The notes under the pieces are model-generated. The model did not search any database. It had not been told where the DNA came from and worked only from the letters and a program-made list of their open reading frames with translations. The translations under genes and the position numbers were made by a program. Below are positions 1 through 64,000 of a DNA stretch of 64,000 bases, one piece after another (positions within the stretch are counted from its first letter, which is position 1; each line of letters begins with the position of its first letter). The DNA comes from Acinetobacter sp. WCHA55 (GTDB lineage: Bacteria > Pseudomonadota > Gammaproteobacteria > Pseudomonadales > Moraxellaceae), in the NCBI RefSeq assembly GCF_002165305.2, contig NZ_CP032286.1:2976001-3040000 (forward strand), given 5' to 3'.

Positions 1-345
1 TTGAGTATTGGGCGTCAGTACATTCGATACAATTAAAGAAATCTGACGTTCTGGCTGTAACTCTGTTTTGGCAACCGTTTTGACCTGCTTTTTCCATACA
101 AAGGTATAAGGCAACACCATTTTGAGTTGATACGCCACTGCCGCAATTAATCCCAGCAAAATGACTTCACGTACCCAATCCCAAGGTGCATCCCAAAACA
201 ACATCAAGATAAATGCAATCAGCCCCAATGCCAAAATCTGGAGCCGTGGAAAATCTGCACCACGAAACCACCATTCATCACGTGGAATCAGTGACCAAAA
301 GCTTAACCAAATCACAATACATGCCAGCAACTCAACCCAGATCAT
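1..345 (-). CDS. Endonuclease/exonuclease/phosphatase-family membrane protein (partial, N-terminal 115 aa)
   Basis: The gene runs off the left edge of the window and reads leftwards from an ATG at 343-345. The 115 visible residues hold about three hydrophobic helices (roughly residues 2-19, 34-52 and 57-76). A basic linker follows, then SLIVSNVLTPN, which looks like the first strand of an EEP (exonuclease-endonuclease-phosphatase) fold. Membrane-anchored EEP proteins with this layout are common in Acinetobacter, but the substrate is unknown. The gene is divergent from asd. The catalytic residues lie outside the window, so the family call rests on the short N-terminal match and general architecture. 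Confidence 0.6.
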   Translation of the reverse strand, partial: MIWVELLACIVIWLSFWSLIPRDEWWFRGADFPRLQILALGLIAFILMLFWDAPWDWVREVILLGLIAAVAYQLKMVLPYTFVWKKQVKTVAKTELQPERQISLIVSNVLTPNTQ

Positions 346-461
346 AAGCAATAACTCTTATATTCTTAATTTTTTGTAGATTCATAAATTAATATCAATT
401 TTGCATGTAACATAAACAAGATATATTGCACAATATAATTGCTGTTTTCATTGTGTAGTGC

Positions 462-489
462 TTGCAGTTGTGGTCGCTTTTGATACACT
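462..489 (+). promoter_or_regulatory. Predicted sigma-70 promoter of asd
   Basis: TTGCAG (462-467) and TACACT (484-489) are separated by 16 bp. This places a start site about 35 nt before the asd ATG, in the gap shared with the divergent EEP-type gene. Prediction from motif matches only. Confidence 0.45.
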
Positions 490-530
490 CAAACCCCTTT
501 TAATTTTTTAACGCACCGAGGCAAAATGAC

Positions 531-1649
531 ATGAAAGTAGGTCTGGTCGGTTGGCGCGGGATGGTTGGTTCCGTCCTTATGCAACGTATGGTTGAAGAGA
601 ATGACTTTGCTCACTTTGAGCCATTCTATTTTTCTACCAGTAATGCAGGTGGTGAAGCCCCTGCATTTGGTGGTAAGACTGCCCCAGCACTTATGGATGC
701 ATCAGACATTAAGAGTCTGAAGCAAATGGATGTCATTATTACCTGTCAAGGTGGCGACTATACCTCAGAAGTTTTCCCGAAGCTTAAAGCGGAAAACTGG
801 ACAGGCTATTGGATTGATGCTGCTTCTACCTTACGTATGGATGATGAAGCGATCATCGTACTTGACCCTGTCAACATGAATGTCATTAAAGATGGCTTAG
901 TGAAAGGCACCAAAACATTCGTGGGCGGTAACTGTACTGTTTCACTAATGTTAATGGGCTTAGGCGGTCTATTCCAAAACAATTTGGTGGAATGGGCAAC
1001 GTCAATGACGTATCAAGCAGCTTCTGGTGCTGGTGCGCAAAATATGCGTGAACTCATCACGGGTATGGGTTATTTGTACAACAACACTAAAGATTTACTA
1101 GATGACCCGAAATCAGCAATTTTAGACATCGATAGTAAAATTGCAGCGTTACAACGTGGTGAGGGCTTCCCTTCTGCAAACTTTGGTGTGCCTTTAGCAG
1201 GCTCGCTCATTCCGTACATTGACAAGCAATTAGAAAGCGGTCAATCGAAAGAAGAGTGGAAAGGTCAAGTTGAAACCAACAAGATCTTGGGCAACCAGCA
1301 AATCGTTCCGATTGACGGTCATTGTGTGCGTATTGGTGCAATGCGTTGTCACTCTCAAGCTTTAACTTTGAAGCTGAAGAAAGACGTGCCACTCGATGAA
1401 ATCGAAGATATGTTACGTAGCGCGAACCAATGGGCAAAAGTGGTTCCAAATACCCGTGAAGCGTCTATGACGGATTTAACACCTGTAGCTGTAACAGGCA
1501 CATTAACAGTCCCTGTTGGTCGTTTACGTAAATTGAATATGGGCAAAGAGTACTTAGGTGCTTTCACTGTCGGTGATCAATTGCTTTGGGGTGCTGCAGA
1601 ACCCTTACGTCGCATGCTCCGTATCCTGATTGACTACAAAAATACTTAA
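531..1649 (+). CDS. asd: Aspartate-semialdehyde dehydrogenase
   Basis: Asd catalyses the NADPH-dependent reduction of beta-aspartyl phosphate to aspartate semialdehyde, the branch point to lysine/diaminopimelate, threonine and methionine. The 372-residue length is normal for the gram-negative type. The nucleotide-binding start [12 protein letters not shown] lies at residues 3-14. The catalytic cysteine is C135 in GGNCTVSL, and the substrate-binding region with its catalytic histidine is around [12 protein letters not shown] (about 274-285). It is followed closely by a hairpin terminator and then by fimV-type genes, the order found in Pseudomonas (asd-fimV-truA). Confidence 0.97.
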
Positions 1650-1672
1650 GCATTTACCCGCTAAAGTATTAA

Positions 1673-1700
1673 GCCGATCACACTTGATCGGCTTTTTTTT
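1673..1700 (+). terminator. Rho-independent terminator after asd
   Basis: GCCGATCA and TGATCGGC form an 8-bp stem around a CACT loop, followed by a run of eight T. It lies 23 nt after the asd stop and separates asd from the FimV genes. Confidence 0.85.
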
Positions 1701-1790
1701 GTAACCCTGATGTTAACGTTTTACAAATAACACACAACTCGCTAATCTATAATTTTCGCTTTGCGATCTGTGACCGAGCTAAAGATTAAG

Positions 1791-3158
1791 ATGACCGTAA
1801 ATAACAAATTAAAGATAGCCATTTTAGCCATTATTGCTTCGCAAAATGTGAATGCGATCACTGTTGATCCTATTCAAATTCAATCTGCACCAGGGGAACT
1901 GTTGTATGCAGAATTGAACTTTCACGATGCCGATCCGAATGCTCCCATTCAAGCCAGTCTAGCCAGCGCAGAAGATTTGATGTCTCTAGGCGTCATGCAT
2001 CAGCCGCCCAGTAATCTGAACTTTTTTACCCGTCGTACCAGCGCCAGTACAGGTGTGATTACGATTACCTCTTCACGTCCTTTAACTGAAGCGGAACTCA
2101 ACATTGTCGTCAAAATCAAAGAAGGCAATGCGGCAAGGCTACAACATATTAAAACAGCCAATAAACGATCGGCAGCACTTCAAGCACGCGCGAATAATAA
2201 TGAAAAAGCCTTAAAGCCAGTGGTGATTGTCAACGAAAAAGATATTGCACTGAACTTACCTGTCAGCACACAATTCAATAGCTTAAAAACAACAGCTACG
2301 CCAACGACAAACACGACACCCCTCAAACTCAATAACCATACTCCACCGAGCATGAGTGCGACCGCTATTGCAGTGCCAACGCAAGTTATTTCAGTAGCCT
2401 CTACGCAAATTGCAGCAACTGCTCAAACATCAGCTCCACGTGTTGAACCTATTACACAAGCGAAAAAATCGGCAGATCCATTGGTGCAAAAATATGCAGA
2501 TTCAGTTCAAAAATCAGATGCACCAATTTCAGCACAGGCCAGCCCACAAATTAGTCCATCGACAGCAAAAAAAACACCTGCTGCCCCTACAACTACTGCA
2601 CGCCAAGCCACACCGCAAAGTGCCCATGTTGTCCAGTCGAATGAATCTCTCTGGGGCATTGCATCACGTATTGCTGCTGAAGAAAACCGTCCTGTCGGTG
2701 AAGTCATGCAACAAATTAAAGCCAAGAATGAACATGCCTTTATTCAAGGGGACGTAAACCGCTTACGACGTGGTGCCAACCTTAATTTAACGGGCCTACA
2801 AACAGCAAAATCAGAACAAAAAGTCTCCGTTTCATCCCTTCCAAAACAAAGCTCACAGCAATCTGGCAAGGCGAAATACCGCCTCAATCAAGCCGAGATG
2901 AGTTTGGTTGCAGAGAAAGAGCAAGATTCAAGCCACGGTTCTGCCAAGAAGTCGACAGAAAAGAATCAAACATCAAACGAGTTGTCATTAAAAGTTATGA
3001 CATCCCGTGAAAAAACCGTTAAATTACAGAGAAACGTAACACAATTAGAAGTGGCACTTAATCAGAAAGATCAGAGAATTCAATTACTAAACGCTCGTCT
3101 TGCACAATTGCAACAACAATTGAAAGCACAACAAACTGAGAAAAAGCCAACACACTAA
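1791..3158 (+). CDS. fimV: FimV-type LysM protein, N-terminal half of a split FimV
   Basis: FimV/HubP proteins are polar landmark proteins that bind peptidoglycan and act on type IV pili and twitching. The ATG at 1791 is preferred over a TTG at 1761 because it directly starts a signal peptide (about 22 residues, ending near NVNA) followed by ITVDPIQIQSAPGE, the conserved FimV N-terminal domain (about 23-125). A Pro/Thr/Ala-rich linker leads to a LysM domain (about residues 280-345, with HVVQSNESLWGIA). A coiled coil forms the last 60 residues. The transmembrane segment and C-terminal FimV domain of the usual single protein are absent here and sit in the next gene. The position between asd and truA supports orthology with Pseudomonas fimV. 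Confidence 0.82.
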   Translation: MTVNNKLKIAILAIIASQNVNAITVDPIQIQSAPGELLYAELNFHDADPNAPIQASLASAEDLMSLGVMHQPPSNLNFFTRRTSASTGVITITSSRPLTEAELNIVVKIKEGNAARLQHIKTANKRSAALQARANNNEKALKPVVIVNEKDIALNLPVSTQFNSLKTTATPTTNTTPLKLNNHTPPSMSATAIAVPTQVISVASTQIAATAQTSAPRVEPITQAKKSADPLVQKYADSVQKSDAPISAQASPQISPSTAKKTPAAPTTTARQATPQSAHVVQSNESLWGIASRIAAEENRPVGEVMQQIKAKNEHAFIQGDVNRLRRGANLNLTGLQTAKSEQKVSVSSLPKQSSQQSGKAKYRLNQAEMSLVAEKEQDSSHGSAKKSTEKNQTSNELSLKVMTSREKTVKLQRNVTQLEVALNQKDQRIQLLNARLAQLQQQLKAQQTEKKPTH

Positions 3159-3187
3159 AGTGTTATTTTGATTATTTGATTTTGGAT

Positions 3188-3209
3188 GAACTTGCACAAA
3201 GACAAGTTC
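3188..3209 (+). other. Small hairpin between the two FimV genes
   Basis: GAACTTG and CAAGTTC pair across an 8-nt loop just before the ribosome binding site (AAGGGG) of the second FimV gene. There is no T-run, so it is not a terminator. It could tune translation of the downstream half or protect mRNA ends; this is inference. Confidence 0.4.
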
Positions 3210-3223
3210 AAAAGGGGTAAAAC

Positions 3224-4516
3224 ATGCTTATTTATGTGATTCCATTTATCTTACTATTGGTTGTTGCCATAGTCTTAAAAAAGCGTGAGGCGAGCAAAGA
3301 AGCAGAACCAAAAACTCAAAAAGCGGTTGCTGCAAAAAACAAAGCCAAAAAAACCAGTTCGTCTAAAAAATCCCCGCAACAAACTCAAGTCGTTGAAGAT
3401 GTTGTCGCTAAAAAAGCTACGACACCACTCGCTACAGATCTACGTAATAAAATTGAAGGTCAAATTCGCGACCGCAATTTCTTCTCAGCTGAAGCGCAAA
3501 TCAACCAAGCCCTAAATAAAGACAACTCACAACACGAATTATATTTACTGCTGCTCGATATTCACTTGCTCCAAAAAGATGAGTTTGCTATCAGCCAACT
3601 ACTGAATCATTTACGTTCTTTAGAACTGGATGATATTTTGGTGCAAGCAGAAGCCAAAAAATCGGATTACGATCAATTACATCAAAATAGCCGTGACACG
3701 ATTGAGTTTAAACCAACTGAAATTGCACCATCTACACCAAAACCTGTAGAAGCAACCAATACCGCTGACTTTGATGCCCTGATGTCATCAAATAATGCTG
3801 TGCAGGCTCCTGTTGTTGAACCTATTCAAGACATTAAACCGCTTGATTTTGATACCTCAGCATTTACCACCGCAACAACAGCTCAACCTGAACCGAGCAT
3901 CGAAGTTCAAGACTTAGATTTTGATATCTCTAGTTTAAATACACCAACAGCAGAACCAGCCAAACCTGCTGAAGAACTTAAACCGCTCGATTTCGGTTCA
4001 CTCTCTTTAGAAAGCAAGCCTGCACAACCAGCAGAAACCGCTGCAGCTGACATCCAACCTTTAGATTTTTCGTTCAATCTCGACACAGCGCCGACAACAA
4101 CGCCAGATGCAGAAACTTCACTGCATCCTGCAGATGACCGTCCTGAATTTACATTTGATTTTTCAAGCAAATCCAAGACGGAAGCTGCAAAAGACATCCC
4201 TGCTTTTTCTTTCGATACGATTAGTTCAGGTGAAACGATAGCAGAAGAAACACCAGCCGTTGTTACGCCAAGCCTCAACTTGAGCCTAGAGTCTACTGCA
4301 CCTACCTATACAGTGGACCAAAGCGATCCTCTGGTGCAGTCTTTCCCTCAATTGAGCGAAGTCAATGAAATACTCTTAAACCTTGAATTGGCTGAGCAAT
4401 ACATTCAACTCGGCGCTTTCGAAGCTGCACGTGAAATTTTGGTTGAACAAGAACCAAATTACTCTACGGAACAACGTCAGCAAGTCGAACAGTTACTGAG
4501 TCGCATAGCATCCTAA
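3224..4516 (+). CDS. FimV C-terminal domain protein, membrane-anchored second half of a split FimV
   Basis: The 430-residue protein starts with one transmembrane helix (about residues 2-20, MLIYVIPFILLLVVAIVL). A Lys-rich stretch follows, then a TPR-like helical segment (about 70-150). A long acidic low-complexity region comes next, with recurring short motifs such as PLDFD and DLDFDIS. The C-terminal helical domain (about 375-430, LLNLELAEQYIQLGAFEAAREIL) matches the FimV C-terminal domain that in HubP/FimV proteins contacts cytoplasmic partners. It lies 65 nt after the LysM gene with a good AAGGGG site, so the two are probably co-transcribed and together replace one long FimV. Confidence 0.78.
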   Translation: MLIYVIPFILLLVVAIVLKKREASKEAEPKTQKAVAAKNKAKKTSSSKKSPQQTQVVEDVVAKKATTPLATDLRNKIEGQIRDRNFFSAEAQINQALNKDNSQHELYLLLLDIHLLQKDEFAISQLLNHLRSLELDDILVQAEAKKSDYDQLHQNSRDTIEFKPTEIAPSTPKPVEATNTADFDALMSSNNAVQAPVVEPIQDIKPLDFDTSAFTTATTAQPEPSIEVQDLDFDISSLNTPTAEPAKPAEELKPLDFGSLSLESKPAQPAETAAADIQPLDFSFNLDTAPTTTPDAETSLHPADDRPEFTFDFSSKSKTEAAKDIPAFSFDTISSGETIAEETPAVVTPSLNLSLESTAPTYTVDQSDPLVQSFPQLSEVNEILLNLELAEQYIQLGAFEAAREILVEQEPNYSTEQRQQVEQLLSRIAS

Positions 4517-4535
4517 GCCATTTCGTTTTAAACTA

Positions 4536-4561
4536 AAGCAGTCATCACCGACTGCTTTTTT
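4536..4561 (+). terminator. Terminator between fimV genes and the asparaginase gene
   Basis: AAGCAGTC and GACTGCTT form an 8-bp stem around ATCACC, followed by a T-run. The T-run ends 3 nt before the ATG of the next gene, so hairpin and start codon practically touch. Confidence 0.8.
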
Positions 4562-4564
4562 ATA

Positions 4565-5533
4565 ATGAAAAAAATTGCGCTTATCTATATGGGTGGAACC
4601 TTTGGCTGTATTAGCGAACCCTTACAACCAATGCCTGCCGAAGAGTTTATTCCCAAGCTCACACATGTCTTGCCAATTCATCTCGACATTGAATGTTTCA
4701 TTGCACCTGTTATTAAAGACAGTAGCGCCTGTACGGCTGAAGACTGGTTATTGCTAACTCAGCAGATTCAACACTTACAACTGCAACAATTCCAGCATTT
4801 TGTCGTGATTCATGGCACCGATACCTTAAGCTATGCCAGTGCCGTCGCTGCACACTTTATTGCAGACTCTGCACGTGTGGTTTTCACAGGTAGCCAATAT
4901 CCATTACTCAATGTACACGGAACTGACACCCGTGAATTTAGCGATGCGATTAGTAATTTGAATTTTGCCTTAGATGCGGTGATGAAACATCCTGTCGGAG
5001 TGTATCTGGCTTTTCATCAACAGATATTACATGCGCAAACCGCGTTAAAACGCCATACCACAGAACTAGATGCTTTTACAGGCATCATGGCTGAACAGCC
5101 GATTCCACAAGGCTTAAAAACACATATTGTACAAACAGATGATGTAGAACAATCCCAACAGTTCAATTGCCTCAATCTGATGATGCAACCCGTTGCTTTA
5201 GTGCAACAAGTTCAAAACTTGCGAAATTTGCTCTCTGCGCCACCACATTTCCTCATTTTGCAAGGTTTTGGAACGGGTAATTTAGCTGTGAATGCTGAGT
5301 TGATAGCACTTTTCGATGAATTTTACACACAAGGCTGTGTTGTTATCTTAAGCACCCAAGTCCCTTTCGGGCATATTGATCAGCGCTATGCAGTCGCCGC
5401 TTGGACAACCCAAGCCAAAATAATTGTCAGTGATTGCCTCGGGCATGCAGATCTGTATGCCAAAGCCCTCAAAATGTATTTACAATACCCCAGCGCGGAA
5501 GCACGCTTCAGCCATTGGCATGATTTGGGTTAA
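4565..5533 (+). CDS. Asparaginase-family amidohydrolase
   Basis: L-asparaginases hydrolyse asparagine to aspartate and ammonia. The 322-residue protein has the N-terminal nucleophile motif YMGGTFG (T12) and the second threonine/aspartate motif HGTDT (residues 83-87). It continues through FTGSQYPL and a C-terminal subdomain with LILQGFGTGN (about 229-238). There is no signal peptide, so it should be cytoplasmic. The start is fixed because the only nearby alternative ATG lies inside the active-site motif. No Shine-Dalgarno site is visible, since the region upstream is a terminator stem. truA follows after 12 nt. Substrate preference (Asn, Gln or another amide) is not decided by the sequence. 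Confidence 0.8.
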   Translation: MKKIALIYMGGTFGCISEPLQPMPAEEFIPKLTHVLPIHLDIECFIAPVIKDSSACTAEDWLLLTQQIQHLQLQQFQHFVVIHGTDTLSYASAVAAHFIADSARVVFTGSQYPLLNVHGTDTREFSDAISNLNFALDAVMKHPVGVYLAFHQQILHAQTALKRHTTELDAFTGIMAEQPIPQGLKTHIVQTDDVEQSQQFNCLNLMMQPVALVQQVQNLRNLLSAPPHFLILQGFGTGNLAVNAELIALFDEFYTQGCVVILSTQVPFGHIDQRYAVAAWTTQAKIIVSDCLGHADLYAKALKMYLQYPSAEARFSHWHDLG

Positions 5534-5545
5534 TTTGAGGTACAT

Positions 5546-6343
5546 ATGCAACGTTTTGCGATCGGCATTGAGTTTTGTGGAACACACTATCGTGGTTGGC
5601 AAACCCAACAAACAGGTGTGATCAGCGTACAAGAGACGATTGAAAAAGTACTCTCTAAAATTGCCAATGAACCGATTAGCTTACATGGTGCAGGCCGTAC
5701 CGATGCGGGCGTCCATGCCACCAATATGGTGGCACACTTTGATAGCTCGGCACTTCGTTCAGAGCGCGGTTGGTTAATGGGGAGTAACAGCCAACTGCCA
5801 AAAGATATCTCGATCCAGTGGATCAAAGCAATGGATCAAGACTTTCATGCACGCTTCAAAGCGCAGGCACGTCGTTATCGTTATGTTGTTTATAACCACC
5901 CGCAACGCCCTGCTCTTATGCATAAACAAGTCACACATGCCTATTATGCGCTAGATGTGGCAAAGATGATGCAAGCCGCGCAAAAGTTTGAAGGCACTCA
6001 TAACTTTGAAAGCTTCCGTGCAGCCGCATGTCAATCCAATCAACCTGTGCGCCATGTCAGCCATTGTCGCTTGATTCAACATGGTCCTTATTTGGTACTC
6101 GACATTCAGGCCGATGGCTTCTTGCACCATATGGTCCGCAATATCATGGGTTGCTTACTGGAAATTGGTCAAGGTATGTATGAAGTCGAACATATTGAGG
6201 CGATTTTCGCAGCAGAAGACCGCAAAGCCGCAGGTATTACAGCCCCTCCTGATGGGCTGTATTTCATTCATGTCGACTATCCAGCGCAGTTTAAGCTACC
6301 TAAGCAGCCGCTTGGGCCACACTGGCTAAATATGCCTGAATAA
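5546..6343 (+). CDS. truA: tRNA pseudouridine(38-40) synthase TruA
   Basis: TruA isomerises uridines 38-40 in the tRNA anticodon arm. The 265-residue length is typical. The motif GAGRTDAGVHA carries the catalytic aspartate D53. The later signature RRYRYVVYN and the C-terminal FLHHMVRNIMG stretch are both present. A good TTGAGG site precedes the ATG, and the 12-nt gap to the asparaginase gene suggests one transcript. Confidence 0.96.
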   Translation: MQRFAIGIEFCGTHYRGWQTQQTGVISVQETIEKVLSKIANEPISLHGAGRTDAGVHATNMVAHFDSSALRSERGWLMGSNSQLPKDISIQWIKAMDQDFHARFKAQARRYRYVVYNHPQRPALMHKQVTHAYYALDVAKMMQAAQKFEGTHNFESFRAAACQSNQPVRHVSHCRLIQHGPYLVLDIQADGFLHHMVRNIMGCLLEIGQGMYEVEHIEAIFAAEDRKAAGITAPPDGLYFIHVDYPAQFKLPKQPLGPHWLNMPE

Positions 6344-6352
6344 TTTCTTTTT

Positions 6353-6400
6353 GAATCCTCTCCCTAGCCTACTTTTTTAAAGGGGCTTAGGAAGGATTTC
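6353..6400. repeat. Degenerate CCCCT/AGGGG-type intergenic palindrome
   Basis: An imperfect inverted repeat reads AATCCTCTCCCTAGCC, then a T/A-rich centre, then GGGGCTTAGGAAGGATT. Its layout resembles the sharper element at 11438-11482. Both sit at the 3' end of genes, here between the convergent truA and AraC-type genes. It may serve as a bidirectional terminator or be a member of a dispersed small palindromic repeat family. Confidence 0.5.
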
Positions 6401-7408
6401 TTAACGCTGCTTACGCTTTCGATATTCCACAGGGGTTTCATTGGTCCAGCGTTTAAACGCACGATAAAAAGTACTTGGCTCAGAAAAGCCAGTCAAATAC
6501 ACGATACGCTCTACACTTTCAGCCGTATTGGCCAAAAGTTTTTTCGCCAAACGGCAGCGATAATCAGACAAAATTTGCTGGAAGCTAGTATTCGCCTCAC
6601 TCAGCTGTGTACGTAAACGCCTTGGGGTAATACTGAGCTGTGAAGCCACCGTTTCAAGTGTGGTTTCACCACTTTCTAAGGTAGAGCCAATGGCACGACG
6701 CACTTCACCCACCAAATCATAACGGGCTAATTCTTGAAGTTTTTCAATCGCTAACTGCTCATGCAATTGCAATAACTCAGGTTCTGCCTGCCATAACGGA
6801 TAAGCCAAAATACTTGGGTCAAAATATAAGCGGGTTTCTTTTTGCCCTAGACTGACAGGGCATTCATATACGCGGAAATACTCATCATCAAACGCGCCTT
6901 TACTGAAGTTAAAATCAATATAGATCGGTTCAAAGCGCCCTTCAGTAATAAATTTAAAGAACCGTAAAATACCGGACATCGCACATTCAGAAAAATGTCG
7001 ATTGACCAAATTTTCAGCCCAAGGTTGTTCCCCATTGGTCAAATAACAACGATCATCTTCAACCACCAACTTGGCATGAAAGGCATCACTGATCAATCGC
7101 TGATACGCCAAAGCACGCTTCAAACCCTCACCAAAGTTTTCAGATGAAATAAACAAATGCTCAATTACTTGACCACGGTATAAAGGCAAATTTTCACCCA
7201 AATGTAGACCGATGTCTGGATCGCGACTGACCTCTTCTGCCGCCACCCAAAAAGCGTATTGTGCGCTCAAAGGCGTACGCTCATTGGTTTCCATCTGATT
7301 TAGTGCAACACCAGCCTTTGTTAAAATTTCTTCTGTTGGCAACCCTGAACGACGAATCGCTTGGTAGCCTAATCGCAATACAACCGATGCATCCGTTAGC
7401 TGACCCAC
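6401..7408 (-). CDS. AraC-family transcriptional regulator with Arabinose_bd-type N-domain
   Basis: This is a 335-residue regulator. The N-terminal part (about 20-205) resembles the ligand-binding domain of OruR/ArgR-like AraC proteins. The C-terminal part (about 230-335) holds two helix-turn-helix units. The second contains FSEPSTFYRAFKRWTNETPVEYR, the classic AraC signature. The gene is convergent with truA and divergent from infA. No metabolic partner lies beside it, so its target is unknown. The long 5' gap to infA could hold its own promoter. Confidence 0.88.
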   Translation of the reverse strand: MGQLTDASVVLRLGYQAIRRSGLPTEEILTKAGVALNQMETNERTPLSAQYAFWVAAEEVSRDPDIGLHLGENLPLYRGQVIEHLFISSENFGEGLKRALAYQRLISDAFHAKLVVEDDRCYLTNGEQPWAENLVNRHFSECAMSGILRFFKFITEGRFEPIYIDFNFSKGAFDDEYFRVYECPVSLGQKETRLYFDPSILAYPLWQAEPELLQLHEQLAIEKLQELARYDLVGEVRRAIGSTLESGETTLETVASQLSITPRRLRTQLSEANTSFQQILSDYRCRLAKKLLANTAESVERIVYLTGFSEPSTFYRAFKRWTNETPVEYRKRKQR

Positions 7409-7575
7409 GCTAGAACCTTCCTTGTATGTTCTTCATTTATACATAAAACATTAAAATTAGATTAACTGCGATTGACCGAACTGACAACAACTTATATAGT
7501 TTTTTTGTTGAAAATATTTATTCCTCTCGTTCGCTTATTTTACTGACAGATGATCAGGCAACCGCCCATTCCGCC

Positions 7576-7604
7576 TTGTTTTATGCAAAAAAATTGACTA
7601 TAAT
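7576..7604 (+). promoter_or_regulatory. Predicted promoter of infA
   Basis: TTGTTT (7576-7581) and a perfect TATAAT (7599-7604) are spaced by exactly 17 bp, giving a start about 27 nt before the infA ATG. Inferred from sequence alone. Confidence 0.6.
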
Positions 7605-7638
7605 TTGCGCCTTTCCAATTTATTCATTCAGGTAGGCT

Positions 7639-7860
7639 ATGGCCAATAAAGAGGAACTCATCGAGTTCGAAGGCGTTGTCACCGAGACGCTTCCTAATAC
7701 TATGTTTCGTGTACGTTTAGAAAACGGTCATGAAGTGATTGCACACATCTCTGGTAAAATGCGTAAACACTATATTCGTATTTTGACTGGGGACAGTGTT
7801 AAAGTAGAAATGACACCTTATGATTTATCTAAGGGTCGTATCACTTATCGTGCGCGCTAA
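7639..7860 (+). CDS. infA: Translation initiation factor IF-1
   Basis: IF-1 binds the ribosomal A site during initiation. The 73-residue protein is an S1/OB-fold with the usual sequence landmarks [30 protein letters not shown] and RIL.GDSVKVE. It has its own promoter and terminator and is not in an operon here. The coding sequence is complete and of normal length. Confidence 0.97.
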
Positions 7861-7874
7861 GTTTTAGCGAAGCG

Positions 7875-7904
7875 AAAAAGCCACTTTTTTTAAGTGGCTT
7901 TTTT
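7875..7904 (+). terminator. Terminator of infA
   Basis: AAAAAGCCACTT pairs with AAGTGGCTTTTTT across a short T loop, ending in a T-run, 14 nt after the stop codon. Confidence 0.85.
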
Positions 7905-8005
7905 AATGTCTGTGCTTAGACTAAAACATTATGAATCAACTACATTTCAAGTAAAATAAAACTATAACTAAAAACAAAAAAACTGAAGGTACCAAAACAA
8001 TAATA

Positions 8006-8381
8006 ATGACGACTTCAATGAAGCTCGCTATTTCACTGTTCCCAATGCTATGTGTTGCTTGTGCCACAACAAGCCAAACTCAGTTCAACTAAACCATATC
8101 GAACAATCGTCAGATCAAGTTCAAAGTCAACTCAACCTCAATAGCCTGGGCTATAAAGTACTCGGTGCTCCTGTACATACCTCCTGAGGAACTGACCTAC
8201 ACTCTATTAACTAATATGCCTATTCCGATGGCCCCCCAATCTTGGAACCAGTGTCAGTATGGGCGCGCCCATTCCGATGCCTTCCAGCGGTAGCTTGAAT
8301 ATTGAAATGAAATGTAAAAGTGGGTTCAGGCTGCATGATGATCTTGTGGAATCTATTCACTACGTCAACCAAGCGTGTTAA
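8006..8381 (+). pseudogene. Decayed paralogue of the downstream small lipoprotein gene
   Basis: An ATG opens a lipoprotein-like start (MTTSMKLAISLFPMLCVACA) that stops after QTQFN. Homology then continues in other frames. QSQLNLNSLGYKVLGAPVHT, EELTYTLLTNMPIPMAP, SMGAPIPMPSSG and LHDDLVESIHYVNQAC match RRQLNLHQLGYETLGAPIQT, NQLSYTIVRRIQIPTPMP, SIGAIPIPTHTP and LKDNIAQSIQYRGKAC in the intact gene just downstream. At least three frame changes are needed, so this is a dead copy from a tandem duplication. Its end is placed at the TAA after the final NQAC. Confidence 0.8.
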
Positions 8382-8498
8382 CGGCTGCGTTATGTTGAGT
8401 CGCCTACATACCGTTTATCTCAAATTACTCGAAACATACTCAAACGAACGTTCAGATATACAATACTAAAAGGGTCTCTCTCTGCTTAGGGGATGATC

Positions 8499-8927
8499 AT
8501 GAAGCCCTTTCTTATCAGTTTCTTTAGTTCCATCTGCTTTCTACTCCTTCAAGCTTGTAGCAGCTCTCCTGCGAAACACCAGACCGTCGTTTCACCCGTT
8601 AAAATTGCACTCCCCGACTATTTAGAACAATATATCGGCCAAGATGTATCGAGCATTCGGCGTCAGCTCAACTTACATCAACTCGGTTATGAAACCTTAG
8701 GTGCACCAATTCAAACACCAAACCAACTGAGTTACACCATTGTCCGACGGATTCAAATTCCAACCCCTATGCCCTCTATGCGTAGCGACAGCAGTATCGG
8801 AGCGATTCCTATTCCCACACATACACCTTTTTATGATGTGCAGTTAGAGTGCCAAGTCCATTTCTTATTAAAAGATAATATTGCGCAATCAATTCAATAT
8901 CGAGGTAAAGCCTGCAAAGGTTATTAA
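8499..8927 (+). CDS. Small predicted lipoprotein (intact copy of a tandem pair)
   Basis: The protein of about 142 residues has a signal peptide ending in a lipobox (LLLQAC), so it is probably lipid-anchored. The start at 8499 is preferred over the in-frame ATG at 8493 because AGGGG lies 6 nt before it. After the anchor come a conserved block (VSSIRRQLNLHQLGYETLGAP) and a proline-rich section (IPTPMPSM, IPIPTHTP). The C-terminus has two cysteines (LECQ, KACKGY) that could form a disulfide. I do not recognise the family. The decayed copy lies directly upstream. Confidence 0.75.
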   Translation: MKPFLISFFSSICFLLLQACSSSPAKHQTVVSPVKIALPDYLEQYIGQDVSSIRRQLNLHQLGYETLGAPIQTPNQLSYTIVRRIQIPTPMPSMRSDSSIGAIPIPTHTPFYDVQLECQVHFLLKDNIAQSIQYRGKACKGY

Positions 8928-8941
8928 ATCTTGGGCATAAA

Positions 8942-8968
8942 AAAACGCAGCGGATGGCTGCGTTTTCA
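8942..8968. terminator. Bidirectional terminator between lipoprotein gene and leuB
   Basis: AAAACGCAGC pairs with GCTGCGTTTT around a GGATG loop. A-run and T-run on the two sides fit termination in both directions between the convergent genes. Confidence 0.8.
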
Positions 8969-8980
8969 AATTATTTTGGC

Positions 8981-10060
8981 TTAGTTCAGTGCAGCCACAA
9001 CTGCCTGCCCCATTTCCGCAGTACCCACTTTGCTCATACCTTCAGACATGATATCAGCGGTACGCAAACCTTGATCTAGGACATTGCCTACTGCATCTTC
9101 AATCGCTTGAGCAGCAGCTTCTTCACGGAAGGTATAACGCAACATCATCGCCACCGAAAGAATAGTGGCTAATGGATTGGCAATATTCTGCCCTGCGATA
9201 TCAGGTGCCGAACCATGACATGGCTCATACATTCCTTTCGCATTTTCATCTAAGGATGCTGATGGCAACATCCCAATTGAGCCTGTCAACATTGCGGCTT
9301 CATCAGACAAGATGTCACCAAATAAGTTACCTGTCACAATCACGTCAAACTGTTTAGGTGCACGTACCAATTGCATTGCAGCATTGTCGACATACATATG
9401 CGACAAGTTAATATTTGGATAGTCAGCTTCTTTCATGGCTGTTACGGTTTGCTTCCAAAGCTCAGTCACTTCAAGGACATTGGCTTTATCAACAGAACAG
9501 ACTTTGCCACCACGTAAACCCGCCATTTCAAAAGCCACTTTCGCAATACGCTTAATTTCAGACTCAGCATAAACGTCGGTGTTAAAACCTTGTTTTTCAC
9601 CATTCTCAAGTTCACGAATCCCCCGCGGCTGACCGAAGTAAATCCCGCCCGTTAATTCACGAACGATGAGAATATCAAGACCCGCTACAATTTCAGGCTT
9701 TAAGCTTGATGCGTCTGCCAATTGCGGATACAAAATCGCTGGACGTAAGTTCGCGAACAAATTGAGTTCACTACGGATTTTTAACAAACCACGCTCTGGA
9801 CGAATCGAACGCTCAATGTTGTCCCACTTAGGACCACCCACCGCACCGAGTAAAATCGCATCTGCATTTTTGGCTTGTGCTGCGGTTACATCTGGATAAG
9901 GCGAACCGTGTGCATCAATGGCAGCCCCACCGAGTAGACCCTGTTCCCACGTTAAACCTAAATTGAATTGATCATTGACTCGTGTAAGTACCTGCTCTGC
10001 AGCTTTTACAATTTCAGGACCAATGCCGTCACCAGCCAAAATCAAAATATGTTTAGACAT
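8981..10060 (-). CDS. leuB: 3-isopropylmalate dehydrogenase
   Basis: LeuB oxidatively decarboxylates 3-isopropylmalate in leucine synthesis, using NAD. From the ATG at 10060 it has 359 residues, the usual size; an upstream in-frame extension of 11 codons is not conserved-looking. Motifs seen: [12 protein letters not shown] at the N-terminus, [21 protein letters not shown] (substrate arginines), [10 protein letters not shown], and the NAD/metal part [15 protein letters not shown] with [15 protein letters not shown] near the C-terminus. It lies downstream of leuC, leuD and a lipoprotein gene on the same strand. Confidence 0.97.
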
Positions 10061-10097
10061 GAAATATTCCATTATTGGTGAGTTCTGACTCACACGA

Positions 10098-10658
10098 TTA
10101 AAGTTTTTGTTCTACAAACTCGCCCAAGCCATTTAAGACATTGTAAGGTTTGCAAAAACGACGAATTGTTCTTTGGCTTTGCTTTAAATCGACACACAAA
10201 GGATCAGGTGCAGACATATTCAACAAGCTTCCCTGATGTCGACTGCGCGCACGGAACATTCTAAAGGTGTAGCGTTCCGCAGGCTTAAAACGATGAATCA
10301 CATGCAACGTTTCAGCGCGATCGACAGAAACAGGATAGAAGCGAATCACCAATTCATGTTGCCCCGCTGGCACAGACAGAAACAAGGCATTCGCTTCATT
10401 CAAATCATCTCGTTTTAGACGCACGACCTTCTCTCGAATGGCCTCACGGCTGACACGATGATTGTCTGCATTCACAATTTTGATCTGATTCCATCGTTCA
10501 AACTCGCAGTTCACTGTACCAGCACAGTAAAGCTGCGCATTATTTTTACTCGCTGGGGTATCCTGAATACGCTTTATGCTTGCCGTATTCATACTTTGGC
10601 AGGCAGTTAATGTTCCCACCAATGCCAGTAGAGCGATACGACTGTAACTCGTCACCAT
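10098..10658 (-). CDS. Predicted lipoprotein within the leu cluster
   Basis: This 186-residue protein has a signal peptide and lipobox ([10 protein letters not shown]) and should be membrane-anchored. The mature part contains [12 protein letters not shown] (two close cysteines), a central beta-rich segment with [20 protein letters not shown], and a basic C-terminal stretch. The middle resembles small periplasmic beta-sandwich domains, but I cannot name the family. It lies between leuD (99 nt upstream) and leuB (37 nt downstream) on the same strand, so it is probably on the leu transcript, although nothing links it to leucine synthesis. Confidence 0.7.
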
Positions 10659-10757
10659 TGTTCAAGCCCAACCTTTACCAGTAGCAAAACGTTTAAAATT
10701 CTTTTGCTCGATATTAACAAGAGATGGCCCCAAGCACTAGATGAATCGAATTTTCAA

Positions 10758-11408
10758 TTAAGCATGAATTTCAGCAAACACCCACGGACGTGATGCTTTG
10801 GTCTTTTCTTCATAAGCACGAATTTCATCGGCTGCTTGTAAGGTTAAACCAATATCATCCAAACCATTTAACAAACAGTGCTTACGAAACGGATCAACTT
10901 CAAATGTGAAGGCTTCACCCGATGGTGTACGCACTTCTTGCGCATCCAAATCAATCGTCAGTTGGTAACCTTCTGTCGCTGCACATTCTTTGAAAAGTTG
11001 ATCAACAATCTCTTCAGATAAAATCACAGGCAACATGCCATTTTTAAAACTGTTATTAAAGAAAATGTCTGCATAGCTAGGTGCAATCACAGTACGGAAA
11101 CCATATTCTTCCAATGCCCACGGCGCATGTTCACGGCTTGAACCACAACCAAAGTTCGCACGAGAAATTAAGATGCTTGCACCTTGGTAACGTGGCTGAT
11201 TCAATGCAAAATCAGGGTTTTTAGGACGCTTAGAATTGTCTTGTCCCAAAAAACCTTCATCTAAATAACGCAACTCATCAAATAAGTTTTCACCAAAACC
11301 CGTGCGCTTAATGGATTTCAAAAACTGTTTTGGAATGATCAAGTCTGTATCTACATTGGCACGGTCTAAAGGTGCAACGATACCCTGTTCAACGGTATAT
11401 TTTTTCAT
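10758..11408 (-). CDS. leuD: 3-isopropylmalate dehydratase small subunit
   Basis: LeuD pairs with LeuC to isomerise 2- to 3-isopropylmalate. The 216-residue length is normal. Motifs: [17 protein letters not shown] near the start, [14 protein letters not shown] (substrate-binding loop) and [18 protein letters not shown]. It is 73 nt downstream of leuC, with a GC-rich palindrome in the gap. Confidence 0.97.
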
Positions 11409-11437
11409 GTTTTTCCCTAAAGAATTTCATTACTTTA

Positions 11438-11482
11438 AATCTCCCCTTCCCCCCTTTTACAAAAGGGGGCTGAGGGGGATTT
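11438..11482. repeat. CCCCCTTTT/AAAAGGGGG palindromic intergenic repeat
   Basis: A near-perfect inverted repeat centres on AC at 11459-11460: CCCCCTTTT pairs with AAAAGGGGG, with outer arms TCCCC and GGGGGA. It lies in the leuC-leuD gap and touches the leuC stop codon. It resembles small palindromes dispersed in many bacterial genomes, and a weaker relative is at 6353-6400. A stable hairpin here could set the leuC:leuD mRNA ratio; that is inference. Confidence 0.7.
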
Positions 11483-12915
11483 TAGAAACGGCGCACATCG
11501 ACAAAGTGACCCGCAATCGCTGCTGCTGCTGCCATTGCTGGACTCACCAAATGCGTACGACCACCATTGCCCTGACGACCTTCGAAGTTACGGTTGGAGG
11601 TCGATGCGCAGTGCTCACCAGGTTGTAATTTGTCTGCATTCATTGCTAAACACATTGAACAACCTGGCTCACGCCATTCAAAACCTGCTTCAATCAAAAC
11701 TTTATCTAAGCCTTCCGCTTCAGCTTGAGCTTTCACTAAACCAGAACCTGGAACCACCATCGCCTGTTTAATGGTACTTGCCACTTTTTTGCCTTTGGCC
11801 ACTTCCGCTGCTGCACGAATATCTTCAATGCGAGAGTTGGTACATGAACCAATAAAGACTCGGTCTAACTGAATATCTGCCAACGCCTGACCTGCGGTTA
11901 AACCCATATAGTTATAAGCACGCGTCCAATCATTGCGTTGCACTTCATCTTTGGCTTGTTCTAAAGTTGGTACAGCTTGAGTCACTGGAATCACCATTTC
12001 AGGCGATGTGCCCCAAGACACTTGTGGCTCAATCTCTTCACCTTGCAATACAACCACTGTGTCAAAATGCGCATCTGCATCCGAATGTAAGGTATTCCAA
12101 TACGCAACCGCTGCATCCCACTGTGCGCCTTGTGGTGCATATGGACGGTCTTTAACATAGGCGATAGTTTTGTCATCAACAGCCACCATACCCACACGTG
12201 CACCGCCTTCAATCGCCATATTACACACCGTCATACGACCTTCGATCGACATATCACGGAAAACTTGACCACCAAACTCGATGGCGTGACCTGTCCCGCC
12301 TGCAGTACCAATTTTACCAATGATGGCTAAAACTACGTCTTTCGGTGTTACGCCCTGACCCAATTGACCATCAACACGTACCAACATGTTTTTCATCTTC
12401 TTTTGAACCAAGCATTGGGTCGCCAATACATGCTCCACTTCAGATGTACCAATTCCGTGCGCCAAACAGCCAAATGCGCCATGTGTTGCTGTATGAGAGT
12501 CTCCACAGACCACCGTCATACCCGGTAAAGTCAAACCTTGTTCAGGCCCGACCACGTGTGCAATGCCTTGACGGACATCATTAATGTCAAACTGTACCAC
12601 ATTAAAGGTTTTACAATTGTCATCTAAGGTTTGAACTTGAATACGTGACGTATCATCTTCAATACCTGCAATTCCCTCTGAACGCTCTTTGGTCGATGTT
12701 GGAACGTTATGATCGGGGGTTGCCACGTTCGCACTTAAACGCCATGGTTTACGACCCGCAAGTTGTAAACCTTCAAAGGCTTGCGGAGAAGTTACTTCAT
12801 GTAATAAATGACGGTCAATATAGAGTAAAGCCGAGCCATCGTCGCGTTGTTTTACTAAGTGATCATCCCACAATTTGTCATACAATGTTTTTGCTTGTTG
12901 GTTTTCGCCTGCCAT
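11482..12915 (-). CDS. leuC: 3-isopropylmalate dehydratase large subunit
   Basis: LeuC is the aconitase-type [4Fe-4S] subunit. The start at 12915 gives 477 residues and has GTGGAG 9 nt upstream; a longer in-frame start 12 codons earlier is less likely. Motifs: [36 protein letters not shown] (first cluster cysteine region), [17 protein letters not shown], and [11 protein letters not shown] with the remaining cluster cysteines. It is first in the leuC-leuD-lipoprotein-leuB series. Confidence 0.97.
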
Positions 12916-12959
12916 GTCGATTGACTCCACTGGACTGGGTAATTCTTTCATTAGAATCG

Positions 12960-12988
12960 ATTATAACGACGATTTCACATAAATCTAA
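12960..12988 (-). promoter_or_regulatory. Possible promoter of leuC
   Basis: Reading leftwards, a perfect TATAAT (12960-12965) lies 17 bp from a poor -35 (TTAGAT, 12983-12988). The start would be about 38 nt before the leuC ATG, too short a leader for a leucine attenuator. A poor -35 suggests an activator. Confidence 0.4.
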
Positions 12989-13400
12989 TTTATCATTTTT
13001 ATTAATTTAAAAACTTTTTGGAATTATTTTAAATTTATACCTCTTCGTTTCAATCCCTTAGATTACAAGCCCTCACCGCTGGTTTTAATTCAAGCCCTAT
13101 ACGCCTATTTATCAACCTGTTGTAGGCCTCGCAGTATATTTCCTTGCTCAGCGATGCAAGGTTTATCTCCCCTATTTAGGCCAATACTTTTAAGGCTAGC
13201 TTCGTTGATGTGAATAGAAAGACAGCGACCTATGCATAGACTAAACAGTGAAATCTACAGAAGCTTGTTTTCTCAAGTAATCGACTACGTCACCTTGCAT
13301 TCAAAAACCCAATCACGAGCAATTAAAATTTCATTTTGACTTTATTAATGATAATAATTACTATTTACAAATGAAAAGCATTATTGAGAGGGTATTTATC
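12989..13400. other. Long intergenic region between leuC and the DUF2061 gene
   Basis: No coding sequence is visible. The stretch holds a small hairpin (CCTTGC/GCAAGG, about 13142-13161) nested inside GGCCT (about 13125) and AGGCC (about 13176) arms. Close to the right-hand gene is an A/T-rich partly palindromic stretch (TGATAATAATTACTATT, about 13348-13364) resembling a degenerate Fur box. The rest looks featureless. Confidence 0.5.
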
Positions 13401-13637
13401 ATGGCGAACATTCAGAAATTTGTCGCGAACAATCAGCGCATATTTAAAAAAACCCTAAGCTATTACATCATGCACATTACTGTGGCCATGATTGTGGCTT
13501 ACTTTGTTACAGGTAACTTATGGATGGCGATCACCCTTAGCTTATTAGAACCAACCGTGCAAGCCTTCGCCTTCTTTTTCCATGAACGTATTTGGGAGAA
13601 AAAGAGCCGTACATCCGAAGAAAATATTCCTGCTTAA
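13401..13637 (+). CDS. DUF2061 small membrane protein
   Basis: The 78-residue protein has two predicted transmembrane helices (about residues 21-38 and 42-62) and the conserved ending FFFHERIWEKK, which match the DUF2061 family of unknown function. The ATG at 13401 is chosen because GAGAGGG lies upstream at normal spacing; an in-frame ATG at 13371 has no site. It is transcribed alone and is followed by a terminator. Confidence 0.8.
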   Translation: MANIQKFVANNQRIFKKTLSYYIMHITVAMIVAYFVTGNLWMAITLSLLEPTVQAFAFFFHERIWEKKSRTSEENIPA

Positions 13638-13670
13638 ACCTTTATATCAAGCACCCTCTCAACTCCCCCA

Positions 13671-13697
13671 AAAGATCACATCAAGTGATCTTTTTTT
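13671..13697 (+). terminator. Terminator after the DUF2061 gene
   Basis: AAAGATCAC pairs with GTGATCTTT around ATCAA, followed by a T-run. Confidence 0.8.
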
Positions 13698-13798
13698 ATT
13701 TCAGTCCAGATCCAATAAGCTCCCCTTCATTTTAAAGATCGCAATTCATATAAAATTATTTTATAATTAAATTATACTTTCATAACTAGATTATCCTT

Positions 13799-14656
13799 AT
13801 GAATCTTGCAGCCTTCGAAGCTTTTGTAAAAGTCATGGAAACCGGCTCTATTTCTTTAGCCGCAGATCAACTCTTCATTACGCAACCTGCTGTAACCAAA
13901 CGTATTCATAGTTTAGAAGAATATTTTGGTGTGAAACTGTTTGAGTCTGCTGGTCGTGGTGTACAAGCCACACATGCCGCGCATTCACTGCTGCCTAAAG
14001 TCAAAAACTGGCTTAATGAACTGGGTGACATTCACCATACCTTGAGTCATGAACAAGGCATAGTCCAAGGCAAACTCAAAATTGGCACCAGTCACCACAT
14101 TGGTTTGCATCACTTACCGAGCCATTTGCGTAGCTATGTGCAAAGCTTTCCAAATGTCACTTTAGATGTGCACTTTGTCGATTCTGAGCAAGCACATGAA
14201 AAAGTACTGGCGGGTGATTTGGAGCTGGCATTTTTAACCCTACCACCCAAACTCGATGAACGTTTGCAGTACGTGACCATTTGGGAAGATCCTTTAGTTT
14301 TTGTAGCAGCACCGTTTCATCCGCTGGCACAAATGCAAAACCTACAACTCGAAGACCTGATTCAATACCCAAGTTTATTACCTGCATCGCAAACCTATAC
14401 CAGTCAAATCACACTGGCAGAGTTTGAGAAACAAAACCTCAAACCAAAAATCACCATGAGCAATAATCCCCTCGAATCAATTCGTATGCTAGCATCGATT
14501 GGACTGGGCTGGTCAGTACTTCCAAAAACGATGATTAACCAAGACCTACAGCAATTGAATGTGAAGTTCGAAATGAACCGTCAACTCGGTATGGTTTGGC
14601 ATCCAGGCAGAACCCAATCTCGTGCGGTACAAGAGCTGATTGCAATGATGAATTAA
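13799..14656 (+). CDS. LysR-family transcriptional regulator
   Basis: The 285-residue protein has the LysR winged helix at residues 1-60 (AADQLFITQPAVTKRIHSLEEYFGVKLFE) and a LysR substrate-binding domain at about 90-283. No metabolic gene is divergent from it; the DUF2061 gene is upstream in the same direction. It may act on distant genes. The upstream region is very A/T-rich and no clear ribosome binding site is seen, but the helix-turn-helix position fixes the start closely. Confidence 0.9.
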   Translation: MNLAAFEAFVKVMETGSISLAADQLFITQPAVTKRIHSLEEYFGVKLFESAGRGVQATHAAHSLLPKVKNWLNELGDIHHTLSHEQGIVQGKLKIGTSHHIGLHHLPSHLRSYVQSFPNVTLDVHFVDSEQAHEKVLAGDLELAFLTLPPKLDERLQYVTIWEDPLVFVAAPFHPLAQMQNLQLEDLIQYPSLLPASQTYTSQITLAEFEKQNLKPKITMSNNPLESIRMLASIGLGWSVLPKTMINQDLQQLNVKFEMNRQLGMVWHPGRTQSRAVQELIAMMN

Positions 14657-14670
14657 GCTTTACAAGCCTT

Positions 14671-14698
14671 AAAAAACCATCCACAAGGATGGTTTTTT
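14671..14698. terminator. Bidirectional terminator
   Basis: AAAAAACCATCC pairs with GGATGGTTTTTT across ACAA. It sits between the LysR gene and the convergent DUF2628-type gene. Confidence 0.85.
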
Positions 14699-14715
14699 AA
14701 TTTTGCACGAACGAA

Positions 14716-15222
14716 TTAAGAAGCACTAATAGCCAGTGCAATCAGCCCAAGCCAAATCACCAAGAAGATCAAACCTGCTATGCGATTTGTACCACCGCGA
14801 TTTTCTAATTCCGTATTGACGTTGCTATTTCCCAATTGGCGAATTTGAGCAATCTGCTTATCAACATGATGCTTGTACAAGGTATTCCCAAACATTCCAA
14901 AGGCTACGGCCAAACCGATATTTGAACTAGAACTTTCAATCCCTAAAAGTATTTCAACCACCCCTATCGCCACAATCAACCCAATGACCATAAAGCCATA
15001 ACTGTACATTTTTCGAAAAAACAACCAGACCACACCTAAGAAAAAGGTGGCAATATTCAAGCCTGCATATTGTTTCTTGGGTATGATTTTTTCAAATTGA
15101 GCTTGATAATAAGACTCATATTTCGCACCGACAAACAGGGTACGATCTTGTTCTAGTTGATTAACTGAAGCCACAGAGTCTAAATACATAGAGTCAGGAA
15201 AAGCTTGATGATCGAGAGACAT
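14716..15222 (-). CDS. DUF2628-like membrane protein
   Basis: The 168-residue protein has a soluble N-terminus (about 1-50) and hydrophobic segments at about 54-68, 74-95, 100-115 and 148-167. The motif FFLGVVWLFFRKMYSYGF matches the DUF2628 family of inner-membrane proteins of unknown function. The next gene upstream on this strand is the DUF2789 gene, 70 nt away. Confidence 0.68.
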   Translation of the reverse strand: MSLDHQAFPDSMYLDSVASVNQLEQDRTLFVGAKYESYYQAQFEKIIPKKQYAGLNIATFFLGVVWLFFRKMYSYGFMVIGLIVAIGVVEILLGIESSSSNIGLAVAFGMFGNTLYKHHVDKQIAQIRQLGNSNVNTELENRGGTNRIAGLIFLVIWLGLIALAISAS

Positions 15223-15248
15223 AAACTTCTACTTTTATCTTATTTTTA

Positions 15249-15286
15249 TAAAGAGAGGCAAAGCTTCGACACTCAGCCTCTTTAAA
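15249..15286 (-). terminator. Possible terminator after the DUF2789 gene
   Basis: On the minus strand AAAGAGGC pairs with GCCTCTCTTT across a loop of about 16 nt, 7 nt after the stop. The T-run is short. Confidence 0.5.
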
Positions 15287-15292
15287 CTCAGT

Positions 15293-15538
15293 TTATTTTT
15301 GAATCAGTGAATCTTCATGCAGGGATTCGTTCAACTGATCTACAATAATGGCCCACTCACCATCCGATTTAATTTTTTCTGCCAAAAACTGACGTTGCGC
15401 TTCAGTCCAATACTCTGCGTCAACAATCGTGGTTTGTGCGTTGAGCTGATGCGTTACAATGAATAAAGCGATGGCCTCTTCACTCGCATCTAAACCGAGT
15501 TGCTCAAACAAATGGGTCATTCTTGGTCGTACACTCAT
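15293..15538 (-). CDS. DUF2789 family small protein
   Basis: The 81-residue soluble protein begins MSVRPRMTHLFEQLGLDASEEAI and has LAEKIKSDGEWAIIVDQLNESLH at its end, the pattern of DUF2789 proteins of unknown function. The ATG at 15538 is chosen because GGAG lies 6 nt before it; an in-frame GTG four codons earlier overlaps that site. It carries no signal peptide or membrane segment. Confidence 0.78.
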   Translation of the reverse strand: MSVRPRMTHLFEQLGLDASEEAIALFIVTHQLNAQTTIVDAEYWTEAQRQFLAEKIKSDGEWAIIVDQLNESLHEDSLIQK

Positions 15539-15706
15539 GTTATTCTCCACGATACTGTTCTAATTTTTTACATAGTCAAAATAGCTTTAGCCAAGTTCTA
15601 ACATAGCATATTTAGTTAGTTTTCTATGATTTGTCGTCCCATTACCGCAATATTTTATCAATAGGTTTACTTTCAAAAAAATTGACCGACTCAATGTCTT
15701 TGCAAT

Positions 15707-15736
15707 AAAAAAGACTACCCGAAAGTAGCCTTTTCA
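15707..15736 (-). terminator. Terminator after the HAD phosphatase gene
   Basis: On the minus strand AAAAGGCTAC pairs (with one G-U) with GTAGTCTTTT around TTTCGG and ends in T residues. It lies just beyond the stop at 15755. Confidence 0.7.
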
Positions 15737-15754
15737 ATATCAAAAGATAAATAA

Positions 15755-16405
15755 TTAAATGGACCAGTCTTGAATATCCCAACCCTGTTCTTTTGCTAAG
15801 ACTTCCAAGCGATCATCTGGATTGACTGCAATGGCATGGTCAGCATATTCAAGTAAAAAGCGATCATTGATGGAATCTGAATACGCCCAAGACTCGCTGA
15901 CATCACGTCCATCCAACCATAAGTCTAAACGCGCCAATTTGCCTTTTTGATAGCATGGAATGTTGATCACTTTACCCGTGTATTTACCATCGACCACTTC
16001 TGCATTGGTGGCAATAATTTCCGTAATCCCAAATTCACGAAAAATCGGAGCCGTAATAAAATCCGAAGTCGCTGTAATGCCGACCAAGGCATGTCCAGCA
16101 TCGCGGTGCTTTTCAATGGCTGCAAAACCTTCGGGGCGCATTTGCGGGCGAATCACTTTGTGCATGAACAGTTCATGTAGTTCAGTGAGATAAGCATTGT
16201 CATGTTGAGTTAAAAATTCAAACACAAATTCATTATAGGCAATCGGGTCGAGCTGCCCTGCTTTGTAGTCTTCATAAAATTTATCGTTCATGGCGCGATG
16301 GCGAACTGGGTCGACCAAGCCTTCATTCACCAAAAACTCTCCCCAAGAATGATCTGAATCGGTGTTTAACAAGGTGTGATCGAGATCAAATAGCGCCAAT
16401 TTCAT
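15755..16405 (-). CDS. HAD-IB family phosphatase
   Basis: The 216-residue protein has the HAD motif I FDLDHTLL (D7, D9), motif II near VGITATSD (about 110-117), and motif III/IV around YSDSINDRFLLEYADHAIAVNPD. A helical cap lies between motifs I and II. This is the phosphoserine-phosphatase-like HAD-IB group. The same gene lies beside rppH and ptsP in Pseudomonas. Natural substrates could be phosphoserine-like or histidinol phosphate; sequence alone does not decide. It is divergent from rppH. Confidence 0.85.
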   Translation of the reverse strand: MKLALFDLDHTLLNTDSDHSWGEFLVNEGLVDPVRHRAMNDKFYEDYKAGQLDPIAYNEFVFEFLTQHDNAYLTELHELFMHKVIRPQMRPEGFAAIEKHRDAGHALVGITATSDFITAPIFREFGITEIIATNAEVVDGKYTGKVINIPCYQKGKLARLDLWLDGRDVSESWAYSDSINDRFLLEYADHAIAVNPDDRLEVLAKEQGWDIQDWSI

Positions 16406-16587
16406 GAAAATACTCGTAAAAACTGAAATTTAAGAAAAAAATTGTAAATCTATCTCCGCTAGTCGATAGAAATTCGTTAAGATCATAGCAATTTTAACAT
16501 TTTTAAACTTTGCTTTTTTCGAGTTGGATATAGAAATAAAAATCCCCGATCGCAAAGTCATAAATTACACAATATTTAGGTAGCCAA

Positions 16588-17070
16588 ATGATCGATTCGG
16601 AAGGTTTCCGACCCAATGTCGGGATCATTTTGGCAAACGAGTTTGGACAAGTTTTATGGGCAAAACGCATTGGACACAATGCTTGGCAATTTCCACAAGG
16701 AGGTATCCAATATGGAGAAACCCCTGAACAGGCACTTTATCGTGAGCTGAGAGAAGAAGTTGGCTTACTGCCCGAACACGTCCAAATTGTAGCGCAAACT
16801 AAAGGTTGGCTGCGTTATCGTTTGCCGCACCGATACATTCGTACAGATTCTGATCCCGTATGTATTGGACAAAAACAAAAGTGGTTTTTACTCAAACTCA
16901 CTGCTCCCGCTCAGAACATTCGTTTGAATTTGTCTGATCCGCCTGAGTTTGACCAATGGCAGTGGGTCAGTTATTGGTACCCGCTGGGGCAAGTTGTAAA
17001 TTTTAAACGCGATGTATACCGCAAAGCGATGGTGGAGCTGTGCAATCAGCTCCCTCAAAAAAAGCCTTAA
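16588..17070 (+). CDS. rppH: RNA pyrophosphohydrolase (Nudix)
   Basis: RppH removes pyrophosphate from the 5' end of mRNA, opening it to RNase E decay. The 160-residue protein starts with [13 protein letters not shown] and has the Nudix box starting [13 protein letters not shown] (residues 38-50) and ending [10 protein letters not shown] (51-60). WQFPQGG precedes the box as in the family. ptsP follows after 81 nt, an order conserved in gammaproteobacteria. Its partner nuclease gene rne is also in this window. Confidence 0.96.
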
Positions 17071-17101
17071 AAAATCTAGACGTCCTACAGATTTTTTAAG
17101 G
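17065..17101 (+). terminator. A/T-rich 13-bp hairpin at the end of rppH
   Basis: CCTTAAAAAATCT pairs perfectly with AGATTTTTTAAGG around an 11-nt loop, overlapping the rppH stop codon. The inner T-run could make it a weak terminator or attenuator between rppH and ptsP. This is a structure seen in sequence; function is inferred. Confidence 0.55.
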
Positions 17102-17151
17102 ATCTCTTGTTATAAATAAGTTGGACGCACATTATTTTTGGAGTAGACGCG

Positions 17152-19449
17152 ATGTCGAATATGCAACTGGATACCCTTCGACGTATTGTACAAGAAATCA
17201 ATGCGTCTACCAGTTTGCATGAATCGCTCGACATTATGGTCAACCATGTGGCAGAAGCCATGCATGTTGACGTGTGCTCCATCTATTTACTCGACGAACG
17301 CAATCAACGCTATTTGTTGATGGCATCGAAAGGTTTGAATCCTGATTCAGTCGGCCATGTTTCACTGCATACCAGTGAAGGCTTGGTCGGACTGGTGGGG
17401 CAACGTGAAGAAATCGTCAACCTTGACAATGCACCGAAACATGAACGTTTTATGTACTTACCTGAAACCGGTGAGGAAATTTATAACTCGTTCCTTGGTG
17501 TACCTGTTATGTACCGTCGGAAAGTCATGGGCGTGCTCGTGGTACAAAACAAAGAGTCGCAAGACTTTAGTGAAGCTGCGGAATCCTTCCTCGTCACGCT
17601 CTGTGCTCAGCTTTCTGGGGTCATTGCACATGCGCATGCGGTGGGCAATATCGATGTATTTCGTAAACCCAGCAATTTACCTGCCTACAAAACCTTCCAA
17701 GGGGTCCCTGGTTCAGGCGGGATTGCATTGGGTCGTGCCGTTATTCTCTATCCCCCTGCAGATTTGGCCGCTGTCCCTGACCGTGAAGCCGATGATATCA
17801 GTGAAGAATTAGCCCTACTGGATCGTGCCCTGACCTCAGTGCGTGATGAAATCAAATCACTTGATGACAAGATGCAAGACGCCCTTATGGCTGAAGAACG
17901 TGCCCTGTTTAGCGTGTTCTTACGCATGTTGGATGAAAATGCACTACCAGCGGAAATTAAAGAGCAAATTCGCGAAGGTAACTGGGCACAAGGTGCAGTA
18001 CGTATCGTCATTGATAACCATATTGATCTGTTTGAACAAATGGAAGATGACTACTTACGTGAACGTGCGGCAGATTTAAAAGATTTAGGTCGACGTATTT
18101 TGGCCTATTTGCAAGAAGCGGATTCGAGTCACCGTGAACTTACCGATGAAAGTATTCTGATTGGGGAAGAAATTTCAACCGCAGCTTTGGTTGAACTGCC
18201 AGTCGACAAAATTGCAGCCATCGTAACCACCGAAGGCGCCATGAACTCACATATGGTGATTGTGGCGCGCGCACTCGGTATTCCAACCGTGGTCGGTGTG
18301 ACCGAACTACCGATTAATACCCTTGATGATGTGGAAATGATCGTCGATGCGCACCAAGGACGTGTGTTTATTAATCCACCTCGTCGTTTACGTAGTCGCT
18401 ATAAAGAAATTCAAAAAGAAGAAGAACAAATAGCCAAAGATTTAAAACAGTATGAAACCAAAGACGCCATCACTCCTGATGGTGTCGCAGTCAAACTGTT
18501 TGTCAATACTGGTCTAATGATTGATGTGGTGCGTGGTGTACAACGCGGAGCCAAAGGTGTTGGTCTATATCGCTCCGAAATTCCATTTATGCTCCGTGAC
18601 CGCTTCCCAGGTGAAGAAGAACAGCGTGCGATCTATCGTCAGCAGTTGAGCCACTTCGCCAACAAACCCGTGGTGATGCGTACACTCGATATTGGCGCCG
18701 ATAAAGACTTACCTTATTTCTCCATTGAGGAAGAAAACTCCGCACTGGGCTGGCGCGGCATTCGCTTTACGCTCGACCACCCTGAAATTTTTTCTTCACA
18801 AATTCGTGCCATGCTCAAAGCCAGTATTGGTCTCAACAACCTACACATTTTACTACCGATGGTGACTAGTGTCAGTGAAGTAGAAGAAGCGCTGTACTTA
18901 CTGGAGCGTGATTGGGTCGCAGTACAAGAAGAAGAACAGGTCAAAATCACCAAACCAAAAATCGGGATCATGGTCGAAGTACCAAGTGTCTTATTACAGA
19001 TTGAAGAGTTTGCAGAGTTGGTTGACTTTTTCTCGGTGGGCTCAAACGACTTGACACAATACTTACTGGCCGTTGACCGTAATAATCCACGTGTTGCCAA
19101 TGTCTATTCACATTTTCACCCCGCGGTTTTACGTGCGCTCACCCGCTTAGTCAAAGAATGTCATAAGTACAACAAACCAGTCAGTATTTGTGGGGAAATG
19201 GCGGGCGATCCTTTGTCTGCGATCTTATTGATGGCAATGGGCTTCAATACCCTATCAATGAGTTCAAGCAACATTCTGCGTGTACGCAAAGCCATTTGTC
19301 ATGTCCCAATGCCAGATGCGGTCGAATTGTTAGAGCGTGCCTTAAAAATGAGCAACCCACTCATTGTGAAAAGTCAGATGGAATATTATTTTAAAACCCA
19401 TGGTTTGGCCGACATGGTCAAATCAGCAACACGTATCGTGACAGCTTAG
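17152..19449 (+). CDS. ptsP: Phosphoenolpyruvate-protein phosphotransferase PtsP (EI-Ntr)
   Basis: PtsP starts the nitrogen-related phosphotransferase relay, passing phosphate from PEP to NPr. The 765-residue protein has an N-terminal GAF domain (about 15-155), the PEP-utiliser N-domain, and the phosphohistidine domain with the active histidine H367 in EGAMNSHMVIVARALGIPT. The C-terminal PEP-binding TIM barrel ends with the catalytic cysteine C680 in SICGEMAGDP. A TTGGAG site precedes the ATG. It is paired with rppH as in Pseudomonas. Confidence 0.96.
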   Translation: MSNMQLDTLRRIVQEINASTSLHESLDIMVNHVAEAMHVDVCSIYLLDERNQRYLLMASKGLNPDSVGHVSLHTSEGLVGLVGQREEIVNLDNAPKHERFMYLPETGEEIYNSFLGVPVMYRRKVMGVLVVQNKESQDFSEAAESFLVTLCAQLSGVIAHAHAVGNIDVFRKPSNLPAYKTFQGVPGSGGIALGRAVILYPPADLAAVPDREADDISEELALLDRALTSVRDEIKSLDDKMQDALMAEERALFSVFLRMLDENALPAEIKEQIREGNWAQGAVRIVIDNHIDLFEQMEDDYLRERAADLKDLGRRILAYLQEADSSHRELTDESILIGEEISTAALVELPVDKIAAIVTTEGAMNSHMVIVARALGIPTVVGVTELPINTLDDVEMIVDAHQGRVFINPPRRLRSRYKEIQKEEEQIAKDLKQYETKDAITPDGVAVKLFVNTGLMIDVVRGVQRGAKGVGLYRSEIPFMLRDRFPGEEEQRAIYRQQLSHFANKPVVMRTLDIGADKDLPYFSIEEENSALGWRGIRFTLDHPEIFSSQIRAMLKASIGLNNLHILLPMVTSVSEVEEALYLLERDWVAVQEEEQVKITKPKIGIMVEVPSVLLQIEEFAELVDFFSVGSNDLTQYLLAVDRNNPRVANVYSHFHPAVLRALTRLVKECHKYNKPVSICGEMAGDPLSAILLMAMGFNTLSMSSSNILRVRKAICHVPMPDAVELLERALKMSNPLIVKSQMEYYFKTHGLADMVKSATRIVTA

Positions 19450-19455
19450 AGGCCT

Positions 19456-19644
19456 TTAAACCCAAAGAAGGCGCATTAAAAAAGGGAGATAATCATCTGA
19501 ATATCTCCCTTTTTTATGCTTATCATAGCCTCGTTTTGCATTTTTCTTTCGGTCTACAAAGACTTGACTTTGGTTGACTTCATGCATGTGTTTAGCCACG
19601 AAGTTGTGAATCACAACTTTTGGCTCAGCTTTCTTCTTTGCCAT
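19456..19644 (-). CDS. Small basic protein (DUF7230-like)
   Basis: The 62-residue protein starts MAKKKAEPKVVIHNFVAKHM and contains QVFVDRKKNAKRGYDKHKKGRY, a highly basic stretch resembling short nucleic-acid-binding proteins of gammaproteobacteria (the DUF7230 type). It has no signal or membrane segment. Its 3' end reads through the stem of the ptsP terminator, so the last 15 or so residues (YSDDYLPFLMRLLWV) are encoded partly by the hairpin. The N-terminal 45 residues look like the conserved part. Confidence 0.68.
   Translation of the reverse strand: MAKKKAEPKVVIHNFVAKHMHEVNQSQVFVDRKKNAKRGYDKHKKGRYSDDYLPFLMRLLWV
19478..19515 (+). terminator. ptsP terminator inside the convergent small gene
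   Basis: AAAAAAGGGAGATA pairs with TATCTCCCTTTTTT around ATCATCTGAA. It lies within the 3' coding region of the opposing small basic protein gene. Confidence 0.8.
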
Positions 19645-19828
19645 TTTTTCACCTTGTGGATTCGATCATCTCGCTGATGATGTGGTAGAAATTTTACGCC
19701 TTTTAGATCAGATTACAAGCGGTTTTAGCTAGGCGTGTACCCAGCCCATTTGCTATTTTTCAATTCAATTACAGGTCAAAGCATGCTCTATTTTGTATTA
19801 ACTTCGCTCCATATACTTAAAATATCGT

Positions 19829-20443
19829 TTAGACATAAAACTGTTCTAACAATAAAATCATCGCAATCAATATCATCAATATCCCTGACACTCGACTGAC
19901 CACCCTAGCTGCCTGCGGACGTGTGCCCAAAACTTTTTGCGCACTAAATCCCACCAAAAAATAAACAGCCGCACAACTCATAAGGTGAATCCCCGCCAAT
20001 AAAACAATTTGAGACGTGGGAGACAAAGTCGCTTGCGGGTCGATAAAGGGCGGCAATAAAGCCAAAAATAACAGCAAGACTTTCGGGTTTAAGCCACTCA
20101 AGTAAACCCCTCGAATGTACCATGACTTTGAAGATGTAATAGTAACCTGATCACTGCTAATACGCGCAGGATGCATCGAAAGGTTCAACCCCATCCACAG
20201 TAAATAAACAGCCCCAACACCCGTAAGCACTTGAAGCAATACGGGCTGACTGGTCACCAATGTGCCTACACCTGCCGCAACAATCAATGCCGCCATCAAA
20301 TGCCCAGTTAATAAACCAGTTACTGCTGGCAAGACTCTTTTACCCTGTATCCCCGATGAAATAGCATAGGCCCAATCTATGCCTGGGGTCATCACAAACA
20401 GGATCGAAACACCCCAAAATGCAATCAAAATATTCAGCGACAT
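19829..20443 (-). CDS. LysE-family amino-acid exporter
   Basis: The 204-residue membrane protein has six hydrophobic segments and the LysE/RhtB opening (SILFVMTPGIDWAYAISSGIQGKR, shown in part). The motif SGLNPKVLLLFLALLPPF around residues 118-135 is typical of the family, which exports amino acids such as lysine, threonine or homoserine. It is divergent from an Lrp/AsnC-type regulator 151 bp away, a pairing often seen where the regulator senses the exported amino acid. Substrate not decided. Confidence 0.87.
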   Translation of the reverse strand: MSLNILIAFWGVSILFVMTPGIDWAYAISSGIQGKRVLPAVTGLLTGHLMAALIVAAGVGTLVTSQPVLLQVLTGVGAVYLLWMGLNLSMHPARISSDQVTITSSKSWYIRGVYLSGLNPKVLLLFLALLPPFIDPQATLSPTSQIVLLAGIHLMSCAAVYFLVGFSAQKVLGTRPQAARVVSRVSGILMILIAMILLLEQFYV

Positions 20444-20594
20444 CCCTTTCCTCTCTTATCTATCCTCGTTTTTGAGGTTTAACCCAATCAAGAAATGATC
20501 TGTATTAAATAATTTCGAAAGGATATCCTTTAGGCTCTAAAATGTGCTTTCAAATATTTGTTTAATAACGCCTAAAAAGGGGAGATTCTTCCAC

Positions 20595-21047
20595 ATGGAT
20601 AAAATTGATAAGAAGATTCTTGCTGAACTGCAAGCCGATGGTCGTTTATCTGTTACAGAACTGGCCCATAAGGTGGGACTTAGCCTTTCCCCTTGTCATC
20701 GCAGAGTTAAAGCTTTAGAAGATGCAGGTATTATCAAAGGCTATCGCGCACAGTTAGATATTTCCCAGCTCGGCTTGAATTTCTCCACCATTGTTTTTGT
20801 GACGCTCAAAAATGGCGATAAAGATTCGGTGCAGAGTCTTGAAGAAGCGATTCTTAAGGTGCCTCAAATTGTGAAAGCGCAGCGACTTTTTGGTGACCCT
20901 GACTACTTGCTACATGTCGTGACCTATGACTTGGAAAGTTATCAAAAACTCTATGATGAGCACTTGTCAGCACTGCCGAATGTACAGCGCCTCATCTCTA
21001 CCATGGTAATGAAAAACATTATTTCCAATCGTAGCGTCTTGTTCTAA
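20595..21047 (+). CDS. Lrp/AsnC-family transcriptional regulator
   Basis: The 150-residue protein has the AsnC-type helix-turn-helix at residues 1-60 (DKKILAELQADGRLSVTELA, then SLSPCHRRVKALEDAGIIKGY) and a RAM ligand-binding domain at about 65-145. The ATG at 20595 follows AAAGGGGAGATTC; in-frame sequence upstream is not conserved-looking. Its divergence from the LysE-family gene suggests amino-acid-responsive control of export. Confidence 0.9.
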   Translation: MDKIDKKILAELQADGRLSVTELAHKVGLSLSPCHRRVKALEDAGIIKGYRAQLDISQLGLNFSTIVFVTLKNGDKDSVQSLEEAILKVPQIVKAQRLFGDPDYLLHVVTYDLESYQKLYDEHLSALPNVQRLISTMVMKNIISNRSVLF

Positions 21048-21327
21048 AACAACACGCTCTAAAATTAGCTAAACATCTGCAATCGATCTGTCTTTTTATA
21101 GATGACAGCGAAATTTCAAGCAGATCTGTACTGCGGTGAACTAAAAATCTTTGTTACTCCATAATGTTCTGTAAGATCGATAAGCAGCGTCTCAATAAAA
21201 AGAACGTGACTAGAACCTGTTTTGAATTTAAATGTAAATCATATTATTTCTCACCATTTATTTGTTTGCTTCCCCCTATAAAAGCGCTAAATTAAGTCTT
21301 AATCACATACAAAATAAGAGCATCACC

Positions 21328-22464
21328 ATGCCACTAGAAAAAGACAAAGACGCAACCATTGTGGTCAAAGATACACCAGATCAAGAAAAGTATGAGTTTC
21401 TAAAAGAAAAAATTCGCTACAAACAGGCCATGCGAGAGAACTCAAAAAAAATTGACCATCAAAAAGTTCGACTGAATATCCAAGCCGACGCTCTGCCAAG
21501 TAAAACCTTTTTTATTATGAATGCACTGGCTGCCGTTATTGCAGGCTATGGCTTACTCTCCAACTCCGCTGCAGTGGTGATTGGCGCCATGCTAGTTGCA
21601 ATGATGCTCGGACCCATTGCAGGTATTGCCCTCGCTTTAATTGACAATCGTTGGTTATTGTTTAAAACAGCACTATCCACTTTAGTGCTTGGCGTAATTA
21701 TGATTTATAGCATCGGGGTCATTTTAGGCTTACTCAACTATGACTTACCGATGACCAATGAAATCTTAGCTCGAACCAAACCAACCATTTTAGATTTGAT
21801 GATTGCTTTAGCTGGTGGTGCAGCAGGTGCATTTGCCTCTGTATCTCCTAGACTTTCCGTAGCAGTAGTGGGTGTGGCCGTTGCGACTGCCTTGGTTCCG
21901 CCATTGGTTGCAAGTGGTATTTTATTTGCCCATATGGAGTGGAAAAATTCAGCCAATGCTTTTTTACTTGCCCTAACCAATATTATCGCCATCCAAATCA
22001 GTTCATCTTTAGTGCTTTGGATTGCAGGTTTTAGACGAGGATCAACGCAAGAAGTTCAAAGTAATGTCAAAGAATTTCTTAAAAGAAACTTTGTCAGTTT
22101 AATTGTACTTGCTCTTTTGGGAATTTATTTATCATTTAACTTCTATGGCATGCTGAATTCGCGTCTATACCAAAGCAGTACTGAAGCGAAAATTGCAGAG
22201 GAGTTTAACCATAACAATAATATTATTGATACTGTTCAGTTTGACCCGCGAGAAAGCTTTACACTCATTCGCGTCTCGCTTCGTGGCGATATCCCGCCTA
22301 GCCCAATACAAATTGCAGCACTCAATCAGAAGCTGTTACCAGACATGAACGATAACCCAAGTATCGTCCAAGTCCGCTTTATTCCCATTGATATTATTCA
22401 GGCTGAAGACAGCCCCAATGTCAAACTCGAACAAGGTGAGGCGCAAAAGCTTTCAGTACAATAA
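21328..22464 (+). CDS. TIGR00341/DUF389 family membrane protein
   Basis: The 378-residue protein has a soluble N-terminus (about 1-60) and a bundle of hydrophobic helices (about 65-290). The family signature FIMNALAAVIAGYGLLSNSA and AVVIGAMLVAMMLGPI is followed by a soluble C-terminal domain. DUF389 proteins have unknown function. The ATG at 21328 is preferred to an in-frame TTG at 21262. The gap to the Lrp gene (280 nt) shows no clear signals. Confidence 0.82.
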   Translation: MPLEKDKDATIVVKDTPDQEKYEFLKEKIRYKQAMRENSKKIDHQKVRLNIQADALPSKTFFIMNALAAVIAGYGLLSNSAAVVIGAMLVAMMLGPIAGIALALIDNRWLLFKTALSTLVLGVIMIYSIGVILGLLNYDLPMTNEILARTKPTILDLMIALAGGAAGAFASVSPRLSVAVVGVAVATALVPPLVASGILFAHMEWKNSANAFLLALTNIIAIQISSSLVLWIAGFRRGSTQEVQSNVKEFLKRNFVSLIVLALLGIYLSFNFYGMLNSRLYQSSTEAKIAEEFNHNNNIIDTVQFDPRESFTLIRVSLRGDIPPSPIQIAALNQKLLPDMNDNPSIVQVRFIPIDIIQAEDSPNVKLEQGEAQKLSVQ

Positions 22465-22470
22465 CAGGCC

Positions 22471-24123
22471 TTAAACCGCAAATGCTCTATGCAGTAGTCG
22501 TTCTACGTCGGGTTGTTTCATCTCAAGCATACCAACAACCCGACCATGAAATGGACTATAACGGCTTTGAATAAAGCCATCAGCCACATAGTCTGGTGCA
22601 TGTCGTTTCAGTAGGACTGCTTGAGCCAAAATCACTAAACGGCTGACCAAACTGCGCCCCATAAATTGCAGCTCTTCTGGTGTCTGCTGAAACAAGTGAA
22701 GTAGATTTTGTAGCTCTTGCTTTAAATGTTCATCTTGCATAGCCGTGGCAGCCAAATCTTGAAACAGGATTTCAATTGACTCTACATCACGGCTGATGGC
22801 CCGTAATACATCCAAGCACATGACATTACCTGAACCTTCCCAAATGGTATTGACTGGCGCTTCTTTAAAAATACGTGCCATGATGCCGTTGTCGACATAG
22901 CCATTGCCGCCAAAAACCTCCATCATTTCCCCTGTCAGCTCAACCGCACGTTTACATATCCAGAACTTCGACGCTGGGGTCATAATGCGTTTCCATGCCA
23001 CAGACAGTGCATCATCCGTTTCATAGCAATGTGCAAGATGGAAACTGAGTTGCATCGCCGCTTCCGTTTCTAAAGCTAAATCTACCAATACGGCTTGCAT
23101 CAAAGGCTGCTGTGCTAAGTGTTTGCCAAAAGCTTTGCGCTGACGGGTATAAGCAATACATTGCACCAAGGCTTGCCTAAGCATGGCAGTACTGCCCACA
23201 GAACAGGTCAGACGGGTGTAATTCGCCATTTCAATAATGGTGGGAATACCACGTCCCGCTTCCCCAATCATAATGCCCCACGCATCTTTAAATTCAACTT
23301 CGGAACTGGAGTTGCTACGGTTGCCCACTTTGTCTTTTAAGCGTTGCACATGAATTGGATTCTTGCTGCCATCCTCTAGCCAACGTGGCACAAAGAAACA
23401 GGCCAAACCATCTTGTTCCGTCTTTGCCACCACCAAATGCGCATCACACATCGGTGCAGAAAAAAACCATTTATGCCCTGTGAGCAAGTAGGCTTGACCG
23501 CGCCCCGACTCTGCGACAGGTACTGCAATGGTTTCATTGGCACGTACATCCGAACCGCCTTGTTTCTCTGTCATGCCCATGCCCAACCAAATTGATTTTT
23601 TTTGGCTGATGGGTATATCACGTTCATCGTATTCGGTCGAAAGTAACTTATCGCCGATTTTGGCCCACAGTTCAGGCTCACGTTGAATCAGTGGAATACT
23701 GCCTAAGGTCATCGAGTTTGGGCACAAGTTTCCGCATTCCACCTGCCCTGCCAAATAAAAACGCGCGGCCCACTCGATCCATTTTGAGGATGAATTGGGG
23801 TGATTAAACGGATGCGCATGGGTATCGAACTGACGATTTAACCCCATCCATTTATGCCATGCAGGGTGAAACTCGATACAGTCTTTACGGCGTCCCCGAG
23901 CATCGAAGGCGTGTAAAATAGGTGTATGCCTATTGGCCAGATCGGCATAGTTATAATATTCTGCTGAACCAACGACTTTGCCCAACTCTGTAAGTTTTGC
24001 CTGATCCTGACTGCCATAACGAGTGAGAATTTCTTTTAAAACGATATCAGTTTCAAACAGATTGTAATTTTCCAGTTCATCAAACTGATTGCTGATTTGA
24101 TGGGTCATCCATGCCGTATTCAT
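22471..24123 (-). CDS. AidB-like acyl-CoA dehydrogenase
   Basis: The 550-residue protein follows the AidB layout. An extended N-terminal region (HQISNQFDELENYNLFETD) is characteristic of this branch. GMGMTEKQGGSDVRANET forms part of the FAD/substrate site at about 180-197, and ELTGEMMEVFGGNGYVDNG lies in the C-terminal acyl-CoA dehydrogenase domain. E. coli AidB binds DNA and is part of the alkylation response, but many relatives act in acyl-CoA metabolism. It is divergent from a TetR-type gene, which probably controls it. Its 3' end is 6 nt from the convergent DUF389 gene. Confidence 0.85.
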   Translation of the reverse strand: MNTAWMTHQISNQFDELENYNLFETDIVLKEILTRYGSQDQAKLTELGKVVGSAEYYNYADLANRHTPILHAFDARGRRKDCIEFHPAWHKWMGLNRQFDTHAHPFNHPNSSSKWIEWAARFYLAGQVECGNLCPNSMTLGSIPLIQREPELWAKIGDKLLSTEYDERDIPISQKKSIWLGMGMTEKQGGSDVRANETIAVPVAESGRGQAYLLTGHKWFFSAPMCDAHLVVAKTEQDGLACFFVPRWLEDGSKNPIHVQRLKDKVGNRSNSSSEVEFKDAWGIMIGEAGRGIPTIIEMANYTRLTCSVGSTAMLRQALVQCIAYTRQRKAFGKHLAQQPLMQAVLVDLALETEAAMQLSFHLAHCYETDDALSVAWKRIMTPASKFWICKRAVELTGEMMEVFGGNGYVDNGIMARIFKEAPVNTIWEGSGNVMCLDVLRAISRDVESIEILFQDLAATAMQDEHLKQELQNLLHLFQQTPEELQFMGRSLVSRLVILAQAVLLKRHAPDYVADGFIQSRYSPFHGRVVGMLEMKQPDVERLLHRAFAV

Positions 24124-24201
24124 ATCACTTTGCTCTTGTTATGCTGTGCTTTTCATTTCAGTATAGAGAAAAATTGAGTCTGACATGTTCAGCTTTGTGC
24201 T

Positions 24202-24810
24202 ATGAAGAATCCTGAGATCCAAGTCCGTCGTAGACCGCGCCAGTCGCGAGCTAAACTCACCCAAGAAGCTTTGCAAGAAAGTTTTGTTCGGCTTTTGCAT
24301 GAGCGTCATGCGCACGAAATCACCATTCGGGAAATTACCGACGTGGCCGGTGTTGGTTTAGGTACCTTTTATGAGTACTTTTCCAAGAAGGAAGATTTGG
24401 TTGCATTGACCATTCACCAGCATGTGAAAACTAATGCAGAGCAACTAAAAAGTTATGCACAAAGCCTGATGAAGTTATCCACAAAATTAACTTTTGAAGA
24501 CTATTTACAACAAATTATTCACTTTCAGCTCAAACAGATTCAGACTCGACAGTTTCTCTGGGCGCAGACTTTTTTGCTGGAACGACAGGTGTCGAATATT
24601 GAAAGCTATCGAAAGAGTTATGAAATGATGGTGCAAATGTGGCGCAGTATCCTTGAGCCTTATGTTGATGATGCAAAGCAACTCCAGCAATTGAGTTTAA
24701 ATGTACAGCGGATATGTTATGGCTTTGTGTCGCAGACTTTACTGGTCGAGCCTGAATTTGGGGAGTGGGAGGATTTAAATAAAGAGATTATTTTTTTCTT
24801 AATGAGCTAA
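24202..24810 (+). CDS. TetR-family transcriptional regulator
   Basis: The 202-residue protein begins with a basic arm (RRRPRQSRAKLTQEAL). The TetR helix-turn-helix follows at about residues 20-65 (ITIREITDVAGVGLGTFYEYFSKKEDL, quoted in part), then a helical ligand domain. It is divergent from the AidB-like dehydrogenase gene across a 78-bp gap that would contain both promoters, which suggests direct control of that gene in response to a fatty-acyl or related ligand. Confidence 0.9.
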   Translation: MKNPEIQVRRRPRQSRAKLTQEALQESFVRLLHERHAHEITIREITDVAGVGLGTFYEYFSKKEDLVALTIHQHVKTNAEQLKSYAQSLMKLSTKLTFEDYLQQIIHFQLKQIQTRQFLWAQTFLLERQVSNIESYRKSYEMMVQMWRSILEPYVDDAKQLQQLSLNVQRICYGFVSQTLLVEPEFGEWEDLNKEIIFFLMS

Positions 24811-24858
24811 CTCCAAGCTAATTTTATTTTAATTCCATATTACTTTAAAATTTTTTAT

Positions 24859-25785
24859 CTATACTTTCTTTTTCAATAGACTTTTTGCGGGCAAAATTTC
24901 CATTGTAAGCATTTCTTTGAGGGTATAGTAAGTATGCTTAGAATTGGATTTTTCAGGACGTGGATTTAATGGTAAATCAATAGTTTCATGTTGAGACAGA
25001 ATATATACTCGCATCTCATCTACTTTTATGCGTCCATCTTTTTCATGTATGACAAAATGATCATTAACATAGCAACGAATACGCTCAATAATAGCTACAT
25101 CTAAATCAAAATTTTCTAATTCTTGCAATGTATCACTAAGATTTAGGATTATGGTTTCATCAACTTTATATAATTTCTCCATCTGACCACCACCAGATGC
25201 ACGGAATGCCATAAATAATGCATCTTTATAAGAATAGTCATTACTATTAGGGCATACATAAATATGATGTTTTTTTATTAAATCTATAGTTTTTCCTGCG
25301 GGAATTGATAATACTTCCTCTTCATAAAATTTCATACTTTTCTCCCCGTTTATTAAAAAATCTATATATTGTTTTAAAACTATATCTTTATTAAATAGTT
25401 TTTTATCTTCTAAACACAAGTTAATTATTTGGTTCCATGAGATATTTAAAATATTTTTATCACGACTTAATTTTATATATTTTGTAAGTAAAACACCTAC
25501 ACATTGATAACCTTTTAAAATATTATCTTTTTCATTCTTCAAATAGTGAATAATCTGAGCATCTATAGCCCTTGCATTATGGTTAGCTGAAATACTTTTA
25601 GCTTCTATTAAAATAGCAAGAAATGGTTTATCTTCAACCTTAATCCGAATTAATACATCTGCTCTTTTACCATCTGTTAAAATTCTTTCTGCTTCTACTA
25701 TAATAGATGAGGCTTTATTTATTTTGGAAATCAATTCTGGCACACTTCTTTTCACAACATACTTAATAAGTTTATCTCTGTACAC
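24859..25785 (-). pseudogene. PD-(D/E)XK nuclease-like gene, 3' fragment cut by ISAba1
   Basis: This is the main part of a gene interrupted by ISAba1. The reading frame enters from the IS inverted repeat with a GTG at 25785 and true gene sequence starts at 25775. The core shows RADVLIRI, then FLAILIEAK (aspartate, then E-x-K 18 and 20 residues later), the pattern of a PD-(D/E)XK nuclease fold. An alternating helix/strand region and a basic C-terminus follow. Composition is much richer in A/T than the flanking genes, suggesting acquisition. With the 5' piece beyond the IS, the original protein had about 352 residues. I do not recognise the exact family. A role in defence or DNA processing is possible but unproven. 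Confidence 0.75.
25767..25775. repeat. Left target-site duplication of ISAba1
   Basis: TAAGTTTAT directly abuts the left inverted repeat and occurs again at 26956-26964 next to the right end. A 9-bp duplication is the normal size for ISAba1. Confidence 0.95.
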
Positions 25786-25807
25786 GACAAAAATAGATAA
25801 CTCATTG

Positions 25808-25835
25808 AAATAATGTCACAATAATTGTTTTCTAA
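25808..25835 (-). promoter_or_regulatory. ISAba1 outward promoter
   Basis: On the minus strand TTAGAA (25830-25835) and TTATTT (25808-25813) are spaced by 16 bp. These are the elements reported for the ISAba1 promoter that drives neighbouring genes such as ampC or blaOXA. Here it points out of the left end into the 3' fragment of the broken nuclease-like gene. Confidence 0.85.
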
Positions 25836-25846
25836 CGACGAATACT

Positions 25847-26416
25847 ATGACACATCTCAATGAGTTATATCTTATCTTAAACAAATCTCTAAAATGGAAC
25901 AAGTCACATTTAAAGTGCTTTGCGCTCATCATGCTTGTGATTATTTTAAAGCAAACATGTAATCTTTCTTCTGCATCTAAAGCCTTGCCCATCAAGTGTT
26001 TACCACAATCATTTTATCGACGTATGCAGCGCTTCTTTGCAGGTCAGTATTTTGATTATCGTCAAATTTCTCAGTTGATTTTCAATATGTTTTCATTCGA
26101 CCAAGTGCAACTGACTTTAGATAGAACCAATTGGAAATGGGGAAAACGAAATATTAATATCCTGATGCTCGCAATCGTTTATCGTGGAATAGCGATACCT
26201 ATCCTTTGGACATTGCTTAATAAACGTGGAAATTCAGATACGAAAGAGCGTATTGCTTTGATTCAACGCTTTATAGCCATTTTTGGTAAAGACCGTATTG
26301 TGAATGTGTTCGCAGACAGAGAGTTTATCGGTGAGCAGTGGTTTACATGGTTAATTGAACAAGACATCAACTTCTGCATTCGTGTTAAAAAAACTTCATT
26401 GTCACCAATCATTTAG
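25847..26416 (+). CDS. ISAba1 transposase, first frame (OrfA)
   Basis: This 189-residue frame carries the N-terminal part of the IS4-type transposase with the first two catalytic aspartates, D92 in LTLDRTNW and D157 in NVFADREF. It ends in SLSPII shortly after a run of seven A (26387-26393), where a -1 slip would join it to the second frame. Without the slip the product lacks the catalytic glutamate. Confidence 0.93.
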   Translation: MTHLNELYLILNKSLKWNKSHLKCFALIMLVIILKQTCNLSSASKALPIKCLPQSFYRRMQRFFAGQYFDYRQISQLIFNMFSFDQVQLTLDRTNWKWGKRNINILMLAIVYRGIAIPILWTLLNKRGNSDTKERIALIQRFIAIFGKDRIVNVFADREFIGEQWFTWLIEQDINFCIRVKKTSLSPII

Positions 26417-26937
26417 GAAAGAATCATAAAATTAGTGATTTATTTCGCCATCTTAAAGTTGGTCAAATTGAATGTCGTAAACGACGGATTTTGGTTGGTC
26501 GGGTGAAACTATATATAAGTGCACTACAGTTAGAAAATGGAGAGCTTTTACTCGTCGTTTCTCCTCAGTTTAATGCCAATGCTATTCAGGATTATGCATT
26601 ACGCTGGGAAATTGAAACCTTATTCAGTTGTCTCAAAGGACGCGGGTTTAATCTTGAAAATACGCGCTTGACAGACCCTAGACGAGTGAAAAAATTGATT
26701 GCGGTGTTAGCTATAAGCTTCTGTTGGTGTTACTTAACGGGTGAATGGCAACATAATCAAAAAAAAGCGATAAAAATAAAGAAGCATGGACGACTCTCAA
26801 TGAGTTTATTTCGCTATGGTTTAGACTATGTTCAAATGGCGATTCAGCGTTTAATTGGTTTTGGGAAAAAAGAAGAGTTTAAGGAAATTTTGGCAATTTT
26901 AAGAAAGCAGAATCCTGATAGGATAAGGGTTCTGTGA
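26389..26937 (+). CDS. ISAba1 transposase, second frame (OrfB), probably made by -1 frameshift
   Basis: The frame is open from about 26389 and joins the first frame at the A7 run. It encodes NFIVTNHLGKNHKISDLF onward and the IS4 signature Y-(2)-R-(3)-E-(6)-K in YALRWEIETLFSCLK, which carries the catalytic glutamate. The first internal ATG/GTG-type starts are well inside (for example 26491), so independent translation would give a truncated product. Confidence 0.88.
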   Translation, partial: KNFIVTNHLGKNHKISDLFRHLKVGQIECRKRRILVGRVKLYISALQLENGELLLVVSPQFNANAIQDYALRWEIETLFSCLKGRGFNLENTRLTDPRRVKKLIAVLAISFCWCYLTGEWQHNQKKAIKIKKHGRLSMSLFRYGLDYVQMAIQRLIGFGKKEEFKEILAILRKQNPDRIRVL

Positions 26938-26955
26938 AATTTGTCGTGTACAGAG

Positions 26956-26964
26956 TAAGTTTAT
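26956..26964. repeat. Right target-site duplication of ISAba1
   Basis: TAAGTTTAT, identical to 25767-25775, immediately right of the element. Confidence 0.95.
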
Positions 26965-27106
26965 TTAAAAAATATTGATTTTTTGCTAGTACATATGCCA
27001 AACCTTTTGTTTGTTTAGTTTCTTTATCACCAGAAATTAGATCAAACAATGATGATTCTATTTTAGTTTTATCCTCCGAATTATAGAGCCTAAAATAAGT
27101 CTTCAT
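26956..27106 (-). pseudogene. PD-(D/E)XK nuclease-like gene, 5' fragment cut by ISAba1
   Basis: The first 50 codons start at an ATG at 27106 (MKTYFRLYNSEDKTKIESS and onwards to YFLNKL). If ISAba1 and one 9-bp repeat are removed, the frame passes without a break into IKYVVKRSVPELISK of the 3' fragment, giving FLNKLIKYVVKR. The piece itself would read on into the IS for about 25 foreign residues. Base composition is as A/T-rich as the 3' fragment. Confidence 0.85.
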
Positions 27107-27204
27107 CTTAATACATACATTCCAAAACCTTAACTAAAAGCGTTAATAGAAAAATTATACACATGATTTTCAATAAAATTTTTAATTAACACTTTTAGTA
27201 TAAT

Positions 27205-27232
27205 AAAAAACCGCCCTTATGGGCAGTTTTTT
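27205..27232. terminator. Terminator between the broken gene and katG
   Basis: AAAAAACCGCCC pairs with GGGCAGTTTTTT (one mismatch) around TTAT. It serves katG on the minus strand and could act in both directions. Confidence 0.7.
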
Positions 27233-27244
27233 ATTTCAATCAAC

Positions 27245-29874
<2,630 letters not shown>

Positions 29875-30930
29875 TTACACGCTTAAACGTCGACCTTCTC
29901 TTAAGCAGACAAACGGATTCATCAGCTTCGAACTATTTTTCATCGCCACTTTCAAATCCATCTCAGGTTGCTCACGGCTTTCATCAGTCAGCTGAAAGGT
30001 GCGATAGTGAATGGCCATCGAGCATTTGGCATGCAGGTCTTTATGTGCTTGAAAGGCATCTTGCGGATTCATATGCATATAGCGCATGAGCTCACGCGGT
30101 TCATACGCCCCTATCGGCAGTAACGCAATTCGCGGTGCGCCAAAACGTTGATGCAGCTCTTTAAAGTGCGGTGAATAACCCGTATCCCCAGCAAAATAAG
30201 CATAGTCAGCACCACAGTGAATACTAAACCCGCCCCATAACGCACGGTTTTGGTCGCGTAGTCCACGTCCAGAACCATGCTGTGCTGGGGTATAGACCAG
30301 TTTCAAATCATGCAAGCGTGCTGACTGCCACCAATCCATTTCCAACACTTGTAAATGCTTGGGTAAATACCATCCATTGCCCAAACCCGTATAAATGGGC
30401 ATGGCGAAACGTTCATACAACCAGTTCAGACTGGCAATATCCATATGGTCATAGTGGTTGTGGCTCAGCAGCACCGCATGGATGGTCGGTAAATCTTCCA
30501 AGGCAATGCCAGCAGGCATAACACGGCGAGGTCCCCGCCCTTGCTTCGGACTGACATGTTCAGCCCACACAGGATCGGTCAATAAATTATAGGGCCCAAT
30601 TTGAAGTAATACTGTGGCATGCCCCACAAACCACACCTGCCAATCCTTTAAATCGGCATGGGGCCGATCTTGCGGCAAGCTTTTTTTATCGGCATGAAAG
30701 TGTGCATATTCTTGTTCTAAGTCCACATTCCATGTCGATGATTTACGCTTAATCAACCATTTCAGTAAGTCGCCTCGGCTACGGCCCTCAGGTCGACGAA
30801 CCAAATTGACAAAGCGAGTCCCGTTATAATGGTCGGAGTGTAGGAACTGAAATTCGGGCTGTCGCCATGTATGGGACATGGTATTTTCAGTCGGAATTTG
30901 GTAATGGAGTTCAGTTGATTTTGGCTTCAT
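29875..30930 (-). CDS. MBL-fold hydrolase, NAPE-PLD-like
   Basis: The 351-residue protein has the metallo-beta-lactamase metal motif SHNHYDHMD (about 154-162), and DWQVWFVGHATVLLQIGPYN before it. Further ligands are in AQHGSGRG and FAGDTGYSPH, and IHYRTFQLTDES lies near the end. This layout matches the NAPE-PLD/UlaG-like branch of cytoplasmic phosphodiesterases or lactonases. The substrate is not known for bacterial members of this type. It is 70 nt downstream of the CDF transporter gene on the same strand. Confidence 0.83.
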   Translation of the reverse strand: MKPKSTELHYQIPTENTMSHTWRQPEFQFLHSDHYNGTRFVNLVRRPEGRSRGDLLKWLIKRKSSTWNVDLEQEYAHFHADKKSLPQDRPHADLKDWQVWFVGHATVLLQIGPYNLLTDPVWAEHVSPKQGRGPRRVMPAGIALEDLPTIHAVLLSHNHYDHMDIASLNWLYERFAMPIYTGLGNGWYLPKHLQVLEMDWWQSARLHDLKLVYTPAQHGSGRGLRDQNRALWGGFSIHCGADYAYFAGDTGYSPHFKELHQRFGAPRIALLPIGAYEPRELMRYMHMNPQDAFQAHKDLHAKCSMAIHYRTFQLTDESREQPEMDLKVAMKNSSKLMNPFVCLREGRRLSV

Positions 30931-31000
30931 TTAACGTCGTTATCTTTATTGCAATACACCAGTAACAGGACCAGTTTTGAAAACTGACCTCTACCTTAAC

Positions 31001-31939
31001 CTATTCCAAGCGTCCTTGCATTCGCTCTAACCACACTTTTTTTGATTGTGGCTTAACAAAGAGTGCCACAATTTCAGGATGATTTTGTTTAATTTTTGCT
31101 TCAATTCGATTGACACAGGCTTCTATCTCATCGGTAGTGAGGTGATCTTCAAACTCCACGCTCAATGAAGCCAAAACCTGTTTGGCACCCATTTGCTCAG
31201 TCAGTAAGCCATTGGCCGATAGTACGCCTTCATCGTCTTGGGCAATTTTTAAAATATTTTGCCGTACATGCAAGTCTGCGGTCTCACCGAGCAGCAAACC
31301 TTTGGTTTCTCGTGCCAGCAGAAAAGCGGACACCGCCAGAACCAGCCCAATCAGAATAGACGCCACGCCATCCAGTGCAGGCATATTTAAACGATGTGCC
31401 AAATAAATACCCAAAAAGGCAATCAGCAGACCAATCAATGCAGCAGAGTCTTCAAACAGAACGGTAAACGTGGTGGGGTCTTTACTGCGACGAAAGGCCT
31501 CAAAATAACCTTGCTGACCTTTCGCCTTACGAAACACTTTCAGAGCAACACACCATGAAATACCTTCACTTACAAATGCAAAGCCGAGCACAACATAATT
31601 GATGGTCGGGTTTAGAATAGGTTCAGGATGCAAAATGTGCATGATCCCATTGTACATAGACACCAATGCCCCTAAAGCAAAAACCATGAGAGATACAATG
31701 AAGGCCCAAAAATACAGTTCTCGCCCGTAGCCAAAAGGATGGTTAAAGTTGGCAGGTTTATTTGACTTCTTCAGTCCATATAACAGTAGAATTTCGTTTA
31801 AGGTATCCACAACAGAGTGAATCGCCTCACTCAACATGGCAGAGCTGTTGGTCAGATAAGCCGCAATAAACTTTACCAGCGCAATGGCTAAATTACCCAA
31901 CAGCGCGGCATAGACCACCAGTTTATTTGGATCTGCCAT
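31001..31939 (-). CDS. Cation diffusion facilitator (CDF) transporter
   Basis: The 312-residue protein has about six transmembrane helices (residues about 8-215) and a cytoplasmic C-terminal domain (about 225-310). H41 and D45 in SEAIHSVVDTLNE form the usual CDF metal site in helix 2, with the partner site in helix 5 around GLLIAFLGIYLAHRL. HPFGYGRELYFWAF between helices 2 and 3 is also typical. It should export a divalent metal (Zn, Fe, Mn or Co) in exchange for protons; the metal is not decided. Confidence 0.9.
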   Translation of the reverse strand: MADPNKLVVYAALLGNLAIALVKFIAAYLTNSSAMLSEAIHSVVDTLNEILLLYGLKKSNKPANFNHPFGYGRELYFWAFIVSLMVFALGALVSMYNGIMHILHPEPILNPTINYVVLGFAFVSEGISWCVALKVFRKAKGQQGYFEAFRRSKDPTTFTVLFEDSAALIGLLIAFLGIYLAHRLNMPALDGVASILIGLVLAVSAFLLARETKGLLLGETADLHVRQNILKIAQDDEGVLSANGLLTEQMGAKQVLASLSVEFEDHLTTDEIEACVNRIEAKIKQNHPEIVALFVKPQSKKVWLERMQGRLE

Positions 31940-32258
31940 ATCGATTTTTAGCCCATATGTTCAATTAAATTATATTTATGTTTTTATCATATCCAATTTT
32001 AGCAAAACGCAATTGTATTTTTATGTAGTGCATCTCCCCTGATTTTCAGGGGATTGGTATGAACTATTTTTAGTATTAAATTAATACCTTTTAGCAATTA
32101 TTAAAAAAGCTATTTCGTATTAAAAAAGCCTTAAGACTCAATCCAAGATCATTTATTTTCTAAATAATTGAATCATCTTCACGGTATCATTGTTTATCGA
32201 TTATACTTTATGGCAGTCATGGTAAGACATTTTTTGGATTAGTCAGTGGGTTATTTAT
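31940..32258. other. Divergent intergenic region, CDF gene / LysR gene
   Basis: This region of about 320 bp contains a clean palindrome, TCCCCTGA-TTT-TCAGGGGA (32035-32053), close to the middle. The surrounding DNA is very A/T-rich. The palindrome has no T-run and could be an operator or a small hairpin; no protein is assigned. Confidence 0.45.
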
Positions 32259-33158
32259 ATGGAACTTAGACACCTTCGCTATTTCATTACTGTTGCTGAA
32301 GAACTGAACTTTAGTAAAGCAGCACTGAAACTTTATACCGCTCAACCCTCATTAAGTCAGCAAATCAAAGACCTTGAAGAGGATGTCGGTGTGCAGTTAT
32401 TGTATCGAACCAAGCGAAAAGTTGAACTCACGGAAGAAGGCGCTGTTTTCCTTGAACAAGCACGTCTCACTCTAGCTCAGGCAGACAAAGCAGTCGCTAT
32501 GGCACGCCAAGTGTCACAAGCCAAACAGCAGATGCTCCGCATTGGTTTTGTTCCTGTTGCGGAAATGAAAATCTTTCCTTATGTGCTGCCCAATTTAAGA
32601 GTACAAAACCCAGAGTTAAAAATTGAGTTGTTCAGTATGAACAATACTGAGCAACTGCGTTTGCTGAAAAAAGGTGAATTGGACATTAGCTTTACACGAA
32701 ATAATGTCCATAGTGATGAAATCGAAAGCCAGTTTGTACTGCGTGAACCACTCATTTTCCTGTTGCCACAAGATCATCCTTTGGCCAAATATGAGCGAAT
32801 TCCTGTTAAAGCGTTAAATGGCATTGATTTTATTATTCCCGCAACTGAGCAGTCACAGACTTTGCACCAGACCATTTTGGAATTTGCCAAAGCTCACAAT
32901 ATTGAACTTAACATTGTGCAAAAAGCAGACAACATCCTATTCAATATCAACTCGATTGGCTTGGGGCTTGGCTGTACAATTTTACCTAGTTACATTGCAC
33001 CACTTAGCATGAATAACACGGTAATTCGTCCACTTGAGGTTGAGCTGCCGTATTTGGATCTATATGCGAACTACCGTAAAAATAACAGTTCACTGGCTGT
33101 GACTAGATTTTTAGAATTACTGACTCGGGTATTTTATTTGGATATTAACCGCGAATAA
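32259..33158 (+). CDS. LysR-family transcriptional regulator (CatM/BenM-like branch)
   Basis: The 299-residue protein starts MELRHLRYFITVAEELNFSK and has AALKLYTAQPSLSQQIKDLE in the winged helix, a pattern common to the aromatic-degradation LysR branch (BenM/CatM/HcaR). The effector-binding domain spans about 90-293 with FVPVAEMKIFPYVLPNLR. No catabolic genes lie beside it, so targets are remote or unknown. It is divergent from the CDF transporter gene. Confidence 0.9.
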   Translation: MELRHLRYFITVAEELNFSKAALKLYTAQPSLSQQIKDLEEDVGVQLLYRTKRKVELTEEGAVFLEQARLTLAQADKAVAMARQVSQAKQQMLRIGFVPVAEMKIFPYVLPNLRVQNPELKIELFSMNNTEQLRLLKKGELDISFTRNNVHSDEIESQFVLREPLIFLLPQDHPLAKYERIPVKALNGIDFIIPATEQSQTLHQTILEFAKAHNIELNIVQKADNILFNINSIGLGLGCTILPSYIAPLSMNNTVIRPLEVELPYLDLYANYRKNNSSLAVTRFLELLTRVFYLDINRE

Positions 33159-33279
33159 ATCCGCAGTGAGTCCCAATGATGTATCCCATTCGGCGCGCTA
33201 CTATTTTCTGAATAAATAGCCACGCGCCTTGATCATAAACCATTCCTCTGCATAAAAAGTAGATTTCCACCCTTTTTTT

Positions 33280-33306
33280 AGCGATGTCGATGACATCTCG
33301 CTTTTT
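33280..33306 (+). terminator. Terminator after the LysR gene
   Basis: AGCGATGTC pairs with GACATCTCGCT (two-base bulge) around a short loop, ending in TTTTT. Confidence 0.65.
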
Positions 33307-33457
33307 CATTTTGCATTCTGTTTAAGCTAGGATAGGCTAATAAAAACTAGCTCTTGTCAGGTTCCCCACAACTGAAGTCAGAACACAGACTGGTACTGAA
33401 GTAGATCTTGTGACTTTAGCTGCACGAAAAAATAATAAAATAGAGAAGGAGAAAATT

Positions 33458-34135
33458 ATGCCGATACCCACTTTGCAGCGTTTAAAAACAGCAATGAAAT
33501 TTCGCCCCTTCTTTTTCATTAGTTTTTTGCTGACTGCTGTTTTTTATACGCTGCTGAATACATTTACCGACTGGTCTTGGTCGACTAATTTATTGATCAG
33601 TTGGAACATTGCTGTCTCAAGTTATTTAGTTAAAACCATGACCACCCTGTGGTCTGTTGACCATCAGCACATTCTGCAACATGCACAACAGCAAGATGCC
33701 AGTAAATGGATCATTCTACTGTTGGTCATCCTGACTTTGCTCATGTGCTTAATTGCGATTGTATTGGAATTGACTCACCTCCCAGATGACCCAACCATCA
33801 AATATGGGCATTTGGCTCTGTCCTTACTCACCATTATTAGTGCATGGTTCTTTATGCATACCGTGTTTGCCATTCATTATGCGCATGATTATTATCTGGC
33901 CCTCGCAGACCAACAAGATGCAGGCTTAGACTTTCCCAAAACGGCTCAACCAACCTATCCCGACTTTTTATATTTTAGTTATGTGATTGGCACTTCCGCA
34001 CAAACCGCGGATGTTTCCATTACCTCGCGTTCGATGCGTATTCTCAATATTCTGCACATTATTTTAGCTTATGGTTTTAACACCTCTATTCTCGCCATTA
34101 GCATCAATGTCGCGGCGGGTTTTATCACGCTTTAA
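33458..34135 (+). CDS. DUF1345-like membrane protein
   Basis: The 225-residue protein has about five transmembrane segments (about 16-34, 40-57, 84-108, 118-142 and 200-222). The motifs FFMHTVFAIHYAHDYY and DFLYFSYVIGTSAQTADV are characteristic of the DUF1345 family. The ATG at 33458 is preferred over an in-frame GTG at 33410 because GAGAAGGAG precedes it. Function unknown. Confidence 0.82.
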   Translation: MPIPTLQRLKTAMKFRPFFFISFLLTAVFYTLLNTFTDWSWSTNLLISWNIAVSSYLVKTMTTLWSVDHQHILQHAQQQDASKWIILLLVILTLLMCLIAIVLELTHLPDDPTIKYGHLALSLLTIISAWFFMHTVFAIHYAHDYYLALADQQDAGLDFPKTAQPTYPDFLYFSYVIGTSAQTADVSITSRSMRILNILHIILAYGFNTSILAISINVAAGFITL

Positions 34136-34217
34136 ACGTCTTATTTTTTTCATTTCTTGGTCATCCTCTCAAATGACAACCATTCAATATAAAAACGATG
34201 ACTGAAGTCCTTTCGAC

Positions 34218-34245
34218 AAAAAAAGCTCCCAATGAAAGAGCTTTT
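34218..34245 (+). terminator. Terminator after the DUF1345 gene
   Basis: AAAAGCTC pairs with GAGCTTTT around CCAATGAAA, about 85 nt after the stop codon. Confidence 0.65.
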
Positions 34246-34386
34246 CCAAATCATAAACCCAACAATTAAATCAACCGTTCATCAGCCTTAAAACATACTG
34301 AAGACAAAAGCGTTGAAGATGATCGCCCACAACAGTCAGGCTCACTCTAGCCACCTTCCACAGGCTATATATTTAGACGACTCAAG

Positions 34387-35055
34387 TTAAATCACTTGTT
34401 TAAGGTCAACATATTGCAATAACTGCTGCTGCAAGCTCGGCACATCATCCGCGATGGCTAAAGGTTGATATTGTCTGAGCGTTTCAGGAGTATGCACCCC
34501 ATAACTTACCCCGATTCTTGGCATGGCAATATTACGTGCCATTTCTAGGTCATAACTGGTATCACCGACCATAATCGCGCGTTCCGCAGACACACCCGTT
34601 TCAGCTAAAATTTCTTCCAACATCAAAGGATGCGGTTTAGATTTAGTTTCACTGGCAGCACGCGTTGTCACAAATAGTGCTTGGCTCTGTGTTTGTGCTA
34701 ATACTCGATCTAACCCTTTACGACTTTTACCTGTCGCCACAGCCAACTGCAAACCCGCTTCACGTAATTCATTCAACATATCGGCCACGCCGTCGAACCA
34801 GACATCACCTTTCGAGTTCGCCACATAATGCTCGGCATAGCATTGCAAAATCTCAGTATGTAGCTCAGGCACTTGAGGAAATAATCGCTGCGCGACTTCT
34901 GGCAAACCTAAACCAATAATACTTTTTGCTGCATCAGCAGTTAAAGGTTGTGCAAATTGCTGCGCGGCAAACAGTAAACTCGCCACAATTTGCCCCACTG
35001 AATCAAATAAAGTCCCATCCCAATCAAAGATAATCAGTTCTACAGGTTTGTTCAT
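34387..35055 (-). CDS. HAD-IA family phosphatase (phosphoglycolate-phosphatase-like)
   Basis: The protein of about 222 residues starts MNKPVELIIFDWDGTLFDSVGQ, with the HAD nucleophile and acid/base aspartates in DWDGT. LAVATGKSRKGLD is motif II, KPHPLMLEEIL carries the lysine, and MVGDTSYDLEMARN is the motif IV aspartate region. The start at 35055 places the catalytic motif at residues 9-15 as usual. It lies downstream of rluC on the same strand with a gap of about 270 nt. The exact sugar-phosphate substrate is not known. Confidence 0.83.
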   Translation of the reverse strand: MNKPVELIIFDWDGTLFDSVGQIVASLLFAAQQFAQPLTADAAKSIIGLGLPEVAQRLFPQVPELHTEILQCYAEHYVANSKGDVWFDGVADMLNELREAGLQLAVATGKSRKGLDRVLAQTQSQALFVTTRAASETKSKPHPLMLEEILAETGVSAERAIMVGDTSYDLEMARNIAMPRIGVSYGVHTPETLRQYQPLAIADDVPSLQQQLLQYVDLKQVI

Positions 35056-35326
35056 GCTGGGGTTCCAATATTTACTTTTATACAAACAATTTACACAATG
35101 CATTTGCGACACGATGGCGGCAAGGATGTCGCCGTTGAGCTGACTTTCACTTCGCTTTAAAGCAATGCTTCAACTACGTTCAGGCTGTTCCATCAGCTCA
35201 ACAAAAGATTTTCGCTACCCTTCATTTTTGAAAAGTAACGATGACCAATACAACATCATTTTAAATTAATCACAACCAGCAAAAGCCATGTATTCATCAC
35301 CGCCCCTAAAATGAATGGGAAGAGGT

Positions 35327-36265
35327 TTAATCCTTCTTCTGCGCTCTTAACTGCGCCACAATACTCTGCATATCTTCAGGCAAAGGTGCTTCAATCGGCG
35401 CGTAACCAGGGATGTCTAAACGCATTGCATGCAGACATAAACGACGCGGCTTCGGTCCCTTATATTCTGTTTCATGACCATACTTATCATCCCCAACCAA
35501 TGGATGACCGATGCTTAAACCATGCACACGAATTTGATGGGTACGCCCTGAAAGTGGCGATGCATAGACTAAGGTTGCATGCATAAAGCGCTCAGCCACA
35601 TTCCACTGCGTTTTAGACTCTTTACCTTCACTCGACACACGCACACGACGCTCACCATTGGCCAGTTCATAACGGTGCAAAGGCGCATCAATTAACTGCT
35701 TGTCTAAACTCACCACACCTTTGACGACAGCGGCGTAAGTTTTCTTAATTTTGTGTTCACGTAGCATGTCCTGTAAGCTTTTTAATACACTACGCTTTTT
35801 AGAAATCATCACCAAACCGGAGGTATCACGGTCAATACGATGAATCAGTTCTAAATATTTTTTACCTGTTGCCGCACGTAAGCCTTCAATCAGACCATAA
35901 GCCACACCACTGCCACCATGTACAGCAATGCCTGATGGCTTGTTGACGACCATCAAGCCCTCATCTTCATACACCACACGGCTGAGTAAACCCTGTGCGA
36001 CTTTGTCAGAAACAGGTGCCGCATTTTCATCTTTTTGTTCATAGCGAATCGGGGCCACACGAATCTGGTCACCAATAGACAGCTTAGTTTCTGCTTTTAT
36101 ACGCTTTTTATTCACGCGAACCTGACCTTCACGAATCAGGCGATAAATACGACTTTTAGGCACACCTTTTAAACGGCTAAATAAAAAGTTATCAATCCGT
36201 TGCCCTGCTTGATGCTCGTCCACTTCAAACCACGTCACGTTTTGCCATTGTTGGGTAGAATTCAT
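35327..36265 (-). CDS. rluC: 23S rRNA pseudouridine(955/2504/2580) synthase RluC
   Basis: The 312-residue protein has an N-terminal S4 RNA-binding domain (about 20-75, RIDNFLFSRLKGVPKSRIYR, quoted in part) and the RluA-type catalytic domain with D145 in IHRIDRDTSGL. TGRTHQIRVH-like sequence (SGRTHQIRVHGLSIGHPLVGDDKYG, quoted in part) follows near the C-terminus. Divergence from rne, as in E. coli, supports RluC rather than RluD. Confidence 0.95.
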   Translation of the reverse strand: MNSTQQWQNVTWFEVDEHQAGQRIDNFLFSRLKGVPKSRIYRLIREGQVRVNKKRIKAETKLSIGDQIRVAPIRYEQKDENAAPVSDKVAQGLLSRVVYEDEGLMVVNKPSGIAVHGGSGVAYGLIEGLRAATGKKYLELIHRIDRDTSGLVMISKKRSVLKSLQDMLREHKIKKTYAAVVKGVVSLDKQLIDAPLHRYELANGERRVRVSSEGKESKTQWNVAERFMHATLVYASPLSGRTHQIRVHGLSIGHPLVGDDKYGHETEYKGPKPRRLCLHAMRLDIPGYAPIEAPLPEDMQSIVAQLRAQKKD

Positions 36266-37022
36266 ACAGTTACTGCGACCTAAAAAATACGGAATTTGAA
36301 TAAAAAATGACCATTTAGGCTATGCTTTACACAAGAAAGACTAGCTTAGCCCATAGGCAGATGGTACAAGGTTTGATATAGTCAGCGCACGGATACCACC
36401 ATAAGTGAGTCAAAAGCTTAATCATTTCAATTTTAAATTGAATAGTTAAGAAAATAACTCAACTCAGCTTGGAACGGTCCCAAAAGAATTATGCCGACGC
36501 CGAAGGCTTATTATATCGGCAAAACAGCAAACTGTTAGGTTTAATTGTGCATCTGCACATAAATCAGTTTGCCCCAAAAAAATATGTGACCAACGAAGGT
36601 TGGTTTTTAAACGTAAACTGATATACATCAGATTAGTCGCTCCCTGATGTCGTATTCAGGCCACAGCGTTGATGCATATGGATCTGTTCAGTTGTAAAGG
36701 TACGATGATAATTCCGTATCAAGACACCCTATCCAAAAAGAAGGGTTGCTCTTCGAGCAAATGTGACAGTGAAAGTTACTTACATCCAATGCACCGCTTG
36801 TCCGCCAGTGAAACGCGCAGGAGACTTTAATCGTTTAAAGATTGAAGCCGTATTGCCATCATCAATATGTGAATCAAAACCGAAGCCGATCAAAAAGGCA
36901 GGTAATAAAACTCAGACCACAATCGGTTTATTTGAGATCTGAGCAAAATTGGTCCGTGATGTTTGATGTTCGCTACGTGTTTAGCGATAGTTTGCTGTGT
37001 ATCACTATTAGGTGTTACACCC
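36266..37022 (+). promoter_or_regulatory. Long rluC-rne intergenic region and probable rne leader
   Basis: No coding gene is visible in about 757 nt between the divergent rluC and rne. In E. coli the rne mRNA has a long structured leader by which RNase E controls its own message; this region could serve the same role. It contains ACCAAC-GAA-GGTTGG followed by TTTTT (36589-36608), which looks like a small terminator, and TTGCTC-TTC-GAGCAA (about 36747-36761). AGGTG lies 8 nt before the chosen ATG. Confidence 0.55.
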
Positions 37023-40000
37023 ATGAAACGTATGTTGATTAATGCAACACATGCAGAAGAGATTCGCGTTGCACTTGTCACTGGGCAGCGTCTTTACGAT
37101 TTTGACTTAGAGAATCGTACCCGTGAACAAAAAAAATCCAATATCTATAAAGGTCACGTGACTCGCGTTGAGCCTTCTTTAGAAGCCGTCTTTGTTGAAT
37201 ATGGTGCGGGACGTCAAGGCTTCTTGTCTATGCGCGAAATCGCAAATTCATATTACCAAGCAGACCCACGCCAAACTTCAAACATTCGCGAATTGATTAC
37301 TGAAGGCACAGAGCTTTTGGTGCAAGTTGAAAAAGAAGAACGTGGTAACAAAGGCGCTGCTCTTTCTACCTTCATTTCTTTAGCTGGTCGCTATTTGGTA
37401 CTTATGCCAAATAACCCGAAAGGTGGTGGTATTAGCCGTCAAATTTCAGGTTCTGTGCGTGAAGAATTGAAAGAAATGTTGGCGTCGTTAAATGTACCTC
37501 GTGGCATGAGCGTGATTGTACGTACTGCGGGTATTGGCCGTTCTCAAGAAGAATTACAACTGGACCTACAGCACTTACTTGATCTTTGGGCTCAAATCCA
37601 AAACACAGCAAGTTCTGGTCCATCACCCATGTTGGTTCACCAAGAAGCAGGCGTGGTGACGCGTGCGATTCGTGATTATTTACGTGATGATGTTGCTGAA
37701 ATCTTAATTGATTCAGAGCAAGCCTATAACGAAGCCTATAACTTCGTAAAAGCAGTCATGCCTCGTCAAATCGATAAGCTAAAAACCTATACGCTAAATG
37801 AACCATTATTTGCTCATTTTGGGATCGAAAGCCAAATTCAAACAGCTTATGAACGTGAAGTGAAATTACCTTCAGGCGGTTCAATCGTTATTGATCAAAC
37901 CGAAGCCTTAGTGTCTATCGACATTAACTCTGCAAAATCAACTCGTGGTAGTGACGTTGAAGATACAGCGCTCAACACCAACCTTGAAGCAGCAGAAGAA
38001 ATTGCACGTCAACTGCGTTTACGTGACATTGGTGGTTTGGTCGTGATCGATTTTATCGACATGACCAAAGACCGCAACCAACGTATGGTTGAGGCGAAAC
38101 TCCGCGAAGCAACACAAAGCGACCGTGCCCGTATCCAATTCGGTCAATTGTCTCGTTTTGGCTTGATGGAAATGAGCCGTCAACGTCTACGCCCTTCGCT
38201 TGAAGAAGCAACAGGTTATGTCTGCCCACGCTGTCATGGCACAGGTATGGTTCGTGACTTACGCTCTTTATCGCTTTCAATTATGCGTAAAGTCGAAGAA
38301 ATTGCGCTGCGTGAACGTCATGGTGAAGTTCAAGTACAGGTTCCTGTTGAAATTGCAGCATTCTTATTGAATGAAAAGCGTCACACGTTGGTTTACCTCG
38401 AACAAACCTCAGGTGTTCGTGTGACTGTGCTTCCACACCCACACTTAGAAACCCCGCATTACGAAATTTCGTATAACCCTGAAGGCTTTGCACCAACCAG
38501 CTATGAACGCACAGAAGCAACACGTTCAAGCGAAAAAGAGTTGGGTTACGAGTCATCAGAATGGCATTTAGATGGTGCAGATCATGTGCATCAACATGCC
38601 ACTCCTGCGCCAACACAACAAGAAAAAGGCAATAAAAAACCACGTAACAACGCACCACAACAACAAGTCGCTCAACAAACCCCTGCTCAGGCTGCACCTT
38701 CAAGCAGCCCATGTGCATGGTTAGAGAACTTGTTTGTGCAAAAACAAGCTGCGACTGTTGATCAATCACGTTCTGCAAATAATGCTGCTGCTGCCATTGA
38801 GCAAATGGTGAATGGTGGTGCAGTGAGCCGTGGTCAGTTTGGTCAAGTTAGCACACCTGTTGCGGCATCTGTTGCGCCAAGTAACAATGTCTACATGAGC
38901 TCTGCACCTATTCATGCAAAATCTGAACACCGTGAAGATAAGCATGTAGAGAAAGAAGAACGTGGCACACGTCACAACAAAAAGCGCCCTAATAAGCACA
39001 AAGAGTCGCGTGAGCAAAATGCGCAACATGACAACCAAGTTCATGAAGAAATTGTGCAGGTCTCTCGTCAAGATCAACAGCGCCAAGACCGTTATGAACA
39101 ACGTTCTGAACGGAATGAACAACAACGCCAAGACCGTCATGAACAACGTTCTGAGCGTAGTGAACAACAACGTCCAGAGCGTAATGAGCAGCAACGTCAA
39201 GAACCGCGTGAAAACAAGCGTTCATCACGTCGCCAACACGGCGAGCAGCAACAAAACAATGATGTTCAAAACGAACAACAAAATGCAATGCCACGTCGTG
39301 ACCGCCGTAACCAGCCTCGTCCAGAACGCCCTAATCGCCACCGCGACCCAAGTGTACTAAATGAGCAAACGACTGAAGCAGCGCCAGCTGTGGTTCAAGA
39401 ACCTCAAGTTAAAGTTGAGCTGATTGAAGCACCGCGTCAAGAAATGATCACAACGGCTCATGTAGTCAATGTCGATCAAGCGCAAAGTGAAATCGTGGCA
39501 TTAACTCCACCTGCACACGCTGCAACCGAAACCAAGCCTCAGCAAGCGGCTATTGCGAAAGCAGAAGTTGAAGTAAAAGCTGAGAAAGTGGTACAGCAGA
39601 AAGCAACCGAAGTTGTAGCAGCACCTACTGAACAACACACAGAGCAAAAACCACGTGAAAGCGTAAAACGTGCCAGCAATGACCCACGTCAACGCCGTCG
39701 CCAACAACGCGCTGCGCACACACAGCAAACTGAAACACCTAAACTCACACCTTCACAGGTGCCAACTTTAGGTCAGTACACCATCAGTAGCTTGATTCGC
39801 CATGTCTATGGTGAAGACTGTTCCGTACTAATTGAGCAGTTTGGTTTAATTCCAACCTTCAACCGTGCCCTTCAGAAATTTACTGAAGAGTATGCGGCAA
39901 CGTTAAGCAAAACTGTGACAACGCCTGCTGTTGAGGTAGAGAAAAAACCTGTCACCCGTGATGTTGCAATCACAAAAGCACAGCCTGAAGCAGAGCCAGT

Positions 40001-40496
40001 TCCAGTATTGGACCTGACACCGCCTGCACCTGTGTCTGAACAACGTGTTGCAAATGACCCGCGTGAGCGTCGTCGTCTAGCTAAACTTGCTGCTGAACAA
40101 GCCAAACAAGCACGTGAAACAGCACCTGTTGCTGAATCATCAGCGCCTGAAACAGCGGTTGTTGCAGAAACGCCTGCTGCTGAAGTAACACCTGCTGTAA
40201 CTTCACAGGAAAGCAAACCTGTTGTTGAAACAGAAAGCGAAGCACCTGTTGCAGTTGAAAGCAGTGAAGTGAAAAGCTCGACAGATGTAGCTGCGGTTGA
40301 AGAAAAGGAAGTCGTCGTTGCACCAGTTCAAGCCAAAGCGCCTAGAGCGTCAAAGCAAACTGAAAAAGCAGAAGCGACTGAAACTGTAGCAGAAACAGCT
40401 ACGGACGAGTCAGATAAATCAGACTCGGACAAGCCCGTTCGCCCACGTCGCCCACGTGGTCGTCCACCGAAAAAAGCGAGCCCGACTGAGTCGTAA
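37023..40496 (+). CDS. rne: Ribonuclease E
   Basis: RNase E is the endonuclease that organises mRNA decay and rRNA/tRNA processing. The ATG at 37023 gives 1157 residues and begins [19 protein letters not shown], the conserved start. The S1 domain is at about 35-120, the catalytic DNase-I-like domain contains [13 protein letters not shown], and the zinc link has C401 and C404 in [13 protein letters not shown]. From about residue 520 the protein is a disordered arm with Arg/Gln-rich tandem repeats and acidic/Ala-rich parts. This arm normally binds RNA and degradosome partners. It works with RppH, also in this window. Confidence 0.96.
39081..39215 (+). repeat. Three 45-bp tandem repeats in the rne disordered arm
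   Basis: Units start at 39081, 39126 and 39171. The first two encode nearly identical 15-residue units ([15 protein letters not shown] and [15 protein letters not shown]); the third is diverged ([12 protein letters not shown]...). Repeat number may vary among strains. Confidence 0.7.
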
Positions 40497-40519
40497 TTCG
40501 CCCTAGAGTTGTAAATTTT

Positions 40520-40553
40520 AAAAACCTAGTCATTTCGGTGGCTAGGTTTTTTT
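40520..40553 (+). terminator. Terminator of rne
   Basis: AAAACCTAG pairs with CTAGGTTTT around a 12-nt loop and ends in seven or more T, 23 nt after the stop. Confidence 0.85.
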
Positions 40554-40666
40554 GTTATTTTCGTCAGATTAGGTTGATTGCACTAGACCGAAACGATTAA
40601 AAGAACAAGTGTAGAAACTGAGCACTATTCAAACGCATTGGATTGCATAAAATAATTAGGATTCAT

Positions 40667-42508
40667 ATGAGCCAACACCCATCACATGACCTCATTGGTA
40701 TTACCGACGTTGCAGCAAAACTTCCTCAATTCATCAGTAAAGTACCCAACTTACTCAGTGGATTAAAACAAGCATATTTACGTACACCAAATACCCCCGC
40801 AGGTCTCGGGATTGCTTTTGAAAAAGCAGTGAAGCGCAACCCTCATGGTATGGCCCTGCTATTTGAAGATCAAAAATTTAGCTACCAAGCCCTCAATGAA
40901 TGGGCAAACCAAATCGGGCACTATTTGTTATCCATCGGGGCAAAAAAGGGTGATGTCATCACCGTGATGATTGAAAACCGTCCTGAATTGGTTGCAACCG
41001 TGATTGCACTTGCCAAAATTGGCGTTACTGCGGCTTTAGTCAACACCTCTCAAGTCGGTAAAGTGCTAGCACATAGTATTAATCTGGTCAAACCCATTGC
41101 AGTAATCGTGGGTGAAGAATGCCGTGCCGCAGTTGATGAAATCCGTCATGATTTAAATCTCTCTACGGATCGTTTCTATTGGTTTGCCGACCAAGAAACC
41201 CAAAAAGATGTAGGCCTTGCGCCAAAAGGTTTCAGTAATCTTGCTGAAAAAATTGATGCCTTTGCCAAGTTTAATACCCCAACCACACACAGTGTGCTTG
41301 GTAAAGATGGCTTGTTTTATATTTATACCTCAGGCACAACGGGTCTACCCAAAGCTGTTATTTTCACACATAGCCGTTGGACCTTGGCTTATGGAACCTA
41401 CGGGCACGTGCTCAACCTCGGCAAAGATGATGTGATGTATGTCACCCTACCGCTGTACCATGCAACAGGCATTGTAGTGTGTTGGTGTGGTGTGATTGCA
41501 GGTGCAGGTACTTTGGCTTTGCGCCGTAAATACTCCACTTCTGCTTTTTGGAAAGATGTACAAAAGTTTGATGCCTCTGCCATTGGCTATGTTGGTGAGT
41601 TATGTCGCTACCTTATGGATGCACCACCTTCAGCGTTAGAAAAAGGTCACCGTGTCACCAAAATGATCGGCAATGGCATGCGTCCAAATATTTGGGACAA
41701 ATTCAAACAGCGGTTCGCTATTGAAGAAATTTTAGAGCTTTATGCGTCGAGTGAGGGCAATGTCGGTTTTAGCAATGTATTCAACTTTGACAATACCGTC
41801 GGCTTTTCACCTACACCTTATGCCATTATCCAGTTTGATAAAGAAAAAAATGCGCCTGTTTATGATGCCAAAGGTGGCTGCATAAAGGTCAAAAAGGGCG
41901 AAGTTGGTTTATTGATTGGTAAAATTACTCGTCGTTCCCCTTTTGATGGCTATACAGACCCTGAAAAAAATAAATCGGTGATTCTTAAAGATGTATTCAA
42001 ATCTGGTGATGCTTACTTCAACACAGGCGACTTAGTCCGCGATATTGGTTTCCGTCATGCCCAATTCGTCGATCGCTTAGGCGATACCTTCCGCTGGAAA
42101 GGCGAAAATGTATCCACGACTGAAGTTGAAAATATGGTCAGTGAATATGAAAAAATCACCGAAGCTGTGGTATATGGTGTTGAAATACCGAACACCAACG
42201 GTCGTGCGGGGATGGCTGCGATTACACTGGCAGACGGTGCTGAACTGAATGAACAGGATTTAGCCCAAATGCTCGTGAGCTTTAAAAAATGCCTGCCTGC
42301 CTATGCAGTACCCGTCTTCTTACGCGTACAAAAGCAAGTTGAAACTACAGGAACGTTTAAATACCAAAAGAATAAGCTCAAAGAACAAGCCTTTGACCCG
42401 AGAAAAACGGATGAACGTTTGCTGGTTCTGTTACCCAACAGCAGTGCCTATGTAGATTTAACGCAACAAGTCTTTGATAACATTCAAGCCTATCAATATC
42501 GCTTCTAA
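40667..42508 (+). CDS. Long-chain fatty acid-CoA ligase (FadD6/FATP-like)
   Basis: The 613-residue adenylate-forming enzyme has the AMP-binding motif YIYTSGTTGLPKAV (about 222-235), YASSEGNVGFSN (A5-like motif) and FNTGDLVRDIGF with DRLGDTFRWKGENVSTTEVE (A7/A8 region). FKYQKNKLKEQAFD holds the catalytic C-terminal lysine. The YASSEGN motif and overall length fit the FATP/very-long-chain branch (FadD6). ATTAGGA precedes the ATG at 40667. It is a single gene between rne and the tRNA cluster. Confidence 0.87.
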   Translation: MSQHPSHDLIGITDVAAKLPQFISKVPNLLSGLKQAYLRTPNTPAGLGIAFEKAVKRNPHGMALLFEDQKFSYQALNEWANQIGHYLLSIGAKKGDVITVMIENRPELVATVIALAKIGVTAALVNTSQVGKVLAHSINLVKPIAVIVGEECRAAVDEIRHDLNLSTDRFYWFADQETQKDVGLAPKGFSNLAEKIDAFAKFNTPTTHSVLGKDGLFYIYTSGTTGLPKAVIFTHSRWTLAYGTYGHVLNLGKDDVMYVTLPLYHATGIVVCWCGVIAGAGTLALRRKYSTSAFWKDVQKFDASAIGYVGELCRYLMDAPPSALEKGHRVTKMIGNGMRPNIWDKFKQRFAIEEILELYASSEGNVGFSNVFNFDNTVGFSPTPYAIIQFDKEKNAPVYDAKGGCIKVKKGEVGLLIGKITRRSPFDGYTDPEKNKSVILKDVFKSGDAYFNTGDLVRDIGFRHAQFVDRLGDTFRWKGENVSTTEVENMVSEYEKITEAVVYGVEIPNTNGRAGMAAITLADGAELNEQDLAQMLVSFKKCLPAYAVPVFLRVQKQVETTGTFKYQKNKLKEQAFDPRKTDERLLVLLPNSSAYVDLTQQVFDNIQAYQYRF

Positions 42509-42591
42509 ACTCGAATTGCTTGTTTTTTAGCTACCCAATCGCAAATTTGTTGTATTTATAATCAAACATTAACAAGTTTGCGATTTTTTAC

Positions 42592-42619
42592 TTGCGCTCG
42601 ATGCATATCTTGCTACAAT
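42592..42619 (+). promoter_or_regulatory. Predicted promoter of the tRNA-Lys cluster
   Basis: TTGCGC (42592-42597) and TACAAT (42614-42619) are 16 bp apart, followed by a GC-containing discriminator (ACGCTCC) like that of stringently controlled stable-RNA promoters. It is 19 nt before the first tRNA. Confidence 0.55.
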
Positions 42620-42638
42620 ACGCTCCATCAAATGATAT

Positions 42639-42714
42639 GGGTCGTTAGCTCAGCTGGTAGAGCAGCGGACTTTTAATCCGTTGGTCCCGCGTTCGAATCG
42701 CGGACGACCCACCA
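42639..42714 (+). tRNA. tRNA-Lys (anticodon TTT), copy 1
   Basis: The 76-nt cloverleaf has the acceptor stem GGGTCGT/ACGACCC, anticodon loop ACTTTTAATC with anticodon TTT, T-loop GTTCGAATC, and an encoded CCA end. It is identical to the two copies downstream. Confidence 0.98.
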
Positions 42715-42733
42715 TTCCTTTGATGCCCTTGAT

Positions 42734-42809
42734 GGGTCGTTAGCTCAGCTGGTAGAGCAGCGGACTTTTAATCCGTTGGTCCCGCGTTCGAATCGCGGAC
42801 GACCCACCA
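42734..42809 (+). tRNA. tRNA-Lys (anticodon TTT), copy 2
   Basis: Identical in all 76 positions to copy 1, which lies 19 nt upstream. CCA is encoded. Probably processed from one precursor with copies 1 and 3. Confidence 0.98.
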
Positions 42810-42911
42810 TCTTTCTTGTAAAATCCAATTTTACAAACCTGTTCAGGTTCGAATGCTTTAAAAAATTCTTTTTTAAACTTTCAGTGAATACTCTTTCACA
42901 CACCTCGCTCA

Positions 42912-42987
42912 GGGTCGTTAGCTCAGCTGGTAGAGCAGCGGACTTTTAATCCGTTGGTCCCGCGTTCGAATCGCGGACGACCCACCA
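42912..42987 (+). tRNA. tRNA-Lys (anticodon TTT), copy 3
   Basis: Identical in all 76 positions to the two upstream copies and separated from copy 2 by 102 nt. No strong terminator is visible directly after it. Confidence 0.98.
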
Positions 42988-43130
42988 TTTATTTAAATCC
43001 TCTTTAATTGCATTGATATGACATTTATTTAGCAACACGCTCTTTAAGTCATGAAATTCGCACGCTGTTCATTTCTTCACTATTTTTATTCTTTAGTCTT
43101 ATTCTGTGGCTTTGTCTAGTTCCATATAAA

Positions 43131-43775
43131 CTACGAATTAGGCTCACGCTTTAAGGTATATGCACGCTCTAATTTCGGAAAACCTCGCGCATACAATTTT
43201 TGGTTTGTGACATCTAGATTATTACTTTTATCCAAATCCATTTGCAGCGTTTGCGAATCTACTACGCGATAATAAAAATTAATCCCCTCTTTACGATGTA
43301 CGATCAGTTCTGTTCGCTCTTTATTCATGGTCCATGTATCTCGGCGATAACTTAAGTTTGACAGTCCAGGACGCTGTTTTTCCGAAAATACCTTACCTAA
43401 GCGCACAATGCTGCGATGCACCGTACCATCGGGTAAAAAATTGAGAATAAAATCAGCTTTCCCTGTATCACAAGGGAAAAAATAACCATCACATTGAATT
43501 TGTGTACGATAGCGCCCGATGAACTGCTGTTCACGAATATCCAGCGTACGAGGTGCATACTCTGAATCATCTTGCATGGTTGCCCGCCCTGCCACCTCAG
43601 TCAGTTTCTTCCCCGACTCAGACGAAACATCCGCGTCCTCTACCGTGCTATTTTCATGTTGTTGTGATGCCTCCGAAAGCCCACCATCACAGCCAGCTAA
43701 CGATACACCAATTAGCCACACTGCCCCTTGCAGTAATGCGCCAATCAAACCCTGATGCTTTCGTTTCAACTTCAT
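43131..43775 (-). CDS. Predicted lipoprotein, unknown function
   Basis: The 214-residue protein has a signal peptide ending in the lipobox SLAGCDGG, then an acidic Ser/Glu-rich linker (about 33-75). A C-terminal domain follows (about 80-214) with FIGRYRTQIQCDGYFFPCDTGKADF and a pair of cysteines likely forming a disulfide. The mature part resembles small periplasmic beta-barrel/sandwich lipoproteins, including copper-resistance NlpE-like ones, but I do not recognise a specific family. It is downstream of the tRNA cluster on the opposite strand. Confidence 0.7.
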   Translation of the reverse strand: MKLKRKHQGLIGALLQGAVWLIGVSLAGCDGGLSEASQQHENSTVEDADVSSESGKKLTEVAGRATMQDDSEYAPRTLDIREQQFIGRYRTQIQCDGYFFPCDTGKADFILNFLPDGTVHRSIVRLGKVFSEKQRPGLSNLSYRRDTWTMNKERTELIVHRKEGINFYYRVVDSQTLQMDLDKSNNLDVTNQKLYARGFPKLERAYTLKREPNS

Positions 43776-44052
43776 TCCACACTCACTTCCTGCACGTGAT
43801 TAATGTCCATAACCATCACGAATTTCCATCCTGACCTTTTGTGTTTTTTCAGATTCAAATGACTTCTGATTTTAAGCAACTGGCTCAATATCAAATAGAG
43901 CACATTTTAATCCCGATCAAAACCACAGCTTTATCTCTTTACATAACTTTACTTTTTAATTGACTCCATCACCTTTAAAAACTTAATTCCATCTCCATTT
44001 TTAAATTATGAGTGCATAAAGCCACTCAGATTTTCATTTTAAGGAGACCTAG

Positions 44053-44328
44053 ATGGCCAATGTTGGTTTATATCGCTCAAACCGCTCAAACATGATTGCT
44101 GGTGTAATGGGTGGTATTGCTGAACGTTTTGGTTGGAACGCAAATTTACTTCGTATTGTTTTCATCACCATTTCACTGTTAAGTGCAGCATTCCCTGGAA
44201 TTTTGGTTTATCTGATTCTGTGGCTGGTAATGCCTAAACAAAAAGATCAAATCGAGCATTCTCCACAAGCCCGATCTGGTTATAACAACACGATGCGTAC
44301 CGTTAATCCAGATCATCGCAACCCATAA
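44053..44328 (+). CDS. PspC-domain membrane protein
   Basis: The 91-residue protein has the PspC domain at residues 4-62: LYRSNRSNMIAGVMGGIAERF and ILVYLILWLVMP, with one long hydrophobic hairpin. PspC in E. coli senses envelope stress with PspB and PspA, but no pspA or pspB lies here, so it may be a stand-alone relative. A perfect AAGGAG site is 7 nt before the ATG. Confidence 0.87.
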   Translation: MANVGLYRSNRSNMIAGVMGGIAERFGWNANLLRIVFITISLLSAAFPGILVYLILWLVMPKQKDQIEHSPQARSGYNNTMRTVNPDHRNP

Positions 44329-44422
44329 GCGCACATCTTTCGTCTCAAAAAAGTTTCTTTTTATGCTACGACAACTTCCCCCAAAGTGTCGTAGTTTTTT
44401 TTGCCTACGATACTCACATAAC

Positions 44423-45511
44423 TTAGCGATGTTGTAACAAGCGATACAGCGCTGCAATCATATCGGCACGGCTAATGATACCGACCAAAGCCTTGTCTTC
44501 AACCACAGGGATATAGTTAAAAGAACGTTCAACAAAGTACGGGATCAAATCTTGCAGCTCTTGATCTGGCTGTACCGTGACCACCTGACGCTTCATAATG
44601 TGCTTAACTTGATCTTGCCAAGAAGTACGTAAATCCGTCGCCTTTTGGAACCACTCCACCACCTCATATAAAGCCAAGGTGCCGCATACTTGTTCAGCTC
44701 GATTTAACACAGGTAAACTCATCAAATTGACCTGTTTAAATTTTTCCACAGCGACTTGAATGTCTTCATCTTCATATAAACAAAGGACATCTTTACTCAT
44801 AATGTCCTGACAACGTAAGTCTATATGAAAGCGAGTATCGGCCTGTGCTTGAGCTTTTAAAATCAATTTTTGTAAATCATATTCACTGATGTCGAGCAAC
44901 TGTGTTTCTTGGGCTAAAACTTGATGAATATCTTCAGGTTGAATCGTGACCTTCTGGGTGGGGGTCGGGTCGGTGCTACGCGTATTGACTTGTGCCACAG
45001 TTGGGTATTGCTTCCCGAGCAATCGGTTGAACACAATCGCAATCAGAAGGAGTAAGATCGAGTTGAGTAGAACAGGATAAAACACAAACTGATACCCTAG
45101 CTCGCGTACCGTATCTCCTCCCAGCACCGCTGTAATTGCCACAGCACCACTCGGTGGATGCAAAGAGTCTGTCGTCATCATCAAAATAATCGACAAAGCC
45201 ACAGCAACACTAAATGCTTCTGTTAAGTTGGAAATATAGAGTGCGCAGGTCACCCCAATTACGGCTGCAATGGTATTCCCAATCACAATATTCCATGGTT
45301 GAGCCAAAGGACTGGCTGGTACGGCAAAAAGCAATACCGAGGATGCCCCCATCGGGGCGATATACCATGCATTGATCCCACCCAAAAGCCACCAACTGAT
45401 GAGTGAAGACAGTGCTAATCCCAATAATGCCCCCAAACCACAGAGCATTCTTTCCTTTAGCGGTAACACTTTAAAATTTGGTTTTAAGGTATTTAACCAT
45501 TCAAGTTGCAT
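44423..45511 (-). CDS. HPP-family membrane protein with C-terminal CBS pair
   Basis: The protein of about 362 residues has an N-terminal HPP domain with four to five transmembrane helices (about 25-175) and the signature SLHPPSGAVAITAVLGGD. Two CBS domains follow (about 240-362, MSKDVLCLYEDEDIQVAVEKF and MKRQVVTVQPDQELQDLIPYF, both quoted in part). HPP proteins have been linked to nitrite transport in plastids and cyanobacteria. CBS pairs usually sense adenine nucleotides. The start at 45511 is a choice; an in-frame GTG lies 11 codons upstream. Confidence 0.82.
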   Translation of the reverse strand: MQLEWLNTLKPNFKVLPLKERMLCGLGALLGLALSSLISWWLLGGINAWYIAPMGASSVLLFAVPASPLAQPWNIVIGNTIAAVIGVTCALYISNLTEAFSVAVALSIILMMTTDSLHPPSGAVAITAVLGGDTVRELGYQFVFYPVLLNSILLLLIAIVFNRLLGKQYPTVAQVNTRSTDPTPTQKVTIQPEDIHQVLAQETQLLDISEYDLQKLILKAQAQADTRFHIDLRCQDIMSKDVLCLYEDEDIQVAVEKFKQVNLMSLPVLNRAEQVCGTLALYEVVEWFQKATDLRTSWQDQVKHIMKRQVVTVQPDQELQDLIPYFVERSFNYIPVVEDKALVGIISRADMIAALYRLLQHR

Positions 45512-45894
45512 ATGAAACACAGCCGCCCTTCTACTTTTTCGCACTTTACCAGTGCAAAATTATACGTGGTCTCAGCAATAAGATGCATCTATTTTACATC
45601 TTATTTTTATGAGTCATTCTACTGAATTCTTTAGTGAACGTATTGCTGTAATTGAACAACCTGATCAGCATCACTTCATTATAACAACACCGATAAATAC
45701 CATTAGATTGAAATAATGAAAGTCAGCTTTGTCCTCAATATCATGTATATTCTCATTGTTTCTCTTTTTGTATATTGATGCCTTATTTAGACTACTATCA
45801 AGCATTGCAATAACACACCCTCATGCGCTATTTCATAACGTAATAGTTTGCTACTTTAAGTGCCAATCTAACTATAAAATCATATCAGGCCAAC
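45512..45894. other. Intergenic region with only a tiny open frame
   Basis: About 380 nt of A/T-rich DNA. A 35-codon frame (45609-45716, MSHSTEFFSERIAVIEQPDQ and on) is present with no clear ribosome binding site; I cannot support it as a gene. Nothing else is evident. Confidence 0.4.
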
Positions 45895-46314
45895 ATGAAA
45901 GCCATTACTAAGAAGCTCTTTCAACCACTACAACAAACGAAAAAGGGAATAACAGCAAATTTATTCCTCGCCCCCATTGGTGGACTACCAGCTACTTGTA
46001 TGGCTACCTTGATTATCGCAATCATGAGTGGTCAGGTGACCAACGCCAAGATTTTGCTGTATCTGTTTATGATGATTCTTCCTGCTTTTTTATTCTATTT
46101 GTGTTTTTTCTATATCCCCTATCTTCTGCTCTTTTTAGTATTACAGCATTTTCATAAATTCAATCTCTTCAATATAGGGTTGGCAACGCTATTCGGCTTC
46201 CTCAGCTTTTATTACATTTCTTATCCCCATCATTTTTTAGATGTATTTACCCTAACAGTGTTAGTCTTATTTTTCATTTTACCCACAGCTGTTTTTTTGT
46301 TTTCCTCAGCTTAA
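45895..46314 (+). CDS. Small hydrophobic membrane protein, unknown
   Basis: The 139-residue protein has a basic N-terminus (about 1-20) and four predicted transmembrane helices (about 33-48, 53-85, 93-108 and 114-136). It is rich in Phe and Leu. I do not recognise a family. No ribosome binding site is obvious; the base composition resembles A/T-rich accessory DNA. It stands alone upstream of glyQ. Confidence 0.55.
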   Translation: MKAITKKLFQPLQQTKKGITANLFLAPIGGLPATCMATLIIAIMSGQVTNAKILLYLFMMILPAFLFYLCFFYIPYLLLFLVLQHFHKFNLFNIGLATLFGFLSFYYISYPHHFLDVFTLTVLVLFFILPTAVFLFSSA

Positions 46315-46409
46315 AAAGCCATAAACAAATCATGGAGGAAAAAAGTAAGCTCCGCCACAAACCTAAAGGTAATCACTAAAATTACTATTCTGTATTTTGC
46401 ACAGAAACT

Positions 46410-46438
46410 TTGCCACTCCCACCTAAAATCCTTATACT
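46410..46438 (+). promoter_or_regulatory. Predicted promoter of glyQ-glyS
   Basis: TTGCCA (46410-46415) and TATACT (46433-46438) are 17 bp apart, about 38 nt before the glyQ ATG. Sequence prediction only. Confidence 0.6.
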
Positions 46439-46476
46439 TAGAACCAATTTTTTCTCTAATTTTTAATGGATGCACC

Positions 46477-47466
46477 ATGAGTCGCGCCATATCGCATATT
46501 GATACATTCCAAGGCTTAATTCTTGCCTTACAAAACTACTGGGCTGAACAAGGTTGTGTGATTTTACAACCTTACGATATGGAAATGGGTGCAGGGACAT
46601 TCCACACTGCAACATTCTTACGCGCACTTGGGCCTGAAACGTGGAACGCAGCATACGTTCAACCCTCACGCCGCCCTAAAGATGGGCGTTATGGCGAAAA
46701 CCCAAACCGTTTACAGCACTACTACCAATTCCAAGTGGTGCTAAAGCCAAACCCAGACAACATCCAACAGCTTTATCTCGACTCGTTAAAAGCGATTGGC
46801 ATTGACCCACTGGTTCACGACATTCGTTTTGTAGAAGACAACTGGGAATCTCCAACACTGGGTGCTTGGGGCTTGGGTTGGGAAGTTTGGTTAAACGGTA
46901 TGGAAGTGACTCAGTTCACTTACTTCCAGCAAGTGGGTGGTGTTGAATGCTACCCAGTAACGGGTGAAATCACTTACGGTCTTGAGCGTTTAGCCATGTA
47001 CCTACAAGGTGTGGACTCGGTTTACGACTTGGTTTGGACCAAAGGTCAATTCGGTACAGTAACTTATGGCGATGTGTTCCATCAAAATGAAGTTGAACAA
47101 TCGACTTATAACTTTGAATACGCTCCTGTCGACAAACTGTTTGAATTGTTCGATTTCTACGAAGGCGAAGCCAACCGTTTAATCGAAGCGAAATTATCTC
47201 TTCCTGCATATGAGCAAGTGGTTAAAGCATCACATACCTTTAACTTACTCGATGCACGTGGCGCGATTTCTGTAACTGAGCGTCAACGTTATATTTTACG
47301 TGTGCGTACGCTGGCACGTGCGATTGCACAAAGCTATGTACAGGCGCGTGCGGAATTGGGCTTCCCAATGGCAGAGCCACACTTACGTGATGAAGTTTTA
47401 GCGCAATTAAAAGCTCAGGTTGAAGCAGAAGCTGCTCAAGCAGAAAAAGCAGCGGAGAACAAATAA
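46477..47466 (+). CDS. glyQ: Glycyl-tRNA synthetase alpha subunit
   Basis: GlyQ is the catalytic class II subunit of the alpha2beta2 glycyl-tRNA synthetase. The 329-residue protein starts with [20 protein letters not shown] and contains [22 protein letters not shown]. Characteristic [20 protein letters not shown] and [21 protein letters not shown] stretches follow. Its stop codon overlaps the glyS start by one base (TAATG), giving translational coupling. The C-terminus is Ala/Glu-rich ([14 protein letters not shown]). Confidence 0.97.
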
Positions 47467-49535
47467 TGTCTAAACATACTGTTTTATTTGAACTTGGCTG
47501 TGAAGAACTTCCACCAAAAAGCCTAAAAACTTTACGTGATGCTTTAAAAGCTGAAACTGAAAAAGGCTTAAAAGATGCAGGCTTGGCGTTCGATGCCATT
47601 GAAGCCTATGCAGCACCACGTCGTTTGGCCCTCAAAATTGTGAATGTTGATGCTGCACAAGCGGACACACAAAAACGTTTTGATGGTCCTGCTGTTCAAG
47701 CAGCTTATGATGCTGAAGGCAAACCGACTAAAGCCTTAGAAGGCTTTATGCGTGGTCAAGGCATCACTGCAGATCAAGTATCAACTTTCCAAGCGGGTAA
47801 AGTTGAAAAAGTCTGCTTCTTGAAAGATGTAAAAGGTCAAAGCCTTGACGCACTCTTGCCACAAATTTTACAAACAGCGTTGGACAACTTACCAATTGCA
47901 AAACGTATGCGTTCTGCGGCAAGCCGTACCGAATTCGTACGTCCAGTTAAATGGGTTGTGTTGTTGAAAGACAACGATGTAGTTGATGCAACAATTCAAG
48001 ATCACAAAGCGAGTAACGTGACGTATGGTCACCGTTTCCATGCGCCTGAAGCAATTACTTTAGCTAATGCAGATGCTTATTTAGATGCGCTTCGTGCAGC
48101 GAAAGTTGTGGCGAATTTTGAAGAGCGTCAAGCCATCATCGACCAGCAAGTTAAAGCTTTGGCAGATGAAGTCAATGCGATTGCAATTGTGCCTGCGGAT
48201 CTTCGTGATGAAGTAACTGCTTTGGTGGAATGGCCTGTAGCATTACGTGCGAACTTTGAAGAACGCTTCCTTGCGGTTCCTCAAGAAGCGTTAATTACCA
48301 CCATGCAGGACAACCAAAAGTATTTCTGTTTGGTGAATGCGGATAATAAATTACAGCCTTACTTCATTACCGTTTCCAATATTGAGTCGAAAGATCCAAC
48401 GCAAATTATTGAAGGGAACGAGAAAGTAGTTCGTCCACGTTTGTCAGATGCTGAATTCTTCTTCTTGCAAGACCAAAAGCAACCGCTTGCATCGCGTAAA
48501 GAAAAACTGGCGAACATGGTGTTCCAAGCACAGTTGGGTACGCTTTGGGACAAATCAACCCGTATTGCCAAATTGGCTGTTGCCCTTGCACCAATTACAG
48601 GTGCCAATGTGGCTGATGCTGAAAAAGCAGCACTGCTTGCTAAATGCGACTTAACGTCTGAGCTTGTGGGTGAATTCCCAGAACTTCAAGGTATTGCGGG
48701 CACTTACTACGCACGTCTTGAAGGCGAAAATAACGAAGTGGCTGAAGCCTTAGGCGAGCAGTATCTTCCTAAATTTGCGGGTGATGTATTACCGCAAACC
48801 AAGACAGGTACAACCATTGCCCTTGCAGACCGTTTAGACACGCTCACAGGTATTTTTGGTATTGGTCAAGCACCGACGGGTTCGAAAGACCCATTTGCTT
48901 TACGTCGTTCTGCAATTGGTATTTTGCGTTTAGTGACTGAAAACAACTTAGATGTTTCCATTGAAGAATTGATTAAGTTGGCTTTAGCAGCGTATGGCGA
49001 TGTGGTAAAAGATCACGACAAGACTTTGACAGATGCAGTAGCATTCTTGGAAGGTCGTTACCGTGCGAAATACGAAGACCAAGGTGTTGCGGTTGATGTC
49101 ATTCAAGCAGTTCAAGCCTTATCACCAAAATCACCGCTTGATTTTGACAAGCGTGTCAATGCGGTAAATCACTTCCGTAACTTGGCTGAAGCGGCTGCTT
49201 TAGCTGCGGCAAACAAACGTGTTGCTAACATTCTTGCCAAAGAAGCGACACCAGAAGGTGCGGTAGTTGAAGCGAAATTGGTTGAAGATGCTGAAAAAGC
49301 ATTATTCGCAGAACTTCAAGCCATTAGCCCAGTGGTTGAGCCATTATTGGCTGCAAAAGACTACACTGAAGCACTTTCTAAACTCGCTGCCCTTCGTGCA
49401 CCAATTGATGCTTTCTTTGATGGCGTAATGGTGATGGCGGATGATGCTGAATTGAAAGCAAACCGTTTACGTTTACTGGCGCAGTTACGTGGCTTGTTTA
49501 CCAGTGTTGCGGATATTTCAGTGTTGCAGCATTAA
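47466..49535 (+). CDS. glyS: Glycyl-tRNA synthetase beta subunit
   Basis: GlyS binds tRNA-Gly and completes the heterotetramer. The 689-residue length is typical. It begins with [20 protein letters not shown], contains [11 protein letters not shown], and has [32 protein letters not shown] marks the HD-like/anticodon-binding part near residue 475. It overlaps glyQ by one base and is closed by a strong terminator. Confidence 0.97.
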
Positions 49536-49551
49536 GCTGAATAGTTGAAAT

Positions 49552-49580
49552 AAAAAACCCGCTTTAAAGCGGGTTTTTTT
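49552..49580. terminator. Terminator of glyQ-glyS, usable in both directions
   Basis: AAAAAACCCGCTT pairs with AAGCGGGTTTTTTT with almost no loop. It also lies at the 3' end of the convergent STAS-GHKL gene. Confidence 0.88.
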
Positions 49581-50574
49581 ATATCTTTACTGAACGACTA
49601 CGACTAGATGCCTTAACTTGCCTGCCTGCTTCTTTTGCTTCTTCTTCTCCAGAATCTGCAATCATGCTAATGACATCTGCTACATCATTAGGATACATTG
49701 AGAACTCTATGGAAATACAAGTCCCAATGAAGCTTGAATCTCTTTCTTCAATGCCATTTTTTGCTCTTTTTGCAATCAGTGTTTTTCCCGAACTTGAAAT
49801 AGTCATCCTTCCATAGTTTTTAGCTAAATGATATAAAACATATAATCCAAAGCCTGAATTACCATGAATATTTAAGCTTTCTTCTATATTAAGAGTTCTG
49901 GATAACCCTGCTTGAAGGGCGACTTGTAAAAAATTTTCATCTGATACATTTATTTCTGCATTTACCAATGATTGGTATATGCCAATACCTTCATCAATCA
50001 CAGCTATTTGAGCACGATTGTTCGTCCACCTCTGACCACATACAAAGCAAATATCCTCTTCTGAATGCTCTAAAGCATTTCTAATTGCTTCTCGGACAGA
50101 ATATGCAATCGTAAGATATATCTGCTCATTCCAATTGCTTCCAACTAGAACTCTTGCTAAATAAGAAGCTTCCTCTTGAACTAAATCTTGTAAAGATTTT
50201 CCTGTTTCATAACTTTCACGTAATAATTCAGTTTTATTAATTGCTCTGATCGGAATATAGCTCTCACCCACAGAAACTTCTCCAATTTTATTTCCAAAAT
50301 TTGCACCAATAAAATCAAAGAACCCGATATGCGCTAAATAGCCGATAACATTATTATTTGGTCGAATCGAAATATCTGTGTATAGCTGACCTCGTTTCAT
50401 ATCAAAATCACGCAACATTACAGCTAAGCACAAAATGGTCTGTGGATCACAAAAGCCGATACCATTTAAATCAATACATATTTTTTCTTCATACAAATTT
50501 GTATTAAGAATATTATTAAATTCATTTAACTTAGAAAGTGTTAAGTAATTCGTTTCTAGGTAAATTGTCTTCAT
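49579..50574 (-). CDS. STAS-like plus GHKL ATPase domain protein
   Basis: The 331-residue protein has an N-terminal part (about 1-110) of STAS-like pattern (ICIDLNGIGFCDPQTILCL; VIGYLAHIGFFDF). The second half is a GHKL (anti-sigma/histidine-kinase-type) ATPase domain. It has an N-box SVREAIRNALEHS (E162, N166), a G1 box VIDEGIGIYQS (D194, G196, G198) and a G2 box GNSGFGLYVLYH. It has no histidine-kinase phosphoacceptor domain and no transmembrane segment. Such fusions resemble stand-alone ATP-binding regulators found in accessory DNA. A/T-rich composition and isolation suggest acquisition. Function unknown. Confidence 0.72.
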   Translation of the reverse strand: MKTIYLETNYLTLSKLNEFNNILNTNLYEEKICIDLNGIGFCDPQTILCLAVMLRDFDMKRGQLYTDISIRPNNNVIGYLAHIGFFDFIGANFGNKIGEVSVGESYIPIRAINKTELLRESYETGKSLQDLVQEEASYLARVLVGSNWNEQIYLTIAYSVREAIRNALEHSEEDICFVCGQRWTNNRAQIAVIDEGIGIYQSLVNAEINVSDENFLQVALQAGLSRTLNIEESLNIHGNSGFGLYVLYHLAKNYGRMTISSSGKTLIAKRAKNGIEERDSSFIGTCISIEFSMYPNDVADVISMIADSGEEEAKEAGRQVKASSRSRSVKI

Positions 50575-50784
50575 TATTAACCCATATAAAATTAAGTCTA
50601 ATTTTCACTTAAACTACAACCCATCCTAAACTCTACCTATTAAAAATTAAAACACCTAAAAACTCTTTCTTTAAATTATTACTTATTATGTAGCATTAAT
50701 TTCACGATACTTTGAGATGAGTATTTGCAACATAACATCAATTCCCTATACTCAAGCTAACAACTCGCAACAAGAACGAACCTT

Positions 50785-51174
50785 ATGAAATTAAAAACTG
50801 TACTTTTCGCTACTTTTGCTGCCCTTTCTATTACAGCATGTACATCTCAACCAACGATTCCACAGTTGACAGCGGGTGTATTGCAAGAAGTCCAAAACAT
50901 TGAAGTCTATCCAGACACAACCAATAACAAAGCAAAACTGACCAAATTTGAAGACAAATGCGTCATCGAATTTACTGGCAACCTCAAAGCAGGCAAAGTC
51001 GTAGAACAGTGGGCGTTCCGTGACTACACGCTCATCACAGGTGGCTCAGCAACCTTTGCACTCGATGGCACCAGCACAGCAACCAAATTTGAATTACACG
51101 ATGCAGAAGTACAGAAAAACTTCCTCGCACTACGTAATCACTTTGCAAAAGAAGCCTTAGCGCAATGTAACTAA
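50785..51174 (+). CDS. Small predicted lipoprotein
   Basis: The 129-residue protein has a signal peptide with lipobox (LSITACTSQ). The mature part has CVIEFTGNLKAGKVVEQWAF and one more cysteine at the end (ALAQCN), likely paired. Beta-rich pattern; I do not recognise the family. It has its own perfect 10-bp-stem terminator and looks like a single-gene unit. Confidence 0.72.
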   Translation: MKLKTVLFATFAALSITACTSQPTIPQLTAGVLQEVQNIEVYPDTTNNKAKLTKFEDKCVIEFTGNLKAGKVVEQWAFRDYTLITGGSATFALDGTSTATKFELHDAEVQKNFLALRNHFAKEALAQCN

Positions 51175-51181
51175 GCAAATC

Positions 51182-51214
51182 GTCATCACTGGTGCAATAT
51201 CAGTGATGACTTTC
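51182..51214 (+). terminator. Terminator after the small lipoprotein gene
   Basis: GTCATCACTG pairs perfectly with CAGTGATGAC around a 9-nt loop, followed by TTTCTCTC, 8 nt after the stop. Confidence 0.75.
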
Positions 51215-51473
51215 TCTCAAATACCTTTTGCTTCGTGTCATTTACTTCAATACCAGTCTCTATACTCTTTACATTTAAAACAACGACCACGCATAAACTT
51301 ACATAATTTTAATGAATTAACTGAACGACACAATTTCCAGCCTATTGTTCATGCGCTGTTGCCACATTGTGCGACTTTCATATCAAACGCTATTTTTGAG
51401 CTCATTTCTATCTATGATGACTGCTGTTCTGAACTCCTCATCGGGTTCTGTCATAAGAGGTAGAAAATCAAAG

Positions 51474-51995
51474 ATGAAAGTTTTAACAAAAACACTCACC
51501 GCTTCGGCTTTAACCACCGCACTTTTAGCCTCCACTTCCCTATTTGCAAATACCACAGCCAATACATCGGCCAATGTTCAAGTTCAAACCACACAGCCAA
51601 GCGTATTGCAAAACTTAAAACATGATGTCAAACATGCCGCGCATGCGACAGGTGAAACGGTTGAGCATGGTGTCGACAAAACCAAAGCATTTAGTAAAGA
51701 AAAATGGCAAGACACCAAAGACTTTTCAGCTGAAAAATCTGCTGTCGTAAAAGATAAGGCCGGTGACGTTAAACACTCTGTTGTGCATAACACCAAAAAA
51801 AGTGGTCACTATATAGCGGATAAAGCGAAACAAGGCCAACAAGCGACCAAACAAAAATGGCAGGAAACCAAGCAGGCTGTCAGTGGTCAACCCAAACGTG
51901 CTGACTTAAATGGGCAAGCTCAAGTGGAATTAGATACACCTGTTGCTAAAGCCAAAGTCGGTTCATCTGCGGATGCTGCCGTTGGCGCGCAGTAA
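51474..51995 (+). CDS. Secreted hydrophilic LEA-like protein (first of two)
   Basis: The 173-residue protein has a Sec signal peptide (about 1-26, ending LFANT). The mature part is very hydrophilic with repeated Lys/Ala/Asp helix-forming units such as NLKHDVKHAAHATGETVEHG, then EKWQDTKDFSAEKSAVVKDK and KWQETKQAVSGQP. This is the pattern of late-embryogenesis-abundant (LEA) or hydrophilin-type proteins, so it is probably disordered until dried or bound. The start at 51474 is chosen for its signal peptide; longer in-frame extensions have none. The segment KWQETKQAVSGQ recurs in the next gene's protein. Role in desiccation or osmotic stress is an inference. Confidence 0.72.
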   Translation: MKVLTKTLTASALTTALLASTSLFANTTANTSANVQVQTTQPSVLQNLKHDVKHAAHATGETVEHGVDKTKAFSKEKWQDTKDFSAEKSAVVKDKAGDVKHSVVHNTKKSGHYIADKAKQGQQATKQKWQETKQAVSGQPKRADLNGQAQVELDTPVAKAKVGSSADAAVGAQ

Positions 51996-52019
51996 AAGTT
52001 AAACTCCTCCAGAGTTGAG

Positions 52020-52048
52020 AGAGCCCACATGCTGGGCTCTTTTTTTAG
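52020..52048 (+). terminator. Terminator after the first LEA-like gene
   Basis: AGAGCCCA and TGGGCTCT form an 8-bp stem followed by a T7 run. Confidence 0.85.
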
Positions 52049-52162
52049 CTATATACGTTTGCACACTACGCTTATTTACAACCAAGCACATGAAATTCAC
52101 ACAAAGAGGCTTTATGCTAAAACGCTGATTTATGCACGATAGCCCAAGAGGTACACTGCTCT

Positions 52163-52726
52163 ATGAACATGATGAAAACAACACTCTTCTGCACTCTTTT
52201 AATGACAACAGCAGGTGTATGGGCACAAACAGAAACCACTACTCAGCAAGTGCAAAAGCCTATTACGCCTTATGGTAAAAATCCCAACATCTTTCACGTT
52301 TGGGCTTATAAAACTCAAGAAGGCGTGATTAACACGGCAGAAAAAGTCGGGACTGCAACAGAAAAAGGCATCCAAAAAATTCGCCCTTCTGCACACGAAG
52401 CCTTAGACAGCGCAAAAACCATCACCAACAACACCGCAGAACAAGCCAAAGAAACAGGACAGCAAGTCACCCAAAATGTGAATAAAAAGTTGCATGAAAC
52501 CAAGCAAGTGATTACTGGTCAAACGGATCAACCCGCTCCCATTTACCAAGGTAGCTTGAGTCAACCCTCATCTGCACCCGTAGATGCTTCTGCGGTTCAA
52601 GCGCCTTCAGTCTCATCTCCACAGCCTGTCGCACCTCAAACAATGAATGAACCTACGATTACCCAAGCACCATCTTCCTTTACACCTGCTCAAGCAGAAG
52701 AAGAAATTAAAGTGACTAAGCTTTAA
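52163..52726 (+). CDS. Secreted hydrophilic LEA-like protein (second of two)
   Basis: The 187-residue protein has a signal peptide (about 1-21, ending GVWAQ). A central hydrophilic helical segment (about 50-125) reads EGVINTAEKVGTATEKGIQK, then DSAKTITNNTAEQAKETGQQ and KKLHETKQVITGQT. The tail is Pro/Ser/Ala-rich (about 125-187). The HETKQVITGQ motif parallels WQETKQAVSGQ in the preceding gene, so the two appear to be paralogues, though each has its own terminator. LEA-like and probably periplasmic; function inferred only. Confidence 0.7.
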   Translation: MNMMKTTLFCTLLMTTAGVWAQTETTTQQVQKPITPYGKNPNIFHVWAYKTQEGVINTAEKVGTATEKGIQKIRPSAHEALDSAKTITNNTAEQAKETGQQVTQNVNKKLHETKQVITGQTDQPAPIYQGSLSQPSSAPVDASAVQAPSVSSPQPVAPQTMNEPTITQAPSSFTPAQAEEEIKVTKL

Positions 52727-52730
52727 TGAA

Positions 52731-52758
52731 AAAAAAGCCCATCAGTTGATGGGCTTTT
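52731..52758 (+). terminator. Terminator after the second LEA-like gene
   Basis: AAAAGCCCATCA pairs with TGATGGGCTTTT around GT. Confidence 0.85.
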
Positions 52759-52844
52759 GACTAAAAAAACAAAAAAACTTTTGAAGTTATTGAGCTTAGG
52801 CTCTAGCATCGACCTATAAAAGCCACATAATCATAAAAATTTTC

Positions 52845-53348
52845 ATGAAAATAATCATTGGCATCATTATTGGAATATTTTTAGTACTTATAGCGTTATT
52901 TACTTATTCTAAAATTCCTACGCCACAACACGCTGCAACGTTGAATCTTTTACAACAGCATCTAATATTGCCACAGTACAGTCATGAGGCTGAGGGACGT
53001 AAGCTTCAATCTATTGAAATGATTGAGGATGAAGAATATAAATCAACTGAAGGGAATGAAGCCTCACTGTATCAACTTAAAGATCAGTGTAAGCTGACAC
53101 TCGAAATTTATGGTGAATCATTCCAAAGCCAACGCAGTTTTTACTTTCATCAAAATAAAATTCTACGAGCATTTGAAACACATTGGACCTATCCCAATGG
53201 GGGATTTTATGCTGAAGAGGGAAAGGCTCAAGCGTTTGCACGCCAACAAAGTTATTTTATGCTCATGAATCCTGAAAATAGCGATACACAGCGTACTTTG
53301 ACTCGCCTGCAACAATATTTTGATCCTAAATTTATTAAAAATTGTTAA
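52845..53348 (+). CDS. Membrane-anchored protein of unknown function
   Basis: The 167-residue protein has one N-terminal transmembrane helix or uncleaved signal (about 3-21, IIIGIIIGIFLVLIALFTY). A soluble domain with two cysteines (KDQCKLTLEIY and FIKNC at the very end) follows. No known motif is seen. It is a single gene with a terminator on each side and A/T-rich composition. Confidence 0.6.
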   Translation: MKIIIGIIIGIFLVLIALFTYSKIPTPQHAATLNLLQQHLILPQYSHEAEGRKLQSIEMIEDEEYKSTEGNEASLYQLKDQCKLTLEIYGESFQSQRSFYFHQNKILRAFETHWTYPNGGFYAEEGKAQAFARQQSYFMLMNPENSDTQRTLTRLQQYFDPKFIKNC

Positions 53349-53401
53349 ATTTCTAATATTTAAAAAATAGGATTAAAGCTAAACTTAAAAAGAACTACAA
53401 C

Positions 53402-53434
53402 GAAGAAGCCCATCATTCGGCAGGCTTCTTCATT
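53402..53434. terminator. Bidirectional terminator
   Basis: GAAGAAGCC and GGCTTCTTC pair around CATCATTCGGCA between the convergent anchored-protein and dehydrogenase genes. Confidence 0.7.
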
Positions 53435-53447
53435 GTCATCATTTACT

Positions 53448-54404
53448 TTAATTCACCCGACGGATTGGCTGTCCGGCTTGAAAAGCTTGAGCATTTTCCA
53501 CCAACTGCTGCACCATGCGCTGGCGCGCATCAACACTGCCCCACGCACTGTGTGGCGTAATGATTAAATTCGGCAAACGAGCATCCAATAAAACATTGCC
53601 CTCTTTCGGTGGCTCAACGGTCAATACATCAGTTGCAGCACCTGCAATTTCACCCTGTTTTAACGCGTCTGCCAAGGCTGCTTCATTGACAATTCCGCCA
53701 CGTGCACAATTAATTAAAAAGGCACTTTTTTTCATTTTTGCGAAAGCTTGAGCATCGATCAGGTCACGCGTGTCATCGGTTAATGGACAATGCAGACTGA
53801 CAAAATCCGATTGCGCTAACAAGTCATCAAAGCCCACTCGTGTTGAGTCAGCATGTGGACGGTTTGGCAAATTGCCCACCAAAACCCGCATGCCAAAGGC
53901 TTCAGCAAGTTTAGCCACCGCCTGCCCCAATTCCCCATACCCTAAAATGCCCAAAGTCTTACCCGAAAGCTCGATAATTGGATAGTCCAGTAGGCAAAAC
54001 TGCGAAGCTTTATTCCATGCGCCCTGTTGCACCGCGCGGTCGTATTGCAAGCATGAGGTTGCAAGGTTGAGCATCAACATTAAAGTGTGCTGTGCCACCG
54101 CTGCCGTACCATAACCCTGACAATTACACACCACAACACCTTGTGCTTTGGCTTGCTGCAAATCGATGTTATTGGTGCCAGTGGCAGAGATTAAAATCAA
54201 CTTTAACTGAAGACATTGTTTTAGGGTATCGGCATCCACCATTACTTTATTGCTAATAATCACATCTGCATCTTGCACACGCGCAACAAGCGTCTCACCA
54301 TCGGTACTTGGGTAGAGGATCAGTTCATCAAAAACAGCATGCAGTGCTTGAAAGTCCAAATCATTTTTATCTAAGGATGCATAATCTAAAAATACGGCTT
54401 TCAT
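53448..54404 (-). CDS. D-2-hydroxyacid dehydrogenase (glycerate/hydroxypyruvate type)
   Basis: The 318-residue NAD(P)-dependent oxidoreductase has the Rossmann motif LGILGYGELGQAVAKLAE (about 150-167). The catalytic arginine sits in NCARGGIVNEAALADAL, a glutamate follows, and the catalytic histidine is in IITPHSAWGS near 285. The family converts hydroxypyruvate/glyoxylate to glycerate/glycolate. The sequence resembles glycerate dehydrogenases, but substrate is inferred. Stand-alone gene. Confidence 0.85.
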   Translation of the reverse strand: MKAVFLDYASLDKNDLDFQALHAVFDELILYPSTDGETLVARVQDADVIISNKVMVDADTLKQCLQLKLILISATGTNNIDLQQAKAQGVVVCNCQGYGTAAVAQHTLMLMLNLATSCLQYDRAVQQGAWNKASQFCLLDYPIIELSGKTLGILGYGELGQAVAKLAEAFGMRVLVGNLPNRPHADSTRVGFDDLLAQSDFVSLHCPLTDDTRDLIDAQAFAKMKKSAFLINCARGGIVNEAALADALKQGEIAGAATDVLTVEPPKEGNVLLDARLPNLIITPHSAWGSVDARQRMVQQLVENAQAFQAGQPIRRVN

Positions 54405-54516
54405 TGCTCACGTCCTGTTGTTCTGCATAATGATAGAACGCTTATTTAAACCAACTCGGCCCCACTTTTCAATTTAAACGCTGTCCTAACCACCTGAAAA
54501 CAGCCACCATACACAG

Positions 54517-54542
54517 AAAAAAGCCCGCTATTTAACGGGCTT
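54517..54542 (-). terminator. Hairpin overlapping the end of the small membrane gene
   Basis: AAGCCCG and CGGGCTT pair around CTATTTAA. The stem overlaps the TAG stop at 54528-54530 and is followed by T residues in the minus-strand direction. Confidence 0.7.
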
Positions 54543-54722
54543 ATTACGATGAATACGAATAGAAATACTGATCTGTTTAATCACATAAAACGTCAGGATC
54601 AGCAGGAGAATCAGACCTCCACCAAATGTGAGATAGGCGGGGTCTAAACTTTGCGCCAGTACGCTTTGCGATGTTGAAATAAACAGTAACGTTATAAATA
54701 CAGCCGACCAATGTCTTTGCAT
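54528..54722 (-). CDS. Small membrane protein
   Basis: The 64-residue protein has an N-terminal signal-like helix (about 5-23, VFITLLFISTSQSVLAQ) and a second transmembrane helix (about 31-52, LTFGGGLILLLILTFYVI), with a basic tail (RIHRNKPVK). AGGG lies about 10 nt before the ATG. No family recognised. Its terminator overlaps the stop codon. Confidence 0.55.
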   Translation of the reverse strand: MQRHWSAVFITLLFISTSQSVLAQSLDPAYLTFGGGLILLLILTFYVIKQISISIRIHRNKPVK

Positions 54723-54842
54723 TGCTTCTACCCTATTTGATCTTCATTCGTATTGTTTAAAATATAAACAACACTTTCATATTAAACCAAATAGGACGGA
54801 AAACAAGAGCTTGACTTTAGACCAAAACCCTATATGAATAAA

Positions 54843-56150
54843 TCACATGAACACATCTGACTCAGCATCGCTTGACACCAAAAACTGCGCTGTTTCTGGA
54901 ATATCTTCGACCAAATCAAAGCCGCCATATTCATCACAGCTAAAGTTAAACTGCTTATAGCTAATTAGATAATAATCACTGTATTTTTTCATTAACAATG
55001 GATGCATTCCAGCGCCCAATTCGGCTTGTTCATGCACCAACTTCATGATCTGTCTATCATTCATGACGATGGTATAGCGCATATCGTTATAGTAAATATG
55101 TACTAGTCCATTTCCCTTGGCAAAAATCGGCAGCAGAAACTTATGATTCAGTGCAATCGCGTCTGGTGCATAGCTTTCAATCTTCTGACTGATCATATTA
55201 AACACCAAACCATGTCCAAAACTATCCATCAACTGACAGCTGTTTTCTTGCGGTAAGTTGACCTGAATACCCAGTTTCAGCAGATCGGTCTGGCTCACTT
55301 GTCGATTGCTGAGTAATTCACGGATAATGCTTTGTTTTAGCTTGGCATCAAAAAATTGACCATCTAACTCAAGGTCATTATTTTTCAGAATTCGTCCCAA
55401 AGAAAAGCGATGACGCGGTAACAAGTTTTCGATCACTTTACGATAGTAAAACTTACTGTTCTTTTTCACTGCACGAATTTTTTTATAAAAATACGGCGCA
55501 TCAAACTCATGACGTAGAAAGTCATGTAGCAAATCTGAACTGGCTAAAACGGCAATCGCATCATGCCCTGTAAAAGGTAAGTTCAGGGTTTTCAGGTTCG
55601 GCACGACCGTTTGTAATTTTTCATAGTGCGCACGGTCGTCAGGGCAGTAAGGGTCATAAATAACGATGTATTCACACTCTGCCGAGACATCCTTCGGCTG
55701 TACCTGCATGTCATGGTTCAGCTCAAGCTGATAGAACATGTTATAGCGGTTATCCGTCACCTGTTCAGGGTCGATCGAATACTGTGGCACCAAGGCCACC
55801 ACGCGCTTAAATCCAAGTAGCTTTGAGTATTTAATCGCGGCATAGCCCCCCATTGACCCTGCATAGGCAATACGGGTTTGAAAGGGTGCAATCCAAGCGC
55901 GAATCGCGTCCAACATGGCCAACATCGAAGACTCTGGAAACCATGACTTTTGTTTCGGCATAATGCCAACCACATTAAAGCCAAACTTCGCCAATGACTT
56001 TTCTGCATTGATCGACGTTCCCTTGGCACGGGTAATCAGGTCGCCAAAAGAGAAAATAAGTTCGTCCGATGAACCCTGTAAAAAAATGACACGAATCTGT
56101 TCGTCTTCAAAAATAATTTGTTTCGCCATGTCCATGCTGAGAGATTTCAT
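54843..56150 (-). CDS. Large alpha/beta-hydrolase-fold protein, unknown substrate
   Basis: The 435-residue protein has an N-terminal alpha/beta-hydrolase-like domain (about 20-215). The nucleophile elbow is YAGSMGGYAA (S99), the acid is probably D166 in IVIYDPYCPDD, and H196 in LPFTGHDAIA completes a plausible triad. A C-terminal half (about 215-435) with no known match follows. It has no signal or membrane segments. Hydrolases of this type occur near polysaccharide-modifying genes in some bacteria, but no such genes are near here. It is divergent from the methyltransferase gene; the two start sites are about 100 bp apart. Confidence 0.65.
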   Translation of the reverse strand: MKSLSMDMAKQIIFEDEQIRVIFLQGSSDELIFSFGDLITRAKGTSINAEKSLAKFGFNVVGIMPKQKSWFPESSMLAMLDAIRAWIAPFQTRIAYAGSMGGYAAIKYSKLLGFKRVVALVPQYSIDPEQVTDNRYNMFYQLELNHDMQVQPKDVSAECEYIVIYDPYCPDDRAHYEKLQTVVPNLKTLNLPFTGHDAIAVLASSDLLHDFLRHEFDAPYFYKKIRAVKKNSKFYYRKVIENLLPRHRFSLGRILKNNDLELDGQFFDAKLKQSIIRELLSNRQVSQTDLLKLGIQVNLPQENSCQLMDSFGHGLVFNMISQKIESYAPDAIALNHKFLLPIFAKGNGLVHIYYNDMRYTIVMNDRQIMKLVHEQAELGAGMHPLLMKKYSDYYLISYKQFNFSCDEYGGFDLVEDIPETAQFLVSSDAESDVFM

Positions 56151-56251
56151 TCCTATAAAGTGAGGTCATGTTCGTTCCATACAGCATAAGCGATTTCATC
56201 GAACCAAATGTGTTATTTTATAGATGCAGAGCAGATAAAAAAGCGCAAAAT

Positions 56252-57031
56252 ATGACACAATTACTCCATCCTGCGGCACAACACGGGTTTAGCGCAGCTG
56301 CTGAACTTTATCAACAAGTGCGTCCAAGTTATCCACAAGAGATCCATGCGTGGCTCACCGAGCAACTGCATTTAAACACAGATTCACATGTGATTGATCT
56401 TGCATCGGGTACAGGTAAGTTTCTGCCTTATCTGATTCCACATAGTGGACAACTCACTGCCATCGAACCTGTCGCCGAAATGTTAGCTCAGCTCAAACTG
56501 GCTTATCCACAGGTAGAGACTTTACAAGCTTTTAGTGACCATATTCCCCTGCCTTCGCTAAGCATTAATGCAGTTTTATCTGCGCAGGCCTTCCACTGGT
56601 TTGCCAACATGGACAGTTTAAACGAAATCCATCGTGTCCTAAAACCGCAAGGGCATTTGGGTTTGGTCTGGAACCAACGCGATACTCAAGTCGACTGGGT
56701 CAATGCTCTGGCAGAACGGCTCGCTCCTTTAGAAGGAAATACTCCACGTTATCATAGCAGGCTATGGCAAAAAGTTTTTGAACATCAACCCTTATTTCAG
56801 CTTAAAAGCTTGCATCAGTTTGCACAGCAGCAAATAGGTACAGTGGAGCAAGTCGTGTCAAAACGTCTCCTTTCGACCAGTTTTATTGCCGCCATGCCTA
56901 CGGAGCAACAACAGGATTTAAAACATCAGTTTGAACAAATTGTGCTGCAGTACACGGGCAAACAGCCACAGGACGAAATAAGTTTTCCTTACATCACTTA
57001 TGCCTATCACTTTCAAAAAATAGCAGAATAA
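56252..57031 (+). CDS. Class I SAM-dependent methyltransferase
   Basis: The 259-residue protein has SAM motif I VIDLASGTGKFLPYL (about 46-60), followed by the acidic residue in TAIEPVAEM and post-motif VLSAQAFHWFANMDSLNEIHRVLKPQG (quoted as a continuous run only in part: AFHWF and RVLKPQG). This matches Methyltransf_11-type enzymes acting on small molecules or lipids. ATG 56252 puts motif I at a normal distance; in-frame extension upstream is not conserved-looking. A lipoprotein gene follows after 12 nt, likely co-transcribed. Confidence 0.8.
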   Translation: MTQLLHPAAQHGFSAAAELYQQVRPSYPQEIHAWLTEQLHLNTDSHVIDLASGTGKFLPYLIPHSGQLTAIEPVAEMLAQLKLAYPQVETLQAFSDHIPLPSLSINAVLSAQAFHWFANMDSLNEIHRVLKPQGHLGLVWNQRDTQVDWVNALAERLAPLEGNTPRYHSRLWQKVFEHQPLFQLKSLHQFAQQQIGTVEQVVSKRLLSTSFIAAMPTEQQQDLKHQFEQIVLQYTGKQPQDEISFPYITYAYHFQKIAE

Positions 57032-57043
57032 TAGGACACCGAC

Positions 57044-57604
57044 ATGAACCCACATACTCTTGCATTGAAACAGGTTCTACTGCCGCTTGTTTTAGGTGGC
57101 AGTTTAATCCTGACAGGCTGTAACAAAGCCGATGAACGTGCTGAACAAGACACCCTTTCGAGCGATGATAAGATTCTACAAGAGCTCAGCACCGAACCCG
57201 TTAAAAACTTTGCTCAAACAGCAGATGATCCACACGATATTACGCTCTTGGTCGACTATGATCAACGCTTTAGCAGCATGAGTGACGAAATGGAAGATGA
57301 GCTCATCAAAATGCGTGAGGCAGGAACCCTGACAGATGAGTTTGCAAAAACACGTAAACAAGACAACATTCAGTCTGCGCTGAATATGCTGAAAGAGCTG
57401 GATTTGAAAACAGAACAAGGACGCTACATTCAAACTTTGATGTACCAATATTGGGACAACCAAGCCAAAATTATCCAGAATAAAAATGCTGCGCCAGAGC
57501 AGAACGTGAAAGGTCTCGGTGAGCTCATTCATGCTCAAGAACAGCTTGAACACTGGCAGTCGCAATACTCTAAGCAAAAAGATACAACAGCTACAGGCTA
57601 CTAA
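57044..57604 (+). CDS. Predicted lipoprotein with helical domain
   Basis: The 186-residue protein has a signal peptide and lipobox (LILTGCNKA). The mature part is acidic and helical (DEMEDELIKMREAGTLTDEF; NIQSALNMLKELDLKTEQGR), with no known motif. It lies 12 nt after the methyltransferase gene and probably shares its transcript; no functional link is known. Confidence 0.65.
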   Translation: MNPHTLALKQVLLPLVLGGSLILTGCNKADERAEQDTLSSDDKILQELSTEPVKNFAQTADDPHDITLLVDYDQRFSSMSDEMEDELIKMREAGTLTDEFAKTRKQDNIQSALNMLKELDLKTEQGRYIQTLMYQYWDNQAKIIQNKNAAPEQNVKGLGELIHAQEQLEHWQSQYSKQKDTTATGY

Positions 57605-57623
57605 TTCACTGGGTGACAAAGAA

Positions 57624-57648
57624 AAGGGATCAGATGATCCCTTTCACT
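57624..57648. terminator. Terminator between lipoprotein and GFA genes
   Basis: AAAGGGATCA pairs with TGATCCCTTT around GA, between convergent genes. Confidence 0.75.
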
Positions 57649-57662
57649 TAAATCGATTCTAA

Positions 57663-58073
57663 TTATGGGCGTTCAGCATACTGTGGTAATGCATCACAAA
57701 TATTGTCCCACTCGGCTTGAGATGCCACAAAAATATGCTGCGTCGGTTTTTGCTGTAATGGAGTATCTAAAGTTCCAATACGCAAACGGTAAAACTCAGG
57801 TGTTTCAGCTTTAATGCTAATCAGCGGTGAACCACAGTTGCCACAGAAACAACGTTCTGTGCCTGCACTTGATGCATATTTTTTTACAACATCCTGACCA
57901 GATGTCAGTTTGAAATCCGCCTTAGCAATCGGTGCATTGGTTGCATAGGCTGTTCCATTGGCTTTGCGACATTTTTGACAATGGCATTGAACAATATCGC
58001 CAATTGGCCCATCAATTTGATAAGTCACTGCCCCACATAGGCAGCTACCCACATACTGCTGAAGATCCGACAT
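57663..58073 (-). CDS. GFA-family zinc protein (glutathione-dependent formaldehyde-activating-like)
   Basis: The 136-residue protein carries the zinc-binding cysteines of the GFA fold: GSCLCGAVTY (near 10-19), CHCQKCRKANG (near 30-40) and ERCFCGNCGSPLI (near 93-105). Members bind zinc and, in Gfa, glutathione adducts of formaldehyde; most have unknown substrates. Of two adjacent ATGs, 58073 is chosen because AAGGAG lies 7 nt upstream. Confidence 0.83.
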   Translation of the reverse strand: MSDLQQYVGSCLCGAVTYQIDGPIGDIVQCHCQKCRKANGTAYATNAPIAKADFKLTSGQDVVKKYASSAGTERCFCGNCGSPLISIKAETPEFYRLRIGTLDTPLQQKPTQHIFVASQAEWDNICDALPQYAERP

Positions 58074-58131
58074 CATGATGCTCCTTGAATTTTTTATTCA
58101 AATTAGCACAGCTGATTTTCAGTTGCATCGC

Positions 58132-59343
58132 TTATGGCAAATTTTTTGCCACATTCAAATACTGCATAACACCCTCACCTGCGGCACGTCCAGTCGCAAA
58201 ACATGCAGTGAGTAAGTAGCCTCCTGTCGGCGCATCCCAGTCCAACATTTCCCCACATAAAAAAACGGCGGGATTAGATTTTAATTGCAACTGCGAACTC
58301 AGCACTTCACGGCGCACACCACCTGCACAACTAATCGCTTCTTCAATCGGACGAAAACCAGTTAAAGGAATCTGGAGTTGCTTAATCTGCTGAGCCAGTT
58401 GTTCAGGGTGATTCCAGTGTTCTTTTGCAACCAACTCTCGTACTAAATTTGCCTTGGCTGCATCTAAACCAGCTTTACGCCAAACATTACTTAACGACTG
58501 TTTTTTCGTGGGTTTCAACCGTACAGCCAATTCGTGAACCGTGACATCAGGCAGTAAATCGAGCTTCAAAATTAAAGACTGTTGTTGCTTCTGCTGTGCG
58601 CGAAGCGCTCGTCCTTGCTTATAAACCAAACCACTTTCTAGACCATAATGGGTGATCACGATATCGCCCATACTTTTTTCTGTATCACCCACCCATGCTA
58701 CGATACGTTTCAGGGGTTGACCAAAGACGGGTTGCATGTAGCTTGACCATTCATGTTCTACCCCAGCATTACTGGCTTGAAAAGGTTCAATTTCATCGCC
58801 TTCCAACCAACCTTGCCATGCACCATCACTACCGAGCTGAGACCATGACACTGCTCCACAGGCCAAGACAATGGCATCATAGCTTTGGCTGTGTTCTTGA
58901 TCACTGACCAAAGATTTGATCTCAAGCGTATGCTCTTTGAGGCTGAGACATTGATGACGATAATAAAACTTGACGCCTGATCCAACCAAGCGTTTCAACC
59001 ATGCACGTAATAAAGGCGCGGCTTTCATTTCAATCGGGAAAATACGCCCAGACGTTCCGACATAGGATTCAATGCCTAAACCTTTCATCCATGCTTGAAT
59101 CCATGCGGCATCCCACTCACGAATCCAAGGTGCCAACCATTCGGCTTGATCATAACGACCGATAAACTGCTCCACATGTTCTGCATGAGAGATATTCAGT
59201 CCTGTTTTACCCGCCATCAGGAACTTACGTGCGGCTGATGGTTTTTGTTCAAATACATCGACCTGAACCTCATATTGGCTCAAGACTTCTGCCGCCATCA
59301 AACCTGCTGGGCCCGCCCCAATAATTGCAATACGCTTTGGCAT
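58132..59343 (-). CDS. FAD-dependent flavoprotein (HI0933/TIGR03862 type)
   Basis: The 403-residue protein begins MPKRIAIIGAGPAGLMAAEV, the FAD dinucleotide motif, then KFLMAGKTGLNISHAE, a hallmark of the HI0933-like family. LACGAVSWSQLGSDG is mid-protein and EMLDWDAPTGGYLLTACFAT is near the C-terminus. These oxidoreductases have no known substrate. It is 3 nt downstream of the TrmB-like gene on the same strand, so the pair should be translated from one mRNA. Confidence 0.85.
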   Translation of the reverse strand: MPKRIAIIGAGPAGLMAAEVLSQYEVQVDVFEQKPSAARKFLMAGKTGLNISHAEHVEQFIGRYDQAEWLAPWIREWDAAWIQAWMKGLGIESYVGTSGRIFPIEMKAAPLLRAWLKRLVGSGVKFYYRHQCLSLKEHTLEIKSLVSDQEHSQSYDAIVLACGAVSWSQLGSDGAWQGWLEGDEIEPFQASNAGVEHEWSSYMQPVFGQPLKRIVAWVGDTEKSMGDIVITHYGLESGLVYKQGRALRAQQKQQQSLILKLDLLPDVTVHELAVRLKPTKKQSLSNVWRKAGLDAAKANLVRELVAKEHWNHPEQLAQQIKQLQIPLTGFRPIEEAISCAGGVRREVLSSQLQLKSNPAVFLCGEMLDWDAPTGGYLLTACFATGRAAGEGVMQYLNVAKNLP

Positions 59344-59346
59344 GGT

Positions 59347-60000
59347 TTACTCAGCTTGATCTGAAGATTGCACCTGTGGGTTCTGACCTTGCAAAGCCTG
59401 AAACGCATCAAAACGTGTGCAATAACCTTCAGGTTTGGTGATGATCAACTGTTGGCAGAGCTCGCCCCGTTCTAAATATTTAATTTCAAAATGCGTACGT
59501 GCAGAATGATCCGCAATGCGCTCTTTCACAAACGGTAATTTCCATACCTCAATCAACTGTTGCTGTGCTTCTTCGATATATTCTGGAATATTGCTGGCTA
59601 GAGTGATTTGTCCACCCACTTGTAAACGTGAAATCAGAAATTCAAAAAATGGCATATTCAGCCAGCGCTGCGCAGGATTATGCGGTTCAGGATTCGGATA
59701 AAGAATAAAGAACTGCTCAACTTGCTGTGGCTGCAAAGCATGCACCACCCACGGCAGAGCATCGGCATGTACCAGTTGTAAATTCTGCTGACCTTCCAAG
59801 CCATGTTGTTTCTGCATCGCCACAAACTTTTCACGGGTTCGCTCAACCGCAATCAGCTTTTTCTCAGGGTGATTGGCCGTAAACAATAAGGCATGTTTAC
59901 CCTTGCCCGCCCCAATTTCCACACATAGTGGATCAGGACTGATCATTTGAAAATCACGAGGCGCATGCATACGCTGGGCTTGAAATTGACGAATCGGCAT
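59347..60000 (-). CDS. TrmB-like SAM-dependent methyltransferase
   Basis: The 217-residue protein has motif I VEIGAGKGKHALLFTANHPEK (shown in part) and AVERTREKF. The catalytic-loop position reads LYPNPEPHNPAQRW where TrmB enzymes usually have a DPWPKxRH-type sequence. The C-terminal T(R/K)FE-like HFEIKYLERGELC resembles the TrmB TKFE ending. This fits the m7G46 tRNA methyltransferase family, but the altered loop suggests a paralogue with a different or altered site. It is first in a two-gene unit with the flavoprotein. Confidence 0.7.
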   Translation of the reverse strand: MPIRQFQAQRMHAPRDFQMISPDPLCVEIGAGKGKHALLFTANHPEKKLIAVERTREKFVAMQKQHGLEGQQNLQLVHADALPWVVHALQPQQVEQFFILYPNPEPHNPAQRWLNMPFFEFLISRLQVGGQITLASNIPEYIEEAQQQLIEVWKLPFVKERIADHSARTHFEIKYLERGELCQQLIITKPEGYCTRFDAFQALQGQNPQVQSSDQAE

Positions 60001-60091
60001 AATCAGATCAAACTAAGAAAAAACCGCATCAGTCTAACAACTGCCGGCGTTTTTGCCTATTTCAATCCGAAAATTTTATCTGGAGCACATC

Positions 60092-60265
60092 ATGCCACAT
60101 ACGTTTCCTTGCCCACGCTGTGGTGAAATGAGCCAATGGGAAGACAACGCCTTTCGCCCATTCTGCTCTGAACGCTGCAAACTGATCGACTTAGGTGCAT
60201 GGGCCAATGATGAATATCGCCTCCCAACGCAAGATGCTCCACAGGCCGATAATTCTGAAGAATAA
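60092..60265 (+). CDS. yacG: DNA gyrase inhibitor YacG-type zinc protein
   Basis: The 57-residue protein has the CPRCG and [20 protein letters not shown] motif (four cysteines for zinc), which defines YacG. In E. coli YacG binds GyrB and inhibits DNA gyrase. ATG 60092 has TGGAG just upstream; a longer in-frame start has no such site. Short acidic tail (PQADNSEE). Confidence 0.9.
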
Positions 60266-60431
60266 TCGGACTTATTTCATGATATTTTTCATATTTTGAT
60301 GAGAATTGTTCATTTGTAATTGATCGATATTTATTCAAAAATAGTATTCTTCATCTATAATCCTCCTTAGGTTTTTACTCACTCACATTTGAATAAATCA
60401 TAAAAATAAACCTTATAGGAGGGAGGAAAAG

Positions 60432-60605
60432 ATGAATCTACTCAGTAAAATTATTGTGATTATTGCGTCTTTACTTTCAGTCAGTAGCTTGATGTTTGGC
60501 ATCTATATACAAGATCTGTTGATCCTTTCGGTTGGGCTCTTATTCGCCTTATTCTCCATCGTGTTTGCTCTCGAAACTCAACACATTTTGAATAATCCAT
60601 TTTGA
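60432..60605 (+). CDS. 57-residue hydrophobic membrane protein
   Basis: The frame from ATG 60432 to TGA 60605 encodes two hydrophobic stretches (MNLLSKIIVIIASLLSVSSL, then LLILSVGLLFALFSIVFAL) with a short turn. A strong GGAGGGAGG stretch ends 5-6 nt before the ATG, and a terminator overlaps the stop, so it is a single-gene unit. I do not recognise it, but the ribosome binding site and terminator support expression. Confidence 0.65.
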   Translation: MNLLSKIIVIIASLLSVSSLMFGIYIQDLLILSVGLLFALFSIVFALETQHILNNPF

Positions 60606-60642
60606 AAATAAAAAAGTCAGCACCAGCTGACTTTTTTATTTT
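60605..60642. terminator. Strong terminator between the small membrane gene and MBL gene
   Basis: AAAATAAAAAAGTCAGC pairs with GCTGACTTTTTTATTTT around ACCA, a 17-bp near-perfect stem serving both directions. Confidence 0.88.
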
Positions 60643-60661
60643 CAACTAGACAGCGAAACAC

Positions 60662-61306
60662 TTAGCCTGCTTTTCCTGCCACAAAAGGGTTATGTTGTTT
60701 TTCAAAGCCGATGGTACTGATTGGGCCATGTCCTGAAATAAACTGCGTCTCATCAGGTAAGCTAAAGCATTCACGTTGAATAGAATCAATCAACTGCTGA
60801 TGATTGCCACGCGGAAAGTCGGTACGACCTATTGAGCCTTTAAACAACACATCGCCTGTCCACAGTAATCCATAGTTTTTGTTATAAAACATCACATGAC
60901 CCGGGGTATGCCCAGGGGCAAAACGCACTTCAAACGCTTCATTTCCCAGTTTAAGAACTTCTCCGCCTTCAAGCCATGTCGTGACATCTACCTTTTCTGG
61001 AATAGGAAAACCATAACGTTGCGAAACTTCTTGGATCATATCCAACCAAAAAGCATCTTCTTTATGCGGGCCAATCACAGGGACATCCCACAGTTTTTTT
61101 AATGCTCCCACGGCTCCCGCATGATCTAAATGCCCGTGCGTCAACCACAAGGCTTTTACCGTCAAACCCAATGCTTCAATTTCAGCTTTAAGTTTCTCAG
61201 GCTCTCCACCTGCATCAATTAAAATTGCTTCTTTACTGTCACTGTCCCAAACAATAGAACAGTTCTGCTGAAATGCCGTTACAGGCACAATTTTAACTTG
61301 CAACAT
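60662..61306 (-). CDS. MBL-fold hydrolase (glyoxalase-II-like, YcbL type)
   Basis: The 214-residue protein starts with VKIVPVTAFQQNCSIVWDSD and has the metal motif THGHLDHAG, then APGHTPGHVMF, LWTGDVLFKGSIGRTDFPRG and a terminal FISGHGPISTIGFEK. The length and C-terminal pattern fit the YcbL branch of short glyoxalase II-like hydrolases, which cleave thioesters. Last gene of a minus-strand series; hemH ends 12 nt upstream. Confidence 0.87.
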   Translation of the reverse strand: MLQVKIVPVTAFQQNCSIVWDSDSKEAILIDAGGEPEKLKAEIEALGLTVKALWLTHGHLDHAGAVGALKKLWDVPVIGPHKEDAFWLDMIQEVSQRYGFPIPEKVDVTTWLEGGEVLKLGNEAFEVRFAPGHTPGHVMFYNKNYGLLWTGDVLFKGSIGRTDFPRGNHQQLIDSIQRECFSLPDETQFISGHGPISTIGFEKQHNPFVAGKAG

Positions 61307-61318
61307 AGCGTGTCAACC

Positions 61319-62341
61319 TCAATTCTTTTTGCTGGCTAAAGTCTGTTTTAAGGCATCAAGATTAGCCTGAACCAGTGTATTGAGCAATTGCAAATGATCT
61401 CCGCGGCTGTTCAAGGCTGGAATATATTGATACCGCTCACCACCTTGAGACAAAAACAATTCCGCATTCTGAATCGCCAGTTCCTCTAAAGTTTCTAAGC
61501 AATCCGCTGAAAACGCAGGGCTCATAATTTGCACCGACTTCACTCCTTGCTCTGCCCATTCGGTCAATAAGGCATCGGTATATGGTTTCACCCATTCTTG
61601 CTTACCAAAGCGGGATTGGAAACTGATGGCCCATTCATCTTCCGCTAGGCCTAACTCTGCCGCCACCAACTGCCCCGTGATACGGCAACGGTCGGCATAG
61701 GGATCACCTTTATCAGCATAAGGCTGTGGAATACCATGAAAAGACATTAACAGCTTTTCAGTCACTCCATGTTCAGCACGGAAATCGCACACACTTTGCG
61801 CCAAAGCCTGAATGTATAAAGGGTGCTGATAATAATCGCGAATAATGCTCAGCCCCGGCAAATTGCGCTGCTTGGGAATCCACTTCGCGAAAGCATCATA
61901 TAAAGGCGCGCTAGATGTTGCTGAATACTGCGGAAACAAAGGAAAAAGGACAATATGATCTTGCGGGTTTTGACTCAACTCAGCAAGCAAAGACTGAATG
62001 CCTGGATTGCCATAGGTCATTGCAGGGACGATATTCAATTCAAATTCAGGATTATCCACAAGAAGTTGCTGTTCTAATGCAGTAACTTGGGTTAACAAAA
62101 TCTCTCGCATTGGCGAGTCATTACCCCACACCATTTCATAAGCATGGGCGACACGTTTCGGGCGAAATGGCAAAATAAATAAACGGAGAATAATCTGCCA
62201 AAACGGTTTTGGAATTTCAATCACTCGCTGATCTGACAAAAACTGATCCAAAAAGCAACGCACTGCTGAAGCTGTCGGTGCATCAGGCGTTCCCAAATTT
62301 GCCAAAATAACAGTAACTTTTGCTTTTGTTGCAGTAGACAT
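61319..62341 (-). CDS. hemH: Ferrochelatase
   Basis: HemH inserts Fe2+ into protoporphyrin IX, the last step of haem synthesis. The 340-residue protein has [13 protein letters not shown] at the N-terminus and H202 in [19 protein letters not shown] (metal-facing histidine). [18 protein letters not shown] and a conserved glutamate in [11 protein letters not shown] follow. KatG in this window needs the haem it makes. It is flanked by the MBL gene (12 nt) and the DUF4062 gene. Confidence 0.96.
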
Positions 62342-62409
62342 TCAGCCCTCGTGGCTCGTTTTCGAATGTCTTACTGTAACAGTTTTCAGTTCATTCTCTA
62401 AATGGATAA

Positions 62410-63435
62410 CTACGAAGATTGAAATTGAAAAGGCCGATCTTTTTCCAATAAATTACTCTCTAAAAGTTTCGTCGCCTTCGGAGTCAACTGCCAGAGCATG
62501 CGCTGACGATCATCTCGACCCGACTGAACAATCCAATCATTTTGACGCATTTGCATTTTGATACTGTGTAAAGCACGAATATTAATTTGCGAGCGCGCAA
62601 CAGCATGAGCACGAGGCATTTCTAGACGTGCATCATTTAAACCAGTTTCGTTTAAATACTCATTTATGCGTTTAGAAAAATATTCTTCAGGAGTGGGGTG
62701 AATAAAGGTTGTCCCCAAAACTGACAGTAATTGTGCCCAAGTCATCTGCTTTTGAATTTTCAGCTCTTTAAAATTGCCATCTTGATAGGCATGCATCCGA
62801 TAATCAAAAGCAAAAAATTCATGCATAGCCACTTTGGGTAAAGACAAAAATGGATCGACTTCACGTTTACCCGCTTCAGTTTCCAGTTGTACCAGTTTGG
62901 CTTTAAGTTTATCAATTTCGTCATGCAACACTTGGGTGTTCTGCGGACGTACCCAACCCGAGACAGGGTAGCGCTCTAGCATTTGCGTCATATTCAAACG
63001 AACAGCCATTTCCAAGTCACGCATGGTTCGATAAGTAAAAACCTGATCAACTTCCTGTTGCAGTAGTTTTCTAAAATCTTTGAATTTTTCACGTAACTCA
63101 GGTTTGTCGTCATGTAAACATAACTCACGTGTATCGGGATCATCATGCATAAATACAATAATCGGTTTTTGCTTGGTAACCGCATAAATGTATTCAAGGT
63201 GCATATACCCGACCCCCGACACAGACTGTTCGCCATATTTGCTGCCCAGCAACAATATGACATAGTCACAGTCATCAATCTGACGACGTGCAAAAGCCGT
63301 TGAAAGTGGTGTCCGTTGTTCTAATCCCCAAGAAAAAAATCCCATGCCCACTAAAGTTTGGGCCAAAATGATCCGCTCTGGTTGCATCTCGCTTCCAGAG
63401 GTGGTTATAAACACTTGATAACGCTTATCGAGCAT
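62410..63435 (-). CDS. DUF4062-domain protein with coiled coil and winged-helix-like C-terminus
   Basis: The 341-residue protein starts with KRYQVFITTSGSEMQPERII and VGMGFFSWGLE, the DUF4062 pattern (about 1-110), which is TIR/deoxyribosyltransferase-like and includes YVILLLGSKYG. A coiled coil at about 170-195 (EIDKLKAKLVQLETEAGKRE) is followed by helical segments. The C-terminus (about 270-330, IRALHSIKMQMRQNDWIVQ) resembles a winged helix. DUF4062 domains are often attached to STAND or effector domains in immune-type systems; here none is attached. It lies between murI (129 nt) and hemH (68 nt) in the same direction. Function unknown. Confidence 0.75.
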   Translation of the reverse strand: MLDKRYQVFITTSGSEMQPERIILAQTLVGMGFFSWGLEQRTPLSTAFARRQIDDCDYVILLLGSKYGEQSVSGVGYMHLEYIYAVTKQKPIIVFMHDDPDTRELCLHDDKPELREKFKDFRKLLQQEVDQVFTYRTMRDLEMAVRLNMTQMLERYPVSGWVRPQNTQVLHDEIDKLKAKLVQLETEAGKREVDPFLSLPKVAMHEFFAFDYRMHAYQDGNFKELKIQKQMTWAQLLSVLGTTFIHPTPEEYFSKRINEYLNETGLNDARLEMPRAHAVARSQINIRALHSIKMQMRQNDWIVQSGRDDRQRMLWQLTPKATKLLESNLLEKDRPFQFQSS

Positions 63436-63564
63436 CGGTTATCCTCATTATTCTTCGCAGTATCCCATCCCCCAAATTCATTAGATAGACACTGCGACTA
63501 ACTCAAGCATATTAGGTTTCAATTTTGACTATATATCAAAATACTCGACTTATTCGTTTAAAAA

Positions 63565-64000
63565 TTAATCAGATATATTTGAAATAGTCCAATTTAGTTC
63601 TGGTTCAAGCAAAAGTTGTAAGATAGGTCTCAAACTTTCTGCATTATTTCCACTGACATAACATTCAATTCGAACATCACTATTATGATTTTGTTCAAAT
63701 AATAACTCATTTTTGATTAAAATACGGGCTGTTTGTCGTGCAACTGCCAGTCCAGAGTCAATTAATGTCAGTTTCTGACCAAAAATAGATTGTATCGCTA
63801 TTTTCAAAAAAGGGTAATGGGTACAGCCTAAAACTAAATAATCTGCACCCTGATCGACAACAGGTTGTAAAATATCTTTTAAAGTGGCTAAACATGCCGC
63901 ACTCATCTGTGCACCGCTCTCAACAAAAGGCACTAAATCTAAGCAAGTCACTGGGATCACCGTGACTCCAGAAGGCTGTGCAAACTTTTCAACCACGTCT
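63565..64000 (-). CDS. murI: Glutamate racemase (partial, C-terminal 143+ residues)
   Basis: The gene enters from the right edge; its start is outside the window. The visible part includes ADYLVLGCTHYPFLKIAI with the second catalytic cysteine in the LGCTHYP motif and LTLIDSGLAVARQTARIL. MurI provides D-glutamate for peptidoglycan. It is upstream of the DUF4062 gene on the same strand. Confidence 0.93.
   Translation of the reverse strand, partial: DVVEKFAQPSGVTVIPVTCLDLVPFVESGAQMSAACLATLKDILQPVVDQGADYLVLGCTHYPFLKIAIQSIFGQKLTLIDSGLAVARQTARILIKNELLFEQNHNSDVRIECYVSGNNAESLRPILQLLLEPELNWTISNISD

Follow-up and report, generated by a model that had tools for sequence, protein, structure and literature searches.

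Organisation of the locus

The window analysed here is a 64,000-nucleotide stretch of the Acinetobacter sp. WCHA55 genome (contig NZ_CP032286.1, positions 2,976,001 to 3,040,000), and all coordinates below are positions within it. A minus-strand gene located between a tetR-family gene and katG is interrupted by an insertion sequence, and the following features were assigned.

24202-24810, plus strand: tetR-family gene (Pfam TetR_N), left border of the variable interval
24859..25773, minus strand: 3' piece of the split gene, encoding residues 49-352 and ending in the stop codon
25767-25775: target-site duplication, left copy, TAAGTTTAT, 9 bp, abutting the IS end
25776-26955, plus strand: ISAba1, 1180 bp, inside the minus-strand gene
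25847..26416, plus strand: ISAba1 transposase, first open frame
26491..26937, plus strand: ISAba1 transposase, second open frame
26956-26964: target-site duplication, right copy, TAAGTTTAT, 9 bp, abutting the IS end
26957..27106, minus strand: 5' piece of the split gene, encoding residues 1-50, among them E29 (27020-27022) and Q32 of the active-site helix
27245-29449, minus strand: katG (NCBIfam catalase/peroxidase HPI), right border of the variable interval, on the same strand as the split gene and upstream of it

The first-pass annotation had described a gene split by an 1180-bp ISAba1 with 9-bp repeats, and this was borne out by the coordinates, by the repeats at both ends and by comparison with plasmid records. 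The element has the length of approximately 1180 bp, the matching inverted repeats (17 of 20 terminal bases), the 9-bp duplication and the identity to annotated copies that characterize ISAba1; together with its flanks it is 99.1-99.7% identical to eight listed plasmid records, six of which bear an ISAba1 annotation under the match. The duplicated 9-mer is found elsewhere in the window once per strand (62904, 51293). Twelve ISAba1 matches were detected in the genome, eight of them full-length and identical copies on the main contig, which suggests recent activity of the element.

The two pieces of the gene are in one frame. Reading from the ATG at 27106 a codon starts at 26956, within the right repeat; in the left repeat the corresponding base is 25767, and there too a codon of the 3' piece begins. 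A natural uninterrupted homolog of 352 residues, P0003, spans both pieces; the 50-residue 5' piece is identical to its residues 1-50 and the 304-residue 3' piece matches residues 49-352 at 99%, in agreement with the in-frame protein of about 352 residues proposed previously. Searches were made with each piece separately and with P0003, the pieces never being joined.

A variable interval between tetR and katG

The gene had also been described as A/T-rich and as looking acquired. The 3' piece has a GC content of 27.9%, the window one of 42.3%, and only 4 of 631 sliding windows were equally low, the low starts listed (24701-25201) all overlapping the split gene. When the genus was scanned with the 3' piece, the sole match among 149 genomes was the genome of origin, and a family profile run over the class matched 2 of 369 genomes, namely the same genome, where it recovered the 5' piece at E 2.1e-18, and one with a weak, partial match (26 bits).

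Matches to tetR and katG on one contig were found in 12 other genomes, and 11 of these intervals (L071-L081; G019 was left out) were analysed. All 11 hold other open frames, extend up to 8.7 kb and contain no look-alike of the 3' piece. Translated comparison sorted them into about eight groups; content was common to the two members of each of three pairs, and similarities were otherwise short. Contents included a transporter/LysR pair in two genomes and a VgrG gene with companions in one. With every interval filled and the content varied, the tetR-katG interval is a site that accepts variable cargo in the genus, and the split gene is one item of that cargo. A comparison with empty and intact sites in relatives had been proposed as a check, and it was answered in part: an intact protein exists (P0003), whilst an empty site was found in none of the 11 related genomes. 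Low GC content, restriction to one of 149 genus genomes and the variable cargo at this site together support acquisition, and the gene has probably arrived by horizontal transfer.

The VgrG-containing interval (L078:950-9063) carries a 1160-residue VgrG gene; after it, as read by eye, come small genes rich in AT and an end resembling Rhs, and the content of this interval has the look of a cargo module for type VI secretion. For the stretches of tetR and katG (24202-28240) there was no near match in PLSDB, although that collection includes a 3.97-Mb A. baumannii record; the window may thus belong to a species other than A. baumannii, despite the many ISAba1 copies. Separately, 15 kb from the 372-kb contig of this genome was 99.9-100% identical to plasmids of Acinetobacter in the six best rows out of 244 records.

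A PD-(D/E)XK nuclease family without a library name

A search with the 3' piece yielded 66 homologs, of which 51 are 334-364 residues long, and a search with the C-terminal region added five more (P0069-P0073) whose N-termini appeared alike by eye; the family scans described below cover the 66. The nuclease domain occupies residues 1-190 in P0003 numbering, the larger part of it on the 3' piece.

25348..25773, minus strand: PD-(D/E)XK domain portion on the 3' piece, residues 49-190, with D87 (25657-25659), E105 (25603-25605), K107 (25597-25599), Q121 and Y125

Among the 66 aligned homologs, D87, E105, K107, Q121 and Y125 are invariant in 65 of the 65 rows with letters at these columns and E29 in 63 of 63; A106 is likewise invariant wherever a row has letters, and W161, S204, A207 and R239 are shared by every one of the 66 rows. 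The D...ExK motif is thus accompanied by a supporting acidic residue. The E/D/ExK and QxxxY layout is that of type I HsdR and RecB-family nucleases, and the combination of a PD-(D/E)XK domain, ExK and QxxxY chiefly marks enzymes that cleave DNA. The reading of D87, E105 and K107 as a PD-(D/E)XK active site therefore holds across the family, and profile and structure prediction checks, which had been suggested at the outset, gave fold and profile similarity to known members.

Profile matches were nevertheless scattered. At E<=0.1 over the 66 members, Pfam HSDR_N_2 was matched in 11, PDDEXK_9 in 8 and PDDEXK_4 in 7, against at most 6 members and a best E of 0.0011 for unrelated families; one homolog, P0010, bears a precomputed PF13588. 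PADLOC gave weak PDC-S26 matches in four homologs (best 1.1e-5), and with NCBIfam two of the 66 matched EcoAI HsdR (best 1.8e-4). Nothing significant was returned by Pfam, PADLOC, NCBIfam or PHROGs for the two pieces, or by Pfam, PADLOC or NCBIfam for P0003 itself. The 3' piece had no match among PDB sequences, and profile searches of the PDB gave only the restriction endonuclease 9wuf (E 0.46-0.8). No relatives were found in phage records, and 232 pattern hits in IMG/VR yielded no confirmed member. No paper naming the family was found in the open literature. None of the libraries searched has a name for the family.

A C-terminal PUA-like domain shared with a second nuclease class

The predicted structure confidently separates the protein into two domains, the second of which is assigned with moderate confidence to the PUA superfamily on the basis of the model.

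24895..25323, minus strand: C-terminal PUA-superfamily-like domain, putative modified-base reader, residues 199-341, with invariant S204, A207 and R239

The nearest folds to the C-domain model were ASCH, the EVE domain of VcaM4I and YTH. Profile comparisons set the domain apart from EVE and ASCH. EVE (PF01878) is outside the 24 Pfam families listed for the 66 homologs, has no match in the WCHA55 genome and aligned with an hhalign probability of 0.4%. ASCH (PF04266) is also outside those 24 families; the hhalign probability was 0.1% against a comparison set of 10 sequences that included weak ASCH hits, and the sole ASCH match in the genome falls outside the window. No SRA model is among the same 24 families, and PvuRts1I and AbaSI structures are absent from the fold matches listed for the protein, results that would be compatible with a relation to these enzymes. 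Foldseek comparison of the C-domain with CMoRE/PD-T4-3 gave E 0.60. No tryptophan is present among the invariant or nearly invariant reader columns of the homologs.

The only plasmid match of the 3' piece (a second query, P0072, gave none) was to the C-terminal part of P0074, a PLD protein of Psychrobacillus glaciei plasmid pPB01 (E 3e-11, 30%). The N-terminal domain of P0074 is PLDc_2/RE_NgoFVII; the C-domain profile scored 102 bits at residues 194-327 of P0074, and the N-domain profile did not score. One more relative of this protein was found, P0075. The earlier description of a stand-alone nuclease does not hold, as the C-terminal 40% forms a separate PUA-like domain that is also carried by a PLD nuclease. 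Its occurrence on both PD-(D/E)XK and PLD enzymes means that this domain, common to two unrelated nucleases, is best read as a targeting part.

What the domain might target was considered in turn. The ExK and QxxxY signature, mainly one of DNA cleavage, and the restriction-type PLD/NgoFVII partner both argue against a nuclease with RNA or modified RNA as its substrate, such as an abortive-infection effector whose PUA-like domain would bind tRNA or mRNA. Such an activity would fit the presence of ASCH and YTH among the closest folds and the general association of the PUA superfamily with RNA noted in PMC7641849, and we regard it as improbable.

On pPB01 the P0074 gene (L032:1489-2490) has a C5-methyltransferase on one side and a BglII-like endonuclease on the other. 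This arrangement, together with a homolog at L009 near two C5-methyltransferases and a type IIG enzyme, would suit an orphan restriction endonuclease that reads DNA sequence. The C-domain would then serve to recognise the sequence, the role that the C-terminal part would have in NgoFVII-type PLD enzymes. However, no methyltransferase adjoins the window gene, whose neighbours are tetR and katG, and it thus lacks the adjacent cognate methyltransferase of a type II R-M system; a sequence-specific cutter without protection would damage its host. Furthermore, C5-type methyltransferase motifs were detected in just one of eight homolog loci (L009), although the screen overlooked the type IIG enzyme at that locus and two of the loci are under 5 kb. 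A sequence reader is accordingly considered unlikely, if somewhat less so than an RNA nuclease. The C5-methyltransferases near L009 and on pPB01 also argue against the putative reader being a general 5mC reader. Recognition of a modified base in DNA remains the favoured function of the domain.

Genomic context of uninterrupted homologs

Eight homolog loci were obtained from the genome collection by scanning with one pattern, which gave 38 hits of which 8 were confirmed. Neighbour scans covered 18 proteins, among them one at L005 and two at L004 and none at L002 or L003. Three of the eight loci (L007-L009) lie amid restriction or defence genes. At L007 (Flavobacterium frigoris) the homolog is followed by a WYL regulator and Dru-like and Dpd-like helicases. 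At L008 the conserved part of the homolog begins 44 bp after the end of an HNH protein that matches a type IV model (E 9.3e-9), and a further two HNH genes are close by. The two C5-methyltransferases at L009 are 1.3 kb away on the opposite strand, and Vsr and DUF2357/PDDEXK_7 are encoded near there as well as the type IIG enzyme. The L006 homolog lies ahead of a Schlafen-type helicase. The suggestion that this is a defence gene is supported by the neighbours at L007-L009 and on pPB01.

Those neighbours, and the conserved catalytic set, count against a mobile gene with a nuclease fold and no role in defence. No defence family was found for one L005 and two L004 neighbours, and the L004 neighbours had no Pfam match, as might be expected of such a gene; we nonetheless think this very unlikely.

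A 1064-bp block including the homolog is shared at 92% identity by Winogradskyella litoriviva (L003:126-1189) and Labilibaculum (L004:1584-2647), with differing flanks, and L003 lies in an array in which a 43-nt repeat occurs 10 times. The match begins within GTTAGCA and finishes at TGCTAA, edges which we take to resemble integron cassette core sites. The presence of this block in two genera, with such ends, makes it probable that a gene cassette has carried the family on at least one occasion. No integron-core-like site is visible in the flanks of the split gene in the window.

The location of one homolog within a cassette-like array is difficult to reconcile with a DNA-repair nuclease sensing damaged bases or mismatches, as is the extreme patchiness of the family (1 of 149 genus genomes, and two of 369 in the class). 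NucS/EndoMS chains (2vld, 5gke) were among the best structure matches of the nuclease domain and would be in keeping with repair, but this is the least probable of the explanations considered.

A candidate one-protein type IV restriction enzyme

The predicted domain layout fits the architecture of type IV enzymes, and the uninterrupted gene probably encoded a single-protein modification-dependent (type IV) restriction endonuclease with an N-terminal PD-(D/E)XK domain and a C-terminal PUA-like reader, horizontally acquired and since inactivated by ISAba1. The gene would have arrived by horizontal transfer in the cargo-accepting tetR-katG interval. The C-terminal domain would recognise a modified base in incoming phage or plasmid DNA, the base probably being flipped out for recognition, and the PD-(D/E)XK domain would then cut nearby, giving an antiphage role; the insertion of ISAba1 would have ended it.

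The joining of a nuclease to a PUA-like reader is known in kind already, the family itself being unnamed in the libraries searched. PvuRts1I has an N-terminal PD-(D/E)XK domain and a C-terminal SRA reader (PMC12707154), and PvuRts1I and AbaSI resemble the present protein in being single proteins of identical domain order with a C-terminal PUA-superfamily reader, making them analogues in mode of working. Their readers are SRA-like, and the reader described here may differ from them, with no SRA model listed and with ASCH, EVE and YTH as nearest folds. EVE-PD(D/E)XK and EVE-PLDc fusions have been predicted to act in modification-dependent restriction (Bell, Wolf and Koonin 2020, PMC7641849) and join the same two nuclease classes to a PUA-superfamily reader, but the reader described here escapes the EVE and ASCH profiles. 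No paper joining NgoFVII with an EVE domain was found in the open literature. VcaM4I (EVE-HNH) flips 5mC or 5hmC into a pocket; it differs in its HNH nuclease, N-terminal reader and pocket residues P24/W82/Y130, in place of the invariant S204, A207 and R239 (PMC7897488). CMoRE/PD-T4-3, a one-protein defence enzyme of type IV, shares the order of N-terminal nuclease and C-terminal modification sensor, but its nuclease is GIY-YIG and its reader is termed a distinct fold by its authors (PMC12923530). The NgoFVII-type P0074 has the C-terminal domain in common and differs in its catalytic domain, which is PLD and not PD-(D/E)XK.

We tentatively propose, as a possibility that we rate well below the restriction function itself, that the C-domain represents a separate class of modified-base reader within the PUA superfamily, apart from SRA, EVE, YTH and ASCH, swapped between PD-(D/E)XK and PLD nucleases, spread across distant phyla and carried on at least one integron-type cassette, which would read a phage modification outside the range of known type IV readers. 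The results add a library-unnamed family to the likely one-protein type IV restriction enzymes and establish the tetR-katG interval as a variable-cargo site in the genus. A reader missed by profile libraries means that such genes tend towards annotation as hypothetical, and one common to two unrelated nucleases makes modification specificity testable directly on natural homologs.

State of the gene in WCHA55

The inactivation proposed in the first-pass annotation appears probable. ISAba1 cuts between E29/Q32 and the D/ExK core, and with these residues parted from the core the nuclease is most likely dead in this strain. Two further features bear on expression at the locus.

24859..25785, minus strand: 308-residue open frame with a GTG start within the ISAba1 left end, whose product would be without the first 48 residues
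27204..27233: GC hairpin in the gap that separates katG from the split gene, with a T-run on each strand

The left end of ISAba1 points toward the 3' piece, and an ISAba1 insertion in adeS led to a truncated protein, produced from Pout, which is close to the left repeat (PMC3498117). From this orientation, the GTG frame and the adeS precedent, a truncated product retaining the putative reader, perhaps driven by the outward promoter of ISAba1, is possible. An alteration of katG expression by insertion upstream of katG was considered and rejected, the element being located downstream of katG. A consensus scan gave 12 promoter-like sites against 12.7 expected and one terminator-like site against 1.1 expected. 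The hairpin at 27204..27233, read by eye and absent from the output of that scan, is a probable katG terminator.
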